In this document: piece after piece, positions 1 to 59,716 of the stretch
How the letters are laid out: each line of letters starts with the position of its first letter
Position numbering within the stretch: position 1 is the stretch's first letter
DNA from: Nitrospirota bacterium
GTDB taxonomy: Bacteria > JACPQY01
Length of the DNA: 59,716 bases
Direction: 5' to 3'
NCBI GenBank assembly: GCA_016180645.1
Contig: JACPAV010000022.1
Location: 1 to 59,716, forward strand
Notes under the pieces: generated by a model
The model's database searches: none
What the model was told of the DNA's origin: nothing
What the model saw: the letters and a program-made list of their open reading frames with translations, nothing else
Translations under genes and position numbers: made by a program

Positions 1-1
1 G

Positions 2-118
2 GTTAAGATAATCTCCTTTCCAAAGATCCTCTCGGTCACGAAGAAAGAGGACAGAATCACTGAACAGTTACAGGAGGACATTTTCACTGAACTACCACAG
101 TCAGCAGCCCTCATTTGA
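2..118 (+). CDS. C-terminal fragment of an unrecognised protein (truncated by window edge)
   Basis: A frame open from the first bases ends at TGA 116-118 and encodes 38 residues, with stretches such as VTKKEDRITEQLQEDIF and TELPQSAALI. The mix of charged and hydrophobic residues is protein-like. Its base composition is clearly less GC-rich than the following genes, which may mean a different origin. The family cannot be recognised from the tail alone. From 119 to 211 I see only intergenic sequence. Confidence 0.45.
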   Translation, partial: VKIISFPKILSVTKKEDRITEQLQEDIFTELPQSAALI

Positions 119-211
119 CCCCCTCACCGGCGACGCCGACGCCTCCGAGGCGTTCCGGAGTGCGTGGCTCCGATTTCTGACTCTGGTGAAGGAATAGATT
201 TCGTCGGCTGC

Positions 212-1963
212 CTACAGCTTGAACCGGCTCATCCGCTGCATCAGTTCGGAGCCGAGCGCGGACAGAGTTCCCGCCTCCGTATTCAACTGCTGGAAGGCCG
301 CGGCGCTCTCCTGGACCAGTTTGGAAATGGATGTGAGCGCGCCGGCTACCTCGTCGCTGGCCTTGGCCTGCTGATCCGTCGCAACGCGGATCTCCGCTGA
401 CAGTTTCGACGCCTGGGCCGTGCCGGACAGAATCTCATCGAGCGCCTTCCCCGCCTGCACCGTGAGCGTGGCCGTTTCATTGGTCACCTTCGATGTCCGC
501 TCGACCGCCGCCAACGTCTTGTTCGCCCCCTCTCCGATGTTCTCGATGATGGACGTGATGTTTCCCGCCTCGGAGGCCGCCTTCTCGGCCAGCTTGCGCA
601 CTTCGTCCGCCACCACCGCAAAACCGCTGCCGGCCTCTCCCGCTCTCGCCGCCTCAATGGCCGCGTTGAGCGCCAGCATGTTGGTCTGAGCAGCGATCCC
701 TTCAATCGTCTTCACGATCTCTCCCACGCGCCGGCAGTTCTGGTTGAGCTGCGTCATGTCCTGCACGGCATCACGCACGGCCATCTCGGTCGCCTCCAGT
801 CCGCGCAGGCCTTCCGTCATGACATCCTTGCTCCGGCGCGCCAGTTCCGTGATCTCCTTCATTCGCGTGTCGGCGTGGCCGGAATTCGTGGCGACCTCCT
901 GAACCGCCGTCGCCAATTGCGTCACGGCCGCCGCCACGTCCTCGATCCGCGCCTGATGCTCCTGCACCGTGCCGATGGTTCGGCCCGACACCGCCTTGAT
1001 CTCGGCAGCCGCCGATTCCGTCTTGCGCACCGTCTCGTCCACGTGGGCCAGCAGTCCGCGCAAGTTCGTCTGCATGGTCGTAAACAGTCGTCCGATGTCC
1101 CCCGGAAGCGCGCCGTCCGTCCGGCTGAAATCCCCCTTCGAAAGCGTCTCCGTCTGCCGCGCGAGTTCACCCAGCACCCCGAGCACTTGGTTGAAGGAGC
1201 GACGCATCGCCGCGATCTCATCGCGCAGCTTGACCTCCAGCGGCTCCTGGTTGAGCTTCCCCCCCGCGAGGTCGTCCAGCACGCGCGTGACCTTCTGGAC
1301 GGGTTGACTGATCGTCACCGTAAACACCAGCGCCAGGACCATACTCAACATCACCGCCCCCAGAGCCGCGCCTGATCCGACGAAGGCCGCAAATCGTTTC
1401 CGAAGGGTCGCCAGGTGCTTGAGTGAAAAACTCATGCTGACCGCCCCCATGACCTCGCCCTTCTTGACATCGTGACACTCCCCGCAAGACCCCCGGGCCA
1501 CGATCGGCACCACGTAATCGAACATGTTTCCCCGCCCGTTCTTGACGACCATCGTTTGAGGGGCGCCCGAAGAGAGGGCCTCCCGCTCGATGTCATTCTT
1601 CGGCTGCTTCTCCGGACCGTGCGGAACGTCCTCATCCTCGTTCAGGACCTCCGCGTGGATGATCCGCAGCTCCGCAATCGTCGTGGATTCCAGTAGATGT
1701 TTGACGATCGATCCCGCACGCTCTCCTTCGTCGGCTTCCATAAGCTGGATGAGACCCTCCGTCACTGCCGTGCCCGTCATTTTCGCGGCGTTCAGCTCCT
1801 GCTCCAGCGAGAACTTTCCCTGCACCCACAGGGCGATGACGAGAATCGCCGCCATGACCAGCGCGAAATTGCCGACCAAGGTGACGATGACTCGTTGATT
1901 AAGCGACTTGAAGTTGAAAAGGCCGTCCACCCGGCGGACCCAACCGAGCACCATTTCCTTCAT
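212..1963 (-). CDS. Methyl-accepting chemotaxis protein with periplasmic c-type heme motif
   Basis: 583-aa transmembrane chemoreceptor. TM1 lies at about residues 24-48 and TM2 at about 192-217, enclosing a periplasmic sensor of about 140 residues. The sensor carries CGECH at 160-164, a CxxCH motif for covalent heme c, so it probably senses redox state, O2, NO or CO. A HAMP domain follows (about 218-270), then a coiled-coil signalling domain whose hairpin tip contains [20 protein letters not shown], the CheA/CheW contact region. The ATG at 1963 follows a purine-rich GAGGTGAAGG. It lies 4 nt downstream of the two-CW gene and is probably co-transcribed with it. Heme-containing MCPs of this layout are known from Geobacter-type deltaproteobacteria; the ligand here is inferred. 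Confidence 0.93.
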
Positions 1964-1967
1964 GCCT

Positions 1968-2276
1968 TCACCTCGCCGCCGGACGCCGTTCCTGGCCCGG
2001 TTTCAAGAGCTGGAAAAACGCCCCCTGTTCGCTCCGGACCAACTGGTAGAACTCGCAACCCATGCAACTCACCTCTTTCTCGGCAAAACTTCCCTGAACC
2101 TTCCCACCGCAAAATGTCCCCGCCACCGCCCAGCAAATCCGGCCGGCAAACTTTCCCCCATTGATGCCTCCACCGGATACGTCGCCGGACGCCGGACACA
2201 CCCCCATCTCGGGAACCTTCAATCCTCCGGGCTCGCGCCCGCATTTCTTGAACTCCCAGCAGTTCGTCTTGGCCAT
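1968..2276 (-). CDS. Two-CW domain cysteine-rich small protein
   Basis: 102-aa soluble protein starting [18 protein letters not shown], with cysteines at 6, 12, 27, 48, 56, 71 and 74 and two Cys-Trp pairs (NCW and ICW). This is the hallmark of the small two-CW family often found beside chemoreceptors and sensor kinases. The cysteines could bind a metal or Fe-S centre or act as a redox switch; the function is not established. The start is fixed by an AGAGGAGG ribosome site 6 nt upstream. It is the first gene of a two-gene operon with the heme MCP, so a shared redox-sensing role is plausible. Confidence 0.8.
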
Positions 2277-2406
2277 TTCAGCCTCCTCTCGATTCGATGC
2301 GGAAGTCCTACGTTTCCGATGGAACCCTCGAAAACGGCTCTCGGTTCACCCCTTCATCGGCCATGCCCGTTGGGCCTATCGATAGCAGTTGCCACGGCGT
2401 CCTGAA

Positions 2407-2420
2407 ATGACCCAAGTCAT
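2407..2420. promoter_or_regulatory. FNR-type palindrome upstream of the hybrid kinase gene
   Basis: Perfect dyad ATGAC-CCAA-GTCAT, close to the FNR/DNR consensus TTGAT-N4-ATCAA. It lies about 100 nt upstream of the kinase start. The same dyad in the other orientation lies just upstream of the Crp/Fnr gene at 4449. It is probably bound by that regulator. Confidence 0.55.
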
Positions 2421-2521
2421 GAACGATTAGCTGATGTGGATCACCATTCAAACATGTCAGACCGATTCTTTGTTGATCGCACTCATGTTCTAAGGCGGAT
2501 GTCGGTCTGTACCATGGGACT

Positions 2522-4375
2522 ATGGAACAGATCACCGCGAATCCTCCGGCCACTTCCGTAGCTCCCCTTCCCGAGGCGGGAGCCGGCCGGTTCACCCGCG
2601 CCGAGCAGCGCATCCGAAAAGGCCTCTGGATCTATCTCGTTATTCGGTGGGTGATCGCCGGCACCCTCTCACTCATTCCCATCATCATCGTCCCCTTCGG
2701 CCTCTCCATGGGCAACGGCTTCCTGGTGGCCGCCTTCGCGTGCATTACGCTGAGCAATGTCCTCGTGCACTGGCAGTTCCGCCGGCTGATTCAGACGCCC
2801 AAACTCCTGCTCCTGTCCTTCATCTTCGATTCGGTCCTCGCGGAAATCGTGATCCACGTGGGAGGCGGCGACGCCTATGGCCTCCGTTACTTCGGTCTGA
2901 TCGTAGTTCTCTTCGCAACCACATTGCTCCCCCCCCGCTTCTCGCTGGTCTCGGTCGGCTCGTTCCTACTGAGTCACGTCGCTCTCGAAACCTTGGAGTT
3001 CCTCGGTGGGTTGCCTCCCGGCCAAGGCATGAATGCGTCCGCCTTCACCCCCCTTGAGCGCCTGTTCTACGGAATCGTGCCCGACGCGTTTATCGTATGG
3101 GCGGTCTGGTGGGGCGTGGCGATGGTCACGGATCAGCTCACAAGGGAAATTCGATCCGGAGAAGAACGCGCGGACGAACTGGATGTGCTCGTCCGCTCCG
3201 CCACCGAGCGCATCGAACAGACCCAAAAGGCGCTGATACAGTCCGAGAAACTCTCGGCACTCGGACAGGTCATCTCCGGCGTGACGCACGAGCTCAACAA
3301 CCCGCTCACCGGCGTCATCGGGTACGCTCAACTCCTGAAGGAGTCCGCATCGAGTCCCGATCAGCGGGCGATTCTGGACAAGCTCCTGCGCGAAGCCGAA
3401 CGCTCGAAAAGGATCGTGAACAATCTTCTGGTCCACACCCGGCACTATCAGTCCGAGAAAGTCCCGATCGACCTGAATGCATTCGTGCGCGAGGTGCGGG
3501 AACTTCGCGAATACCAAGCGGGACTCCAGAACATTCGCTTCGAATGCGAATTGGATCCAAATCTTCCCAAGACGATGGGAGAGCCGGACCACCTCCGCCA
3601 AGCCCTCATCAACATCGTGCTCAATGCAGAACAGGCGTTGCAAGATAGACTGGAATCCGGCCGGAAAATTCGAATTTCCTCGCAGGTTGAACCGCCATCT
3701 TTGCCCGGAGCGAACGGGTTCGCACATGGACGAATCCGGATTGCCATCTGGAACAACGGCCCGGCGATCCCGCCCAATGTTTTGTCTCGTCTGTTCGAAC
3801 CGTTCTTCACCACGAAACCCCCGGGCAAGGGGACGGGGCTCGGCCTCTACCTGGTGCACAATATTCTTGTCGATCACGGAGGATCCATTCGCGTTGAGAG
3901 TGATCCATCGCGGGGCACGACCTTCACTCTGGATCTACCTGTTATCCCGTCGCCGGCACCCGTTGCGGCTACGATACCGGTCCCCCCTCATGTCGAGACT
4001 CCGGCCCCAAAGCCGCCCAAGCTTGTCCTAGTGGTGGATGATGAGGACTTCATCCTTGACCTCCTGTCCCAGGCGCTGAAGTCGGACGGGCACCGCGTCC
4101 TTACCGCCCGAGATGGAGTCGAGGCGCTCGATGTGCTGAAGACCGCCGAGCCAGGCGTCATCTTGATGGACTTCCGAATGCCGCGTATGGACGGTGAGTC
4201 ACTAGTGGGCGAAATCGAACGCTGTTATCCGGCCCTGATGAACCGTATGGTCATCATGTCCGGGAGCAGCGGACTCGGAGGGCTCGATCGCCTCCTCCGA
4301 GAGAAACCCCATCTGCGGCACATCCAGAAACCGTTCGACCTGAGGGCGGTGAAGGCATTGATCGGCTCGATGTAA
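2522..4375 (+). CDS. Hybrid sensor histidine kinase with C-terminal receiver domain
   Basis: 617 aa. The N-terminal ~200 residues form about six membrane helices of the kind seen in MASE-type integral sensors, with no periplasmic domain. A linker coiled coil (about 205-245) leads to a HisKA domain with the H-box around His256 (THELNNPLTGVIGYAQLL). The HATPase_c domain (about 350-475) shows the N box NIVLNAEQAL and the G boxes GKGTGLGL. A Pro-rich linker joins a receiver domain (about 500-617) with the acidic pair DDED and phospho-acceptor Asp550 (ILMDFRMPRMDG). A phosphorelay or feedback role is likely. Start ATG 2522. The next gene is an FNR-like regulator, and both have matching upstream dyads. 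Confidence 0.9.
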   Translation: MEQITANPPATSVAPLPEAGAGRFTRAEQRIRKGLWIYLVIRWVIAGTLSLIPIIIVPFGLSMGNGFLVAAFACITLSNVLVHWQFRRLIQTPKLLLLSFIFDSVLAEIVIHVGGGDAYGLRYFGLIVVLFATTLLPPRFSLVSVGSFLLSHVALETLEFLGGLPPGQGMNASAFTPLERLFYGIVPDAFIVWAVWWGVAMVTDQLTREIRSGEERADELDVLVRSATERIEQTQKALIQSEKLSALGQVISGVTHELNNPLTGVIGYAQLLKESASSPDQRAILDKLLREAERSKRIVNNLLVHTRHYQSEKVPIDLNAFVREVRELREYQAGLQNIRFECELDPNLPKTMGEPDHLRQALINIVLNAEQALQDRLESGRKIRISSQVEPPSLPGANGFAHGRIRIAIWNNGPAIPPNVLSRLFEPFFTTKPPGKGTGLGLYLVHNILVDHGGSIRVESDPSRGTTFTLDLPVIPSPAPVAATIPVPPHVETPAPKPPKLVLVVDDEDFILDLLSQALKSDGHRVLTARDGVEALDVLKTAEPGVILMDFRMPRMDGESLVGEIERCYPALMNRMVIMSGSSGLGGLDRLLREKPHLRHIQKPFDLRAVKALIGSM

Positions 4376-4398
4376 CCTATTGTCACCACGCTTATTGT

Positions 4399-4436
4399 TT
4401 GACTTGGGTCATACATGATTGATTGACTCGGGTGCA
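4399..4436. promoter_or_regulatory. Tandem FNR-type operators upstream of the Crp/Fnr gene
   Basis: TTGAC-TTGG-GTCAT at 4399-4412 matches TTGAY-N4-RTCAA at nine of ten informative bases. A second, weaker copy, TTGAC-TCGG-GTGCA, begins 24 nt later at 4423. The pair ends about 13 nt before the start codon of the regulator, which suggests autoregulation. The first copy is the reverse complement of the core of the 2407 dyad. Confidence 0.55.
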
Positions 4437-4448
4437 CACTGCTCCTGA

Positions 4449-5198
4449 ATGGCCACGAGGAGGCGTTTCACAGGAGCTGGAAAGGCCGCACCGGACGGGG
4501 ATTCAACGCCGAAGTTATGCGACCTGTGCAAGGTGCGCACCCCATGTATCATCGGAAAACTTTCTGCGCTCCCGGATGCCCAGAAGAACTACTCGTTGCC
4601 CGGAGTGCCTCAGACCTTCCGCAAGCGGCAGATCATCTTTCAGACCGGCTCCAAGCCGTACGGCCTCTACGTCGTTTGTTCCGGCCGGGTGAAGGTGTAC
4701 AAGAACACTCCGTCGGGTCGGCTCCTCACCACGCGTATCGCATCGACGGGCGAACTTCTCGGTTATCGAGCCTTCTTCGCCGATGAGACCTACGCGGCCA
4801 ACGCCGAGACTCTGGAGGATACCAGCCTGCGTTTTCTGGACAGGGAAGTCGTTCGTAAGCTGATCCTGACGCAACCCCCGCTGGTTGAAGAAATCCTCCG
4901 CAAGGTCTGCCTGGAACTTCGCTATTCCGAGGACACGCAAGTAGAGCTCCTATACAAGCCGGCGCATGATCGGCTCCGTGGACTCCTGGTCCATCTGGGA
5001 AAAATCTATTCGTCCGACCTGGATCAGAAGGAAGTGGTCATTCCGCTCACCCGGGATGAAATCGCCGATCTGGCCGGTCTCACCTCGGAAACCACCATCC
5101 GACTTCTCCGAGAATTCCAACAGCAGGCCATTGTCGGTACCTCCGGCTACGGCCGACTTACCGTCCACCTCCAAGCCCTCCGCCAGGAAGCCGCGTAG
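4449..5198 (+). CDS. Crp/Fnr-family transcription regulator with FNR-like N-terminal cysteines
   Basis: 249 aa. A cNMP-binding-type beta-roll (about 45-140) and a long dimerisation helix (about 145-180) precede a winged helix-turn-helix (about 195-245) with recognition helix GLTSETTIRLLREF. The extreme N-terminus has Cys24-x2-Cys27-x5-Cys33, the same spacing as the three N-terminal Fe-S ligands of E. coli FNR. The fourth FNR ligand (C122) has no counterpart at the aligned position; Cys77 or Cys154 might serve. An oxygen- or NO-sensing role is therefore plausible but unproven. The Glu and Arg of the recognition helix fit the TGAC half-sites found upstream. It follows the hybrid kinase on the same strand. 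Confidence 0.87.
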   Translation: MATRRRFTGAGKAAPDGDSTPKLCDLCKVRTPCIIGKLSALPDAQKNYSLPGVPQTFRKRQIIFQTGSKPYGLYVVCSGRVKVYKNTPSGRLLTTRIASTGELLGYRAFFADETYAANAETLEDTSLRFLDREVVRKLILTQPPLVEEILRKVCLELRYSEDTQVELLYKPAHDRLRGLLVHLGKIYSSDLDQKEVVIPLTRDEIADLAGLTSETTIRLLREFQQQAIVGTSGYGRLTVHLQALRQEAA

Positions 5199-5258
5199 CA
5201 CCCCGCCCCGAATCGATATCCAACCGCATCCGCCTCGTTACCTCCACTCTCGACCCCT

Positions 5259-5320
5259 GGTAGGCGCACCCTTTACGGGTGCGTCCTCGGCAAAGCGCAA
5301 CCTGAAGCTGACGGCTACCG
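5259..5320. repeat. Interspersed palindromic repeat R1, copy a
   Basis: Contains the hairpin GCACCC-TTTAC-GGGTGC followed by GTCCTCGG and a second, decayed hairpin ending ACGGCTACCG. It shares its order of elements with the reverse complement of 12421-12477 and part of 7331-7459, so it is one member of a dispersed intergenic family. It fills much of the 5199-5412 gap. Confidence 0.65.
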
Positions 5321-5412
5321 CAACGATTGGGCACGGGTTCGTCTTTTTCCCTGATCTGGATCATAGTAGACATCCATGCGCCGCATCAGACTCCGGGGAA
5401 AAGGAGAGAGCC

Positions 5413-6660
5413 ATGAAACGCAGAATTGTGAGCACAATGTTGACTGTCACGGTCGTATTATTGGGAGGGATTGCGACTGCGCGAGGCGATGCAAAGGTAT
5501 CTCTCCAATATCGGCCGCGGATCGAGAACAAGGGGGCCGGGTACCGAACGCCGAAGACCGAAGGATCTTCCGGCTATCTCGAAGCCTCGCATCGGGCCCG
5601 TCTCGGAATCAAGGCCACCCACCCGGATGTTCCAAATGTCAGCGGCGCCGCCGAGATCCAGGACGTACGATTTTTCGGCGAGGAATCGGACACGCTCGCC
5701 GATTACACCGCCGACACCTTCGATCTCCATCAGGGATTCGTGGATGCGTTCGATGAAATCCGCCACATCGGGATCCGCGTCGGACGGCAGGAACTCAACT
5801 ATGATGAGCACCGGCTGTTGGGTAACGTCGACTGGACGCAGCAAGGCCGATCCCACGACGCAGCGGTCCTTCGCTGGGAATCCGGTGCGTACGCCGCCCA
5901 TCTCGGAGGTGCGAAACACCTGAGCGCCGCTCGACTCCAAGGGGGAACGTACAAGAAAGCCTATCCCTCTTACACGAACTACAACGAACTCCTCTTCCTG
6001 TGGGCGAAAGCGCCCGCCGGACCTGTCTCTGCGAGCTACTACGCGGTGTTTGACACGCCGCCGAAAATCTCGACTCGATTCACCACAGGTCCGCGCCTCG
6101 AATCCTCGGCGGGCGGTATCCAGTCGCGCGCCGAAGCCTACTACCAAATCACGAAACAGCGCGACATGGACCGGGCAAGCGGCTACCTGGTCGGCCTGTC
6201 CGCGGGGAAGTCCTTTTCGGCCGGTCCCACCGGTTACTCCACCACGGCGGCTTACGACTTCAGCTCGCCCGATTTCGGCAGCCTATACCCCACCGCCCAC
6301 AAATGGTTCGGCACGATGGATCTGTTCCTCGCATTCCCCGCCGACACCAACAGCAAAGGCTTGCACGATCCCGCGCTGAAACTGTCGGCGACGGGCACCG
6401 ACTGGAAATTGCTCCTCGACCTGCACTATTTCATGCTGGCTGAAGATGTGAACGGCGAAAAGAATCTCGGCCCGGAAGTGGACATCACACTGCCGGTGAA
6501 GTTCAACAACGTCCTGACGCTCACGGCCGGCGTGAGTGCCTTCTTCCCCGGTCCTGGCATGGAAAACCTGAAAGGAACGACACCGGAGGGTGGGACCTTC
6601 ACACCGGCAAGTCTCGAAACCGGGTACTGGTCGTTCCTTATGTTGGACGCGAAGTTCTGA
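5413..6660 (+). CDS. Outer-membrane alginate-export-type porin
   Basis: 415 aa with a signal peptide of about 24 residues (basic start MKRR, hydrophobic core, cleavage after TARG). The mature protein alternates polar and aromatic residues as a beta-barrel does. It has the alginate-export family signature near residue 120: VGRQELNYDEHRLLG followed by WTQQGRSHDA. The family forms 16-18-stranded outer-membrane channels for anionic or hydrophobic substrates; the substrate here is unknown. The start ATG 5413 follows a GGAGAGAG purine run; the upstream in-frame extension lacks a signal peptide and was dropped. It ends in an aromatic-rich C-terminus. Confidence 0.82.
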   Translation: MKRRIVSTMLTVTVVLLGGIATARGDAKVSLQYRPRIENKGAGYRTPKTEGSSGYLEASHRARLGIKATHPDVPNVSGAAEIQDVRFFGEESDTLADYTADTFDLHQGFVDAFDEIRHIGIRVGRQELNYDEHRLLGNVDWTQQGRSHDAAVLRWESGAYAAHLGGAKHLSAARLQGGTYKKAYPSYTNYNELLFLWAKAPAGPVSASYYAVFDTPPKISTRFTTGPRLESSAGGIQSRAEAYYQITKQRDMDRASGYLVGLSAGKSFSAGPTGYSTTAAYDFSSPDFGSLYPTAHKWFGTMDLFLAFPADTNSKGLHDPALKLSATGTDWKLLLDLHYFMLAEDVNGEKNLGPEVDITLPVKFNNVLTLTAGVSAFFPGPGMENLKGTTPEGGTFTPASLETGYWSFLMLDAKF

Positions 6661-6666
6661 AAGCGC

Positions 6667-6745
6667 CGTGGTTCGACTCGCTCACCACGAGCGGTTTTCC
6701 AGGTTGCATCAGGGTCTGAACCGCTCAACCTGAGCTTGTCGAAGG
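6667..6745. repeat. REP-like intergenic repeat (CAACCTGAGCTTGTCGAAGG type)
   Basis: Contains the dyad CGTGGT (6667-6672)/ACCACG (6684-6689) and then CCGCTCAACCTGAGCTTGTC-GAAGG. The latter is the complement of a motif (CCTTCGACAAGCTCAGG) that recurs between genes in many bacterial genomes. It fills most of the space between the porin and the CopD-like gene. Confidence 0.55.
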
Positions 6746-6806
6746 GGGAGCGAGGGGAAAGGAATTCCGCGGGAATTCGGGCGAGTCTTCGTGTAGACTC
6801 CGCGCC

Positions 6807-7316
6807 ATGCACTGGCTCTACGAGGCCTCCGTGTGGCTCCACATCGTCGCGGCAGCCGTGTGGCTCGGCGGGATGGTCTTCGTCGGCGCCGTAGTGGTTC
6901 CCGTCTCTCGCAAGCCCGACTTCCAGAAATCGGCCGCGTCCCTCGTGCACCACACCGGGATCCAGTTCCGGCCGGTCGGATGGATCTGCCTCGGCCTCAT
7001 CGCCTTCACAGGCCTTTTCAATCTGTGGTACCGAGGCGTTCGCGCGGAGGACCTTGTGAGCCTCAACTTCTGGCGCATGCCGTTCTCACAGGCACTCGCT
7101 TACAAGCTCATTTTGTTCTATGTCATCCTCGTGATCAGCGCGGTGCATGACTTCTATCTCGGCCCGAAAGCCACCGCGTCCTGGATGGCAGACCCCAATT
7201 CCCCGAAAACGGCAAAGTATAGGAATCTGGCTTCCAAGCTCGGCCAAATCGGACTCCTGATCTCGCTCGCCATCGTGGCCTTCGCCGTGATGATGGTCCG
7301 CGGACTGCCGTGGTGA
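6807..7316 (+). CDS. CopD-like integral membrane protein
   Basis: 169 aa with four predicted membrane helices. The N-terminus LHIVAAAVWLGGMVFVGAVVVP is the start of the copper-resistance D/DUF-type fold, with His12 and a conserved Trp-x-Gly-Gly-Met stretch. A second histidine in the pair HHTGIQFRPVG follows TM1. Members are thought to handle copper or heme in the inner membrane, but functions are poorly defined. It stands alone behind a REP-like repeat. The following lipoprotein gene begins after another repeat, so co-transcription is uncertain. Confidence 0.7.
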   Translation: MHWLYEASVWLHIVAAAVWLGGMVFVGAVVVPVSRKPDFQKSAASLVHHTGIQFRPVGWICLGLIAFTGLFNLWYRGVRAEDLVSLNFWRMPFSQALAYKLILFYVILVISAVHDFYLGPKATASWMADPNSPKTAKYRNLASKLGQIGLLISLAIVAFAVMMVRGLPW

Positions 7317-7330
7317 TGGGGAGCAGGAAA

Positions 7331-7459
7331 GGTAGGCGCAGCCTTCAGGCTGCGTCCGGTTCGCGGGCTGAAGCCCCATGCCACGGAGGGTATGGGACCA
7401 TGATATGTCGCCGCACCACGGATGGTGCGGCATGGAACATGGCCCGCGGCTACCGCCGC
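7331..7459. repeat. Interspersed palindromic repeat R1, copy c (expanded)
   Basis: Begins GGTAGGCGCAGCCTTCAGGCTGCGTCC, where GCAGCC-TTCA-GGCTGC is a hairpin, and continues with more dyads (CCGCACCA-CGGA-TGGTGCGG) up to GCGGCTACCGCCG. The ends match copies at 5259 and 12421. It abuts the start of the propeller-phosphoesterase gene and makes that gene's upstream start codons unreliable. Confidence 0.6.
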
Positions 7460-9850
7460 ATGGGTCCAAGCGCCAAGAATCTCGTCTTCGCCAACGCCCT
7501 CCTGATTTTCTTCCTCGCCTGCACGAGCAAGAAAAAAGAATGCCCTCTCCCCGAACCGGCGCCCATCGCCACCGCCCCCGTCGGCGATCTCGGCGACGGC
7601 ACGTACAAACTTTACACGGGTCGCCGGATCACTCCGATCGGCCGACACCTGGAAGTCGGGACATTCCCCCAAAACCTTGCGCTTTCCCCATCAGGAAAAC
7701 TCCTCGCCATCAGCCACAGCGGCGAAAGCGACGAGAAAAATGAGGAGAAGGAGAAGCAGACGGTCTGGATCGTTGACGCGGCCACCATGACCACCCTGAA
7801 GATTATTCAAGCCGATGCCTTCTTCTACGGCCTCGCGTTCAGTCCCGATTCGAAGCTGCTCTACGCTTCCGGTGGTGGAGGCAACACGGTTCACGTGTAC
7901 GACGTGACCTCGCCGACCTACCGCGAGGTCAATCCCTTGAAGGTGGAGGACTATCCCAGCGGCGTGGCCGCAACTCCCGACGGGAAACTCCTCCTCGTGG
8001 CCCGGCTTCACGAACACACACTGTCCGTCTTCAAGACCGGCACCTACGAGAAGCTCGCGGACCTGCCGACACAGGCGTATCCCTACGGAGTAGCCGTAAC
8101 GCCGGACAGCACGAAGGCGTTCGTCTCCAACTGGGGTGACTCCTCGATCTCGGCGTTCGACCTGACCTCGCTGAAACCCCTCGGGCGCATCGAGGTTGGA
8201 AAGAATCCCGAAGGGCTCGCCGTTTCCCCGGATGGGAAGAGCCTCGTCTCCTCCAACGCCGACGCGGATTCCCTCAGTTTCATCGATACCGCCACGCTCG
8301 AAGTCACCCGCACTCTCTCCCTGAGGGCCCGTGCCGAGGACGCCCCCGGCGTCATGCCCGTGGATCTCACGTTTTCACCCGATGGCAGTCGGCTGCTCGT
8401 CGCGTGCAGCGGAGACAACATGATCGCCGTCGTCGATGTCGCCGATGGGAAAATCATCGGCAAGATCCCTTCCGGCGCCTATCCCACTTCGGTACGAACC
8501 GATGGAAAATCGCTCTACATTCTCAACGGCAAGGCGTTCGGAGCGCGACCCAATCTCAAGAACGAATTCATCACCTCCATCGTGTGGGGACATCTATCCA
8601 GCGTGGACATGCCGTCGGAAGCGGATCTCCCCTCGCTCACGGCCAAGGTGGACGAGAACAACGAAGATCGGCTGAAGCACTTCTTCGGGCTCGGTCCGGA
8701 ATGCCAGGCGACTAACGGCCCGGTGCCCATCCGCCATGGTGATAAGTCCGCACAAATCAAACACGTGGTCTACGTAGTCCGCGAAAACAAGACGTATGAC
8801 TCTCTGCTCGGGGATCTGGGCGGCGAGGCGCGGGGAGAGCCCAGCTTCGCCTTGTTCGGTGAAAAGATCACGCCGAACCTCCACTCGCTGGCCCGCCGCT
8901 ACGCCAACCTCGACAATTGCTACTACGAGTCCGAGCAGTCCCTCCAAGGTCACATCTGGATCTCCGGGGGATGGACCAACGATTTCGCCGAACGAAACTG
9001 GACCGCCATGTGGGCGCAGAAAGGCGTGGGGCAGTTCTTCCTGCCCAACACCGAACCGGCGGCGCGCGGCGGCGAGCCGCTGTTCTATGACAATCTCATC
9101 AAGCACGACGTCTCGTTCCGGGTTTACGGAGACCCCACGGGGATTCTCACGGGACTGTTCGACACCTTCAGGAACAACATCGATTTCAAGTACCCCACGT
9201 GGTCCATCCAGATCCGTGATCAGGACAAGATCAAGGAGTTTTTCCGCGAATTGGATCTCGGCATCTTCCCTTCATTCGTATCGATCTGGCTTCCGAACGA
9301 TCATACGCGCGGCACTTCTGCGGGGGCCCCAACGCCCGAGACGATGATTTCGGACAACGACTACGCCACCGGCCTCCTCATCGAGAAGCTGAGCAAGAGC
9401 CCCTACTGGAAAGAGACGGTCGTTTTCATCTTCGAAGACGATCCCCAGGGAGTGCCGGACCACATCGATGCCCACCGCGGCCCCTGTCTCGTCGTCGGTC
9501 CTCAGGTGAAGCGTGGCTACACATCCCACGTCCACTATTCGTTCCCTTCCTTCCACCGGACCGTGGAACTGATTCTTGGGATGCAGCCGCTCAGCCGATT
9601 CGATGCCCTTGCGGCGCCGATCCTCGACGTGTTCACCCAATCGCCTGAAAATTCAGAACCGTTCACTCCCGTCGCGCCGGACGTCCCCGTGAGGTACAAC
9701 GCGCCCGACGCCTACGGCGCGGCGGAATCGGCGAAAATGGATTTCTCCACGGCGGACCAGGCACCCGGGCTTGGCCGTGTTCTGTGGCACCACATGAAAG
9801 GTCCGAAAGTTCCGTTCCCCTCCGCCTATGCGGATGAGGACGATGATTGA
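7460..9850 (+). CDS. Lipoprotein: YVTN-type beta-propeller fused to a phosphoesterase domain
   Basis: 796 aa from ATG 7460. The signal peptide ends in the lipobox LLIFFLAC, so lipidation is likely. Residues of about 60-380 form repeated blades with signatures such as FSPDSKLLYASGGGGNTVHVYD and VTPDSTKAFVSNWGDSSISAFD. The C-terminal half resembles the PF04185 phosphoesterase family: HVVYVVRENKTYDSLLGDLGG, then TPNLHSLARRYANLDN and a late EDDPQGVPDHIDAHRG, which carry likely metal ligands. Related two-domain proteins are secreted acid phosphatase or phospholipase C relatives; the substrate is unknown. An in-frame GTG/ATG further upstream lies inside repeat R1 and lacks support. The next gene follows by 13 nt. 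Confidence 0.85.
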   Translation: MGPSAKNLVFANALLIFFLACTSKKKECPLPEPAPIATAPVGDLGDGTYKLYTGRRITPIGRHLEVGTFPQNLALSPSGKLLAISHSGESDEKNEEKEKQTVWIVDAATMTTLKIIQADAFFYGLAFSPDSKLLYASGGGGNTVHVYDVTSPTYREVNPLKVEDYPSGVAATPDGKLLLVARLHEHTLSVFKTGTYEKLADLPTQAYPYGVAVTPDSTKAFVSNWGDSSISAFDLTSLKPLGRIEVGKNPEGLAVSPDGKSLVSSNADADSLSFIDTATLEVTRTLSLRARAEDAPGVMPVDLTFSPDGSRLLVACSGDNMIAVVDVADGKIIGKIPSGAYPTSVRTDGKSLYILNGKAFGARPNLKNEFITSIVWGHLSSVDMPSEADLPSLTAKVDENNEDRLKHFFGLGPECQATNGPVPIRHGDKSAQIKHVVYVVRENKTYDSLLGDLGGEARGEPSFALFGEKITPNLHSLARRYANLDNCYYESEQSLQGHIWISGGWTNDFAERNWTAMWAQKGVGQFFLPNTEPAARGGEPLFYDNLIKHDVSFRVYGDPTGILTGLFDTFRNNIDFKYPTWSIQIRDQDKIKEFFRELDLGIFPSFVSIWLPNDHTRGTSAGAPTPETMISDNDYATGLLIEKLSKSPYWKETVVFIFEDDPQGVPDHIDAHRGPCLVVGPQVKRGYTSHVHYSFPSFHRTVELILGMQPLSRFDALAAPILDVFTQSPENSEPFTPVAPDVPVRYNAPDAYGAAESAKMDFSTADQAPGLGRVLWHHMKGPKVPFPSAYADEDDD

Positions 9851-9863
9851 TGGAGGTATCACC

Positions 9864-10652
9864 ATGAAGAACGTCGTTGCCCTACTTGCGGTTGTTTTCT
9901 CCTTGGCCTCGTCGGGAAGTCCGGCGGGCGCATCGGAAGATTCCCCCTATCTCTATCACCCAGGAGAGACCCTCGGCCGCGGTGCCGCAGTCTTGGAAAG
10001 CGAAACCGCCATCGGGACCCGTGAGTCTCGTCCCTTCGGCGAAGAGGGTGTCGAGCAAGGCGTCCGGGTCCGATACGGCGCGTTGACTCCTCTCACTCTC
10101 GAAGCATGGGGCGCTACATTGTTCAACGGCTCAGGCCTCGATCATGCGGCGTGGGCCGTGGAATCCCGCCTCCGCCTGCTGGACCAAGGCCAGGCGCCAA
10201 TGAGTCTCCAGCTCGGCGCCGGATGGCTTCAAGACTTTCAGGGGGTGTCCGTTCCACGGCTCCGGCTCACCGGAAGCCGATCCCTGGACGGACTGGACCT
10301 TCGCGCCACCTCGCTTGCGGAGATTCCCACGGGAGTCGCCGGGAGAGATGCCGTGGACCTCATCATCGGCGTGGCCGGTTCGACGGCAATGGCTTCCCAC
10401 CTGCGGCTCGGGGCTGAAATCCTGGGAGAGGACTTGGAGGGCCTCTGGGACGAAGAGGAGGCCGAAGGAGGAGCCAAACTTCTCGCGGGACCGACCGTGG
10501 ACTCAGCCCTTTCGCCACGGCTCGCCCTCAAGTTGAATGCCTCGGCCTACTATCCGGTGACCCGCAATACACCAACCCGCGTGCAACCGGGCATCGATGC
10601 CTCTTCCGGCCCCGGCTTTCTCGGCCGACTTGCCGTCAGCTATGCTTTCTGA
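9864..10652 (+). CDS. Secreted outer-membrane beta-barrel protein, unknown function
   Basis: 262 aa with a signal peptide of about 24 residues (MKNVVALLAVVFSLASSG, cleavage near AGA-SE). The remainder alternates short strands and turns and ends in the aromatic-final LGRLAVSYAF, a typical barrel C-terminus with terminal Phe. The start ATG 9864 follows GGAGG 7 nt upstream, overlapping the end of the propeller-phosphoesterase gene's neighbourhood, so the two are probably co-expressed. I do not recognise the family. It may act as an outer-membrane partner of the preceding lipoprotein; this is inferred only from adjacency. Confidence 0.72.
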   Translation: MKNVVALLAVVFSLASSGSPAGASEDSPYLYHPGETLGRGAAVLESETAIGTRESRPFGEEGVEQGVRVRYGALTPLTLEAWGATLFNGSGLDHAAWAVESRLRLLDQGQAPMSLQLGAGWLQDFQGVSVPRLRLTGSRSLDGLDLRATSLAEIPTGVAGRDAVDLIIGVAGSTAMASHLRLGAEILGEDLEGLWDEEEAEGGAKLLAGPTVDSALSPRLALKLNASAYYPVTRNTPTRVQPGIDASSGPGFLGRLAVSYAF

Positions 10653-10690
10653 CGAGATGGCTTCGCAGTCGGCCCAAGGACCGACCCGCT

Positions 10691-10717
10691 CGCAATGACA
10701 ACGCGGCTGTCATTGCG
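10691..10717. repeat. REP-like hairpin (CGCAATGACA inverted repeat), copy a
   Basis: Perfect 10-bp arms CGCAATGACA (10691-10700) and TGTCATTGCG (10708-10717) around a 7-nt loop. A related element sits at 39338-39414. This motif type (TCATTGCGAGGAGCG) recurs between genes in many deltaproteobacterial genomes. An ATG inside the left arm could open the next reading frame but is probably not its start. Confidence 0.6.
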
Positions 10718-10748
10718 AAGGATATCCTCGCCGACAGGCGGGGATCCC

Positions 10749-12377
10749 GTGGCCATCTTCCCCCGTGGATCCCGCCCCTCTTTTGGCATCGTTTTCACCT
10801 GCCTGGTTGCAGTCGCGTTTCTCTCTTGCGAATCTACTGAATCTCCGAGGCCCTCGATCGACCGCGGCCTGCAATACCTCGCCGAAAACCTCCCCCAGTA
10901 TGCGGACGAAGAATTCGGCGCGGTCATCGCGGAGAACCCTTCCGCCACCGAGGCCCGACTAGGGCTCGGTCTTTCCCGCGTTCAGGGTATCTTCCACCTC
11001 GTCGATTGGGTCCTATCCATCGCCGGCCAGAACGGAACGTACCCCAAGTCTGCTCCCCCGCTCCTGCTCTCTCCTGAACGGCCCGCCCCGGTTCAGGATG
11101 AAAATGTTTTCGTCCACGACCTCCTCGACAAGGTCCTCTCGGACATTCTCAAGCTTACGCAGGAAGCCAATGAGGGATTCGCGGCGGCATCCGGCTCCCC
11201 GACCTTCAAGCTCGTGATTCCAGCCGCCCCGCTCACAATCCGGGAGCGCACAGTGATGGATCTCGGTGGCACATGGACGTCCAACGACGCCCGACTCCTA
11301 AGCTCCCTCGGTCATTTCGTCGAGGCAACCCTCTACCTGCTCCTGTCCCAGGACACCCAATCCGACTACTTCGGAATATTTGCCCACGCCAAGCCGCTCC
11401 TGCTGAGCGGTGGCCTCGATCCGGGGGATCTCACCGGAGGAACGGGGACGGCGACCCTGATGAATGTCTTGGCCTTCGCCCTTACCCATCCGCAGTACCC
11501 CAACTTTTTCCGTCCGAGCACGCTCGACCTCGACGGCAACGGCAAAGCGGACGGTCAGGAGTTTCCCCAAAGAGCGCGGTCCCTCTACGCCTCGGCCTAC
11601 AGCGACCTGTCCGCCGCTCTCGATGCCGTTCGCCAATCGCCCGGCGCCGAAAGCGCATGCCGTTTCAGAAGTTCATCTGGAAAATCGGGGAAGATCGAGT
11701 GCGGGAACGCCGAGAAACCCCTCTCCATCCCGATATCCAGTTCATTTGCCGCCTCGGTCGCGAGTCTGACAGGCCATCTCCAGAAACACGATCCCGCGGT
11801 CCTGTCCCTGAAGAACGATTTCGTATCCCCCTTGGCGGTTCTTGTTTCGGCGATCCTTCAATCCGGCCTCATCGACATACCGACGCTCTCCGCTCTAGGC
11901 TCCAATCCGGATCTCATCGAAGCCGCCATCCGGGGATTCGTTGCCATCGACATCGGGCTGGACTTCTACACGTTCTTCGACACGCCGTTCGCGCTGCGAG
12001 ACGTCTTCCCCGCTGTGAGGACCGATCTTGAGGCGCGCGAGATGAATTTCTTATTTGAGTGGGAATGCGCCGGCGTCAATCAGCTCGCCGCCCCGTTGGG
12101 GAGCACCAGCGCGTATCCCAAGGGTGGACTCACTTGCCCGGAAGACGCCGCCTTGGTCGACTCCGCGCACTTCACCGATACCCTTTTCGCTTCCCTCGGA
12201 ATTTCCTCCATCAACAAGGACGATACCGCCAGTCGATTTCCCTACATACCCTTCAAGGACTCCACGTTCAACGGCCTCCTCTACCTGGAGAAGGACGGCC
12301 AACTCCAGAAATCCACCCTCCAGTCCCTCAACGACCTCATCACCACCCTCGGCGGCCTCCTCTCCTCCGCGCTGTAG
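10749..12377 (+). CDS. Hypothetical lipoprotein, TPR-like N-terminus
   Basis: About 542 aa. The signal peptide has lipobox VAFLSC followed by ESTESPRPS. An early segment (LQYLAENLPQYADEEFGAVIAENPSATEARLGLGLSRVQG) reads like a single TPR-type helix pair. A DxDGNGKADG segment (about residue 260) could bind calcium in the manner of an EF-hand or dockerin loop. No catalytic family is recognised. I chose GTG 10749, preceded by GGCGGGGAT, over the upstream ATG 10695 because that ATG lies within a REP hairpin. It follows the barrel gene on the same strand with the repeat between them. Confidence 0.65.
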   Translation: MAIFPRGSRPSFGIVFTCLVAVAFLSCESTESPRPSIDRGLQYLAENLPQYADEEFGAVIAENPSATEARLGLGLSRVQGIFHLVDWVLSIAGQNGTYPKSAPPLLLSPERPAPVQDENVFVHDLLDKVLSDILKLTQEANEGFAAASGSPTFKLVIPAAPLTIRERTVMDLGGTWTSNDARLLSSLGHFVEATLYLLLSQDTQSDYFGIFAHAKPLLLSGGLDPGDLTGGTGTATLMNVLAFALTHPQYPNFFRPSTLDLDGNGKADGQEFPQRARSLYASAYSDLSAALDAVRQSPGAESACRFRSSSGKSGKIECGNAEKPLSIPISSSFAASVASLTGHLQKHDPAVLSLKNDFVSPLAVLVSAILQSGLIDIPTLSALGSNPDLIEAAIRGFVAIDIGLDFYTFFDTPFALRDVFPAVRTDLEAREMNFLFEWECAGVNQLAAPLGSTSAYPKGGLTCPEDAALVDSAHFTDTLFASLGISSINKDDTASRFPYIPFKDSTFNGLLYLEKDGQLQKSTLQSLNDLITTLGGLLSSAL

Positions 12378-12420
12378 ATCGCCTCAGCGGCTCTGGACTC
12401 AGTTTGAAAACGCGCTGGAC

Positions 12421-12477
12421 CGGTAGCCGCAGGCTTCAGCCTGCGTCCGAGGACGCACCCATAAAGGGTGCGACTCC
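12421..12477. repeat. Interspersed palindromic repeat R1, copy b
   Basis: Two perfect hairpins: GCAGGCT-TC-AGCCTGC (12429-12444) and CGCACCC-ATAAA-GGGTGCG (12454-12472), joined by GTCCGAGGA. It is the clearest copy of the R1 family and lies between two convergent genes, where it may also help end transcription. Confidence 0.7.
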
Positions 12478-12519
12478 CAAGACATCCCTCCCCGCAACGA
12501 TGGGGTTTTCAAACAGAGC

Positions 12520-14007
12520 CTAGGACAGCAATCCGTTCAGCCGGTCCTGAATGACCGCGTCAGCGCACTCAAGCCCGCTCTGCGCGGCGAGTTCCGTGCC
12601 GATGCCGCGACCGCCCGCGCCGTCGCCGCAGAAATAGAGTCCTCGGATCGGTGTCCGCACGGGTGGTCGGCGCTTCCCAACCTGACCCACTCTCTGACCT
12701 GTACTGATCGCCGGGCCGTACTGCTTGCCAATCCATCGCTCGATGAACCGAACGTCGAACGTCTGGACCCACTCGATGTGCGGCACGATCTCCGGCGCCA
12801 TCGCCTTGATCGTCTCCACCATGTTGGCCGTCCATTCCTTCGGACCGTTCTCCAGTGTCACGTCCGTGGTCGGCGCCACCGCACACGCCGTAATGAGTTG
12901 CTTGCCTTTCGGTCCCAGCTGCGGGTCGAAGTTGGTCGGGATCGGAGCGTATATGGGCGTGGCCGCAGGCAACTGCCCTTTCTGCACCTGGCCGTACACA
13001 CGTTTGAGATCGTCCACCTTCATCGTGCGAATCGTCATCTCGTCGCTCCATCCTCCAATCAGACACCCGGCCTTCAACACGGGACGGTCCAGGATGATCT
13101 TGGCCTGCACGGCGATGGAGCTCCCTCGAATCTCCTTTACACGACGAACGTACTCACGTGGAAAATGTTTCTCTCCCGCCAGGCCGAGAACGCTCGTCCG
13201 CAGGCTTGAAGTGCTGATCACGATGGGCGCGCAGAAGTCCCGACCGTCCCGTGCGACGACTCCCGTGACCCGGCCGTGAGAATTCAGCCTGATCCTCTCA
13301 ACCCCGCAGTGAGTCACGACTTCAGCCCCGTGTCCCCTCGCCGCTTCCAGGAGCGCGCGGGGAACCGCCACCGATCCGCCGATCGGATAGCTGAGGCGGT
13401 TGTCCCACACCATCCGCTGAAAGCACCAGATCCCTTCTCCCGCGCTGACCTCTTCCAGCGGGAGCACAAAATAGAGCCCCAATAGGAAACCGAAGGCGGC
13501 GACGAGGCGCGGATCGCGCGTGTAGCGCAGGACGAAATCCATCATCGGTACATCGTCCAAAGCCTCGATCTCGTGCGGCCGCAGCCGCATCACGGCGGTG
13601 AAGAAGCGAACGATCGGCGGCACTTCCCACGGTTTCAGCCTCACCTGATACGCCGCGCGGAGGAGCGCCGCGGGCCAGCGGTGGGGGTCCCTGGGAAACG
13701 TGAGATCCAGCCCCGGCCCACGGGCCAGGACCATTTCCCGCGTTTGGACGAACCGAACCCTCTTCTTCACACCGGCGCGGCGCTGAGCCTCGCCCAACGG
13801 ACCCCGATGGCCGCGGGAAAAGAGATGGGTACCGATATCGATGTGAAACCCCCGCTTCTCATAGTAGCTGCAACTGCCGCCGATCCGCGGATTTTTCTCA
13901 AGGATCAATACACGGAGGCCGGCCGCCGCGAGCGCCGATCCGACGGCGCAACCGCCGAGGCCCGTCCCAATGACGATGGCATCGTACTTCGAAGGGCTGT
14001 TTCTCAT
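12520..14007 (-). CDS. FAD-dependent phytoene-desaturase/CrtI-type oxidoreductase (third of three)
   Basis: 495 aa. N-terminal dinucleotide-binding fold DAIVIGTGLGGCAVGSALAA then LILEKNPRIGGSC (GxGxxG plus the downstream E and GG). The C-terminal FAD motif RGLYFCGDGAGGRGIGTELAAQSG is typical of CrtI, CRTISO and retinol-saturase-like enzymes. Substrate unknown: an isoprenoid or other polyene is only a guess from family. The start ATG 14007 overlaps the stop of the preceding gene by 4 nt (ATGA), so the longer in-frame extension to 14499 is not used. It looks paralogous to the adjacent 14004-15500 gene, sharing the GRGIGT C-terminal block. Confidence 0.83.
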   Translation of the reverse strand: MRNSPSKYDAIVIGTGLGGCAVGSALAAAGLRVLILEKNPRIGGSCSYYEKRGFHIDIGTHLFSRGHRGPLGEAQRRAGVKKRVRFVQTREMVLARGPGLDLTFPRDPHRWPAALLRAAYQVRLKPWEVPPIVRFFTAVMRLRPHEIEALDDVPMMDFVLRYTRDPRLVAAFGFLLGLYFVLPLEEVSAGEGIWCFQRMVWDNRLSYPIGGSVAVPRALLEAARGHGAEVVTHCGVERIRLNSHGRVTGVVARDGRDFCAPIVISTSSLRTSVLGLAGEKHFPREYVRRVKEIRGSSIAVQAKIILDRPVLKAGCLIGGWSDEMTIRTMKVDDLKRVYGQVQKGQLPAATPIYAPIPTNFDPQLGPKGKQLITACAVAPTTDVTLENGPKEWTANMVETIKAMAPEIVPHIEWVQTFDVRFIERWIGKQYGPAISTGQRVGQVGKRRPPVRTPIRGLYFCGDGAGGRGIGTELAAQSGLECADAVIQDRLNGLLS

Positions 14008-15500
14008 CGAGGCCCGAGATCCTTGAGGATCATTTCCGCCACGTTGAATCCGGAATCCACCGCCTGCGTCGTCCCAATCCCGCGGCCACCCGCATCGCAC
14101 CCTACAAAATAAAGCCCCTTGAGCGGCGATCGCGGATTCGGCTTGGAGCGCCCGCACTGCCCGATGATCTGCCCCAGCCCGATGCACTCGCCCCCCTGAC
14201 CGGCGAGGACCGCATCGCGCGTCGTGGCCGAAACCTGAGCTGCGCCAAAACTCTGACTGCGGATGACATGCTTTCTCAGATGCGGCCACAAACGGTCCGC
14301 CATCTCCTCCGCCTTGGCGATGGCCACCCGGCTCATCGGTGATCGGGGATCCGGGGACGATAGAACTCCAATCAAGGCCACTTGACGTATTCGCCCTGAC
14401 ACAAGCGACGGATCGTAAAGCGAAGGGACCGTTACGAACAGAAGCGGATTCCTCGGCCAGTTTCCCCGTTCCGCTTCCGCAAACCGATTCGTATCCCACC
14501 CACTCTCGGGCGAGAACACCACCGTCATGGGAACTTTGAATACCGGCGTGTCAAGATCATACCGGATCCCCACAAACGCCCATGAAGGAGCAAGCTCCTT
14601 GATCCGCTCAACGTAATCCTCCAGGAAGGCCGGCTCGCCGGCAAGCCGGAGCACGGTGGGCTGGATGCCCGCGTTGGATACCACCACGGGCGCGTGGAAC
14701 TCACCGCCGCTGGTGGACACCCCGTACGCCGCGCCATCCCGCCTCAGGATGCGCTCGACCCGCGTCCCCCCCAACCACTGCCCTTCCCGGGCCTGGATAA
14801 ACCGCGCCGCCTCTTCCGCAATCACTCCGTATCCTCCGCGGTGATAACGGCCCGCCCCGCCCTTTGAAATCTCACGCAGCGTCCGAATCGCCTCCGAGGC
14901 CGGCAGCCGATCCACCGGAACCACGAAAAACAAGTTCATCAGGCTCGCCATCCAGTCGAAGATCGGTTGCGGAAGGCGGAAGCGTTTCATCCAATCCAGC
15001 ATCGGAACTCCATCGAAACGATCCAACATGATCGGCGGCATCGCGCTCGAAACGGCGTTCATGGCCATTATTCCGCCGAGTTGCCACGCGCGAACCCCCA
15101 GCCTCGAAGCCATCCGGATCATCTCCAAAGGGTTGCGGATGGGCCGGGCGGGAACGACCAAACTCCGCCGTTTCCCGTCAGGCGCCAAATACACAAACTC
15201 CGCCGCCGGATCGGGGGCGAGGAGAACGGACGGGTCCAAGCCGATCAAGCTCAGGAGATCATGAAAACGCGAATGGAGAGAGGGTCCGCCCGCAATCGGC
15301 CAAAGCTCGTGGACAACACCTCCGCGAACAACCCGCATGGCTTTTCCACCCGGCCTGGAGTTCTTCTCGATCACGAGGACACGCCTTCCCCGGCTTGCCA
15401 GAACAGCCCCCACCGTCACACCGCCATAGCCCGCGCCGATGACAATGGCATCGAAACGATGCGGTCCGGAGCCAGGCTCAAGCCGCAAGCGAGCGGTCAT
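14004..15500 (-). CDS. FAD-dependent phytoene-desaturase/CrtI-type oxidoreductase (second of three)
   Basis: 498 aa. N-terminal FDAIVIGAGYGGVTVGAVLA and VLVIEKNSRPGG form the FAD-binding Rossmann fold. The C-terminus LKGLYFVGCDAGGRGIGTTQAVDSG is the second FAD contact. Family members desaturate, isomerise or saturate polyenes, usually at the membrane. The start ATG 15500 shares one base with the stop of the upstream gene (TGATG), and its own stop overlaps the next gene's start, so the three genes are translationally coupled. The middle region (QLGGIMAMNAVSSAMPPIMLD) is hydrophobic and may bind the lipid substrate. No substrate is established. Confidence 0.84.
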   Translation of the reverse strand: MTARLRLEPGSGPHRFDAIVIGAGYGGVTVGAVLASRGRRVLVIEKNSRPGGKAMRVVRGGVVHELWPIAGGPSLHSRFHDLLSLIGLDPSVLLAPDPAAEFVYLAPDGKRRSLVVPARPIRNPLEMIRMASRLGVRAWQLGGIMAMNAVSSAMPPIMLDRFDGVPMLDWMKRFRLPQPIFDWMASLMNLFFVVPVDRLPASEAIRTLREISKGGAGRYHRGGYGVIAEEAARFIQAREGQWLGGTRVERILRRDGAAYGVSTSGGEFHAPVVVSNAGIQPTVLRLAGEPAFLEDYVERIKELAPSWAFVGIRYDLDTPVFKVPMTVVFSPESGWDTNRFAEAERGNWPRNPLLFVTVPSLYDPSLVSGRIRQVALIGVLSSPDPRSPMSRVAIAKAEEMADRLWPHLRKHVIRSQSFGAAQVSATTRDAVLAGQGGECIGLGQIIGQCGRSKPNPRSPLKGLYFVGCDAGGRGIGTTQAVDSGFNVAEMILKDLGPR

Positions 15501-17026
15501 CAGTTCAGAAAAGCTTGCCTCTTGTTGTCGCGCGATCTGAGCAGCGAGGCCACCGGATCGACGGGGAGAAGTCGGCCCATTCGGTTGATCATCCGTGCCA
15601 CACCCTGCAATTCGCGTTGATCGAGGTCCACTGAAAGCTTCTCCGGTCTCCCGATCTCCTTCAGGACGGCCTCCGCCGCCAGCCAGCCCGTTCGGCACGC
15701 GTTTTCCATGCACGAAGGCAGTCCCGTCTGGATCCAGTCGCCCGCGAGGAAGAGATTTCGTACCGGCGAGACGGTTCCCGGCCGCCGCTGCTCCATGCCG
15801 GGGTACGGGCAGTGGATGGCCATCGGAATGTGGTTGACCACCGAATGGAGAACCTTCGCCTGGGCCGCCTCGGGGAGATACTCGGCCAGCTCGCTCACCG
15901 CCTCCGCCACGATCTCCTCATCCGACATGTGCATCGCGCGGTCGCAATAAATACAGTTCGTCATGATCACGGAATTACGCTCCTCCCAGCCTCGGTTGAT
16001 GTTGGACATGTCGTAGAAATCGCAGTTGAGATCGTTCGGGTTGAAGGCGCGCGCCCAGAACTTTCTCTTCGTCAGCTTCCGGTCGAACCAGATGTACGTG
16101 CTGTAGTACGGGGAAGCGTGGAAATGGACCAGCTCATGGAAGGTCCTGCGCGAACGAATCCACTCGCGAGGCGAGACCTGCCGAAGAGCCATCGGGGTAA
16201 GGGCTGAAATGATGTACTGGGCCCGAATCTGCCGCCCATCCTCGAGAAGCGCGCCCGTGGCCGAGGAGGCCGTTCCCGTGAAAGCCTTCACTTCGGCTCC
16301 CTTGAGAACCCGGATGCCCGACTTTTTCATGAGCGACTCCGACTGCGGGACATAGAGATCGCTCAGCCCGGTGTCGGCGAATCCGATGTCGAGGTCCGCT
16401 ACACCGATCAGCCCGCAGTAGAAGCGGAGGAGAGCGCCCGCGGAGCAGAGATCGATCGGAACGTTCATGATCGCCATGCACGCGAAGGACCAGAACCGTT
16501 GGATGGCGTACTCCGAAACGCCGAAGCTGCGGAGAAAGGCAGAGGCGTTGATATTGTCGAGCTTCCGCACGTCGTCCTCCTGGAGATGGAGAGCGTAGAG
16601 CGAAACGGGAACCATCGTCATCACGTCGGACATCGGCATCGACTTGTCCGCGAGGAGACTCCATGTGAAATGGAATGGCGCGGGGAGGCGTCGGTCGGCG
16701 ACCATGCTGATCTCCTTCCGACCATCCACCATCGTGATGAAATGCCCCGGCTCCTGCCAGACCACGCGGTCACGCGTTCCGCACAGATCCATCATCCGAA
16801 ACATGTTGGGATACTTGTTCATGAAGATGTGCGGGCCGATGTGGACAGGGTCGCCCGTCTTCTTGTCGTTCCAACTGCGAGCGCGACCCCCGAGATGCGG
16901 CTCCTTCTCGACGAGGGTGATCTTGAGACCCGAATTCTTGAGCCCAAGAGCTGCCGTGATCCCGGCAAGCCCGCCGCCGACGATGAGGACATCCGTGCCT
17001 GTCGGCCGGCTGTTTTCCTTCGCCAT
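15500..17026 (-). CDS. FAD-dependent desaturase, HpnE/zeta-carotene-desaturase-like (first of three)
   Basis: 508 aa. Begins MAKENSRPTGTDVLIVGGGLAG with an intact GxGxxG and LVEKEPHLGGRARSW. The C-terminal NLFLAGDWIQTGLPSCMENA resembles HpnE (hydroxysqualene dehydroxylase) and plant-type phytoene or zeta-carotene desaturases more than CrtI. It therefore belongs to a different subfamily from its two downstream neighbours. The start is backed by an AAGGAGG site just upstream. It opens the coupled three-gene set. The upstream spacer holds TTGACTTGGGTTTGA, a half-match to the FNR-type dyads near 2407 and 4399. Confidence 0.83.
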   Translation of the reverse strand: MAKENSRPTGTDVLIVGGGLAGITAALGLKNSGLKITLVEKEPHLGGRARSWNDKKTGDPVHIGPHIFMNKYPNMFRMMDLCGTRDRVVWQEPGHFITMVDGRKEISMVADRRLPAPFHFTWSLLADKSMPMSDVMTMVPVSLYALHLQEDDVRKLDNINASAFLRSFGVSEYAIQRFWSFACMAIMNVPIDLCSAGALLRFYCGLIGVADLDIGFADTGLSDLYVPQSESLMKKSGIRVLKGAEVKAFTGTASSATGALLEDGRQIRAQYIISALTPMALRQVSPREWIRSRRTFHELVHFHASPYYSTYIWFDRKLTKRKFWARAFNPNDLNCDFYDMSNINRGWEERNSVIMTNCIYCDRAMHMSDEEIVAEAVSELAEYLPEAAQAKVLHSVVNHIPMAIHCPYPGMEQRRPGTVSPVRNLFLAGDWIQTGLPSCMENACRTGWLAAEAVLKEIGRPEKLSVDLDQRELQGVARMINRMGRLLPVDPVASLLRSRDNKRQAFLN

Positions 17027-17199
17027 GTTTACCTCCTTGCCAATATGCGGAGCTTCAAATCATGCTGTCCAACTGTTTAGTTAACTCATTCTCAAACCCA
17101 AGTCAAATGCATAGTCAAGGATAGCCCACATCAAACTCATGCGGAGAGCAACAGGCTACGCCTCCGCGCCACCGATGCCCCTCTCCGATGGACCGGGAA

Positions 17200-18909
17200 C
17201 TAGTGCCCGGCGAGGCCCGGTATGAGTCTTTCAATCAACTTCGGAACTTGGCTGCGATCTTTTGAGGACTGTCCCGTCGACCGTTTGCTCCTCCATGAAA
17301 CAAGTTTCACGATGCACCAGTATTCGAAATCGAAGAAGCCAAAAAACGTCGGGCTGGCGGTCCTGATCCCTTTCTTCCATCGCCACTCGATAATCATTTC
17401 GAAGGGCAGGATGAACAGCCGCCACCAACCGGGGAAATTCTGATGCGTCTTGTGGAACCGATTGTGATGGAAGCCGGCAACGAAATAGATGTTGTTGATC
17501 CACCTGGGGAGCTTGGGGTTGTAGGCGGCGGACATCTTCGTCCACTCCCCCATGGAATTCGGCAGGGGCCATCCGTTCTCTTTCGCGCGCTCGAACGCAA
17601 TCGTTCCCGGCAGCGGCATGAGCACGTAGACCGTCGCGCGGCTTCTTCCTCTCGGATGGAGGGCGCGAATTTCATCGGATACTCGCAGGGTGTCCATGAT
17701 CTGGGATGGAGTCTCGCCGGGATTCCCGATGATCCAGGTGTACACGCCCTCGATTCCATGCTTGGCCAGAAGCCTCGCCGCCACATAGTGGGCTTCAACC
17801 TTCTCGTTTTTTCGCATCGTCTTGAGGGTTTCGTCATTCCCCGATTCGGCGCCGATATGTATTCGCAGACAGCCCGTCTCGGCCAGTTTGGCGACCCGTT
17901 CCTCATTCTTGAGCTGATCGGAGCGGAGATGCAGATGGTACTTGACGCCTTTCCTCTTTAGATGCTCGGCGTATCGCCAATCCTTCAGGAACCAGGAGGA
18001 ATTTTCGTCTTCGAGTTCAATGAAATCGAACGACTGGACGTTGTAGATATCATCCAAATCCTTCTCCCATATCTCGTACGGAATGTACCGGTACACCGAC
18101 CTGGTTTTCCCGGTCTCCGGGTCCCACTGCGTGTATTGACCGCCAACCGAACAGAACTCGCATGAGGTGGGAGACCAGTTGCAGCCACGGGAACTTTGAA
18201 GGATGACTTCGTTTCGTCTTGCCGCCTCCCGAAACAGACGCTCTGTCTTCGGAGACATGACCGGCACGTACTCCTCCTTCAGGTTGAGCGCCAAACCCCT
18301 GCGATTCACCAGGATTCGGCCCCCTTCGTATTCATAGACCCCGTTCGGATCGTGAATCTCGATGATTTCCTTTTGCTGCCCGATGGGCCTCAATCGAAGT
18401 CCCGGCCTGTAGGAATCCTTGATTCCAAACCGTTCATCTTCCTCGGGTGATGGTTGATACCCCGCGCTTTCCCGTTTGTACGCGACGCCATCGATGTCTT
18501 TGTATCCCTTCCCGGCTTCGATGGCATGCAGAAGCTTTGGAAACCGCGCCTCCCCCTCTCCGATAACACAAAAGTCCACGTAGCTCTCTCGCATCGATTG
18601 GAGCGGTTGGAACGTGACGTGTACCCCTCCCCAGACAATGGGTTTCTCGGGAAACCTTTCCTTGCATCGGCCGGCGATCCGGATGGACTCACCGAGCTGA
18701 AATCCGGAGAGCGAGCTGAGGGCAACAACATCGGCCCTGCCCATGAGCTCCCACATCTGCTTCTCGCTGTCCAGGCGAGCATCCCAGAAATCCACCTCGT
18801 GACCGGCAATTTCCGCGGCGCGCCCCGGATAAATGATCGACAAAGCACAGTTCTTTTGGGGTGAGATCGGAGACGGCAATGGATAGATCATCGCCACTTT
18901 CAAGGACAT
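17200..18909 (-). CDS. B12-binding domain radical SAM protein, unusual CX6CX2C motif
   Basis: 569 aa. Residues of about 1-140 form a cobalamin-binding Rossmann domain (PQKNCALSIIYPGRAAEIAG, then IVWGGVHVTFQP). The radical SAM core has Cys243, Cys250 and Cys253 in SSRGCNWSPTSCEFCSVGG, a CX6CX2C spacing rather than CX3CX2C. Later motifs are ELEDENSSWF, LRIHIGAESGNDETL (GxSE-like strand) and YTWIIGNPGETPSQ. The start ATG 18909 follows AGGGAGG by 6 nt. Members methylate or rearrange unactivated carbons in lipids, tetrapyrroles or peptides; the substrate here is unknown. It lies between the desaturase trio and a lipoprotein on the same strand. Confidence 0.87.
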   Translation of the reverse strand: MSLKVAMIYPLPSPISPQKNCALSIIYPGRAAEIAGHEVDFWDARLDSEKQMWELMGRADVVALSSLSGFQLGESIRIAGRCKERFPEKPIVWGGVHVTFQPLQSMRESYVDFCVIGEGEARFPKLLHAIEAGKGYKDIDGVAYKRESAGYQPSPEEDERFGIKDSYRPGLRLRPIGQQKEIIEIHDPNGVYEYEGGRILVNRRGLALNLKEEYVPVMSPKTERLFREAARRNEVILQSSRGCNWSPTSCEFCSVGGQYTQWDPETGKTRSVYRYIPYEIWEKDLDDIYNVQSFDFIELEDENSSWFLKDWRYAEHLKRKGVKYHLHLRSDQLKNEERVAKLAETGCLRIHIGAESGNDETLKTMRKNEKVEAHYVAARLLAKHGIEGVYTWIIGNPGETPSQIMDTLRVSDEIRALHPRGRSRATVYVLMPLPGTIAFERAKENGWPLPNSMGEWTKMSAAYNPKLPRWINNIYFVAGFHHNRFHKTHQNFPGWWRLFILPFEMIIEWRWKKGIRTASPTFFGFFDFEYWCIVKLVSWRSKRSTGQSSKDRSQVPKLIERLIPGLAGH

Positions 18910-19036
18910 TCGAATCCTCCCTTTCTTGCGTGCTCGATTACCAACAGTGAATCTCCGCCATTCTACGTCTTTCGAGTCATGATGGAAAGTGAGGGTGCCC
19001 CGCGCGCCGCCTGGCCGGGCGGGACCCCGAAAGCCC

Positions 19037-20233
19037 CTACAACACCCTCCAGATTCCCCGCCCCGGAAGATAGCACTCCTCCTGAACAAATTCGTCTTTC
19101 GCCGTGATCAAGAATCCCTCGGGGACATTCTCCCAATGCCGCAGATCGGGTCTCACCGCACTTTCCAGAACTTCCGGCGCCTTGGACATGATCGCCGAAC
19201 CACCCTTCACGGAAACCTCGCATAGAGCGGCCGTTCCCCTGAGCTGGATATCATCCCCGCTGTCCAGCCCTACCGCTCCTTGGGCCGCACCCTGAAGGGA
19301 CGCAATCGCGAGCCCCAGCGCCACGCCGCTTCCGCATCCGCCTACCATCACCGCCGAGCCCGCTGCAACGGTGGTAATGCTGTACGCCATCCCTATCGGC
19401 AACCGGATCCAACTCTTGGCAAACATGAGGGGGTGGTACCGGTGCTGGTGCCGCATCGCAATCTTGTTGAACCAAGCGGTTGTCGAAATTCTCACGCCTG
19501 TCGGCGATGCACACTCGGTCACAAACTCCTTGTTCGTCCACACCTTGAGGTACCCTTGCTTCGGATGGATAAACTGGAGATCCCACAGGACCTCCGGGAA
19601 TTGCCCAAAGGCGAAGATCTTCCAATCGGATGTCGCATTCGGATGCAGGTCGATTTTCTCCACGCGCCCCGCGGCGTATGCACGAATGGTGTCCCCCACT
19701 TGATCGAACTCCCCCAGCCGGCTCCAGTCCACCCGCGCTTCCTCCGCATCCCCGTGTTTTTCCCACATGATCGCCTGGAGAAGAATGTTCACCGGATCTT
19801 CCCCTCGCGTGTAGAGAACCGCGCGCATCTCATCATTCATCCGGCGCAGCTCGACTTGTGAATCCTCGAACTCGTTCTTCTTCATGTAGCTCGCAGAAAT
19901 CAGAAAAGACAGATAGGCTCTCTCGTAGCTTTCGAGCACATAGCCGGTCGCCATGTCCTCCGGGATGAAAATACTCGCCACCTCTCTCGACCAGAAATGC
20001 GTCTTGTGCGTGTACTTCCGCAGGGCCTTGCTTCCGTATTTGATCACCAAGTCGTAACACTGCGATCGATAGGCCGTCGAGATGAGATTCAACGCTTGAA
20101 TCGGCCGGCGAAAGCTCAGACGGTCCTGAACATCCTCACATGAATAGACATCGGGGAGATCGTCGTCCGGCTCGACGTAGGGCACACAGCCGGCGAAGAG
20201 GAGCAAGAAGGCCCCCACACCGGAAAACCGCAT
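19037..20233 (-). CDS. Hypothetical lipoprotein (COG3014-like)
   Basis: 398 aa. The signal peptide ends in lipobox LLLFAGC, giving a mature N-terminal cysteine followed by VPYVEPDDD, compatible with outer-membrane retention. The body is helical (repeated Tyr/Leu-rich segments such as ESYERAYLSFLISASYMKKNEF). A glycine-rich segment near the C-terminus (AAGSAVMVGGCGSGVALGLAIA) may insert in the membrane. It resembles uncharacterised COG3014-type proteins; no function is known. Its ATG lies 3 nt after the DUF362 stop, indicating translational coupling. Confidence 0.62.
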   Translation of the reverse strand: MRFSGVGAFLLLFAGCVPYVEPDDDLPDVYSCEDVQDRLSFRRPIQALNLISTAYRSQCYDLVIKYGSKALRKYTHKTHFWSREVASIFIPEDMATGYVLESYERAYLSFLISASYMKKNEFEDSQVELRRMNDEMRAVLYTRGEDPVNILLQAIMWEKHGDAEEARVDWSRLGEFDQVGDTIRAYAAGRVEKIDLHPNATSDWKIFAFGQFPEVLWDLQFIHPKQGYLKVWTNKEFVTECASPTGVRISTTAWFNKIAMRHQHRYHPLMFAKSWIRLPIGMAYSITTVAAGSAVMVGGCGSGVALGLAIASLQGAAQGAVGLDSGDDIQLRGTAALCEVSVKGGSAIMSKAPEVLESAVRPDLRHWENVPEGFLITAKDEFVQEECYLPGRGIWRVL

Positions 20234-20236
20234 CCT

Positions 20237-21736
20237 CTACCTCGCGGGGGCGGGGGGGGGGACCGACGGAAGCCGCTTCTGGTAGGGCATGCCGAGAATC
20301 TGCTTCATGATTTTCACCATGCGCCACAGAAGCCAGTTCTTGATGAACGGGAATACCGTTGCGGGCGCGAAATACGGATTTTTCGTTCCGCCGATCCCGG
20401 CAATGTAAAGCGCCTGCTCGGCGACCGATACGGGACATCCATACGCCCGCATGACCTGCTGTTTTCTCCGGAACAGGAGATTCCGGAATACCACCGCCAT
20501 CTTGATGAAAATGTCCGTGAACTTTGCGTGGTACGGGTCCTTGTGCCGACGGTCCTTGTAAACGGAGCCGACTTCCACATCCTTTCCGGCAATCCTCCCC
20601 TTCCAGTTCGCGCAGTCGCCGATGAATACAACCTTCTCGCCCGGCTTCGCGTCGATCGGCCCCTTATAGGCGCCGAACACCACGTGAAATGGTTTCATCT
20701 TGGCGTCCGCCTTCTCGTCCAACTGCCGGATAATCTCGATCGCCTCCTCCATCGCACCGGGACAGCCCCCCCAACAGTAACTCGTCCTTTCCGGCTCGGG
20801 CGGCGGCCCTGCATACGCCCGAATCCGCGTACCCTCGAAATACTTCTCCACGCGCACGAGCCCCACTTTGAACCCCTTGGCTCGCGCACGGGCTTGGTCC
20901 AGGGTGACATCGCCCTCGACCGAAATCTCCTCTAACGCGATCGGTCCGAATCCACGCTCCGACACAATACGAATGTGATCCACCGTTTTCGGTTCGAGCC
21001 CGATGATTCGGCAGCACACGGCATCGACCGCCACGCTGTTGTTCCCCATGATGATCAGTTTGAGATCGAAGGGGATGGGCGTAAGCATCCGTCCCTGCCC
21101 GGCGATGATCGCGTCGATAGCGATGAATTTCGGCTGAATGATCGCCTGAAGGTCCGCAATCTTCTCGTCAAGCCGATGGTCGTGGTCGATCAGGCGATGG
21201 CGGTCGTCTTGAATCCCGATGTAGTTTTTCAGCGAGAACGTCACGGTCGTCCACGGGTGGGCCTTGAATTTGGGGCAGTTCACCAGGAAATCGCATTTCG
21301 CGATCGGCTCCGGCGTAAAGACGTAGTCCCGCATCCGCCCGGCATGGGTGTACCGCACCTCCGCTTGCGGCACTTCGTCGAAATGGTACACCTTCGCCCG
21401 GTGCTTCCTGGCGATCGGATAATACCCGGCCTGCGAAAAAGCCATTCGCGTCGGCATTGTAATTCCACACCGCTCCCCCACGGCCAGCTCCGCCATCTCT
21501 CCACCGTCCCGATCTCGAAGGGCGCCGAGAACGCCGTCGATGAATTCAGGCCGCGTGAAGGCGTGCGGGAAGATCTCCTTGTGCGCGATGACGACGTTCG
21601 GCTTGATCAGCGTCCGGCCGCGCGGCCTGAGATCCAAAGCCTCCAACCCCTCTCGAACGATGGCGTGAATCCGATCCGCGTCGTAAGATTCGCAGTGGCG
21701 GAGAATCACCCGGGGTTTTTCATTCGGCGCGGCCAT
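20237..21736 (-). CDS. DUF362 domain-containing protein
   Basis: 499 aa. Begins PRVILRHCESYDADRIHAIVREGLEALD and continues LIKPNVVIAHK and FLVNCPKFKAHPWTTVTFSLKNYIG, the diagnostic DUF362 blocks (KPN, NxPKxKxH and slkN). A Cys-containing SYCWGGCPGA occurs about residue 320 and the C-terminal ~80 residues are basic and hydrophobic. DUF362 proteins often accompany Fe-S maturation or anaerobic metabolism but lack a defined biochemical role. It is the first gene of the minus-strand run that leads through the lipoprotein towards the B12 radical SAM and desaturase genes. Confidence 0.82.
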   Translation of the reverse strand: MAAPNEKPRVILRHCESYDADRIHAIVREGLEALDLRPRGRTLIKPNVVIAHKEIFPHAFTRPEFIDGVLGALRDRDGGEMAELAVGERCGITMPTRMAFSQAGYYPIARKHRAKVYHFDEVPQAEVRYTHAGRMRDYVFTPEPIAKCDFLVNCPKFKAHPWTTVTFSLKNYIGIQDDRHRLIDHDHRLDEKIADLQAIIQPKFIAIDAIIAGQGRMLTPIPFDLKLIIMGNNSVAVDAVCCRIIGLEPKTVDHIRIVSERGFGPIALEEISVEGDVTLDQARARAKGFKVGLVRVEKYFEGTRIRAYAGPPPEPERTSYCWGGCPGAMEEAIEIIRQLDEKADAKMKPFHVVFGAYKGPIDAKPGEKVVFIGDCANWKGRIAGKDVEVGSVYKDRRHKDPYHAKFTDIFIKMAVVFRNLLFRRKQQVMRAYGCPVSVAEQALYIAGIGGTKNPYFAPATVFPFIKNWLLWRMVKIMKQILGMPYQKRLPSVPPPAPAR

Positions 21737-21762
21737 GGTGAGTAGGGTATCATGCCGCGTGG

Positions 21763-22191
21763 ATGCTTGAAAGAACGCGTTGGATCACCGGACCCCTGGC
21801 CTTGTTCGATCTCGGCCTGGGGGGGATCGCCGTCCTCTGGCCGGACGTATACGCGAGCCTCATGCACGGGCCCCTTCACCCTGACGCGTTCGCGCTCATC
21901 CACAGAACCGGCGTCCTTTGGCTCTTCTTTTCGCTCTGCGAGTTCGCCGCGTTCCTGAGGTGCGAAAGATGGCCGGCCACGATCCTCGCCGTTGCAATTC
22001 TTCGCCTGATGGACGTCCCGGCGGACACTGTCTACTTCGTGACCTCCACCACGCTCACCTTCCTGGGCCGATCCTCGCTCCTCATCGCGCCGTTCTTCAA
22101 TCTCGCCGTCGGCGCCTATCTTTTCTCGGCTTGGAAACGCCGACCCACGGCGGCTGCGCCTGGACGCAACCGCCGCCCCGAATCCCGCTGA
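21763..22191 (+). CDS. Small integral membrane protein, unknown
   Basis: 142 aa with four predicted membrane helices (GPLALFDLGLGGIAVLW, GVLWLFFSLCEFAAFL, ATILAVAILRLMDVPAD, SLLIAPFFNLAVGAYLF) and a basic tail. No motif is recognised. It stops 3 nt before the LysR start, so the two may be translated together. Divergent from DUF362 with a 26-nt gap that must hold both start regions. The start ATG 21763 has no clear ribosome site. Confidence 0.6.
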   Translation: MLERTRWITGPLALFDLGLGGIAVLWPDVYASLMHGPLHPDAFALIHRTGVLWLFFSLCEFAAFLRCERWPATILAVAILRLMDVPADTVYFVTSTTLTFLGRSSLLIAPFFNLAVGAYLFSAWKRRPTAAAPGRNRRPESR

Positions 22192-22194
22192 TCC

Positions 22195-23088
22195 ATGGAC
22201 ATTCACCAGCTCCGAACATTTCTCGCGGTTCTGGAACACGCCAGCTTTTCCGGTGCGGCGGAAGCCATCCACCTGACGCAATCCACCGTCAGTTTCCACA
22301 TCAAGTCGCTGGAAACCGAGGTCGGAACGCGGTTGATTGATCGCCGCCGCGGAAAAGCGCGTCCCACCGCTGCCGGCCGCACCCTCCAGGAATACGCCGG
22401 CAAGATCGTCTCCCTCCGTGGGGAAGCCATGGCCCGAATGCAATCCGAGCAGCGCGGTGAAGTAGGAACCGTCACCGTCTCGGCCTCCACCATCCCGGGC
22501 GAATACCTTCTCCCCCCCTTTCTCGCCTCGTTCAACCGACTCCATCCAAAGGTCCAAATCGACCTCCGGATTTCGGATTCTCAGCAGGCCCTCCAGGAAC
22601 TCCTCGGCGAGAAATGTGATGTCGCCCTGCTTGGATCGAGGCCGCCGGCCGCCCGGGTGACCTCCGAGCCCTTCGCCCCGGATGACCTCATCCTCGTTGC
22701 GCCTGCTCCCAACCCGTTCACCCCCTGGCCCCGCGTCACCCATGCCGAACTCATGCACGTTCCGCTGATTCTTCGGGAAACCGGCTCCGGAACTCAACGA
22801 GCCACCCTCGAATTCTTCAGGAAGGCTCATCTCGACCCGGGCCGATTCACCCACGCGCTCCGCGTGGGCAGCACCCAGGCCGCCAGGCAGAGCGTGATCG
22901 CGGGCGCCGGCATGACGTTCATTTCGCGATGCGCCGTAGAGACCGACCTACGGGCCGGCGTTCTCACTCGCATCGCGTGTCCCAGGACCCCCATCCGGCG
23001 GCACATCTTCCTCGCCCGGTTGAAGAACGCGACTCTGTCTCTGCCGGCCCGGGCACTCATCGATTTCCTCCGATCACACATTCGATAG
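22195..23088 (+). CDS. LysR-family transcription regulator
   Basis: 297 aa. The winged HTH at the N-terminus (MDIHQLRTFLAVLEHASFSGAAEAIHLTQSTVSFHIKSLE) is classical. The effector domain (about 90-295) has the periplasmic-binding fold (VTVSASTIPGEYLLPPFLASFNRLHPKVQIDLRI). It is closest in feel to the CysB/CysL-like group that includes selenium-associated regulators; this is only an impression. Its effector and targets are unknown. Candidates are the upstream membrane protein and the downstream transglutaminase. Confidence 0.88.
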   Translation: MDIHQLRTFLAVLEHASFSGAAEAIHLTQSTVSFHIKSLETEVGTRLIDRRRGKARPTAAGRTLQEYAGKIVSLRGEAMARMQSEQRGEVGTVTVSASTIPGEYLLPPFLASFNRLHPKVQIDLRISDSQQALQELLGEKCDVALLGSRPPAARVTSEPFAPDDLILVAPAPNPFTPWPRVTHAELMHVPLILRETGSGTQRATLEFFRKAHLDPGRFTHALRVGSTQAARQSVIAGAGMTFISRCAVETDLRAGVLTRIACPRTPIRRHIFLARLKNATLSLPARALIDFLRSHIR

Positions 23089-23093
23089 TTGAC

Positions 23094-23108
23094 ATCGATA
23101 ATATCGAT
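23094..23108. promoter_or_regulatory. AT-rich dyad between LysR and transglutaminase genes
   Basis: ATCGAT-AAT-ATCGAT, with further overlap to ATATCGATAT. It sits in the only AT-rich part of the 66-nt spacer, right after the LysR stop. It could be an operator or promoter element of the transglutaminase gene. Confidence 0.3.
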
Positions 23109-23154
23109 ATTACTTTCTTGACGGCGGATCTCCATCAAAGATCAAATACTCCCC

Positions 23155-24195
23155 ATGTCTACTCGATGGACGACCCCCCGCCCCTGGACCCGCCCTTCGG
23201 GGGCTGGATGGCGGGTTGGGCTTGGGTTCCTCGCGGCCTTTTCCTTTGCGGCCGCGTCTGCCCGGGAGCCGGAAATCGAAACGCGCTTGGCCCCCCGGTC
23301 GCGCACATTCGAATTCCGTTACGAGGTCACCCTTCCCGCGCCGGCGGCAGGCACGGCCAAGCTGGAGGCATGGTTGCCTCTTCCCATGGAGGACGATTTC
23401 CAGAAGGTTGAGAAAATCCGAATCGAGGGGGCGGCGGCCGTCGTCGGACGCGACCCCAAGTACGGCAATTCCATGGCCTATATCCGTTTCGATTCAAAGA
23501 ACGGCGCCGCATCCCCCGTCCAAGTCACCCTAACCGCCGACATCACCCGCCTCGAACAAAGGCCCCGTCGAGCCGAGCAAGATGGGGCCGGGCCGACCGC
23601 GGTTCCTGCGCTCTTTTTGCAACCTTCGGAAAAGATGGTTCTGACCGATCCCATCCGAGCCCTGGCGCGCAAGGTGACGCGAGGGAAGGCGTCGGACCTC
23701 GAAAAAGTGCGGGCGCTGTACGAATACGTCGCCGCCTTCATGCGATACGACAAGTCCGGCAAGGGCTGGGGCGAAGGCGATGTAAGATTCTGCCTCCGGG
23801 AAGCGCGCGGAAACTGCTCCGATTTCCATTCCCTCTTCGGTTCCCTCGCCCTAGCCCTCGGGATCCCCGTCCGATTCTCCATCGGCTTCCCCCTGCCGCC
23901 GGACAAACCGGAAGGCGTCATCGGCGGCTACCATTGCTGGGCCGAGGCCTACGTCGCCGGGACGGGCTGGCTTCCGGTGGACATCTCGGAGGCGGACAAA
24001 CATCCGGAGAAACACGATTACTACTTCGGGGCACTGGACGAAAACCGGGTCAGATTCTCCGAAGGACGCGACATTCCCCTCGAACCACCTCCGGCCTCGG
24101 CCAAGGCGCTGAACTTCTTCATCTATCCCCACGTGGAGGCGGACGGCCGGCCGGTGAAGGACGTCACCACGCGGTTCTCCTTCCGGAATCTCTAG
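23155..24195 (+). CDS. Secreted transglutaminase-like cysteine protease-fold protein
   Basis: 346 aa. The hydrophobic stretch VGLGFLAAFSFAAASA (about residues 21-36) acts as signal peptide or anchor. The C-terminal domain contains the papain-like triad of bacterial transglutaminase-core proteins: Cys221 in RGNCSDFHSLF, His260 in GGYHCWAEAY and Asp276 in LPVDISEA. The N-terminal ~150 residues form a beta-rich domain typical of this family (LEAWLPLPMEDDFQKVEKI). Probable activity is peptide-bond or isopeptide chemistry in the periplasm; substrate unknown. A selC-like tRNA starts 2 nt after the stop codon, so the two may share a transcript. Confidence 0.85.
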   Translation: MSTRWTTPRPWTRPSGAGWRVGLGFLAAFSFAAASAREPEIETRLAPRSRTFEFRYEVTLPAPAAGTAKLEAWLPLPMEDDFQKVEKIRIEGAAAVVGRDPKYGNSMAYIRFDSKNGAASPVQVTLTADITRLEQRPRRAEQDGAGPTAVPALFLQPSEKMVLTDPIRALARKVTRGKASDLEKVRALYEYVAAFMRYDKSGKGWGEGDVRFCLREARGNCSDFHSLFGSLALALGIPVRFSIGFPLPPDKPEGVIGGYHCWAEAYVAGTGWLPVDISEADKHPEKHDYYFGALDENRVRFSEGRDIPLEPPPASAKALNFFIYPHVEADGRPVKDVTTRFSFRNL

Positions 24196-24196
24196 C

Positions 24197-24288
24197 GACG
24201 GGGCCGTAGCTGGGCTACCTCCCGACTGCAAATCGGGCAGCGGTTGACTTCAACGTCGCCGGGTGGGTTCGACTCCCATTCCCCGTCT
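24197..24288 (+). tRNA. selC-like cysteine tRNA, anticodon GCA, long variable arm
   Basis: Folded by eye. Acceptor 24197-24203 (GACGGGG) pairs perfectly with 24281-24287 (CCCCGTC). The D stem is 24206-24209/24215-24218 (GTAG/CTAC) with an optional fifth pair, leaving only a 3-5 nt loop. The anticodon stem CCCGA/TCGGG (24221-24225/24233-24237) encloses CTGCAAA with anticodon GCA at 24228-24230. The 25-nt variable region (24238-24262) forms hairpin GTTG-ACTT-CAAC. T arm: GTGGG-TTCGACT-CCCAT, then one extra T at 24280. Discriminator T24288; no encoded CCA. The tiny D loop, long variable arm and extra base resemble tRNA-Sec. Anticodon GCA and U73 are CysRS identity elements. Minor selC-like tRNA-Cys species of this kind are described in deltaproteobacteria. 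Confidence 0.75.
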
Positions 24289-24403
24289 GCACGTTCGATC
24301 CCGACCCCCACGATGGGGGAAGTGCCGCGGGAGGGCAGGATGCCCGGAGCGGCCCATCCCCCGTCTCCGCCGATTTACGCTTCTCCCTATTATCTGTAAC
24401 ATC

Positions 24404-24431
24404 TGATATATCTGATTACACAGATATATCA
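24404..24431. promoter_or_regulatory. Long palindromic operator upstream of the AbrB-type gene
   Basis: Perfect 11-bp arms TGATATATCTG (24404-24414) and CAGATATATCA (24421-24431) with a 6-nt spacer, in an AT-rich island about 80 nt upstream of the AbrB-type start. Its size suits a dimeric repressor such as an ArsR-type or the AbrB-type protein itself. Confidence 0.6.
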
Positions 24432-24513
24432 AAGGCCATGTTCCATGCCGCGCCGTCCATGGCGCGGCGACCGATCATGGCCCCTTACCATCCTATGAAA
24501 GGGGAGGTGTTCG

Positions 24514-24795
24514 ATGAAACGGACACGATCGAAAACCGAAGGCGCGTGCTGCGCGCCGGGAACCGACATCACGGGTTGTTGCAAAGTGGAGGCCGTCGTC
24601 CCCATCGATGAGCGGGGACAAATGGTCCTCCCCAAAGAGGTCCGGGACAAAGCCGGGATCAAAGCGGGCGACAAGCTCGCCGTCATCAGTTGCGGGACCG
24701 GCAGTCCCATCGGCTGCCTCTGCGTCGTGCGGGCGGACGCCATGGGCGGGATCCTGAAATCCTTCCTCGGCCCCCTGCTCAAGGATCTGGTGTAG
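24514..24795 (+). CDS. Cys-rich AbrB/MazE-type DNA-binding protein, HgcAB-associated-like
   Basis: 93 aa. Residues 30-65 are the swapped-hairpin AbrB fold (VVPIDERGQMVLPKEVRDKA, then GIKAGDKLAVIS). The N-terminus has two Cys pairs (ACCAPG and GCCKVE) and the C-terminal part has Cys residues in SCGTG and IGCLCVV. This arrangement and a C-terminal LGPLLKDLV match the family annotated as HgcAB-associated proteins in mercury-methylation and metal-related neighbourhoods. hgcA and hgcB are not in this window. A metal- or metalloid-responsive regulator is a reasonable inference. Start fixed by GGGGAGG 6 nt upstream. It lies 2 nt before the methyltransferase gene and behind a 28-bp palindrome. Confidence 0.78.
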   Translation: MKRTRSKTEGACCAPGTDITGCCKVEAVVPIDERGQMVLPKEVRDKAGIKAGDKLAVISCGTGSPIGCLCVVRADAMGGILKSFLGPLLKDLV

Positions 24796-24797
24796 TC

Positions 24798-25493
24798 ATG
24801 ACGGCACCGGCCATGACGCACGGGATGATCGAGGCCCAAGCGCCGCCCCAGACCATCCGCAGGGTCTACAACTTCTGGAGCCTTTTCTACGGCACGCTGG
24901 CGGCCCCTCTCGAACGAAAGCCGCGGCTGCGAGGTCTGGACCTCGCAGCCGTCAAGCCCCGGGAAAAGATCCTCGAAGTCGCCGTGGGGCCCGGCGCCAC
25001 GTTCTTGGAGATCCTCAAGCGTGTCGATCAATCCACAGTTGTATCCGGCGTGGATCTCTCTCCTCGGATGCTTGACACCACTCGGCGGGCGGCCACACGC
25101 GCGGGCTACGACAACGTCGACCTGCAATTGGCCGACGCACGCCGGCTCCCCTTCGCCGACGGGTCGTTCGATGTCCTGTACAACAGCTACATGCTGGACT
25201 TGATCCCGCTGGATGAACTTGGGGGCATCCTTTCCGAGTTCAAGAGGGTGCTGCGGCCGGGCGGTCGAATGGTCCTGGTCAACATGAGCAAGTCGAGCGG
25301 AGAAGACCGGACCTTCTGGGAGCGCCTCTATCTTGCCGCCCCGAAGAGCTGGGTACCCTATCTGTTCGGTGGATGCCGTCCCGTTCTCATGGAGGGTCCG
25401 TTGAAACACACGGGATTCCGCGAGGTGAAACGTGAATTCATCGCGGGACCGCTTCCCTCGGAAATCGTAGGCGCAAGAAAACCGGCGTCTTGA
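24798..25493 (+). CDS. SAM-dependent class I methyltransferase
   Basis: 231 aa. SAM-binding motif I is ILEVAVGPGATFLEIL (about residues 55-70), followed by VSGVDLSPRMLD, a motif II block LADARRLPFADGSFDVLYNSY and the FKRVLRPGGRMVLVNMS strand. This is the UbiE/COQ5-type fold. The substrate is unknown: the partner is a Cys-rich AbrB-type regulator, so a metal or metalloid, or a quinone, may be methylated. Start ATG 24798 is 2 nt after the regulator's stop. Longer upstream frame openings overlap the regulator and are not used. Confidence 0.85.
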   Translation: MTAPAMTHGMIEAQAPPQTIRRVYNFWSLFYGTLAAPLERKPRLRGLDLAAVKPREKILEVAVGPGATFLEILKRVDQSTVVSGVDLSPRMLDTTRRAATRAGYDNVDLQLADARRLPFADGSFDVLYNSYMLDLIPLDELGGILSEFKRVLRPGGRMVLVNMSKSSGEDRTFWERLYLAAPKSWVPYLFGGCRPVLMEGPLKHTGFREVKREFIAGPLPSEIVGARKPAS

Positions 25494-25499
25494 AGGGGT

Positions 25500-25555
25500 A
25501 AAAAAAAAGCGCGCGGGCCCCCTGCGAGGATACGGGGGAGCGAGGGGACCCGCGC
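25500..25555 (-). terminator. Strong intrinsic terminator acting on the minus strand
   Basis: On the minus strand a GC-rich stem (AGCGCGGGTCCCC pairing with GGGGGCCCGCGCGCT, one mismatch and one bulge) is followed by nine U (the A-run 25500-25508 on the plus strand). No minus-strand protein gene lies upstream of it until 32163. It therefore implies a minus-strand transcript within 25560-25800. Confidence 0.7.
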
Positions 25556-25570
25556 TATGTGGGCTTCATT

Positions 25571-25760
25571 CCTATTGAGGTCGCCCGCTTTGAACCAGCC
25601 TCAATAGGGGCAACATACAATATCCCAATTACCTTGTCTAGTGCCTGTGAAAATGGCCGCCGAAATGTTACACCCATTCGGGGCGGTGTGTTTTCAGCCG
25701 ACCGAGCCTCAGAACTGAATTTGCTTGACCCCATATCTCATCCTCGGGAACTACTTTGGA
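25571..25760 (-). ncRNA. Candidate structured small RNA ahead of the minus-strand terminator
   Basis: The protein-free stretch 25494-25854 holds two strong hairpins. One has perfect 10-bp arms CCTATTGAGG (25571-25580) and CCTCAATAGG (25599-25608). The other is built from TGAAAA/TTTTCA (25648-25653/25691-25696), CCGCC/GGCGG (25657-25661/25682-25686) and AATG/CATT. The terminator at 25500 reads in the minus direction directly after them. A TTGACA lies at about 25777 on the minus strand but lacks a good -10. The family was not recognised: it lacks tmRNA and SRP signatures, and 6S cannot be excluded. The 5' end is uncertain. Confidence 0.45.
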
Positions 25761-25854
25761 CTAATCGGGTCCACTTGTCAAGCCCCCTTTCGATGGAATT
25801 GTTCCCCTGGAATGGTATAAGGGGGGCGGTCCCGAAAGGAGGGCCGTACACACA

Positions 25855-26394
25855 ATTCCGCTGGATATCTTCATTAACCTGCTGGTCGGGTCAGCTTTCG
25901 CATTCGCCTGCGGCAGAGAGGGAATCAAGGACGGGTCGATTCGTTCCGCCGCCCTGCTCCGCGCCGTTGGGGTGGTCTTGGTCACGTTCGTTCCCTTCGC
26001 GGCCTACTACGTCGCCCGTTACCCCGACTGGAGCTGGATGTATCTTTTCCCCAGCGACACCCTTCCGGCCTACCTCACCTATGGGATGTTGTTCGCCTAT
26101 GTGGCGGCGGTGTGGGTGGGATTTCAAATGAGCGCAGCGTTGCTCAAAAAAGGGTCGATTCTGCCTGCCCGGCTGAACATGGTGGGAGATGCACTATTCT
26201 TGGTTGTCATCACCGGCTGGGGTTGGCACCGGCTTCTATACGCCGGAACGTACGCCGACTACCAAGCCGGCACCGCGCCCATGATTTTTCGCACGCCGCT
26301 CTTCTGGGCGGTTATCGCGCTCGGCGCGGTCTTCCTTCCCGCGCTGGGGTTAATGCTCCGCCGGACTCGATCGAACCGGCCCGCCACCAGCTAG
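25855..26394 (+). CDS. Five-helix membrane protein, probable ATT start
   Basis: About 179 aa, strongly hydrophobic, with helices such as LDIFINLLVGSAFAFAC, VVLVTFVPFAAYYVA, YLTYGMLFAYVAAVWVG, ALFLVVITGWGWHR and FWAVIALGAVFLPALGLML. An AAAGGAGG site at 25835-25842 precedes the frame. The only initiation-like codon at a sensible distance is ATT 25855; CTG 25861 is an alternative. Internal GTG 25972 would remove the first helix. The family was not recognised. The GMC oxidoreductase gene follows on the same strand after 37 nt. Confidence 0.6.
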   Translation: MPLDIFINLLVGSAFAFACGREGIKDGSIRSAALLRAVGVVLVTFVPFAAYYVARYPDWSWMYLFPSDTLPAYLTYGMLFAYVAAVWVGFQMSAALLKKGSILPARLNMVGDALFLVVITGWGWHRLLYAGTYADYQAGTAPMIFRTPLFWAVIALGAVFLPALGLMLRRTRSNRPATS

Positions 26395-26431
26395 CCATCG
26401 ATCAATCACCGCGGACGATTCGCGCTCTCAC

Positions 26432-28006
26432 GTGGACTACGATTTCGCGATCGTCGGAAGCGGCTTCGGCGGGAGCGTCGCCGCGCTGCGCCTTGCGGAA
26501 AAAGGCTACTCCGTCGCCGTCATCGAACAGGGGCGCAACGTCGGCCCCGCCGAGATCGAGGCTGGGCGGACCCATCCCAGGAAACTTCTCTGGTCCCCCC
26601 GCTTCGGCCTTGATGGATACTTCTCGGTCAACCTCTTCCGCCATGTCGGCATTGTAGGCGGCGTAGGAGTGGGTGGCGGAAGCCTCGTGTACGCCGCGGT
26701 TCTCCTGGAACCGAAACCCGATTTCTTTCGAGATCCCGCCTGGAACGGCCTGGGCATCGATTGGCAGAAAGATCTCTCCCCACACTACGCCACCGCCAAG
26801 CGAATGCTCGGCCGGACGACCAATCCCCGTCTCGGCGAGATGGACGACTATCTGCGGCGAACGGCTCGATCCATGGGCGCGGAGGCATCGTTCGGACCTG
26901 TCCCGCTGGGCATCCATTTCGGCGAAGGGATCGAAGAAAGGCCGGATCCCTACTTCGGTGGAGAAGGCCCGCCCCGCAGACCCTGCCGCTTCTGCGGGGG
27001 GTGTATCTCAGGATGCCCCTACAACTCCAAGAACAGCCTCGACAAGAACTATCTTCATCTCGCACAGGCTCAGGGGGCGGTGATCATCCCCGAACGCAAA
27101 GTCATGTCGATCTCGCCCCGCGAGGGAGGCGGCTACTCCCTTGCGCTTGCAGGCCTCTCCCGTCACCATTCCACAGAATCACCGGTTGTGGCCCGCCAGG
27201 TCGTGCTCGCCGCCGGAGTCCTCGGCACACTCGAACTGCTCCTCCGGTCTCGGGACGAGCACCGGGCTCTGCCGAATCTCTCGGCCCAGCTCGGCACTGT
27301 GGTTCGAACGAACAGCGAAGCCATCGTTGGAATCCTCTCCAACGATCCCGACAAAGACCTCACCGAAGGCGTGACTGTATCGTCCCACTTCTTCCCGGAC
27401 GACCACACGCACATCACGCAGAACCGGTTCCCCCCCGAGGACAAGATGTCCCGATGGCAGATGGGGCCGATGGTGGACGACCCGGTCCCCTGGCGGCGGA
27501 GCCTGCGCACGCTGGCCCAGTTTGTGATCCACCCCAAGCGATCGACGATCGCGTGGCGGGCAACACACTACGGGCGTCGAGTCAGCGTCCTTACGGTCAT
27601 GCAGCACATGGACAACCAGATCGCGTTTCGGCTCGGCCGGTCCTGGATTCCGCCGTTCCGAAAGGGTCTCCGATCTCAGGGGGTGGAAGGCAAACGCGCA
27701 CCCTCCTACCTCCCCGTCGCCAATCGCGCGGCCCGATCGTTCGCCGAGCACGCAGGAGGCACACCCCTCAACGTTATTCTGGAGAATGTGGCGAATCTCT
27801 CCGTAACAGCGCATATTCTGGGGGGCTGCCACATGGGAAAATCGGTCGCCGACGGCGTAATCGACGCGTCGCACCAAGTGTTCGGCTATCCCGGTCTGTA
27901 CGTGGTGGATGGTTCCGCGGTTTCAGCCAACGTGGGGGTGAATCCCAGCCTCACCATCACGGCGATGGCCGAGCGTTGGGCCGGCCTCATCCCGCCCAAG
28001 TCCTGA
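26432..28006 (+). CDS. GMC-family FAD oxidoreductase, cholesterol-oxidase-like
   Basis: 524 aa. FAD-binding N-terminus DFAIVGSGFGGSVAALRLAEKG with VAVIEQGRNV, then GGVGVGGGSLVYAAVLLEP, typical of GMC oxidoreductases. An inserted CRFCGGCISGCPYNSKNSLD block (about residue 190) with four cysteines is seen in bacterial cholesterol/sterol-type GMC proteins. The catalytic region is ILGGCHMGKSVADGVID and the C-terminus GLYVVDGSAVSANVGVNPSLTITAMAER closes the FAD site. Likely oxidises a hydroxyl on a sterol, hopanoid or other lipid. GTG start 26432. Its stop lies 7 nt before the PaaK-like ligase start, so the two are probably one operon. Confidence 0.85.
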   Translation: MDYDFAIVGSGFGGSVAALRLAEKGYSVAVIEQGRNVGPAEIEAGRTHPRKLLWSPRFGLDGYFSVNLFRHVGIVGGVGVGGGSLVYAAVLLEPKPDFFRDPAWNGLGIDWQKDLSPHYATAKRMLGRTTNPRLGEMDDYLRRTARSMGAEASFGPVPLGIHFGEGIEERPDPYFGGEGPPRRPCRFCGGCISGCPYNSKNSLDKNYLHLAQAQGAVIIPERKVMSISPREGGGYSLALAGLSRHHSTESPVVARQVVLAAGVLGTLELLLRSRDEHRALPNLSAQLGTVVRTNSEAIVGILSNDPDKDLTEGVTVSSHFFPDDHTHITQNRFPPEDKMSRWQMGPMVDDPVPWRRSLRTLAQFVIHPKRSTIAWRATHYGRRVSVLTVMQHMDNQIAFRLGRSWIPPFRKGLRSQGVEGKRAPSYLPVANRAARSFAEHAGGTPLNVILENVANLSVTAHILGGCHMGKSVADGVIDASHQVFGYPGLYVVDGSAVSANVGVNPSLTITAMAERWAGLIPPKS

Positions 28007-28013
28007 GGCTGCC

Positions 28014-29390
28014 TTGATTCTGACGGAGGCCCTGCGCGCAAGACGGAGGGCGTCGTGGCCGCGACCGGCCCTCGATGCGTTCATTCAGAGGAAGGTTTCC
28101 GAAATTCTCGATTTCGCAAGAAGTCACTCACGCTATTACTCGCAACTCTACAAAGATGGGCCCCTGGGTGCGCCGTTGCATTCGTTGCCGTCGGTTCGCA
28201 AAAAGGACCTGATGGAGCACTTCGAAGAAGTGGTGACCGATTCCCGGGTTCGAGTGGAGGAAGTCCGGCGTTGGATTGCCGATCCAAAGCTGATCGGCCG
28301 CCTTTACCTCGACCGATACGTGGTGCTCAATACCTCCGGGACCACCGGTTCCGTCGGGATCTTCCTGTTCGACCACGCGAGTTGGACAACCATCCGCGCC
28401 GTGGCCTATGCCCGCGCGCCTCAGTCGCTCCCCAAAGCAGCCTTCTTCGCGCGGGCCTTCACGGGGGGAAACCGTATCGCCACGTTGTGCGCCACGCGGG
28501 GGCATTTTGCCCTCCGTACGATCTTCGATACGCGCCCCCCGTGGTGGGAAAAGCTCCTCGTCAGGCGCAAGGCGATTGAAATCACCGATCCCCTCCCCGC
28601 TCTCGTGCAACAACTCAATGATTTCCAACCCCACTATCTCAGCGGCTATTCCAGCATCCTCTCCGCGCTGGCCGCCGAGCAGGCCGAAGGCCGCTTGTCG
28701 ATCCAGCCGGAGGCGGTCGGCGGCGGCGCAGAACCTCTCACCTCTGAAATGAGACGCCGAATCGGGCAGGCCTTCGGAGCGCGGGTCTTCGACCTCTATG
28801 GGGCCACGGAAGCGATGGCCATCGCGGTGGAAGGAGACTGCGGGGCACTTCACCTCACCGAAGATTTCTGTGTGCTCGAGCCGGCAGACGCGGACGGAAA
28901 ACCCAGTCCCGAAGGCGAGTGGAGCGACAAGGTGTTCGTCACCAACTTCGCGAACCGCATCATGCCGATCATCCGCTACGAGCTGACCGATTCGGTCCGC
29001 GTGGTGCCCGGGGCCTGTTCCTGCGGGTCGCCGTTCAGGCGGATCGAGCTGCGGGGGAGAGCCGACGACACACTAACACTCAAAGGACCCGCCGGCATCG
29101 TCCGCGTGCCTCCCATCGCATTGATCGCGCTCCTCCTGGACGTCCCGGGAATCCGCCAATCGCAGATGGTCCAGGATTCTCCAACGCACATTCAAGTATT
29201 GATCGTCCCGGAGCCTTCAGCCGATTGGGGACGCCTCCAGAGCTCCCTCTCCACGATCCTCCGCCGGTACTTTTTGCAGTCGGGTGCCGGTGATGACCTC
29301 AGGCTGGACACGGTTCGTGCCGACACGATTGCCCGACTCCCCGGCGGCAAGATCCGGCAAGTCTGGAACCGCTCCAGTTCAGTTCTCTAA
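28014..29390 (+). CDS. PaaK-like adenylate-forming ligase
   Basis: 458 aa. ANL-superfamily enzyme of the phenylacetate-CoA ligase type: P-loop-like LNTSGTTGSVGIF (about residue 107), the A5 motif DLYGATEAMAI, a metal-type CSCGSPFRRIELRGRADDTL block and a C-terminal ferredoxin-like lid. It probably activates a carboxylate as an acyl-AMP. The N-terminal FARSHSRYYSQLYKD resembles the CapK/PaaK group. TTG start at 28014. The coupling with the GMC oxidoreductase suggests oxidation followed by activation of the same lipid or aromatic substrate; this is inference. Confidence 0.82.
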   Translation: MILTEALRARRRASWPRPALDAFIQRKVSEILDFARSHSRYYSQLYKDGPLGAPLHSLPSVRKKDLMEHFEEVVTDSRVRVEEVRRWIADPKLIGRLYLDRYVVLNTSGTTGSVGIFLFDHASWTTIRAVAYARAPQSLPKAAFFARAFTGGNRIATLCATRGHFALRTIFDTRPPWWEKLLVRRKAIEITDPLPALVQQLNDFQPHYLSGYSSILSALAAEQAEGRLSIQPEAVGGGAEPLTSEMRRRIGQAFGARVFDLYGATEAMAIAVEGDCGALHLTEDFCVLEPADADGKPSPEGEWSDKVFVTNFANRIMPIIRYELTDSVRVVPGACSCGSPFRRIELRGRADDTLTLKGPAGIVRVPPIALIALLLDVPGIRQSQMVQDSPTHIQVLIVPEPSADWGRLQSSLSTILRRYFLQSGAGDDLRLDTVRADTIARLPGGKIRQVWNRSSSVL

Positions 29391-29484
29391 AACTCTCTGA
29401 TTCGCCTCATAAGGCGAACCCCGTTTGAGGCCCGAACGGGCTCCCGCTGCCAGGGCCAAATGCATCATGGTCCTCTAACGGGGC

Positions 29485-29530
29485 GAATAGGGTGAAGGCC
29501 CTATTCCCCTCAAGCCTTCTGGGGTATTAT
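29485..29530 (+). promoter_or_regulatory. Dyad and -10-like element upstream of the PAS kinase
   Basis: Perfect 8-bp arms GAATAGGG (29485-29492) and CCCTATTC (29499-29506), followed 18 nt later by TATTAT at 29525-29530. The dyad sits where an activator overlapping the -35 region would bind. An earlier hairpin TTCGCCT-CAT-AAGGCGAA near 29402 may end the preceding operon, but has no U-tract. Confidence 0.4.
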
Positions 29531-29553
29531 CCTACCGGGGGAGATTGGGGCTC

Positions 29554-31134
29554 ATGGGGGAGTCGTATCAGAATGACACAACCGTCGATGCCGACGTTAA
29601 GCCGGACAAAAGCGGTGTGCTTTTTCGCAATCTTGCCCGCCTGGCCGCCGATGCAATAATTCTTGCGAACGAGGACGGCGCGATTACCTTCTGGAATCAG
29701 GCCGCCGCCGCGATTTTCGGCTTCCAAGAAAACGAGATCATGGGCCGACCCCTCACGACCATCATGCCCGGACGCTATCGGGAACGCCATGTCCAAGGGC
29801 TGGCGCGCCACCGATCCACCGGCGAATCCCTCTACTTTGGCGCCGTACACGAATACCACGGCCTCCGGAAGGACGGTGCGGAATTCCCCGCTGAAATCGC
29901 CGTGTCCACTTGGCGCCACGACGGGGAAACCGTTTTCGCGGCCATTGTTCGAGACACCTCTCAAAGGAATGAGGCCGACCGGATCGCCCAGGAGAGCCGC
30001 GAGCGATACCGAAGCCTCGTCGATGCCTGCGCCGACGCGGTCTCCCTGATGGACCCCGCCTTCCGGATCCTGATCTGCAACGAGCAAAAGGTCCGGCTCT
30101 ATGGATACGACCACGCGGGCGAGATCATCGGCATGAACGCCCTTGACTTGGTCGCCCCCGCGGATCGCGCCGGCGCGAACAAGATCGCCGAGCAGCTCGC
30201 GAGGAACGGTTTGGTCCGCAACTGTGAACTCACGATGGTTCGCAAGAACGGCAGCGTCTTCCCCGCGGAGCTCAGCGCGTCCCAGGTGACAGGCGCCGAT
30301 GGCCGCCCCTCGGGGTTCACCGCGATCGTGCGGGATGTTTCGGATCGCAAGGCATCGGAGGACAGGCTTCGCGCCGGCGAACAGCACTACCAAAAGCTTT
30401 TCCATCAGTCGCGCGATATGGAGCGATCGATCCGCTCGCTCTCCCAGAGGGCCATCCACGCCCAGGAGGAAGAACGCCGGCGGATCAGCCGGGATCTGCA
30501 CGACGAAGTCGGCCAGTCCCTGACCGCCATTACGGTCCTCCTGGAGTCGTCGAAGAAATCCTGTCGGTGCCCCGCGGCATCCAAGAGGCATCTCCTGGAA
30601 GCGCAAGATCTCGTGGAACAGTCCGTGGGGAACCTGCGGCGCGTGTGCCACGAACTGCACCCGGACATCTTGGAGCACCTGGGGCTCATCCCCGCCCTCC
30701 GCTGGTATGCCAAGAAGTTTGCCGAGAGGACATCCATCAAAGTTCAGTTTCGTGTGACCGGTGACCCGGGGCGCCTGAACCATAAACAACGATTGATGGT
30801 CTACCGTATCGTGCAGGAGGGCCTCACCAACACGTTGAAACACGCGAGCGCCAAACACGTGACTATCGAAATGGGTGGACGACCCGGCACGATTACCCTG
30901 GCCATCCATGACGACGGGAAAGGGTTCAGTGTAGGCCGCGGACTCAATCCTGCCCGGGATCGCGAGGGGGTCGGCGGGCAGGGTCTTCTCGGAATCCAGG
31001 AACGGGTGCGTCTGGCAGGAGGGGGATTCGAGGTCCAGTCGGCGCGGGGCAAGGGGACAACGATTCGGGTGAACATCGCCGTTCCCATGGCGCAACCGAA
31101 GCGCAAACGGTTGTCAAAGAAGAAGCCGCCATGA
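29554..31134 (+). CDS. Cytoplasmic PAS-domain sensor histidine kinase (NarX/DegS type)
   Basis: 526 aa, no membrane helices. Two PAS domains (about 20-130 and 145-265; ILANEDGAITFWNQAAAAIFGF and LMDPAFRILICNEQKV) lead to a HisKA_3 domain with His316 in RISRDLHDEVGQSL and an HATPase_c domain (YRIVQEGLTNTLKHA; VGGQGLLGIQERV). A Cys-rich SCRCP lies in the dimerisation helix region. The cognate regulator begins inside the stop codon (ATGA). ATG 29554 is preferred over TTG 29545, which is too close to the GGGGAG site. The signal is unknown; cytoplasmic PAS pairs often bind heme, flavin or small ligands. Confidence 0.88.
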   Translation: MGESYQNDTTVDADVKPDKSGVLFRNLARLAADAIILANEDGAITFWNQAAAAIFGFQENEIMGRPLTTIMPGRYRERHVQGLARHRSTGESLYFGAVHEYHGLRKDGAEFPAEIAVSTWRHDGETVFAAIVRDTSQRNEADRIAQESRERYRSLVDACADAVSLMDPAFRILICNEQKVRLYGYDHAGEIIGMNALDLVAPADRAGANKIAEQLARNGLVRNCELTMVRKNGSVFPAELSASQVTGADGRPSGFTAIVRDVSDRKASEDRLRAGEQHYQKLFHQSRDMERSIRSLSQRAIHAQEEERRRISRDLHDEVGQSLTAITVLLESSKKSCRCPAASKRHLLEAQDLVEQSVGNLRRVCHELHPDILEHLGLIPALRWYAKKFAERTSIKVQFRVTGDPGRLNHKQRLMVYRIVQEGLTNTLKHASAKHVTIEMGGRPGTITLAIHDDGKGFSVGRGLNPARDREGVGGQGLLGIQERVRLAGGGFEVQSARGKGTTIRVNIAVPMAQPKRKRLSKKKPP

Positions 31135-31784
31135 AGCAAATCACGGTTCTTCTGGCGGACGATCACACCATTGTACGACAGGGCCTCCGCGCACTCCTCC
31201 AGGCCGAACCGGATATCGACGTGGTCGGCGAGGCCGAAGACGGCCGGAGTGCCTTCAGGAGGGTGCAAGAGATTCAACCGGACGTGGTGGTCATGGATAT
31301 CGCGATGCGCAAACTGGGCGGCATCGAGGCCGTTCGAAGAATACGGCGGCAGTCCCCCCGGATCAAGATCCTGATCCTATCCATGTATGCCGATGATGAA
31401 TACGTGCGACAGGCGACGGAGGCCGGGGCCTCCGGGTACCTCGTCAAGGGCTCGCCCGCCGCCGAACTCGTGACCGCGATTCGGGAAGTCGTCAAGGGAA
31501 ACGTTTTCTTCAGCCCGGCCATTTCGAGCCTCCTCGTGGAGGATCTGATCAACCATTCACACGAAGGCACGGATGATCCCACGCATCGGAAATTGACCCC
31601 CCGGGAGCGCGAGGTGCTCCAACTTATCGCGGAAGGTCTCAGCAACAAGGAGATCGCCAAGGAACTCTCGATCAGCGTGAAGACCGTGGAGAAGCACCGC
31701 CAGCGCATCATGGACAAGCTCAACATTCATTCGGTGGTTGGCCTCACAAGGCACGCGATCCAGGTGGGAATCATCCGCGTCTGA
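31131..31784 (+). CDS. NarL/FixJ-family response regulator
   Basis: 217 aa. The receiver domain has acidic pair DD at 10-11, phospho-acceptor Asp56 (VVVMDIAMRK), Ser/Thr near LSMYADDEYV and Lys in YLVKGS. The LuxR-type HTH (about 150-213; LTPREREVLQLIAEGLSNKEIAKELSIS VKTVEKH) is intact. It overlaps the kinase gene by 4 nt, so the pair is stoichiometric. A 7-2-7 dyad of NarL-like heptamers lies just downstream at 31822. Confidence 0.92.
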   Translation: MKQITVLLADDHTIVRQGLRALLQAEPDIDVVGEAEDGRSAFRRVQEIQPDVVVMDIAMRKLGGIEAVRRIRRQSPRIKILILSMYADDEYVRQATEAGASGYLVKGSPAAELVTAIREVVKGNVFFSPAISSLLVEDLINHSHEGTDDPTHRKLTPREREVLQLIAEGLSNKEIAKELSISVKTVEKHRQRIMDKLNIHSVVGLTRHAIQVGIIRV

Positions 31785-31821
31785 CTCCCACCAGGATCTG
31801 GGGTCTCTCCCCGGGCCTTCA

Positions 31822-31837
31822 GTGGGTATCTACCCTA
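31822..31837. promoter_or_regulatory. NarL-like 7-2-7 inverted heptamers
   Basis: GTGGGTA-TC-TACCCTA: two heptamers in the 7-2-7 arrangement of NarL/NarP sites, each close to TACYYMT (one mismatch per half). It lies 38 nt after the response regulator stop and about 95 nt before a small ORF. A nearby palindrome GGAACCGGTTCC follows at about 31842. Confidence 0.4.
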
Positions 31838-31931
31838 TTGCGGAACCGGTTCCCCTGATCTATGGAGAAGGTTAGGAGTCAAACCGGGGTCGCAGGGTCA
31901 GTTGAGGGATGTGAGGTGCGAAGTGGCAGAG

Positions 31932-32150
31932 ATGACGGGGCTGAGCAGTCATTCCGATTCCCATCCTCCCGTGCCGGGTCGTATCAGGAGTTCTCAGGGC
32001 GAACTTTTCCGATTGAGAGACGACGAATGGGTCTTCCGAGCGATGGTCCGCACGGCGTGGGTGGGATTCCTTGGTGAGATGGCCAACGGTCTGGAGAACA
32101 TGCGCGAGCGAGCGCACAGCGGCCACGAGATTTACCACTCGGACGAGTAG
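31932..32150 (+). CDS. Small hypothetical protein
   Basis: 72 aa from ATG 31932 (in-frame TTG 31902 is an alternative). The central part GELFRLRDDEWVFRAMVRTAWVGFLGEM reads as a plausible protein, and the C-terminus is acidic. No family recognised. Supported only by sequence character and by the NarL-like dyad upstream; it may not be real. If it is not, 31785-32162 is a gene-free stretch with only the dyads. Confidence 0.35.
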   Translation: MTGLSSHSDSHPPVPGRIRSSQGELFRLRDDEWVFRAMVRTAWVGFLGEMANGLENMRERAHSGHEIYHSDE

Positions 32151-32162
32151 CTCTCGCCTTTC

Positions 32163-33440
32163 CTACTGGAGCCTGAGCACCGGCCGGCGGGTGCTGGCTA
32201 GTTCTTCCAGGAGATCCGCCGCGCTCCGTGGGGCATCGTACCGTTTCATGCTCTCCGCCACCTGACCTGCGCGGTCCTTGTATCCGGGATTGCTCAACAC
32301 CTGCCGTATCGCTTCGGCCAGCTTTGTGGAGGTGAGTCCTTTGCGCCGGAGCACAATTCCCAAGCCCCTGTCCTGAACCCGCCGCGCGTTGTCCGGTTGG
32401 TCCCAGTTGAACGGCACCACCACCTGTGGGACGCCCGCGACGACTGCCCCAAGGGTGCTCGAGTTCCCACCATGATGGACGATCACGTCCACCTTCGGAA
32501 GAAGCTTGCTGTTAGGAACGAAGCGGCGCACATGCACATTCGGCGGAATCGCACCCAATTCCTCAGGCTGCCAAGCAAACCCGATGGTGACCACTCCCGA
32601 TCCAGGAATCGATCCCAAGGCATCGAGCCCCGTGCGAAAGAAGTCTTTTCGGATCTGGCTGACCGACGTACCCTGAGTAAAATAGACGACCGGCTTTCGC
32701 AAATCGTCGGGAACCGCTTCCCCATCAAGAAGGCCGTCCCACAACGAAGGACCGACCATGTGGAACTGCCCCGGCAGATCCGTGCGAGGAAACTCAAACT
32801 CGAAGCCCGTGTAGCAGATGCAGAGCCAGGGCGAGATGAAGCTCTCCAGCATCGCCCGCTTCTGGGACGGCAAGCCGAACTTCACTCTGGCGCGGTTGAG
32901 CTCCCGGTTCCACTTGCCCCCCATGGCGACGATGAGGTCCCAGAAACGACGATAGAAAAATCGGGTGGCTCCGTTCCTGGCCGGTCCCCAGCCCAGCGTC
33001 GGGGGGATGGCCTCCGGACCTGGGATGAAATTCATGAAGAGCACGAGCGATGCCCACGGGATGTTGTGTTTCTCGCAGGCCAAGGGAAGAACGGTCATCA
33101 TGTCGGTTGCAACGATATCGGGTTTCACCGCCGGCAGCATCGCATCCACCTCTTCGAGGATCCGATCCATCCACTTGAGGTAGATGCCTTCGACCATGAA
33201 CCGCGTCTGCTTCAGGCCGTCCAACCGTGTCATCTCAGGGTAGTTCCGGCCGATGCTGTCCTTGATGCCCATCACCGGCCCTGCGGTGACAAAGGGAAAG
33301 TTAAGGCCGCGCAATTGAGACTCGATCTCCGGATCGCCCGCATAGATCACTTCGTGGCCTCGTCGGCGCATTTCAAGAGCCAGTGGCACGGTCGGGGTGA
33401 AGTGCCCGGTGGCGCTGGTCACTCCGATCAAAAGGCGCAT
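32163..33440 (-). CDS. UGT/MGT-type glycosyltransferase
   Basis: 425 aa GT1/GT28-like GT-B enzyme. N-terminus RLLIGVTSATGHFTPTVPLALEMRRRGHEV holds the acceptor-side Rossmann fold. C-terminal donor motifs include PPNVHVRRFVPNSKLLPKVDVIVHHGGNSSTLGAVVAGVPQVVVPFNWDQPDNARRV, the macrolide/plant UGT signature with HHGGxxT and Asp-Gln. It would transfer a sugar from an NDP-sugar to a lipophilic aglycone, such as a sterol, hopanoid or carotenoid. ATG 33440 is taken; GTG 33458 is possible. It is divergent from the propeller operon, with a long palindromic repeat in the shared gap. Confidence 0.87.
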   Translation of the reverse strand: MRLLIGVTSATGHFTPTVPLALEMRRRGHEVIYAGDPEIESQLRGLNFPFVTAGPVMGIKDSIGRNYPEMTRLDGLKQTRFMVEGIYLKWMDRILEEVDAMLPAVKPDIVATDMMTVLPLACEKHNIPWASLVLFMNFIPGPEAIPPTLGWGPARNGATRFFYRRFWDLIVAMGGKWNRELNRARVKFGLPSQKRAMLESFISPWLCICYTGFEFEFPRTDLPGQFHMVGPSLWDGLLDGEAVPDDLRKPVVYFTQGTSVSQIRKDFFRTGLDALGSIPGSGVVTIGFAWQPEELGAIPPNVHVRRFVPNSKLLPKVDVIVHHGGNSSTLGAVVAGVPQVVVPFNWDQPDNARRVQDRGLGIVLRRKGLTSTKLAEAIRQVLSNPGYKDRAGQVAESMKRYDAPRSAADLLEELASTRRPVLRLQ

Positions 33441-33506
33441 GGGACGGCACGCTACCACCGCTCCGGGATGTCGAGCAAGCTTGACCCCAAGCCGATCCCC
33501 GGTGCA

Positions 33507-33565
33507 CCTAATCGGTGACAGTATACTCTATTGGATCGAATTAGAGTATACTGTCACCGATTAGG
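33507..33565. repeat. Long perfect palindrome family R4, copy 1
   Basis: Perfect 24-bp arms at 33507-33530 and 33542-33565 around an 11-nt loop; the core is CGGTGACAGTATACTCTA. The element lies in the divergent gap between the glycosyltransferase and the propeller operon. Other copies are at 38221 and 52085. The look is that of a non-autonomous element of the REP/MITE kind. Confidence 0.85.
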
Positions 33566-33630
33566 TTGGGCGAACGGATCCGGCAAATCCGTTTGACAGG
33601 CCGAGTTCTCAGGCGGAGAATGCGGATTAC

Positions 33631-35340
33631 ATGATTGGGGGGAGTCGCCGGCATCGAGGGATCGACGTTCAAACATGGATCCGGTCTGCGCTCTTGCGGG
33701 CGCTCGTTTGCTTCATCGCATGCTTGTCGACTTCCTGCGGATCGTCCGAGAGCGAATCAACCGTCCCGGCGCCTTCGACCGGCGGGGCCGGAAGCCCCAC
33801 GCCATCCGACGGCACCCGCGGCGGCGTCCGCGGGGACGAAATCGGCTTGAGCGGCAAGATCGAAACGTCCTTCGACGCGAGCGGGTCCGCAGCCACCGCC
33901 GCCGGCCCCTCCCCGGAAGCCGCCGGAGCAACCGCCACCGTCATCCAGCCGCCTGCCCCGGAGTTCAAGATCGCCTCCGCCCGCGGGAGCAGCCTTTTCG
34001 TCTTCGTCATCAGCCCGGAGAGCGACAATATCATCCGGATCGAGGCCGATTCTCTTGGCGTCAGCACAATCCACGTCGAGGGCAAGCCCGAAGAAATCGA
34101 AGTCACGCCGGACAACAAAACCGCCGTCGTCCTCTCCCCCTCCGCAAATACGGTGTCCCTGATCGACGTAGAATCCGCGGCAGTCACCCCGATCAAAGTC
34201 CGCCCGGGCCTCAATCGCATGGTCCTCTCCCCCGGCGGACGGTTTGCCATCGCCTTCTTCGATTTCGCCAAAACCGGGGGCAAGATCGCCGTCTCCGGGA
34301 TCAAGACGTTCAACGAAATCTCCATCGTGGACGTGCAAAAGAAGTCCGTTTCGAGCATGGCCATCGGCTTCAATCCGAAAAGAATTACGTTCAGCAAGGA
34401 TTCGCAGCAGGCCTTCGCCATCACGGATTTCAATATCGCCATTGTCACCCTCGAAACATCGTCGGTCCGATCGGTGGACTTCAGCACGGACCCCCTCGTT
34501 ACGATTCAGCCCTTGCAGGTGGAAGTGAACTCGACCGGAACGTATGCGTTCATCCTCCCCCGGGACAAGAACCAGGTTCGCGCGATGGACCTCGCAACGG
34601 GAGCGGTCACCATCATCGTGCCGGAACCCAAACCGGCGGGCATCCGCCTCTCGCCCGATGACAGCATCGTCCTGGTGACCCACCCGACCACTCTCTCCAC
34701 CTTCTCCCAGATTGACGCTGCGCCACCGTTCACGTTGACCAAATTCGTTGTCCCCGGCCAGATCTCCATCGACACATTCGAATTTGCACCGGACGGGAAA
34801 AAGGCCGTCCTCTTCGGCCAGTCCACCAACACGGAGCTTCTCAGCGTTTACAACACCAAGGCCGGCACCTCGGAAACTTATCCCACGGTCAAACCCGTCC
34901 GGTCGGTACGCTTCTCGCCGAACTCGCGATACGCGGTGCTCACGACATCCGGCGGCGACGGAAAGCCCAACAGCGACATCGACGACTATTTCGATCGCGT
35001 TCCCGCCTTCATATCACTCGACCTGGACACGGTAGCCCAGAATGCGGTGCAGCTCGAATCCAATGTGCAGGACATATCCTTCGATACGGCAGGCCGTTTT
35101 GCCGAGATCTCGCTCACGGGGATCAAATCCGTCGTCGTGCTGAACCTGGAACGCCAAGTGGCCGACTCCGTCTTACTCCCGAATGTGCCGAAGATCATCG
35201 GAACCCTGCCAAACCGGGTGATGGGGTTCTCCGTCTTCGCGCATGAACTGGGGCAAGTCTCCTTCATCAATTTCGATTCGAGGGCCGTGCTCACCGTGAC
35301 GGGCTTCGAACTCAACTCCCGGATCAAGCCCATGCCGTGA
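33631..35340 (+). CDS. Beta-propeller lipoprotein (first of coupled trio)
   Basis: 569 aa. The signal peptide ends in lipobox CLSTSC (GSSESES follows). A Pro/Ser/Thr/Gly-rich spacer of about 80 residues separates the lipid anchor from about six to seven repeats, with recurring blocks such as VTPDNKTAVVLSPSANTVSLID, IRLSPDDSIVLVTHP and VRFSPNSRYAVLTTSGGDG. These match YVTN/PQQ-like propeller blades. No catalytic motif was seen; a binding or scaffold role in the envelope is likely. The next gene's GTG start overlaps this stop (GTGA). Confidence 0.8.
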   Translation: MIGGSRRHRGIDVQTWIRSALLRALVCFIACLSTSCGSSESESTVPAPSTGGAGSPTPSDGTRGGVRGDEIGLSGKIETSFDASGSAATAAGPSPEAAGATATVIQPPAPEFKIASARGSSLFVFVISPESDNIIRIEADSLGVSTIHVEGKPEEIEVTPDNKTAVVLSPSANTVSLIDVESAAVTPIKVRPGLNRMVLSPGGRFAIAFFDFAKTGGKIAVSGIKTFNEISIVDVQKKSVSSMAIGFNPKRITFSKDSQQAFAITDFNIAIVTLETSSVRSVDFSTDPLVTIQPLQVEVNSTGTYAFILPRDKNQVRAMDLATGAVTIIVPEPKPAGIRLSPDDSIVLVTHPTTLSTFSQIDAAPPFTLTKFVVPGQISIDTFEFAPDGKKAVLFGQSTNTELLSVYNTKAGTSETYPTVKPVRSVRFSPNSRYAVLTTSGGDGKPNSDIDDYFDRVPAFISLDLDTVAQNAVQLESNVQDISFDTAGRFAEISLTGIKSVVVLNLERQVADSVLLPNVPKIIGTLPNRVMGFSVFAHELGQVSFINFDSRAVLTVTGFELNSRIKPMP

Positions 35341-36812
35341 AAAATACCGGGGCTCGGATCTACACCCACCTCGTTGCCGCCGCGCTGGTCGCTTCCTGTG
35401 GCTCGGCATCTTGGAACCCCACGCTGGGCCAGTTCAGCCTCACTCCGGCGGGCGGAGGCGCGCTCATTTCCAATACCGCCTGGGACCACGTCGTGTTTGC
35501 TTCACCGGAGCGCACCAGGAAGTTCCCGTTGTCCCTCAAAACACTCGGCTGGGTCAGTTTCAGCAGCCCGTCGACCCGATATGCCGCGTGGATTTCCCCC
35601 CACGCATCCACTCTCTATTTGTTTGACGCCGAGAGCCTGACCCTGACGGCCATTCCCTCCCGCCCGCTTCAAACCACCGCCGTGTTCTCACCCGATGAAC
35701 GTTGGGTGCTGGCCTATGTCGATCCCGTCCGCCTGCCGGCCGATATCACAATCGAGGGGGCGGTCGGTTTTGCCGATGTAACGCTGGTTCAACTTGAAAC
35801 CGGCGACCACCGCACGTTCAGCATCGGCGAAAATCCAAACCTCGTCACGTTCTCGCAGGATGGAAACTATTTTGTATTCGCCACCGCTTCACGGCTGGTT
35901 CGGTGGGACGTACACGAACTGGTCGAGCCGAACGAAATGACATCGGTCGACGTTCCCATCCGTCTGACCGCCTCCTCCGTCATCCTCCCCACGGCCATGG
36001 CCCTAAGCCCGGACAACCAGACCGGCTTTCTCGCCGTGAAAGGCCGTTCCGACCTCTTCATCATTGAATTCGACAAACCCAACGTGCGCATCGAATCGCT
36101 CGGCTCGGAGCCGTCAGGCATCTTTGTCGCGGTAGACCAAACATCGGCCCGGAAATTCGCCGTTATTCAGGACAAACCGGGATCGAACCGATGGTTCCGC
36201 TTGAATCTCGACTCCTTCGAGTTGGTCGGCTTCAATACGGCCGTCTTCCCCAAGACATTTCGATTTTCAGCGGACGGTACGTCCTTCCTGATCGTGCCTC
36301 CCGATTCGAACAGCGTCCTCTCACGCGTCACGATCAGAGATGGCACGGAAACCGTGGCCACGCTTGTCAAGAACATCACGGACGCGGCGATCTCCGCCAA
36401 CGGCGAGTTCGGCTTCGCCCTCCACAACCAGCAAGGCTCCGGCACGGGGGACACCCAGGGCGTCTGGAAATCGCGCCTGGCCGTGAGCATCATCAACTTC
36501 GATACGCCCACGCAAGTCGCCACGCCCCTCCTGGTTGAAAAAGCGACGACGTCGGCTTTCCTCACGCCGAGCGGTGGAGGCATCAGCCTGTTCCTCTCGG
36601 GTGTGCCGCGGGCCGTCCACCTCCCTTTCAACCCCGGCACGCCCACCACCCTGCAATTGCCCTTCGTTCCCGAGACGACCACCCGACTGCCGGACGGGCA
36701 ACTGGTGTTTCTCACAAGCGCGTCACCGGGCGCCGTCGGATTCGTCAACCCCGAAACCGGAGAGACTCGTGTCGTGCACGGGATCGAACTGGTTGGAGTC
36801 CTCGACCCATGA
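35337..36812 (+). CDS. Beta-propeller lipoprotein (second of coupled trio)
   Basis: 491 aa from GTG 35337, overlapping the previous stop by 4 nt. The signal peptide has lipobox LVASC. Blade-like repeats include VFSPDERWVLAYVDP, VTFSQDGNYFVFATASRL and MALSPDNQTGFLAVKG, so it is similar in plan to the first gene but not a close duplicate. It ends in an ATGA overlap with the barrel gene. The three probably form one envelope complex; this is inferred from coupling. Confidence 0.8.
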   Translation: MKNTGARIYTHLVAAALVASCGSASWNPTLGQFSLTPAGGGALISNTAWDHVVFASPERTRKFPLSLKTLGWVSFSSPSTRYAAWISPHASTLYLFDAESLTLTAIPSRPLQTTAVFSPDERWVLAYVDPVRLPADITIEGAVGFADVTLVQLETGDHRTFSIGENPNLVTFSQDGNYFVFATASRLVRWDVHELVEPNEMTSVDVPIRLTASSVILPTAMALSPDNQTGFLAVKGRSDLFIIEFDKPNVRIESLGSEPSGIFVAVDQTSARKFAVIQDKPGSNRWFRLNLDSFELVGFNTAVFPKTFRFSADGTSFLIVPPDSNSVLSRVTIRDGTETVATLVKNITDAAISANGEFGFALHNQQGSGTGDTQGVWKSRLAVSIINFDTPTQVATPLLVEKATTSAFLTPSGGGISLFLSGVPRAVHLPFNPGTPTTLQLPFVPETTTRLPDGQLVFLTSASPGAVGFVNPETGETRVVHGIELVGVLDP

Positions 36813-37474
36813 AACGTTGGATCGGCATTTTCTGCGCGGCGGCGCTAACCGTTTGGGCGGGACGAACCCCGGCGCAAGCTCAATCTCTCCTCTCGGCCGA
36901 AGGGACTCTCGTGCTGCAACGCGTTTCCGACCAAGGCTACCTGGCGTTCGACAACGACCGGTACCTCAGCGCCTATGGTGCGCGACTCAATGTTGCCCTA
37001 CCCGGCCTCCCGAAGGACCTGAAGCTGAACCTGGAATACGCTCGCGCCGATCAAAGGGGATCCCTCTTCGGTTCAATCCAAACCCGGATCCGTATGCATC
37101 AGGCCGACGCGGGGCTTCAGTATTCGCTGCGATGGACGCAATTTCTCCCGGAAACCCCCGAGTGGTTGGCGCCCGTCCATCGCCTCGGAAGGATTCTCGA
37201 ACTCTCTGCGCTGGCCGACGCCCAACTCGCCCGCGCGGAAGCAACATTTTCCGGGAACATCTCGCGATTTGAAGGGTCCGATCTTGGCGTGGCTTTCCGG
37301 CTTGCGGCAGGACCCTCGCTCGTCCTTCCCAAGGATCTCGTTCCTCTTTCCGTCAGCGCGCTCCTGCGCTATCACGCCGGTTACCGAAGCCAGAGCGACT
37401 TGAAACTGGGCCGGCCCGGAACCCTCTCCATCGGTGGTCTCTTCCACTCCCTCAGCCTCGGGATTTACTACTGA
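36809..37474 (+). CDS. Small outer-membrane beta-barrel (third of coupled trio)
   Basis: 221 aa. Signal peptide MKRWIGIFCAAALTVWAG, cleavage after AQA. The rest has alternating amphipathic strands (LKLNLEYARADQRGSLFGSIQTRIRMHQADAGLQYSLRW) and a C-terminal LFHSLSLGIYY, aromatic-final as in barrels. About ten strands would fit. No family is recognised. The ATG overlaps the preceding stop by 4 nt. A partner function for the two propeller lipoproteins is likely by position. Confidence 0.7.
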   Translation: MKRWIGIFCAAALTVWAGRTPAQAQSLLSAEGTLVLQRVSDQGYLAFDNDRYLSAYGARLNVALPGLPKDLKLNLEYARADQRGSLFGSIQTRIRMHQADAGLQYSLRWTQFLPETPEWLAPVHRLGRILELSALADAQLARAEATFSGNISRFEGSDLGVAFRLAAGPSLVLPKDLVPLSVSALLRYHAGYRSQSDLKLGRPGTLSIGGLFHSLSLGIYY

Positions 37475-37503
37475 CTCTCCCATCCCCGCGAACGCAGTCA
37501 GCC

Positions 37504-38232
37504 ATGGCCAGCCCCCTCTCAGCCGATTCAGCATCACGAGCCTTGCGAAAGCACGCGAGTCGCCGGAAATCCATCGTGCTGCAAAGCTTCTTCAAAACAG
37601 CCCCCGGCGAGTATGGCGAGGGAGATGTGTTCCTCGGTGTCACGGTACCGGGCACGCGTTCCGTCGCGAAGCCATTCCGCGATCTTCCGCTCGCCGAAAT
37701 CCGGAAACTCCTCCGCTCGAAGATTCACGAGGAACGGCTTCTCGCCCTCTTGATCCTCGTCGATCAATTCGCCCGAGCGGAAGCGCCGCTCCGCGAGAAG
37801 CTCTTTGATTTCTATGTCGCGAATCTCTCCCGCGTGAACAATTGGGATCTCGTAGATCTTTCCGCCGAGAGAATCATCGGTCCATGGCTCGCGGGAAGGA
37901 GCAAAACCCTTCTCTACACACTCGCCCGATCGCCTCGGCTCTGGGACAGGCGCGTGGCGATCCTATCCACGTTTCACTTCATCCGGAACCGCGATTTCAA
38001 AGACACACTCAAACTTGCGGAGGTGCTGCTCCGCGACAAAGAAGATCTCATGCACAAGGCGGTCGGCTGGATGCTCCGTGAGGTCGGAAACCGCAATCTC
38101 CCCACACTCGAACGATTTCTCCGCAGATACGCCCCCCGCATGCCCCGCACCATGCTCCGCTACGCCATCGAAAAGCTCCCCCCTTCCAAGCGGAAGCGCT
38201 ACATGTCTATGCGGACCCCACATAATCGGTGA
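37504..38232 (+). CDS. DNA alkylation repair (AlkD-like) HEAT-repeat protein
   Basis: 242 aa. Alkylpurine glycosylase AlkD family of HEAT-like helices: FFKTAPGEYGEGDVFLGVTVPGTR, LLRSKIHEERLLALLIL, VNNWDLVDLSAERIIG (catalytic-region Asp in NWDLVD), and HKAVGWMLREVGNR with conserved Trp/Arg. It probably excises alkylated purines. The last three codons and the stop come from the R4 palindrome at 38221, so the C-terminal tail HNR is repeat-derived. ATG 37504 follows the barrel gene by 29 nt. Confidence 0.88.
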   Translation: MASPLSADSASRALRKHASRRKSIVLQSFFKTAPGEYGEGDVFLGVTVPGTRSVAKPFRDLPLAEIRKLLRSKIHEERLLALLILVDQFARAEAPLREKLFDFYVANLSRVNNWDLVDLSAERIIGPWLAGRSKTLLYTLARSPRLWDRRVAILSTFHFIRNRDFKDTLKLAEVLLRDKEDLMHKAVGWMLREVGNRNLPTLERFLRRYAPRMPRTMLRYAIEKLPPSKRKRYMSMRTPHNR

Positions 38233-38279
38233 CAGTATACTCTAATAGGAGTCATTAGAGTATACTGTCACCGATTATG
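38221..38279. repeat. Long perfect palindrome family R4, copy 2, shared by two gene ends
   Basis: Perfect 26-bp arms at 38221-38246 and 38254-38279, loop of 7 nt. Being symmetrical, it encodes the same end (CAT AAT CGG TGA, giving HNR-stop) for the AlkD-like gene on the plus strand and the epimerase on the minus strand. It also sits as a hairpin between two convergent transcripts. Confidence 0.9.
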
Positions 38280-39293
38280 CTGGAGGTTTCTCAGAATACT
38301 CGGATTCCGGATGTAGCCGTTTCTCGCAAACCAGACAAGAGAATCACGGATAGCGGTTTCGAGAGGGGTTTGAGGAAGGCCGAGTTCGCGAACGGCCTTG
38401 GAGCAATCGGCACGAAGCCCCATCGCGTTGACTTTCACTCCCGCGGGCGTGATGCGCGGCGGTTTGCGGGTCACATACTCGCTCATGATAAGGTCAAGGT
38501 GCGCCGCGGCCATTGCCACCGTCCGCGGAATCCGAATCACCGGCTTTCGAACTCCCGTGATGTTCATGACGATCTCCGAAAATTCGCTGAGGCTCAGGTT
38601 CTTCGATCCAAGTAGATAGCTCTCGCCCTTCCTCCCCTTCTTTGCCGCGAGAATGTGTCCCGCCGCTATGTCCCGTACGTCGCCCCAATTCGTATTGTTC
38701 TCAATGAGCGGGACGAAAGGCATCTCCACGGTCGCCAGAATCAGTTTACCCGTCGGCGTCGGACCCACGTCGCCGGGTCCCACCGGTCCCGTGGGGGCAA
38801 CAATGGAGACGTCAAGACCGTTCTTTGCAAATTCCCTCGCCACGAGGGTTCCCTCGTATTTGGAGATGGCGTACGCCTCTCCGGTGGCCGCGTAGGCAAA
38901 AGGGCTGTCTTCCGTCGCATCCTCGTCGATCCCCTGCCCACCGAACGCCGCTATCGAGCTGGTGTAGACAACCTTCTTTGCTCCCGCTTCACCCGCCGCG
39001 CGAAGGACGTTGCGGGCACCCTCCACGTTCACCTTACGCATGAGTTCCGGTTTCGGAAGCCAAAGGGCATAGATCGCGGCGAGATGGAAAACCCAATCGC
39101 ATCCCCGCACCGCATTCGCGACCGCGGCCGGATCGGTGATGTCCCCCACAATCCGCTCGACGTCCATGCCCGCGATATTCCGCAAGTCCTCCTTGAGCAG
39201 ATGGAGCACGCGCACATCTACTCCCTCGGCAAGAAGCAGGCGCACCACGTGCGAGCCGATGAACCCCCCACCACCGGTTACGAGTGCTCTCAC
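38268..39293 (-). CDS. NAD-dependent epimerase/dehydratase, HpnA-like
   Basis: 341 aa, extended SDR fold: GGGGFIGSHVVRLLLAEG (NAD-binding TGxxGxxG variant), VFHLAAIYALW, VVYTSSIAAFGG and the active-site AYAISKYEG (YxxxK). It is close to the hopanoid-associated sugar epimerase HpnA and dihydroflavonol-reductase-like families. The last residues HNR derive from repeat R4. Potential roles: sugar modification for lipid glycosylation. It lies behind a REP-like element at 39338, so co-transcription with the minus-strand run upstream is possible but uncertain. Confidence 0.85.
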   Translation of the reverse strand: MRALVTGGGGFIGSHVVRLLLAEGVDVRVLHLLKEDLRNIAGMDVERIVGDITDPAAVANAVRGCDWVFHLAAIYALWLPKPELMRKVNVEGARNVLRAAGEAGAKKVVYTSSIAAFGGQGIDEDATEDSPFAYAATGEAYAISKYEGTLVAREFAKNGLDVSIVAPTGPVGPGDVGPTPTGKLILATVEMPFVPLIENNTNWGDVRDIAAGHILAAKKGRKGESYLLGSKNLSLSEFSEIVMNITGVRKPVIRIPRTVAMAAAHLDLIMSEYVTRKPPRITPAGVKVNAMGLRADCSKAVRELGLPQTPLETAIRDSLVWFARNGYIRNPSILRNLQHNR

Positions 39294-39337
39294 AAAACCT
39301 TCACCCCCACCTTCTCCCTTCTCACTGAAGAACTTCC

Positions 39338-39414
39338 GTCATGGCGAGCGACCGAAGGGAGCGCGGCAATCCCAGACCCAGATTGCTTCGTCGCTGACGC
39401 TCCTCGCAATGACA
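39338..39414. repeat. REP-like element (TGTCATTGCGAGGAGCG type), copy b
   Basis: CGTCATGGCGAGCG at the left and CGCTCCTCGCAATGACA on the right form an imperfect long hairpin with internal CCGAAGGGAGCG. It is related to the 10691-10717 element and lies in the gap between the epimerase and membrane-protein genes. Confidence 0.65.
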
Positions 39415-39446
39415 TCTGCGGTGCAGCCCGCGTTTGGAAGAATTCC

Positions 39447-40265
39447 CTACGCATTCACCAACATCAGCTTCCTGTAGTAGAAATGGAACACGCCCCACCG
39501 GCTGATCCCGAGAGCGTAGATCACCATGATCGCAACGGCTCCCCCCAGAATCCATCCCAACCAATGGATGAGGAGGCTCGACACAATCGCCGCGCCGAGC
39601 GAAGCGAGAAACATCGCGCCGGAGACAATCCGGATCACGCGCCCCTGACTCATCCGCGCCGCCCGGGCCTGATCCACGGAGGAATCGAGCTTGTAGCCGG
39701 ACCTCTGCCACTTCGCCATCCAGCCGAAGAGCAGCGGCATCATGATGACGCCCATCACGGCCAGCGTGATCGCCACGTCCGACGTGAACCAGTCCGTCAC
39801 GTTCGACCCCTGCCAATTCAGGAATTTCTCGTGATTGGACGAGAAGAACCGTTTGTAACCTGCCCCGTCCCATCCGTGCACGAGGATGAAGAACATGCAG
39901 AAGTACCCCGCGATGAGTTGGAGGAACGCCGCGTAGAGTTTCCGCTTCATGATGAGCGTATACGCCACGAAGAATCCAAGAATACCCTGCGTCACGTTCG
40001 TGGTGGTGAACAGGGTGACAAGCCAAGCGGGGAGGTCATCCCGGCTCCTCGCGACCTGCATCGTTTCCCAATCGGGAAACGCCCAGAGCAAATAGGCACC
40101 GGACGGAACGAAGAACACCGCAAGAAAAAACAAGGTCTTCATGAAAAATGCGTTCCGGAACGGCGTGCCGTTGTTTTCCTCCCGTTCTTTCAACAGTTGT
40201 CGCGAGGCGGCAACGGCGAACCCCGCGCCGAGCGCGTAGGACCAAAAGACGTCTACCTGGACCAT
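39447..40265 (-). CDS. Six- or seven-helix membrane protein, unknown
   Basis: 272 aa. Hydrophobic helices are evident (VFWSYALGAGFAVAASR, FFLAVFFVPSGAYLLWAF, LFTTTNVTQGILGFFVAYTLIM, AITLAVMGVIMMPLLFGWM, IVSGAMFLASLGAAIVSSLLI, LGGAVAIMVIYALGI). An early basic/Glu-rich loop contains RQLLKEREENNGTP. No recognised motif. Start ATG 40265 follows AAGGAGG by 5 nt. It begins 21 nt after the OYE-family gene in the same orientation, so it is likely part of the TetR-led operon. Confidence 0.7.
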   Translation of the reverse strand: MVQVDVFWSYALGAGFAVAASRQLLKEREENNGTPFRNAFFMKTLFFLAVFFVPSGAYLLWAFPDWETMQVARSRDDLPAWLVTLFTTTNVTQGILGFFVAYTLIMKRKLYAAFLQLIAGYFCMFFILVHGWDGAGYKRFFSSNHEKFLNWQGSNVTDWFTSDVAITLAVMGVIMMPLLFGWMAKWQRSGYKLDSSVDQARAARMSQGRVIRIVSGAMFLASLGAAIVSSLLIHWLGWILGGAVAIMVIYALGISRWGVFHFYYRKLMLVNA

Positions 40266-40285
40266 GTCAACCTCCTTCGATTGTG

Positions 40286-41494
40286 TTATGCGGCGATTTT
40301 CGCATTGACTTGGGGATCGTAGCAGTCGACCGGGTGAACTCCCGCTCGGGCGATACATTCATTGCAGAATGAGCACGCCTGGATCGGCCTGCCGTCGCGA
40401 ATCTTCTCCGGCAGCGCGGGGTCCGCAATCAGCGCCCGACCCATACTGACCATGTCGCACTCGCCGTTGCCGATCGCCCGCTCCATGGCGTCACCGTGCT
40501 GAAAACCGCCTACGCAGAGGATGGGGACATTCAACTTCTGTTTGAACACGCGGCTGTATTTCAGGTTGAAGCCTTCGTAATACGCGAACATCCGGTTCGC
40601 GAAGGGGACCAGCAGCGGGGCGCCGACCCTGAACAACGCCGGGAGATGCCGTCCCAGTCCTTCACGGACCAGCGAACGCAGCGGCGCCTTGCCGCGGATC
40701 ATGGGCTGACCGGATTGGTAGTGCCCACACGTCACTTCAATCCCATCGACCCCCTCCTCCTGCATGATTCGGGCCACTTCGAGCGACTCCTCCAGCGTGA
40801 AGACCTTCCGGTATGGCAAACAATCCTCGGCGTTCAGCTTGAGGATGAGCGCGAAGCCCGGGCCGGCGCGCTTCCGCGTTTCCCGGCACGTTTCGAGAAG
40901 AAGCCTCATCCTGTTTTCCAGACTGCCTCCGTACTCGTCCGTGCGGCGATTCGTATACGGGGAGAGGAACTGCGAAATCAGATAGCCGTGCCCCGCGTGG
41001 ATCTGAACGCCGTCAAAACCCGCCTCTCGCGCCCGTCGGGCGCCCTCGGCAAAATCCGCCACGATGCCCCGGATCTCATCGGTCCGCAGCGGGCGCGGTT
41101 TCGTGCGCATGAGCAACTCGCGGACGTCGCTTGCGGACACGGCCTCCTTGAGACCGACCGCGCTGGGAAACACCTGCCTTCCGCAGTGATTGACCTGCAT
41201 GAGGGAGCGGACGTCGTGTTTCCGGAGCAAATCGGTGAATCGACGCCAGCCCGGAATGCGCTCATCGCGGTCGATTCCGCCCTGTTTCGGCGTGGATTGC
41301 CCTTCCCGGCCGGCATAGACGTTCCCCGTAATAATCAGCCCCACGCCCCCTTTTACGAGCGGCTCATACCACTCCAGATAGGAATCGGTCACCTCCCCGG
41401 CGTCGGATGCCCTCGTCTCGGAGGTGGCCGTCTTCGCGACCCGGTTCTTGACTCGCATCGGCCCGATCGATACCGGCTCAAACAATTTCGACAT
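40286..41494 (-). CDS. NADH:flavin oxidoreductase (Old Yellow Enzyme family) with terminal Cys cluster
   Basis: 402 aa. FMN TIM-barrel of the OYE/2,4-dienoyl-CoA reductase type: LFEPVSIGPMRVKNRV start, FDGVQIHAGHGYLISQFLSPYTNRRTDEYGG (catalytic His region), VDGIEVTCGHYQS and DMVSMGRALIADP. The C-terminus CSFCNECIARAGVHPVDC keeps a four-cysteine cluster as in the Fe-S-containing dienoyl-CoA reductases, yet the protein ends within 15 residues. The additional FAD/NADH domain of the full-length enzyme is missing. It probably reduces an activated C=C. ATG 41494 lies 4 nt after the propeller gene stop. Confidence 0.85.
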   Translation of the reverse strand: MSKLFEPVSIGPMRVKNRVAKTATSETRASDAGEVTDSYLEWYEPLVKGGVGLIITGNVYAGREGQSTPKQGGIDRDERIPGWRRFTDLLRKHDVRSLMQVNHCGRQVFPSAVGLKEAVSASDVRELLMRTKPRPLRTDEIRGIVADFAEGARRAREAGFDGVQIHAGHGYLISQFLSPYTNRRTDEYGGSLENRMRLLLETCRETRKRAGPGFALILKLNAEDCLPYRKVFTLEESLEVARIMQEEGVDGIEVTCGHYQSGQPMIRGKAPLRSLVREGLGRHLPALFRVGAPLLVPFANRMFAYYEGFNLKYSRVFKQKLNVPILCVGGFQHGDAMERAIGNGECDMVSMGRALIADPALPEKIRDGRPIQACSFCNECIARAGVHPVDCYDPQVNAKIAA

Positions 41495-41498
41495 GCCG

Positions 41499-42566
41499 CT
41501 ACACCTCCATCTCCCAGAGCAGACAATCGCGCTTCGGCCACGGCGGCCTCGCGACGTCGAACGGGTAGAACTCCCCGCCAATGATCTTCCCACCCGCGCA
41601 AGCCAGATCATGGAGGTGGTGGCAGTCCACACCGTTCGCCGAGATCCGGCCCAGCACATCAACTTTCGCCGAGGCCGGATCGATGCGGACAAGATCGACT
41701 TTCCCCACGCCCGTGGCCGCGTACACTTCCCCCTTTGCCCCAACGCACAGACCGCTCGCCCGCGTCGAGGCATGCCCGGACGGCAGCAACCGCAATGTTC
41801 GCCGTTCGAGATCCACCACGAACAGCCGCGCGCGGTTTCTCGTCCCACCCACCAGGTAATGCGGCGGAGCGAAAACCAAGCCGTCGATCCCGGGAGCCGC
41901 GCTCTCTCCGACGAAGCCGTCTTCCAAGGAGCCAAGACGCTCCGACCGACCCGACGAATCCATCAGGAATGCGTCGCCTCTCGTATCGGATAGGAGAACA
42001 TCGCCCTGCGGCCCCGCGCACGCCTGGTGGACGAAGCCCTTCAAAGATGGAATCGACCCCGCGCTCCGCCCCTGATCATCGATGAACAGAATCCCATCCG
42101 GCGAGAGGCGGACGAATCGTTTTCTCGGGGCATCCCACGAGAGATCAATTTGCAGAAAAGGGTACTTGCCGACCAGTTCCCACTGGCCCGCGGCATCGCG
42201 CTTGATCAGGCAGGCCGACATGAAACGTCGACCGAACCATCTCGCCGATGCGAAGAGGGTGAGGAAGGAACGAGTGGAAAATGGGCCACGGTGCGCACGA
42301 GCCATGTACAGACCCCCACCCATCATCCTCGTCGCCGCCACGTAGGTCTCCCCATCCGGCGTTTCCACGATGGATCGGTGAATGTAAATGGCGCCTTTTA
42401 GAAGGCCGCCGGCGGCGTCGTGTTCGAATGATCCAGAGTTGGGATCGAACCGCCAAAGATGTCGAGGTGTATTGGAGAGGGAAACCCAAACGTGGCCGGA
42501 TTTCGAGGCGGCCACGCCGCCGATCATCGCCCGCTTCTCAGGGAGGGGATGCGCTTTGACCTTCAC
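41499..42566 (-). CDS. SMP-30-like beta-propeller protein, cytoplasmic
   Basis: 355 aa without a signal peptide. Repeated propeller blocks: VAASKSGHVWVSLSNTPRHLWRFD, LSPDGILFIDDQGR, CAGPQGDVLLSD, LCVGAKGEVYAATGVGKVDLVRID and LACAGGKIIGGEFYPFD. It resembles the SMP-30/gluconolactonase-like or NHL propellers; metal ligands cannot be assigned. GTG start at 42566 overlaps the thioesterase stop (GTGA). It stands between a thioesterase and an OYE-family reductase, so it may act in the same catabolic sequence. Confidence 0.7.
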   Translation of the reverse strand: MKVKAHPLPEKRAMIGGVAASKSGHVWVSLSNTPRHLWRFDPNSGSFEHDAAGGLLKGAIYIHRSIVETPDGETYVAATRMMGGGLYMARAHRGPFSTRSFLTLFASARWFGRRFMSACLIKRDAAGQWELVGKYPFLQIDLSWDAPRKRFVRLSPDGILFIDDQGRSAGSIPSLKGFVHQACAGPQGDVLLSDTRGDAFLMDSSGRSERLGSLEDGFVGESAAPGIDGLVFAPPHYLVGGTRNRARLFVVDLERRTLRLLPSGHASTRASGLCVGAKGEVYAATGVGKVDLVRIDPASAKVDVLGRISANGVDCHHLHDLACAGGKIIGGEFYPFDVARPPWPKRDCLLWEMEV

Positions 42567-43033
42567 GACCTTTTCCCCTCACCTTCCTTCTTCGGCATGA
42601 CCACTTTGTAGGAGAGCGATCCGTCCGCAACGAGTTTCCCGTCCGGCGTTCGAACCTCGACATACAGAAAAATGATGCTGCGGCCTCGTCGCCGCACCTC
42701 CGCCTCGGCGATGCAGTCCTGCCGGATCACGGCGTCCATGAAATGCGTATGGAGATCGATGGTGAGCAGCCGCTCCGGCGGTTCGGGCAGTCCCGAGATG
42801 ATGGCCATGACGACCACCGTGTCGATCAGGCTGACGATCGCTCCCCCGTGCATGATGCCCGCCGGCTGATTCAGTTCCGGACGATAAGGGAGCCGCATTC
42901 GCGCATAGTCGCGCCGCACCTCCTCCGTCTTGAGGCCGAGAAACGCCGGGAACGGGGCCAACCCCATTCGTTCCTTGATCACCGCCTCTACCTCAGAGGG
43001 CAGAGCTTCGTGTTCGGCTGCGCTAATCCGCAT
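42563..43033 (-). CDS. PaaI-family hotdog thioesterase
   Basis: 156 aa. The hotdog core is PAGIMHGGAIVSLIDTVVVMAI (catalytic Asn/Gly-Gly-Asp region of the PaaI type), followed by LLTIDLHTHFMDAV and AEVRRRGRSIIFLYVEVRTPDGKLVADGS. It likely hydrolyses an aryl- or acyl-CoA. Its start ATG 43033 is covered by the end of a 30-aa ORF, with an AAGGAG site inside that ORF. This adds to the picture of a TetR-controlled acyl-CoA operon. Confidence 0.88.
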   Translation of the reverse strand: MRISAAEHEALPSEVEAVIKERMGLAPFPAFLGLKTEEVRRDYARMRLPYRPELNQPAGIMHGGAIVSLIDTVVVMAIISGLPEPPERLLTIDLHTHFMDAVIRQDCIAEAEVRRRGRSIIFLYVEVRTPDGKLVADGSLSYKVVMPKKEGEGKRS

Positions 43034-43115
43034 GCTTCGACTCCTTCTTCCGACCTGCCCCCGCCGCTCCTCTGAGCACGTTGTAGACGCCCTGCCCGGT
43101 GTAGTGTGGGTTCAT
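43023..43115 (-). CDS. Thirty-residue ORF coupled to the TetR gene
   Basis: Encodes 30 residues, MNPHYTGQGVYNVLRGAAGA then GRKKESKHAD, ending TAG. Its ATG overlaps the TetR stop by 4 nt (ATGA) and its end overlaps the thioesterase start by 11 nt. This placement mimics a real gene. It may be a leader or translational coupler, or the remnant of a longer protein. Unsupported beyond position. Confidence 0.35.
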   Translation of the reverse strand: MNPHYTGQGVYNVLRGAAGAGRKKESKHAD

Positions 43116-43714
43116 GCCGCCACTCCTTCGAACATCAGCGGGATGACGGCCCGCATCCATTCCTGCGCCGCGCGCGGTCGGTCCGCCGAAACCGCAATGC
43201 GCCTCACGGCCTCGAAGATGATGGCGTTCAGCGCCAGCGCCGTCGTCTTCGTATCAAGGCCGGACTTCAAGAACCCCTTCTCCTTCCCGTTCCGCAAATA
43301 CCGCTCCGTGAATTCGCCGAAGAGGTCCATCGCGTTCTGAATTTTCCGGTTCAGCGACTCATCGATTCCCAGCGCCTCATAGAAGATCAGTTTGGACAGA
43401 TAAGGATCCTCCATGAAAAGCGTAAACAGCTTGCCCCCAAGGCGTTCGACCTGGGCGCGGTACTCCGACACCGTGTTTGTAGCCGACGGATCTTCGCTCG
43501 CCACCACTTTCGCAATTCTTTGAATGACCTCTTCGATGACGTGATTGAAAATATCGAGCTTGTTCCGGAAGTAACGGTAGAACGTGCCGTGCCCCATTCG
43601 CAGTTTCGACGCGATGGTCGCGATGTTCGCCGCGTGATAGCCCTTCTCCGCGAAAATCTTTTCCGCCGCCGAGAGGATCTGAGTCCTTCTTTTATCCACT
43701 ATTTCATTTCTCAT
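43112..43714 (-). CDS. TetR-family transcription regulator
   Basis: 200 aa. Canonical TetR HTH: RRTQILSAAEKIFAEKGYHAANIATIASKLRMGHGTFYRYFRNKLDIFNHVIEEV. The helical C-terminal domain binds a ligand and is probably lipophilic or acyl-CoA-type. It leads the minus-strand run thioesterase - propeller - OYE reductase - membrane protein. A consensus promoter and an overlapping dyad lie directly upstream, which is typical of autoregulation. Confidence 0.92.
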   Translation of the reverse strand: MRNEIVDKRRTQILSAAEKIFAEKGYHAANIATIASKLRMGHGTFYRYFRNKLDIFNHVIEEVIQRIAKVVASEDPSATNTVSEYRAQVERLGGKLFTLFMEDPYLSKLIFYEALGIDESLNRKIQNAMDLFGEFTERYLRNGKEKGFLKSGLDTKTTALALNAIIFEAVRRIAVSADRPRAAQEWMRAVIPLMFEGVAA

Positions 43715-43732
43715 AATAGTACCTTACACGAT

Positions 43733-43771
43733 AATGATACGTCATTCTACACATAGACAGGTTGCTGTCAA
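43733..43771 (-). promoter_or_regulatory. Sigma-70 promoter and overlapping operator for the TetR gene
   Basis: On the minus strand, TTGACA (43771-43766), 16-nt spacer, then TAGAAT (43749-43744), close to the consensus. The dyad AATGA-TACG-TCATT (43733-43746) overlaps the -10 box, where a TetR repressor would block RNA polymerase. Confidence 0.6.
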
Positions 43772-43833
43772 GCAGAATGTTTCAGGACCGCGCCTCAGTT
43801 GACACCATACACCGAACATAATACCCTCACACC

Positions 43834-44046
43834 ATGGCAGGGAGGGCACCCACCAAGGCGAAGCCTGCCGGAAAACCGGCGGAGGCCCCGCTCAAGTCCT
43901 TCACCACCACCTACCGCGCCCCACGTCCATCCAAAAAGAAAGAAGCGGAGTCAAAGATCCCCCGCTTCTGGCCCGTCCTCGCCTACCTCGGCTCCGCCGT
44001 CATTTTTCTTTCGGTCTACGCCAAGACACTCTCGAAGATTCGCTAG
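43834..44046 (+). CDS. Small C-tail-anchored membrane protein
   Basis: 70 aa: a basic Pro/Lys/Ala-rich N-terminal half (MAGRAPTKAKPAGKPAEAP) and a single C-terminal membrane helix (FWPVLAYLGSAVIFLSVYA). Found next to no partner. A TTGACA lies about 30 nt upstream (43799-43804). No family recognised. Confidence 0.5.
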   Translation: MAGRAPTKAKPAGKPAEAPLKSFTTTYRAPRPSKKKEAESKIPRFWPVLAYLGSAVIFLSVYAKTLSKIR

Positions 44047-44115
44047 ACCAGCCTTCGCACCCTCCACAGGTGGCAGATCGTTTACTTCCCGCCCGAAGCG
44101 ATCTACACTCACAAC

Positions 44116-44511
44116 GTGGGAAAACCTATCCGGGAAGTTGTCATCAGTACCCCTGATCGCAAGAAGAGGTCGGTTCCCGCACTGTTCGATTCAGGCGCCT
44201 TCCACACGATCCTGCGTTCGGATTGCCTGCCCTCGCCCGAGGCGCTCATCCGCTACCGCCCGGCTCGCAAGCTGGGCACAGCTCGGAAAGGCGCACGGGT
44301 CACCATCCTCGGCACCACTTATCTCGTGATTCAGATCGGCGACAAAATGATCGAAACAAGCGCCCTAGTTTCACCGGACCTCAGTCGCGAAATGGTCATC
44401 GGAGCCGAAGCGATGCAGGCGTGGGATATTTCCATCCGAAACTCGAACGGCAAGAGATCCATTTTCGTCCGCCACGACATGCGCGACCCGGACATCACCG
44501 AAGTCGCGTAG
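44116..44511 (+). CDS. Retropepsin-like aspartic protease-fold protein
   Basis: 131 aa from GTG 44116. The active-site loop ALFDSGAFHTIL has Asp25-Ser26-Gly27, the DSG form of the retroviral-type DT/SG motif. The following strand GTTYLVIQIGDKMIETSALVS and the hydrophobic VIGAEAMQAWDI (the Ile-Gly flap-distal motif) fit the same fold. Bacterial members of this single-domain clan (gag-like aspartyl proteases) would act as homodimers. Substrate unknown. A second such protein is encoded at 56456. Confidence 0.7.
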   Translation: MGKPIREVVISTPDRKKRSVPALFDSGAFHTILRSDCLPSPEALIRYRPARKLGTARKGARVTILGTTYLVIQIGDKMIETSALVSPDLSREMVIGAEAMQAWDISIRNSNGKRSIFVRHDMRDPDITEVA

Positions 44512-44523
44512 CCCCCGCCTCGA

Positions 44524-46296
44524 TCAATAGCACTTCCTCCAATCGTCGCCTTTCGAGGCCCACGAGGGGCCCGGGTCGAGAAAGCATACGGACATTCGAC
44601 CCAGGCTGTGCATTATGGGTCTGAATTTGAACGCCCACCGTTCTCCGGCCTGCCATGGCTGGTAATTGCCGTTGGCCATCATGACTCGACCCTTTTCATC
44701 TACCGCGATCGAAGCCACACTCGAACTCGCGAAGTCATCCGGCTCGATGTAGCCCACGGCAACATCATCTCCTGAATCCACGGAAGTGCCCTTGTGGTCC
44801 AGGTAAACGAGGACTCCGACTCTATTCTCGTTCCCATCCAGGACTTCGCCGCCATAAGAACCTGTGCCGATCAGCAGTTCGTGATCGGACAACACCTGGA
44901 TTGCGGTGATCCAATCCGACACGTCTTTCCTCCCCGGAAAATACGAGGAGGGACGGATGTGGGACCATCGGTCGTCCTCGCTGACAAAAGGCGTGCCCGC
45001 CGGATCGAGCACAAAGATTCCGACGTCCGACCCCACCCACACGACTCCCTTGGAATCCACGGAAATGCGCGTGAGCAGATCCGTGCTGAGCAGTGAATTT
45101 CCCGGGTTGAACGAATAGGATTCCTCGACCCTCAAACCGCCGGTCGACGACCGCCCGAGCCTCAGCGCGGCGAACCCATCCACTCCACCCGCCGGATCCT
45201 TCTTCTCGTCTGTCGAGGCGACCCAAACCGTGCCGTCCGGCCCGACATCGGCATCGACCACATCCGGATCGCTGGGGTGTTCAACGTGCGAGGACCTGTC
45301 TTCTGCCGTCACCGCCGGATCGCCGTATTCAAGGAGGGTCGCCCCCTGCTGAAAACCGCCGATCAGCATGGCTCCGGGCGCGTAGGGACGGATGGACGCA
45401 ATCGGCAAGACGATATTGCCACCCCTCAGGAGCTTCCTACCGGCAGCGTCGATCGCCGCGTAGCCCTGAGCCAGAGTCCCGACCCACACGGAATCCTGCT
45501 CCCCGGCGGTAAGCACCGTAACGGACTCTCCCAGCGAGACTTCCGAGAACAACCCCCCGCCGCTGCTCGCCATCAGATCCCTCAGTGAAAACTCTTTTCG
45601 CGTCCCCCAATCGAGCTGTCCGAATTCCGGCATGGGCACACGCGCAACCCCGCGCGTCGCCGTTCCCATCCAAACGTCGCTCTTGGAACCAAAGATCGCG
45701 GCCGTCACGGGGAAATAGGTGCCTACCTTGATATCCAGCGGAAAAACCGCATCAGACGCCTGTTCCCGGAACTCCAATCGCAGGAGGTGTGCTCCCGTCG
45801 GAAACCGGTCGCCATTCACATCCATGCCGAGAAACATCACCGTTCGCACCCCGGCCTTAGCCCGGTCCGGACGAATCCATACGCGCATGTCCAGCCCGGA
45901 TAGCCCCACCGATTCCTCTCCCGCGGACACCGCCCAGCCGTCCTCAATCGGAACGGGACTGAACGGCAACTCGCGACCGTCAAGGAACATCCCGACCGAT
46001 TCCACTCCGCTGGGCCAAATCGCGAGGTCCACTCCCGTTCTCCTCCACATGGGAAACCCGATCTCATTGGGACATGACACGCACCAATGCAGATCGGGAG
46101 TCCGGACGCCCACAAAGAGACCCGCCTCATCGATCCGGCTTGATTCTCGTTCTCCACCGCTGACGTAGAAGGGTTCCGCCGACGGCTCCGTTGAGGCGCG
46201 GTTCGAGCAAGACCCTTGCAACAGCAGAGTAAGCGCGACCGCTGAATGCACCCAGACTCCGCGCTGCCGTTGACCACCTCTCCCCACGCCGGCCAC
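44524..46296 (-). CDS. Propeller-repeat lipoprotein
   Basis: 590 aa. The signal peptide ends LLLQGSC followed by SNRAS, a plausible lipobox. Residues from about 230 onward repeat VWMGTATRGVARVP, VWVGTLAQGYAAID, VWVASTDEKKDP, VWVGSDVGIFVLD and LLIGTGSYGGEVLD, like the two-component-regulator propeller (Reg_prop) blade. A Cys pair sits at WCVSCPN. GTG start at 46296. Divergent from selA with a 56-nt gap. No enzyme motif was seen. Confidence 0.7.
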   Translation of the reverse strand: MAGVGRGGQRQRGVWVHSAVALTLLLQGSCSNRASTEPSAEPFYVSGGERESSRIDEAGLFVGVRTPDLHWCVSCPNEIGFPMWRRTGVDLAIWPSGVESVGMFLDGRELPFSPVPIEDGWAVSAGEESVGLSGLDMRVWIRPDRAKAGVRTVMFLGMDVNGDRFPTGAHLLRLEFREQASDAVFPLDIKVGTYFPVTAAIFGSKSDVWMGTATRGVARVPMPEFGQLDWGTRKEFSLRDLMASSGGGLFSEVSLGESVTVLTAGEQDSVWVGTLAQGYAAIDAAGRKLLRGGNIVLPIASIRPYAPGAMLIGGFQQGATLLEYGDPAVTAEDRSSHVEHPSDPDVVDADVGPDGTVWVASTDEKKDPAGGVDGFAALRLGRSSTGGLRVEESYSFNPGNSLLSTDLLTRISVDSKGVVWVGSDVGIFVLDPAGTPFVSEDDRWSHIRPSSYFPGRKDVSDWITAIQVLSDHELLIGTGSYGGEVLDGNENRVGVLVYLDHKGTSVDSGDDVAVGYIEPDDFASSSVASIAVDEKGRVMMANGNYQPWQAGERWAFKFRPIMHSLGRMSVCFLDPGPSWASKGDDWRKCY

Positions 46297-46352
46297 TCTA
46301 CCATGCGAATGCCCTGCGTGACAGGGAACTGCGTATCGGCGATAATCGATCC

Positions 46353-47738
46353 ATGACGCGAGCCGAAGAGAATCCTCTCAGGACCCTTCCGCAGGTTGAG
46401 ACGCTAGCCAATGAAGTGCTGGAGTCCTACCCGGCGCTGCTGAAGAGCGTGGCCGTGGATGTGGCCCGTGAGGTGATCGAAGACGCGCGCACACAACTCC
46501 GAAAGGGGCGCAACGGGCTGACGGAAGGCGTATTGCTCCGTCGAGCCGGGGACCACGTTCGCAATCTTCTCTCCGGCGGGCTCCGGCCCGTGATCAACGC
46601 CACCGGAATCATCATTCATACGAATTTGGGCCGGGCGCCGCTTTCTGCAGAAGCCGTCCAGGAGGTCGTGCAGACCGCCGGGAGTTACTCGAACCTGGAA
46701 TTCGATCTCACGCGCGGTGAACGCGGGGAACGCATCAACGCGGTCCGCTCTCTACTGCATGCCGTGTGCGGAGGCGAGGATTCGCTTGTCGTCAACAACA
46801 ATGCGGCGGCCGTCCTCCTCGTTCTCGCAGCGCTGGCCAAAGGAAAAGAAGTCGTCGTCTCGCGCGGCGAACTCGTCGAGATCGGTGGCTCCTTCAGAGT
46901 TCCGGAAGTCATGGAGCAAAGCGGGGCAATCCTTCGTGAGGTCGGCACAACCAACAAGACCCGATTGAAAGACTACGAACAAGCAATCTCCCCGGCTACG
47001 GCCCTCATGATGAAAGCCCACCGGAGCAATTTTCAGGTGGTCGGCTTCACGGAGGAGACTTCGCTTGAGGAACTGGTCGAGCTGGGCCGCAAGAAGAATG
47101 TTCCGGTCTACATGGACCTCGGGAGTGGTGCAGTCCAGCCCTTCACCTTTCCGGGCGTCTCCCGGCGGGAACCGCTGGTCCGTGAGATCGTTTCACAGGG
47201 CACGGATCTCGTGAGCTTCAGCGGCGACAAGATGCTAGGCGGCCCCCAAGCCGGCATCATCATCGGCACGTCCAAGCTGATCCAACAAATCGCTCACCAC
47301 CCGCTGTACCGAGCGCTCCGACCCGACAAAATGACCCTCGCCGCATTGGCCGGCACCCTCCGGCTCTGCCTCACGGGCGGGGAGGCCGCATCCCAAATTC
47401 CTGTCACCGCCATGTTGAACGCTCCTTTGGACGAGCTCCGCCGTCACGCCGAGCAGGTCCGACGAACGGTTCTCAAATCGCGGAAAGACTTGGACTTGGA
47501 AATCGTCGAAGACACTTCCTATGCCGGCGGGGGCGCCCTCCCGATGGAGGCTCTCCCGACCCTTGCCTTGCACCTCAAGCACCCCTCGCTCTCGCCCAAT
47601 TCAATCTCCGATGCACTTCGGATATCCGATCCCCCCGTGATCGGCCGGATCTCGGATAACCGCTTTCTCCTCGACCTCCGGACCGTGTTCCCACGGGAGA
47701 TTCCCGATCTCGCGCGGGCAATCATCGCGCTTTCGTAG
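46353..47738 (+). CDS. selA: L-seryl-tRNA(Sec) selenium transferase
   Basis: 461 aa, full length for the family. PLP-dependent fold-type I enzyme that converts Ser-tRNA(Sec) to Sec-tRNA(Sec) with selenophosphate. Motifs: VINATGIIIHTNLGRAPLS near residue 80, NNNAAAVLLVLAALA, VVVSRGELVEIGGSFRVPEVM, TNKTRLKDYEQAI, and the PLP lysine Lys293 in SFSGDKMLGGPQAG. SelB, SelD and a canonical selC are not in the window, but a selC-like tRNA-Cys is encoded 22 kb away. glyQS follows by 14 nt, so the two tRNA-related genes may be co-transcribed. Confidence 0.96.
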   Translation: MTRAEENPLRTLPQVETLANEVLESYPALLKSVAVDVAREVIEDARTQLRKGRNGLTEGVLLRRAGDHVRNLLSGGLRPVINATGIIIHTNLGRAPLSAEAVQEVVQTAGSYSNLEFDLTRGERGERINAVRSLLHAVCGGEDSLVVNNNAAAVLLVLAALAKGKEVVVSRGELVEIGGSFRVPEVMEQSGAILREVGTTNKTRLKDYEQAISPATALMMKAHRSNFQVVGFTEETSLEELVELGRKKNVPVYMDLGSGAVQPFTFPGVSRREPLVREIVSQGTDLVSFSGDKMLGGPQAGIIIGTSKLIQQIAHHPLYRALRPDKMTLAALAGTLRLCLTGGEAASQIPVTAMLNAPLDELRRHAEQVRRTVLKSRKDLDLEIVEDTSYAGGGALPMEALPTLALHLKHPSLSPNSISDALRISDPPVIGRISDNRFLLDLRTVFPREIPDLARAIIALS

Positions 47739-47752
47739 TAGCATCCCTCCCC

Positions 47753-49126
47753 ATGGCCGTGCCCCCTCCTGACAAATCTGAAATCTCAAATCTCAAATCC
47801 CAGTCCGGACCTGCCGGGGTCACCCTCGATACCATCGTGTCCCTCTGCAAACGCCGCGGATTCGTTTTCCAATCCAGTGAAATATACGGCGGGATCGGGA
47901 GCACGTGGGATTGGGGACCGCTCGGCGTCGAGTTCAAACGCAACATCAAAGATGCGTGGTGGAAAGCCATGGTGCATGATCGCGACGACATGGAGGGGAT
48001 CGACGCCGCTATCATCATGAATCCGAAAGTCTGGGAAGCCAGCGGCCACATCGCGGGTTTTCACGATCCCATGGTCGAGTGCAAGGCATGCCATCACCGA
48101 TTTCGAGAGGATCATCTCAAGGAAAAGGGGAAATGCCCGGATTGTGGCGGCGAAGTCACCCCCCCCCGTCAGTTCAGCCTCATGTTCAAGACCAACGTGG
48201 GACCCGTGGAGGACACCTCGGCCATCGCCTACCTCCGCCCTGAAACGGCCCAGGGAATTTTCGTCAATTTTGACAACGTGCTCACCACCTCGCGCCGCAA
48301 GCTCCCTTTCGGCATCGCCCAGATCGGCAAGGCCTTCCGCAATGAAATCACCCCCGGCAATTTTGTTTTCCGCTCGCGCGAATTCGAGCAAATGGAGATC
48401 GAATTCTTCGTCCGTCCCGGCACGGATGAGGATTGGCACCGAAGATGGGTGGAGGACCGGCTCCGATGGTATACCGACCTCGGCATCCGTCCCGAAAGCC
48501 TTCGCAAGCGCGAGCACGGCAAGGACGAGCTGGCCCACTACGCCAAAGCCTGCGTGGACCTTGAATTCGAGTTTCCCATGGGCTGGTCCGAACTCGAGGG
48601 CATTGCCAACCGGACGGACTTCGATCTCAAGCAACACACGAAGTTTTCGGGCAAGACCCTCAGCTTCTTCGATGAAGAAAAGAAGGACCACGTGGTCCCC
48701 TTCGTGATCGAACCGAGCGCAGGGGTTGACCGGAGCGCCCTCGCCTTCCTCGTCCATGCCTACACGGAAGAAAAAGTGAAGGATGAAAAGCGCGTCTCGC
48801 TCAAGCTCCACCCCACCCTCGCACCCATCCAGGCCGCGATCCTTCCTCTCCTCCGGAATCGGCCGGACGTGGTCGAGACGGCCCGGAAACTCTACACCGA
48901 TCTGAAGCGCCGCATTCGAGCACGGTATGACGACACCGGCTCCATCGGCCGCCTCTATCGGCGGCAGGACGAAATCGGCACACCCTTTTGCATCACCGTG
49001 GATGTGCAGACCCTCACCGACCAGAAAGTCACCGTGCGGGACCGCGACACCATGTTACAAGATCGCATCGGATTGGACTCGGTCGGTTCCTACTTGGAAA
49101 CGAAACTCGGCGTCCCAAAAGTCTGA
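47753..49126 (+). CDS. glyQS: Glycyl-tRNA synthetase, alpha2 type
   Basis: 457 aa class II synthetase of the homodimeric type. Motifs: LDTIVSLCKRRGFVFQSSEIYGGIG at the N-terminus, a Zn ribbon CKACHHRF and CPDCGG, motif 2 region QIGKAFRNEITPGNFVFRSREFEQMEIEFF, and motif 3 EPSAGVDRSALAFLVHAY. It has the C-terminal anticodon-binding domain ending in a basic tail. The first ~20 residues (KSEISNLKSQS region) are encoded by a short heptamer repeat and are longer than needed. An in-frame start nearer GVTLDTIV would also suit the family. Confidence 0.95.
   Translation: MAVPPPDKSEISNLKSQSGPAGVTLDTIVSLCKRRGFVFQSSEIYGGIGSTWDWGPLGVEFKRNIKDAWWKAMVHDRDDMEGIDAAIIMNPKVWEASGHIAGFHDPMVECKACHHRFREDHLKEKGKCPDCGGEVTPPRQFSLMFKTNVGPVEDTSAIAYLRPETAQGIFVNFDNVLTTSRRKLPFGIAQIGKAFRNEITPGNFVFRSREFEQMEIEFFVRPGTDEDWHRRWVEDRLRWYTDLGIRPESLRKREHGKDELAHYAKACVDLEFEFPMGWSELEGIANRTDFDLKQHTKFSGKTLSFFDEEKKDHVVPFVIEPSAGVDRSALAFLVHAYTEEKVKDEKRVSLKLHPTLAPIQAAILPLLRNRPDVVETARKLYTDLKRRIRARYDDTGSIGRLYRRQDEIGTPFCITVDVQTLTDQKVTVRDRDTMLQDRIGLDSVGSYLETKLGVPKV
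47774..47799. repeat. Short tandem heptamer repeat inside the glyQS 5' end
   Basis: AAATCTG-AAATCTC-AAATCTC-AAATCC, a 7-nt unit repeated about 3.7 times. It encodes the unusual KSEISNLKS stretch at the N-terminus of glycyl-tRNA synthetase. Repeats of this look (AAATCTC) occur between genes in other bacteria; here the reading frame runs through it. Confidence 0.6.
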
Positions 49127-49135
49127 TCCATCCTC

Positions 49136-49756
49136 ATGAGCAAGACCTGGATTCTCCCCATCGCAGGGCTGCTCGCCCTCGTCATCGCGGTCGTGGCGCT
49201 TGTCGCCCGGTTCACCAGCCAATCCCTCGAGCCGCCCGCTTCGGTCTCCTCCTTGCCCGAAGACACTTCCCCCCCCCCTGCGAACCCTCCACCCGCGACT
49301 CTCACTCCGCCGCAACCCGTCGCTCCCCCGGCTCCCCCTCCGACGCGCACGGAGATCAGGTTGGAGGACCTGGAAAATTTCAAAACACTCTCCGCCTCTC
49401 CTTTCCCCTCCAAGTCGGAATGGCCGGACTTCGTGGCCAGGGCAGAAGCCGTTGCAAAGGAACATTTGGAAAAGACCGGGGACCTGTCCCGACCGATCGA
49501 CCTCGCCCCGCTCAAGGAAGCCGAAAAACAGGGATTGCCCGCCGCGGCCGCCATGCGCGCCGCGTTCCAGGCCCGGAAAATCAAGGCCCAACAGGACTAC
49601 GATGAGTTCACGAAAAAAGTGGATGAGGTCTACCAAAGCTGGGGTGACAAGAAACCCGAAGTCCCCCAGGAAACGATGGCGGCGTTGGTTACCGACCTCG
49701 TCAACCACCGCGCCCGGCTTCTGTTCATCGACGACCGTTTGAGCCGTCTTCAGTAA
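49136..49756 (+). CDS. Single-pass membrane-anchored protein with Pro-rich linker
   Basis: 206 aa. N-terminal helix ILPIAGLLALVIAVVALVARF, a Pro/Ser/Thr-rich linker (about 45-70), then a charged helical domain. It lies between glyQS and the VWA-like membrane protein, 2 nt before the latter, so they are probably co-transcribed. No family recognised. Confidence 0.65.
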   Translation: MSKTWILPIAGLLALVIAVVALVARFTSQSLEPPASVSSLPEDTSPPPANPPPATLTPPQPVAPPAPPPTRTEIRLEDLENFKTLSASPFPSKSEWPDFVARAEAVAKEHLEKTGDLSRPIDLAPLKEAEKQGLPAAAAMRAAFQARKIKAQQDYDEFTKKVDEVYQSWGDKKPEVPQETMAALVTDLVNHRARLLFIDDRLSRLQ

Positions 49757-49757
49757 G

Positions 49758-52079
49758 TTGGAGAGGCTCTCCCTCGCCTTCCATCCGGTGCTGCCCGCGT
49801 GGGGCCTGTGGCTCGCAGCCGGCGTTCTCGCCGCCGCCCTCGCCGTCTACGGGTGGTATCTGCTCCCCATCCTGAAGACACCCAAAACACTCGCGCTCCT
49901 CGCCCTCCGCCTCCTCTTCCTCACGGGCCTCTTCGGGCTCCTGCTTCGCCCTTCCGTCGTTTTTTCCAGGATGAAGCCGGTTCAAGGCACGCTCATTCTC
50001 GCGGTGGACCGCTCCCTCAGCATGCTCCTCTCCCCACCCGGCTCCCCATCGCCGCCCGCCCCGGTGCGCGTCAACTCCGGGAAGGAGGCTCCCAGGCCGG
50101 GCGCCACGTCGCGGTGGGCCTGGGCATGGTCGCGCCTATCGAGCCCGGCCTTTCGGGAACGACTTTCACAATACCGCGTGCGCGTTCTTTCTTTTGGCGC
50201 GTCCACAACAGAGGTGGAAGCCCTCACGTCGGACGCCTTGGCGCCCCGCGAGGAAACCACCGACTTCAGCGATCTGGCGACCACGCTGGACCGATGGACC
50301 CGCCAGGAACCGGTCTCAGGCATCCTCATCGTAAGCGACGGCATCGACCACTCCGGCTTCCGGCAACGGCTCGATCAGACCGGTCCCTCCTCCCTCGCCC
50401 TCCTCAAACAGGAAGTCCCCATCACCGCCTTGGGATTCGGCACCTCCAAGCGCGTGCGGGATCTCGCCGTTGAATCCGTCGAAAACAGCGAATACGCCTT
50501 CGTCCGCTCCACCGTGCGCGTGAAGGCCGTGCTTCGCGTCCGCGGCTACGATTTCAAGGAACTCCCCGTCACGCTCAAACGCGAAGGAGAGTTGTACTCG
50601 GCCCAGTCCGCGCGGGTGGATCGAAAGACCGGCCTCGCCACGGCGGAGTTCGACATCCAGCCGTTCCAGGTGGGCGAGTCCATCTATTCCGTGTCCGTTC
50701 CCATCCAGGAGGGAGAGATGCTCACGGAGAACAATGAGCGGCACTTCGTCCTCCGGGTGCTGCGAGACAAAACCCGGATGCTGCTCATCAGCGGCCGCCC
50801 CTCCTGGGAACTCCGCTTCTTCCGGGAGATGGTGAAGCGACACCCACATTTCGACCTCGTCAATTTCAACATTCTCCGAACGCCGAGCGACATCTTCGCC
50901 GTACCGGAAAAAGAACTCAGCCTGATACCCTTCCCCGGCGACGATCTCTTCTTCAAAGACATCCAGGATTTCGATCTCCTGGTCTTCCTGGATTTCACCC
51001 ACGAAACACTCCCCAATTTCGCGCCGTACATCCGGCCCGAAGCGCTCGTGAAGATCCGCGACCAGGTGAATCAGCACGGCATGGGTGTGCTCGTCATCGG
51101 AGGCGAACAGACCTTCTCCGGCTCGGCTCTGCGCAATTCCCCGCTCGAAGAGATCATGCCCGTCCAGATGCCCATGATGAACCGGGGGTTCGACTCCGAG
51201 GAGTTCCGCCCGATGATCACCGAGGCCGGCCGGAGCCATTTCATCACGACGGACAGGGAAGGCGCATCGATTCCTTGGAACTCCCTCCCCCCGCTCTCGG
51301 GCAGCGCCTTGATCGGCCCGCCGAAGGCCGGGGCTATCACGCTGCTGGCCCACCCCCGGGCCCGCGCGGGAGGACAGCCCGTCCCGGTGGCCGCCGTATG
51401 GGAAAAAGGAAAAGGACGGGTGATGTTGCTGTCCACCGACTCCTCGTGGAGGTGGGCCTTCTCCGATCCGTCCTCCGCGGAGGCGGTTTCCGCCTATCAC
51501 CAATTCTGGTATCGAGCCATCCGCTGGCTCACGCGCGATCCTGAAACGAACCGCATCACCGTCACTTCGGAGCGATCCGCCAAGGGCGGCTACTCCGTTT
51601 CCGCCCGCGTGGTGGACGATCAATACCGGAAAGCCCGCGGGGTGAACGTTACGATGACGCTCCGCGATCCCCGCGGCCCCAAACTGGAACAAGCGGCCCG
51701 CGAAATCTCGGAAGGTCAGTACGAGTCTGAATTCCAAACGCCCGCCATGGGCCTCTACTCCATCGAGGTTCACGGCGCGAAAGGGGATGCTTCGCTGGGG
51801 GATGCCAAGGCCGTGTTCACGGACCCCGCCGCTTTCGCGGAAGCCTTCGACTACGTCCCGGACCAGCCGCTCATGGAGCGCCTCGCCGACCTCTCCGGAG
51901 GATCCTGGGTCGACCTCACCCGCACCGACCCCGCCGAAATCGATTGGCCGCCTCCCGAGAAACAAGTGGAAGAAGGTTCACGCGAAAAACCCCTCTGGAA
52001 CACCGCCGTGATGCTCCTGATCCTGTTCGCCGCCGCCGCCTCCGAGTGGACCCTCCGCCGCCGCTGGGGCCTGATGTAG
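49758..52079 (+). CDS. Large membrane protein with VWA-like and GATase1-like regions
   Basis: 773 aa from TTG 49758. Two N-terminal helices (WGLWLAAGVLAAALAVYGWYLLPIL and LALLALRLLFLTGLFGLLL) precede a VWA-like region with MIDAS-type start LILAVDRSLSMLL (DxSxS). A later Rossmann-like stretch resembles class I GATase/ThuA proteins: LLISGRPSWELRFFREMVKRHP and GMGVLVIGGEQTFSG. A single C-terminal helix (AVMLLILFAAAASEWTLRRRW) follows. This plan is shared with uncharacterised Bat-like and BatA-associated membrane proteins; function unknown. It ends just before an R4 palindrome. Confidence 0.78.
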   Translation: MERLSLAFHPVLPAWGLWLAAGVLAAALAVYGWYLLPILKTPKTLALLALRLLFLTGLFGLLLRPSVVFSRMKPVQGTLILAVDRSLSMLLSPPGSPSPPAPVRVNSGKEAPRPGATSRWAWAWSRLSSPAFRERLSQYRVRVLSFGASTTEVEALTSDALAPREETTDFSDLATTLDRWTRQEPVSGILIVSDGIDHSGFRQRLDQTGPSSLALLKQEVPITALGFGTSKRVRDLAVESVENSEYAFVRSTVRVKAVLRVRGYDFKELPVTLKREGELYSAQSARVDRKTGLATAEFDIQPFQVGESIYSVSVPIQEGEMLTENNERHFVLRVLRDKTRMLLISGRPSWELRFFREMVKRHPHFDLVNFNILRTPSDIFAVPEKELSLIPFPGDDLFFKDIQDFDLLVFLDFTHETLPNFAPYIRPEALVKIRDQVNQHGMGVLVIGGEQTFSGSALRNSPLEEIMPVQMPMMNRGFDSEEFRPMITEAGRSHFITTDREGASIPWNSLPPLSGSALIGPPKAGAITLLAHPRARAGGQPVPVAAVWEKGKGRVMLLSTDSSWRWAFSDPSSAEAVSAYHQFWYRAIRWLTRDPETNRITVTSERSAKGGYSVSARVVDDQYRKARGVNVTMTLRDPRGPKLEQAAREISEGQYESEFQTPAMGLYSIEVHGAKGDASLGDAKAVFTDPAAFAEAFDYVPDQPLMERLADLSGGSWVDLTRTDPAEIDWPPPEKQVEEGSREKPLWNTAVMLLILFAAAASEWTLRRRWGLM

Positions 52080-52084
52080 CATTC

Positions 52085-52133
52085 TCGGTGACAGTATACT
52101 CTAATTGGACCGAATAAAGTATACTGTCACCGA
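52085..52133. repeat. Palindrome family R4, copy 3 (partly decayed)
   Basis: 16-bp perfect arms TCGGTGACAGTATACT (52085-52100) and AGTATACTGTCACCGA (52118-52133). The inner part has drifted from the other copies. It lies between the convergent ends of the VWA-like gene and aroB. Confidence 0.85.
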
Positions 52134-52143
52134 TTATATAGGC

Positions 52144-53280
52144 TCACGCCGCTCCCCTCGCGCGAAGGACCTCCTCCACCCATTCGTTGGGAACTTTCTC
52201 CGACACCGCCGCCTTTCCGATTCGCTCCAAGAGCACGAATCGCCGTGCCGCCCCGGAAAACTTCTTGTCGAACTTCATGTGATGCAGAATCGGCCCTAGC
52301 GCCGGAGGAAGCATCCCATCGCCACCCTTGAGTTCAGGCAATCGTACCGGCAAATGGAACCTCCGCAGCGCGTTTTCCGTGCGTTCCACGGCCATCGCTT
52401 CCACCAAGCCCATCCGCCTGGAAAGATCCGCCGCGCACGCCATTCCAACGCTGATGGCCTCGCCGTGCGTGATGACATCGTAGCCCGCCGCCGCCTCGAT
52501 GGCGTGACCGATGGTGTGACCGAAGTTCAGTCTTGCGCGGATCCCCTTCACGGCCACCTGGTCGTACGGGTCCAAGCCCACCACCTCCGCCTTAATCTTT
52601 ACGCAGCGGAATACCGTTTCCACCAGAGTGTCCGCGTCCAGCGCCAGCAACGACTCGGCTTTCCCCTCGAGAAATCCGAGAAACTCCGCGTCGGCAATGA
52701 GGGCATACTTCACCACCTCGGCGAGACCCGATGAAACCTGCCGCGGGCTCAAGGATTTCAGAAAGGCCACATCGCTGAGGACGAAGGCCGGCTGATAGAA
52801 AAGCCCCACAAGATTCTTCCCTTCCCTCAGATTGATCGCCACCTTCCCGCCAATGGAAGAATCAACCTGGCTGAGGAGCGTCGTCGGCAGAATTCCGTAG
52901 GGAACACCCCTCCGCAGGGTTCCCGCCACGAATCCGGCCAAGTCCCCCAGCGCCCCGCCGCCCAGCGCAAGGATCCCTGCCTCGCCCGACCGCCCCGTTT
53001 TCGCAATCTGTTCCAGCACACGGACGTAGGTGTCCGACGATTTCGCCGCATCTCCTTCGGGCACAAAGCAGGGTGCCGCCGACCGCCCCGCCTCGCTGAG
53101 TGCCCGGCCCACCGCGGGAAAAATCGTCCGGTGAAGCGCCTCCGTCGTGATCAGGACAACGTGTTTGGGAAACCGCACCGAATCGAGTACAGACCGGAGC
53201 TGTCCGAGAATGTTGTACCCCACGTGCACGGGATATTCGATCGTCGGCGAATGGATTCGAACTTCCGTCTGCAGCATCAT
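52144..53280 (-). CDS. aroB: 3-dehydroquinate synthase
   Basis: 378 aa. Shikimate-pathway enzyme, NAD+- and divalent-metal-dependent. Motifs: GGGALGDLAGFVAGTLRRGVPYGILPTTLLSQVDSSIGGK, KYALIADAEFLGFLE, RARLNFGHTIGHAIEAAAGYDVITHGEAISVGM (metal-binding His and Glu) and a C-terminal LGPILHHMKFDKKFSG. Full-length. It is downstream of, and in line with, the 2-hydroxyacid dehydrogenase (51-nt gap). Confidence 0.96.
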   Translation of the reverse strand: MMLQTEVRIHSPTIEYPVHVGYNILGQLRSVLDSVRFPKHVVLITTEALHRTIFPAVGRALSEAGRSAAPCFVPEGDAAKSSDTYVRVLEQIAKTGRSGEAGILALGGGALGDLAGFVAGTLRRGVPYGILPTTLLSQVDSSIGGKVAINLREGKNLVGLFYQPAFVLSDVAFLKSLSPRQVSSGLAEVVKYALIADAEFLGFLEGKAESLLALDADTLVETVFRCVKIKAEVVGLDPYDQVAVKGIRARLNFGHTIGHAIEAAAGYDVITHGEAISVGMACAADLSRRMGLVEAMAVERTENALRRFHLPVRLPELKGGDGMLPPALGPILHHMKFDKKFSGAARRFVLLERIGKAAVSEKVPNEWVEEVLRARGAA

Positions 53281-53331
53281 GCCATCATAGCCGAATCTGC
53301 CGCCGATGCGGAGCGGACGGAGCCGCGAGAC

Positions 53332-54288
53332 TCAAACCCGGGATATCGGCGGCCGCCCCCCGAGCACGGCCACCACGTTTTGGACCGCTTCCATGGACAT
53401 GCGGGCTCGCGTCTCGATCGTGGCGCTGCCCACGTGAGGCAGAAGCACGGCGTTGGGTATTCGCCGCAGCTCGCGTCCGACCGCCGGTTCGAATTCGTAC
53501 ACGTCGAGTCCCGCACCGGCGATCCACTCCTTCCGCAGCGCCTTCACGAGTGCCCGCTCCTCCACGATCGGCCCCCGGCCGACATTGATCAGATACGCGT
53601 TCGGCTTCATTGCTCTAAACTCCGGCTCTCGGAATCGATGGCGCGTCTCCGGCGTAAGCGGTGCGAGAATAACCAGAAAATCGCTTTCTCGAACCAATCG
53701 CTCGAACGATACGCGCATCGCACGCGTCTCCCGTTCCACACCGCGACCAAGTCGATTCCGATTGTGGTAGACGACTCTCATCCCAAATCCTCGCGCCCGC
53801 TTAGCCACTTCGCAACCGATCCGTCCCATCCCCATGATGCCAAGAGTCTTGCCGTGCACGTCGTGTCCGAGCATGTAGAGCGGCGCCCACCCCTTGAACC
53901 GGCACTCGCGCATCTCCCGGTCCCCGTCCGGCACCCGCCGGGCACAGCCCAGGATGAGCGCCCACGTCAGGTCCGCCACCGCCTGCTTGAGTGCATCCGG
54001 CGTGTTCGTGACGACGATCCCTCGCTCACGGGCAAACGGCAGGTCAACATTGTTGGACCCGCTGGCACAGAGGGAGATCACTTTCAAACGGGCTGCCTTC
54101 CCGATCATTTCCCTGTCCATCGAATCGCTGAGCATCGCCACGATGCCGTCTTTGTCCCCAATCGCCTGTTCCAGTTCCCGGCGCGACATGTTCCGGTTGG
54201 CACGGTGCAAAGTGATCGTCGCGTAGTTGGCCAGGTAGTCCAGCGCCGGTGCGGCGATCCGCCGAGTGACGAGGACTTTCGCCCTCAT
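53332..54288 (-). CDS. D-2-hydroxyacid dehydrogenase (phosphoglycerate dehydrogenase-like)
   Basis: 318 aa. Formate/glycerate dehydrogenase-like fold with Rossmann motif LGIMGMGRIGCEVAKRA, catalytic Arg in the VISLCASGSNNVDL region, INVGRGPIVEERAL and the His in LLPHVGSAT. It lacks the ACT domain of full SerA, so it is a generic D-2-hydroxyacid dehydrogenase. ATG 54288 overlaps the nth stop by 4 nt, so nth, this gene and aroB read as one minus-strand set. Confidence 0.9.
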   Translation of the reverse strand: MRAKVLVTRRIAAPALDYLANYATITLHRANRNMSRRELEQAIGDKDGIVAMLSDSMDREMIGKAARLKVISLCASGSNNVDLPFARERGIVVTNTPDALKQAVADLTWALILGCARRVPDGDREMRECRFKGWAPLYMLGHDVHGKTLGIMGMGRIGCEVAKRARGFGMRVVYHNRNRLGRGVERETRAMRVSFERLVRESDFLVILAPLTPETRHRFREPEFRAMKPNAYLINVGRGPIVEERALVKALRKEWIAGAGLDVYEFEPAVGRELRRIPNAVLLPHVGSATIETRARMSMEAVQNVVAVLGGRPPISRV

Positions 54289-54953
54289 GCCCTGATTTCC
54301 CGAGAGGGACAAAATGGAGCCATCTTGCATTCCCCACAAAGAGGGCGCCGGGCTTGGCAGATCTGCCTCCCGTGAAGAATCGTCGCGTGACCGAAATACG
54401 TCCATCGATCGCGTGGCACGATCTTCATGAGATCCTGCTCAACCTTGCTTGGATCGCTTTCGCGCGAGAACCCCCAACGAAGCGAAAGCCGATGCACATG
54501 GGTGTCCACTGTGATGCCTTCGTTCCTCTTGAACCACGTTCCCAGGAGGACGTTGGCCGTTTTCCGCGCCACGCCCGGAAGCGTGATCAAATCCTCCATC
54601 GTTTCCGGCACCTTTTCGCCGAATCGCTCGACGATGAGACGGCACGCGCCCTGAATGCTCTTCGCCTTGTTGCGATAGAAGCCGGTCGACCGGATATCTT
54701 TCTCGATCTCCGCGATGTCCGCGCGCGCTAACGCCGAAGCATTCGGATATTTCTTGAAGATGATCGGCGTGACGCGGTTGACTCGTTCATCCGTGCACTG
54801 CGCAGAAAGAATGGTCGCGATCAGAAGTTCGAGTGCGTTCGAGTGGTCCAACGAACAGGTCGCCTTCGGAAAGGTCTCGCGGAGCACACCGAACACCTTC
54901 TCGTAGGGCGCCATCTTCCCGTTTGGGAGCTTCGCGATTTTCTTTGCATTCAT
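54285..54953 (-). CDS. nth: Endonuclease III
   Basis: 222 aa. Bifunctional pyrimidine glycosylase/AP lyase: HhH-GPD motif LPGVARKTANVLLGTWF with catalytic Lys131, Asp150 in ITVDTHVHRLSLRWG, and the 4Fe-4S loop Cys199-x6-Cys206-x2-Cys209-x5-Cys215. Length and motifs are complete. It is the first gene of the minus-strand set with the hydroxyacid dehydrogenase and aroB. Confidence 0.96.
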   Translation of the reverse strand: MNAKKIAKLPNGKMAPYEKVFGVLRETFPKATCSLDHSNALELLIATILSAQCTDERVNRVTPIIFKKYPNASALARADIAEIEKDIRSTGFYRNKAKSIQGACRLIVERFGEKVPETMEDLITLPGVARKTANVLLGTWFKRNEGITVDTHVHRLSLRWGFSRESDPSKVEQDLMKIVPRDRWTYFGHATILHGRQICQARRPLCGECKMAPFCPSREIRA

Positions 54954-55063
54954 GGAGGGCCGGATTCTATCATTTTCGATGAACGTTTCAGCCCACTCTT
55001 GCTCTTACTCAATTCACTGTGCCGTCACAATAGTGAATTAAATACTTAGCTGAAAGAAAACGC

Positions 55064-55092
55064 TTGACAACCTTGGCGCGAAACTGTTGAAT
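55064..55092 (+). promoter_or_regulatory. Promoter of the 55145 lipoprotein gene
   Basis: TTGACA (55064-55069), 17-nt spacer, TTGAAT (55087-55092). The dyad-like TGTGAC-ATAG-GACACA (55094-55109) starts just after the -10 box and could bind a Crp-type regulator. The nearby region is AT-rich compared with the genome. Confidence 0.5.
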
Positions 55093-55144
55093 ATGTGACA
55101 TAGGACACATGATTCAGACTGCGAACAGCAAGAACGGAGGCCCC

Positions 55145-56323
55145 ATGCGAATAACTCGAAACATCGCCTTTGCCGTTGCCGGTTTTTCCCTCGGATCGCT
55201 CCTCCTGATGGGCTGCGAACAAACACCCACAGGCCCGGGAGTGGCTGAGGACCAAACGCCGGTCACGGAAGCGGCAACTGAGACCGCACAAAATACTCAG
55301 ACCCCATCAGCGGCGACGGAATCCCAGCCCGCAAATCCTCCGTCTTATGCAGCCATCCCAACGGACGGCAGCGGCGCAACCGCTTCCGCGGCTCAGCCTC
55401 CTTCTTCCGATCCGGTGGCCGCCTCCGCCGAGGCAAATTCAGGCTCGACTACACCGGCCGCAGCGACCCAGGGCGCCGGGACCGCTCCAACCGCGGAACA
55501 GGCTCCGGGCATCCAGAGCAGCACGTCCGCGATCGAAGCAACCATGTCGGTCCTCCAGCAGTCGAACAATTTCTGGTCCTCGAGCCGGCCCTCGCTGGCT
55601 CCACGGCGCGACATCCTTAGCGATGTCACCAACGGGTTCAACGACGCCCTCAACACCGCCGCGAACACCATCGGCGGTCTGGCGGGTGCTCCCACCTGTC
55701 CCACGGTCACCCGAACGGTCGACCTGAACGGCATCACCGTCAAGATCGACTACGGCACCGGCTGCCAAGATCCGCTCACCGGCAAGACTCTCAGTGGCAC
55801 GGTGACCATGGTGAAGGCGCTCACCAAAGTGACAAGCACGTTCGCCGGCCTTTCCGACGGAACGCGCACTTTGGATGGCAAGAGCGAGATGGCCCTGAGC
55901 GGCACATCCCTCACCCTTTCGGGCAACAGCAACCTGAAAGGTCCCAAGGGCATCACCTCCACAAACCTCAATGAAGTGTTCGCGTATTCCGATATGGGAA
56001 CGGCCACCAACTTCCTCGATGACCGGCTCACCGGGAACGGCACGAGCAGCATCGTGGCGCCGAACGGAATGACGGCCACGACAGCGCTCAAGAACTTGGT
56101 CTACGAACCGATCACCTGCCCGCTCGAACCCAAGAGCGGATCCGTGGAGGCCACCGCGGGGCCGGTAAAGGCCACCATGCCCGTGGGAGACGACGGCTCC
56201 GCGCCGTGGCCCCTCTGGTGCGATGGCTGCGGTTCAGTCTACGTCAACGGCCTCAAGATCGGCAAAGTCTGCTGGGTCGGCGGCGTGAGCTTCGAACCCT
56301 CCATTCCCATCCCGGGGCTGTAA
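55145..56323 (+). CDS. Secreted lipoprotein, Ser/Thr/Ala-rich
   Basis: 392 aa from ATG 55145 (GGAGG 4 nt upstream; in-frame ATG 55109 is possible). Lipobox LLLMGC (EQTPTG follows). A long Pro/Ala/Thr/Ser-rich linker (about 25-140), probably an extended surface stalk, precedes a beta-rich C-terminal domain with Gly/Thr-rich turns (LSGTVTMVKALTKV; GTSLTLSGNSNLKG; Cys pairs around PTCP and GCQ). Nothing identifies its function. An intrinsic terminator follows, so it is monocistronic. Confidence 0.7.
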   Translation: MRITRNIAFAVAGFSLGSLLLMGCEQTPTGPGVAEDQTPVTEAATETAQNTQTPSAATESQPANPPSYAAIPTDGSGATASAAQPPSSDPVAASAEANSGSTTPAAATQGAGTAPTAEQAPGIQSSTSAIEATMSVLQQSNNFWSSSRPSLAPRRDILSDVTNGFNDALNTAANTIGGLAGAPTCPTVTRTVDLNGITVKIDYGTGCQDPLTGKTLSGTVTMVKALTKVTSTFAGLSDGTRTLDGKSEMALSGTSLTLSGNSNLKGPKGITSTNLNEVFAYSDMGTATNFLDDRLTGNGTSSIVAPNGMTATTALKNLVYEPITCPLEPKSGSVEATAGPVKATMPVGDDGSAPWPLWCDGCGSVYVNGLKIGKVCWVGGVSFEPSIPIPGL

Positions 56324-56346
56324 CCCGGTTCCCCGTATCTTGCGCC

Positions 56347-56377
56347 GAAGCGCCCCCCTCGGGGCGCTTCTTCTTTT
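56347..56377 (+). terminator. Intrinsic terminator after the lipoprotein gene
   Basis: GAAGCGCCCC (56347-56356), loop CCTC, GGGGCGCTTC (56361-56370), then TTCTTTT. Perfect 10-bp stem and a U-rich tail, 24 nt after the stop codon. Confidence 0.85.
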
Positions 56378-56455
56378 CATGCCTTGTTCGACGCCCTTAC
56401 GGCCAGAATGGTCAAGTACCTTGTTCCATCCCACGATCTCCAGTAAGATGAGGAC

Positions 56456-56836
56456 GTGGGAGCAACGTACGCGGCAGTCACCCTCAGATCGAACGGCAGA
56501 CAAGCGGCCAAGCGCCTTCTCGTGGATACGGGTGCCACGTATTCGTGGGTGGAGGCGGCACTACTTCGCAAGCTGGGCGTGAAACCCGAACGTGAGATGA
56601 ACTTCGAAACCATCGAGGGCAAACTCATCAAGAAGCAAATCGGTTTTATCGATGTGGAGTGCCTGGGGCTCAGCGCGCCTACCGTTGTTGTGTTTGCCAC
56701 GGGAAAGGACGCGGAAGTGCTCGGCTTGCACGCCCTTGAGGGATTGGCGCTCGAAGTAGACCCGGTCCATCGAATCCTCAAGAAATCGAAAGCCGTCATG
56801 GCGCTGCTCTCCAGCAGCCCACCACACACCGCCTGA
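56456..56836 (+). CDS. Retropepsin-like aspartic protease-fold protein (second)
   Basis: 126 aa from GTG 56456. Active-site loop LLVDTGATYSWV has Asp24-Thr25-Gly26. The second-half strand VLGLHALEGLALEVD has the L-G-x2-A-L pattern of clan AA single-domain proteases. Same plan as the 44116 protein, but the sequences diverge. Homodimer formation would be needed for activity. Function in the cell unknown. Confidence 0.75.
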   Translation: MGATYAAVTLRSNGRQAAKRLLVDTGATYSWVEAALLRKLGVKPEREMNFETIEGKLIKKQIGFIDVECLGLSAPTVVVFATGKDAEVLGLHALEGLALEVDPVHRILKKSKAVMALLSSSPPHTA

Positions 56837-56853
56837 GCGCGGTTAGCCGGCCC

Positions 56854-57846
56854 CTACCGGCGAGGGGATTTCTTCTTGTCTTGACCCGGAGGGGTGGAAG
56901 GGGGGCCTTGGGGCGAGGCCGGAGGCGCCGATGGAGGGGACGCGTTGCCCGGATCTTCAAGGATGCGGATCTTGTCGTCGCCCCAGTACATCTTGTCGCC
57001 CGAGGGGGTGGAGACAAAGACTTTCATGAAACCATCGAGTTCCCAGCCGCGGATGTCTTTCAGGAGGTCGATGACGAGCGATCTTGGAAACTTCGCCTCC
57101 CATTTCCCGCCTCCCTCCTCCCATTTCACGCTGTCCGCCGCAATCGTCCCCTGGAATTTGGTCTGAGATGCGACTAGATCGGCTCCCTGCGGCGCGGAAA
57201 GATACGCCGTGATCCATTTGCCTTCGCTCTTGAAATTGAGCGTATCGGGATCAACGTCCAGCCCCACCTTCACCGGCTCCTTCTCGGTCGTCTGAATAAT
57301 CAAGGTGTTCGACCACACCTTGCCTGTCCAAACTTTGGCCCGCTCGTCCATGGTTTTGAAAGGATTCTCCTTCTCCATGCTCTCGAGTGGCCACTGTAAG
57401 CGGTAGGTGTCAGCAGACAGTCTGAGCAGCCCGACTTCCATGCAATGCTCCGTATTTCTACAGGGAACATCCTGAGTTTGGCTTCCCGCGTAGACCCATC
57501 CCTCCTGAACAGCCATCGACCGCCGATAGGTTTGCCCGGGTCCGAGCAGATGAAAACCGGACATTTTCCTGTAGAGCACCTGACCAAGACCATACGGCTC
57601 TATGCGCTGACCGATCGAATCATTGATGTGGAATTCCCCTACCACACTCCGGAACAGATCTGGAAGATTCGGCTCCGGCACCAGTAATTCTCGCGAGTCC
57701 ATGTTTGCCGAAACGAACTCAATCTTCCACGGCTTTCCCGCGGGCCGAACTCCGTCCGATGTCTCCAGCAAGGCTGCGATTCGCCCATCAACGGCATAGG
57801 CCGAACCCGCCAGGGCCAATAGACCGGCAATCGCTAGAGCTCGCAT
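56854..57846 (-). CDS. Secreted hypothetical protein
   Basis: 330 aa. Signal peptide MRALAIAGLLALAGSAYA, cleavage after AYA. Mature protein is beta-rich (FVSANMDSRELLVPEP; GLDVDPDTLNFKSEGKW) with a Cys pair in PCRNTEHC and a Pro/Ser-rich, basic C-terminal tail. ATG 57846 overlaps the stop of the HExxH gene by 13 nt. No family recognised. Confidence 0.65.
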   Translation of the reverse strand: MRALAIAGLLALAGSAYAVDGRIAALLETSDGVRPAGKPWKIEFVSANMDSRELLVPEPNLPDLFRSVVGEFHINDSIGQRIEPYGLGQVLYRKMSGFHLLGPGQTYRRSMAVQEGWVYAGSQTQDVPCRNTEHCMEVGLLRLSADTYRLQWPLESMEKENPFKTMDERAKVWTGKVWSNTLIIQTTEKEPVKVGLDVDPDTLNFKSEGKWITAYLSAPQGADLVASQTKFQGTIAADSVKWEEGGGKWEAKFPRSLVIDLLKDIRGWELDGFMKVFVSTPSGDKMYWGDDKIRILEDPGNASPPSAPPASPQGPPSTPPGQDKKKSPRR

Positions 57847-58517
57847 TGGCCTGGAGTAAAGCCGACGCCCGGCTTGCCGCAAAATTCGGGATCAGGCGGA
57901 TCGCTGCCGCACTCCTCAAAACATCTCGCCTCGCAGCTTGTGGCGCGCCGGTCAGCCTCCTCCGCATCCAACGGCGTCAAAGGAGGCTGAGCAGGTTCGC
58001 ACTGATGGACCAGCTCGTGGAATATGGAAATCTCAAGGCCCCGATCCGTCTGCCTGTTTTCCTTGCAGATGACACTCTGATCCGTCTGTCCATTGGTATG
58101 GCCGCCGTACCCAGCCCCGCAATAGCTGTCATCCTGGTTGCTTGCACACGCCACCCGATTGGGATCGGCCTTCTGGAAGCACTCCCTCATCCTCGGTCCC
58201 AAACACGGCGGCGGGGTGGTCTTCCACGTCTTCTGGAGGCACGCCACGCGGTTTTCGCACTTCGATTGGTCGGTCTGGCAGGGGTTGTCGGCTTCGCACT
58301 GGAGCGCCCGGCGAGGGGCGAGGAAGTCCGGCCCGGCCTCACCGGCCCGCTCCGGCGCGGGAGAGGGACTCGGTGCTTCCTCCAACACCTCCAGGATCGC
58401 CTTCACCTGCGAGGTCAACCGCTCCGCATCCGCCTCCCCCACTTTGAACACCTCCCGCCCGTAGGGCAACTTCTCAAACTCCAAATACATCGCCTCCGCC
58501 GGAAGTTCCCACTCCAT
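57834..58517 (-). CDS. Cys-rich protein with HExxH zinc-protease motif
   Basis: 227 aa. HELVH at 167-171 in SIFHELVHQCE is a zincin-like zinc-binding and catalytic motif; a third ligand could be Glu, Asp or His downstream. Many cysteines (over 15) suggest extracellular disulfides, but the frame has no signal peptide of its own. Its first residues continue naturally from the end of the 58474-59700 frame, which overlaps it by 44 nt in another frame. The two may be one secreted protein split by a frameshift. Confidence 0.55.
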   Translation of the reverse strand: MEWELPAEAMYLEFEKLPYGREVFKVGEADAERLTSQVKAILEVLEEAPSPSPAPERAGEAGPDFLAPRRALQCEADNPCQTDQSKCENRVACLQKTWKTTPPPCLGPRMRECFQKADPNRVACASNQDDSYCGAGYGGHTNGQTDQSVICKENRQTDRGLEISIFHELVHQCEPAQPPLTPLDAEEADRRATSCEARCFEECGSDPPDPEFCGKPGVGFTPGQCEL

Positions 58518-59700
58518 CCGGTCCCATCTGTCCGTTCAGTCTCACCCCAACATCCACCAACTCCTGCGTCAACTTCGACTGCGTCACCAGCGCACTCCCC
58601 GGAGCCGATTCATCCACGCGCACGATGAGTCCCCCCTGACCCGGCGTCCTCAACAGGGCCCCTCCCCTCCGGGATGCCAATCTCGGTGGCTCCACTCCCG
58701 GACACTCCCCCGGCCCGTAGTCCGTGCTCACGTTCACATCCACATTCGTTCTTTCATGCTGCTCCCCACCTGCATATGGATTCGGACCGCATGGGATCGA
58801 ATGGTCCCACTTATATCTGCTGGAAAACTTCTCCGTACGCCCGCATCCAATAGTCATTCCCCTCCCTTCATTACATTGCGAGGACGAGTCCTGCCAGTTC
58901 CCGAAATGCGAATCTTCAAACACCCTCTCGATTTCAAAACACTCAATCAATGGACCCTGTTTCGAACCATCGATCCGGTAACGGACCCGCTCATACTGTC
59001 GCCTCGTGTAACCGTAGCACAGCATGACCGTATTCCCACTTTCAATCACCGCTTCAAAATGATCCGAACTACACTCCAAACGAGTCAACCCCTCATCCGG
59101 CGTTCGAATCGGGGCCAATCTTGGGTCGGGGTTTGTAACCGGAAGAATACGGACGTCAAACGGACCCCGACTTACCCGGCATGCCGTCATCGTCTCCCCC
59201 TCCAAACTCACCCGATAGTCGCCCACACTCACTGGAATCCCGTGCGCCGATCGCCCGCGGACCAGAGTCTCAGCAAGGGTTTCGATGGGAGCCGACCCCT
59301 TCAGGGCTTCCCACTTGGTGGCCACCGTTCGGAATTGATCCGGAGGGAAAGTCATGACTTCCAACGTCTCCCCAGCCTCGTATTGAACGTGCAGGGGGAA
59401 GAGGGTGTAAGGCGCGTCAAAGGCACAGGGAGGCAAAGAGGTATAAGCAGAAGTGAGGGGAACGGCCTCCACGGGGCCATCAAGGATGCCCGCACCGGCG
59501 GGGGAAATCTGAGTTGTACCCTCCATCCCATATGTCGCCACGCCCGATGGCTCCCTGCCCCCACACCCGGAAGGCGACAGGTGAAACACCGCGCTCAGGC
59601 TCATCGCCACAAGAAGGGTGACACGTGACGCAAGACTCGAAAGACATTTCTCTCTCCGGCGTTCACGTGCAACATTCGACGTTCCATCAGCCCCCGCCAT
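58474..59700 (-). CDS. Secreted lipoprotein, possibly N-terminal part of the HExxH protein
   Basis: 408 aa. A basic leader of about 28 residues precedes hydrophobic VTLLVAMSLSAVFHLS and lipobox-like SPSGC. It contains scattered cysteines in pairs (PPCAF, TACRV, LECSS, IGCGRT, IPCGP) and ends in a glycine-rich GTSGGGDVFGV. Upstream starts run to the window edge at 59700; an internal Met (MSLSAVF) could also serve. No family recognised. Confidence 0.55.
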   Translation of the reverse strand: MAGADGTSNVARERRREKCLSSLASRVTLLVAMSLSAVFHLSPSGCGGREPSGVATYGMEGTTQISPAGAGILDGPVEAVPLTSAYTSLPPCAFDAPYTLFPLHVQYEAGETLEVMTFPPDQFRTVATKWEALKGSAPIETLAETLVRGRSAHGIPVSVGDYRVSLEGETMTACRVSRGPFDVRILPVTNPDPRLAPIRTPDEGLTRLECSSDHFEAVIESGNTVMLCYGYTRRQYERVRYRIDGSKQGPLIECFEIERVFEDSHFGNWQDSSSQCNEGRGMTIGCGRTEKFSSRYKWDHSIPCGPNPYAGGEQHERTNVDVNVSTDYGPGECPGVEPPRLASRRGGALLRTPGQGGLIVRVDESAPGSALVTQSKLTQELVDVGVRLNGQMGPDGVGTSGGGDVFGV

Positions 59701-59716
59701 GCCATGCGATTAACAC

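Follow-up and report, generated by a model that had tools for sequence, protein, structure and literature searches.

The window, i.e., the whole stretch of 59,716 nucleotides analyzed here, contains a single tRNA gene called by ARAGORN, a tRNA-Cys(gca) that follows a LysR-type regulator gene and a transglutaminase-like gene (Table 1). The first-pass annotation had described it as a selC-like tRNA-Cys, an identification borne out by ARAGORN, by the tRNA-Sec covariance model, by the predicted fold and by the homologues. The covariance search that the annotation had called for returned tRNA-Sec (RF01852) as the sole Rfam family matching the window (cmscan; 24197-24287, 47.2 bits versus a gathering score of 47), with an alignment spanning all 91 model positions. 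The gene was absent from the 99 matches to the general tRNA family retrieved at E ≤ 0.1 in a whole-genome search.

The predicted fold is a cloverleaf in which the acceptor stem is followed by two linker bases and then by the D stem. The long variable arm, tiny D loop, GCA anticodon and U73 first read from the letters all match it. The body is of the selenocysteine-tRNA type (long variable arm, 3-nt D loop, 13-nt acceptor/T strand), with a T stem identical to that of the tRNA-Sec from the same genome, and it carries the cysteine identity elements GCA and U73. The extra base reported between T stem and acceptor stem is indeed present, as a U on the 3' side. It corresponds to the eighth acceptor pair, here an unpaired C·U; since 16 of the 29 true tRNA-Sec examined have no pair at this position either, it is no sign of decay. 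CCA is likewise unencoded in 28 of the 45 chromosomal tRNAs of the genome, and the unpaired position and the missing CCA were rejected as decay signs on these counts. The locus encodes a real, intact tRNA.

Table 1. Genes of the tRNA locus, parts of the tRNA and selA, in window coordinates
Feature	Position	Strand	Evidence or remark
LysR_Se, selenium-metabolism-associated LysR regulator	22195..23088	+	NF040786, 259.9 bits (cut-off 250)
Transglutaminase-like protein	23155..24195	+	PF01841, 90.3 bits; ends 1 nt before the tRNA
selC*/ReC-type tRNA-Cys gene	24197..24288	+	ARAGORN, Rfam RF01852, fold, 22-sequence covariation
Acceptor stem GACGGGG/CCCCGUC		+	7 bp; fold
D arm GUAGC-UGG-GCUAC	24206..24218	+	5 bp, 3-nt loop; fold
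Anticodon GCA within loop CUGCAAA	24228..24230	+	ARAGORN
Long variable arm	24241..24261	+	7 bp, one bulge; fold
T arm GUGGG-UUCGACU-CCCAU plus extra U (24280)	24263..24280	+	5-bp T stem; 13-nt 3' branch
Discriminator U73	24288	+	CCA not encoded after U73
HgcC-like (HgcAB-associated) AbrB-domain protein	24514..24795	+	NF040962, 99.8 bits (cut-off 70)
SAM-dependent methyltransferase	24798..25493	+	PF13649
selA, L-seryl-tRNA(Sec) selenium transferase	46353..47738	+	TIGR00474, 556.3 bits; PF03841

The transglutaminase gene precedes the tRNA as first annotated, with one base (24196) rather than two between its stop codon and the tRNA. The order LysR_Se-transglutaminase-tRNA is also found in the Nitrospirota loci L136 and L255, in the latter followed by yedF, and blastp and tblastn identified transglutaminase homologues adjoining the tRNA in both of these and in L080 and L124. 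Comparative genomics led to the proposal that LysR_Se and YedF are selenium genes (PMC5322559). Lying behind LysR_Se, the window tRNA may well be subject to control by selenium. The source genome yielded no YedF, no SelB gene lies beside the window tRNA, and a search for integration at the tRNA revealed no repeat of 14 or more bases of the gene elsewhere in the window. The two downstream neighbors, the hgcC-like and methyltransferase genes, are linked to the tRNA by position only. The methyltransferase was searched as a longer frame (24690-25493), and its probable start at 24798 was taken from the ATG after the hgcC-like stop codon.

The source genome (65 contigs, 4.72 Mb, 97% complete) possesses both of the tRNAs that the annotation had proposed to look for: a tRNA-Sec(UCA) on contig C11 (73.3 bits) and a canonical tRNA-Cys(GCA) with encoded CCA on contig C19 (L037), which is not the tRNA-Cys of the tRNA array on contig C25. 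One full SelB (contig C42) and one CysRS (contig C26) are encoded outside the window, whereas SelA, as already noted in the first pass, is encoded within it. No second selB or cysS was found in the source genome. With the canonical tRNA-Cys, tRNA-Sec(UCA), SelB, CysRS and SelA, the genome therefore has all that a tRNA-ReC would need. The one same-phylum relative searched (G001, 84% complete) yielded neither a tRNA-Sec over the cut-off nor a match to the window tRNA pattern.

Homologues were collected from 84,980 genomes with a pattern consisting of the GCA anticodon loop, a long gap and a standard T arm, the matches listed being a sample. Long-armed GCA tRNAs with U73 account for 32 of the 80 loci among the matches listed, under record labels that include Nitrospirae, Bacillota, Ammonifex, Actinomycetes, Thermoleophilia, Chloroflexota, Proteobacteria and others. 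With further Nitrospirota genomes added, at least 49 selC*-type sequences were analyzed, the window's included. The 13-nt branch occurs in 47 of the 49, and the two acidobacterial exceptions with a 12-nt branch (L078 and L150) may be another kind of tRNA; U73 was scored in 48, the odd one (L078) being mis-registered and also bearing T there. The base changes are thus conserved beyond the source genome, a point on which the annotation had made its reading depend, since U73, GCA and the 13-nt branch occur together in about 46 homologues belonging to other phyla. All 29 tRNA-Sec examined, one from the source genome and 28 from other carriers, combine the 13-nt branch with G73.

Across 22 diverse homologues, standard pairs make up 96.8% of the 23-pair cloverleaf (95.5% in the D stem), and two-sided compensatory cells number 101, versus 31 in shuffles and 9-19 with the partner strand slid. 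Pairing and compensatory changes above these controls imply that the cloverleaf is not due to chance. Because the anticodon loop and the inner T stem are prescribed by the collecting pattern, the invariance of these columns, such as the anticodon loop in alignment A1, arises by construction; the compensatory changes counted lie in stems outside the pattern-fixed columns.

The class is already known, and the window tRNA is a further member in a little-sampled phylum. Members of this class, also called tRNA-ReC, have a Sec-like body and U73 together with GCA, and coexist with tRNA-Sec, SelB and a canonical tRNA-Cys, all of which were found here. The tRNA-ReC of Desulfotomaculum nigrificans likewise combines a tRNA-Sec-like body, GCA and cysteine identity elements with coexisting Sec machinery; the window tRNA differs in its phylum, and its charging and SelB delivery are presumed. 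The annotation had called the role of such tRNAs unsettled, a view now partly out of date. The passage on the Desulfotomaculum tRNA in a 2024 review (PMC11415595, citing Vargas-Rodriguez 2018) reports that it is delivered by SelB and not by EF-Tu, and that it reads selenocysteine UGA codons as cysteine. The annotation had also placed the class in deltaproteobacteria, where it has indeed been described; however, it extends to other phyla, both in the homologues found here and in PMC7609411, which lists Firmicutes, Thermodesulfobacteria, Nitrospirae and Proteobacteria.

In the passage of the same paper that describes Mukai 2017, selC* tRNA-Cys have U73, a GCA or UCA anticodon, an 8/4 structure and an A51a bulge called characteristic. 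The selC* tRNA-Cys of Syntrophobacterales and Desulfobacterales share with the window tRNA the Sec-like long arm, U73 and, in many cases, GCA, but the window tRNA is without the A51a bulge, A1:U72 and adjacent selB*/cysS*, and its 13-nt 3' branch is 7/5 plus one extra base rather than 8/4. The T stem of the window tRNA has 5 bp, and the bulge is missing from most of the other homologues as well. The window tRNA thus falls outside the narrow selC* description (8/4, A51a bulge) and is, in the broad sense, a tRNA-ReC-type or selC*-like minor cysteine tRNA. U73 instead of G73 sets it apart from tRNA-Sec. It has GCA and U73 in common with the canonical tRNA-Cys of the same genome, yet the short variable loop and 12-bp branch of the latter, and an identity of 51.5% between the two, separate it from canonical tRNA-Cys as well.

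Carriers of this tRNA are closely associated with selenium genes. SelB exceeded the family cut-off in 31 of the 32 carrier genomes searched and in 2 of 14 well-known genomes used as a comparison set. The tRNA is carried by 20 of 246 Nitrospirota genomes, after pattern matches in G144 and G149 were left out by eye as not tRNA-like. SelB is present in 19 of these 20 carriers versus 84 of 226 non-carriers (Fisher p = 3e-7), a co-occurrence statistic that shared ancestry inflates. In G172, the one carrier in which no SelB reached E ≤ 1e-85, a tRNA-Sec is nevertheless present. Of 27 Nitrospirota carrier genomes, 19 encode SelB, YedF, LysR_Se or transglutaminase, singly or in combination, no farther than ~4 kb from the tRNA (18 if those with transglutaminase alone are excluded), versus none of 36 chance-match control loci. 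Scores for one neighboring YedF (TIGR03527, 192.9 bits) and one neighboring LysR (NF040786, 296 bits) illustrate these assignments. A separate case is genome G024 (L133, L260, L242), which has SelB and in which the tRNA-Sec family matches nothing but the GCA tRNA at E ≤ 2e-9; either this genome is incomplete or the GCA tRNA stands alone in it.

In four Nitrospirota genomes (G005, twice, G010, G021 and G208), the tRNA is closely followed by an extra SelB gene. The five tRNA-linked SelBs group in a single clade (support 100/99) that excludes the main SelBs of the same genomes. The Nitrospira-labelled G005 (contigs C30, C62 and C142) has three SelB genes and two tRNA-SelB pairs. A selB* has been reported in two deltaproteobacterial groups (PMC7609411), and no statement on selB* in Nitrospirota was found in that paper. 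Upon alignment, no adapted residues were seen at the selenocysteine-pocket positions named in PMC5059743, in the tRNA-linked SelBs or in the SelB of the source genome; the pocket residues are kept, and thus neither SelB is visibly adapted to cysteine. These pairs represent a separate SelB lineage tied to the GCA tRNA and offer a way to explore whether sense codons, too, can be served by SelB.

We infer that the window tRNA probably acts as a SelB-delivered cysteine backup for selenoprotein synthesis. CysRS would charge it with cysteine by virtue of U73 and GCA, and its selenocysteine-tRNA shape, above all the 13-nt branch, would suit SelB rather than EF-Tu, as reported for the relative. SelB would then bring the Cys-tRNA to SECIS-marked codons, mainly selenocysteine UGA, by tolerated G34·A mispairing, so that under selenium shortage selenoproteins would be made with cysteine instead; expression from behind LysR_Se may be tuned to that condition. 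Against this reading, GCA is cognate to UGC/UGU and not to UGA, the tRNA has no A51a bulge and no SelB beside it, YedF was not found in the genome, and the SelB pocket is unadapted.

GCA and U73 would equally befit a spare tRNA-Cys delivered by EF-Tu to UGC/UGU, its shape being an evolutionary relic of tRNA-Sec, and the presence of a canonical tRNA-Cys means that the window tRNA could be redundant. We regard this main rival as unlikely, because the 13-nt branch, unfavorable for EF-Tu, is kept across phyla, nearly all carriers have SelB, and an ordinary tRNA-Cys would not need selenium-gene neighbors; moreover, the tested relative does not use EF-Tu, according to the passage that PMC11415595 devotes to it. 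Considerably less probable still is that the gene encodes a tRNA-Sec bearing a cysteine anticodon, which would receive serine, undergo conversion by SelA and insert selenocysteine at UGC/UGU codons with a SECIS. tRNA-Sec with GCA do exist (PMC11415595), and nine Burkholderiales loci among the matches listed (L073, L087, L100, L101, L105, L123, L125, L127 and L140) encode GCA tRNAs with Sec bodies beside selA and/or selB, several of them (e.g., L073, L087 and L100) in a selAB operon, which likely place selenocysteine at cysteine codons. However, these tRNAs have G73 where the window tRNA has U73, a CysRS determinant, and a full tRNA-Sec(UCA) coexists in the source genome.

Just as improbable is a mainly nontranslational role, as a regulatory RNA or SelB decoy tied to the LysR_Se operon. 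The tRNA does follow a coding gene at a distance of 1 nt, in what is probably a regulator operon, and an overlap of selC with selB has been proposed to tune SelB expression (PMC8124441), but U73 and all stems are conserved as in a working tRNA. Least credible of all is a decaying pseudogene or assembly artifact. Although the tRNA-Sec score is just over the cut-off, the eighth acceptor position is unpaired and CCA is not encoded, all canonical stems are intact, the latter two traits are common here, and the neighbors recur in other phyla.

The SelB-delivered cysteine backup would extend cysteine-for-selenocysteine recoding by mispairing to another phylum. The selenium operon context of the tRNA may be new and, if so, is the part worth following, as its recurring linkage to a selenium regulator and YedF suggests, in testable form, under which conditions such a tRNA is made. 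More tentatively, LysR_Se, the transglutaminase, tRNA-ReC and YedF might constitute an operon that responds to selenium and is conserved across phyla, with the tRNA serving to switch selenoprotein synthesis over from selenocysteine to cysteine; some Nitrospirota might use a dedicated SelB to deliver the GCA tRNA, perhaps to UGC/UGU codons marked by a SECIS as well.

Other features of the source genome are recorded here in their own right. Two dense tRNA arrays of 26 and 30 genes (C25:52000-67883 and C59:12000-25810), each with its own tRNA-Cys, were identified, one of which holds a predicted tRNA with anticodon TTA (reading UAA). The C59 array is near genes for a T4-type RNA ligase, a tyrosine recombinase, AbiEi/AbiEii and Fic, a context that suggests a mobile element or phage. 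Within the window, the reverse strand at 12520-19089 encodes a cluster of amine-oxidase/phytoene-desaturase-like proteins, in which 15500-17026 resembles HpnE (241 bits, below the cut-off of 283) and 17200-19089 resembles B12-binding radical SAM proteins.
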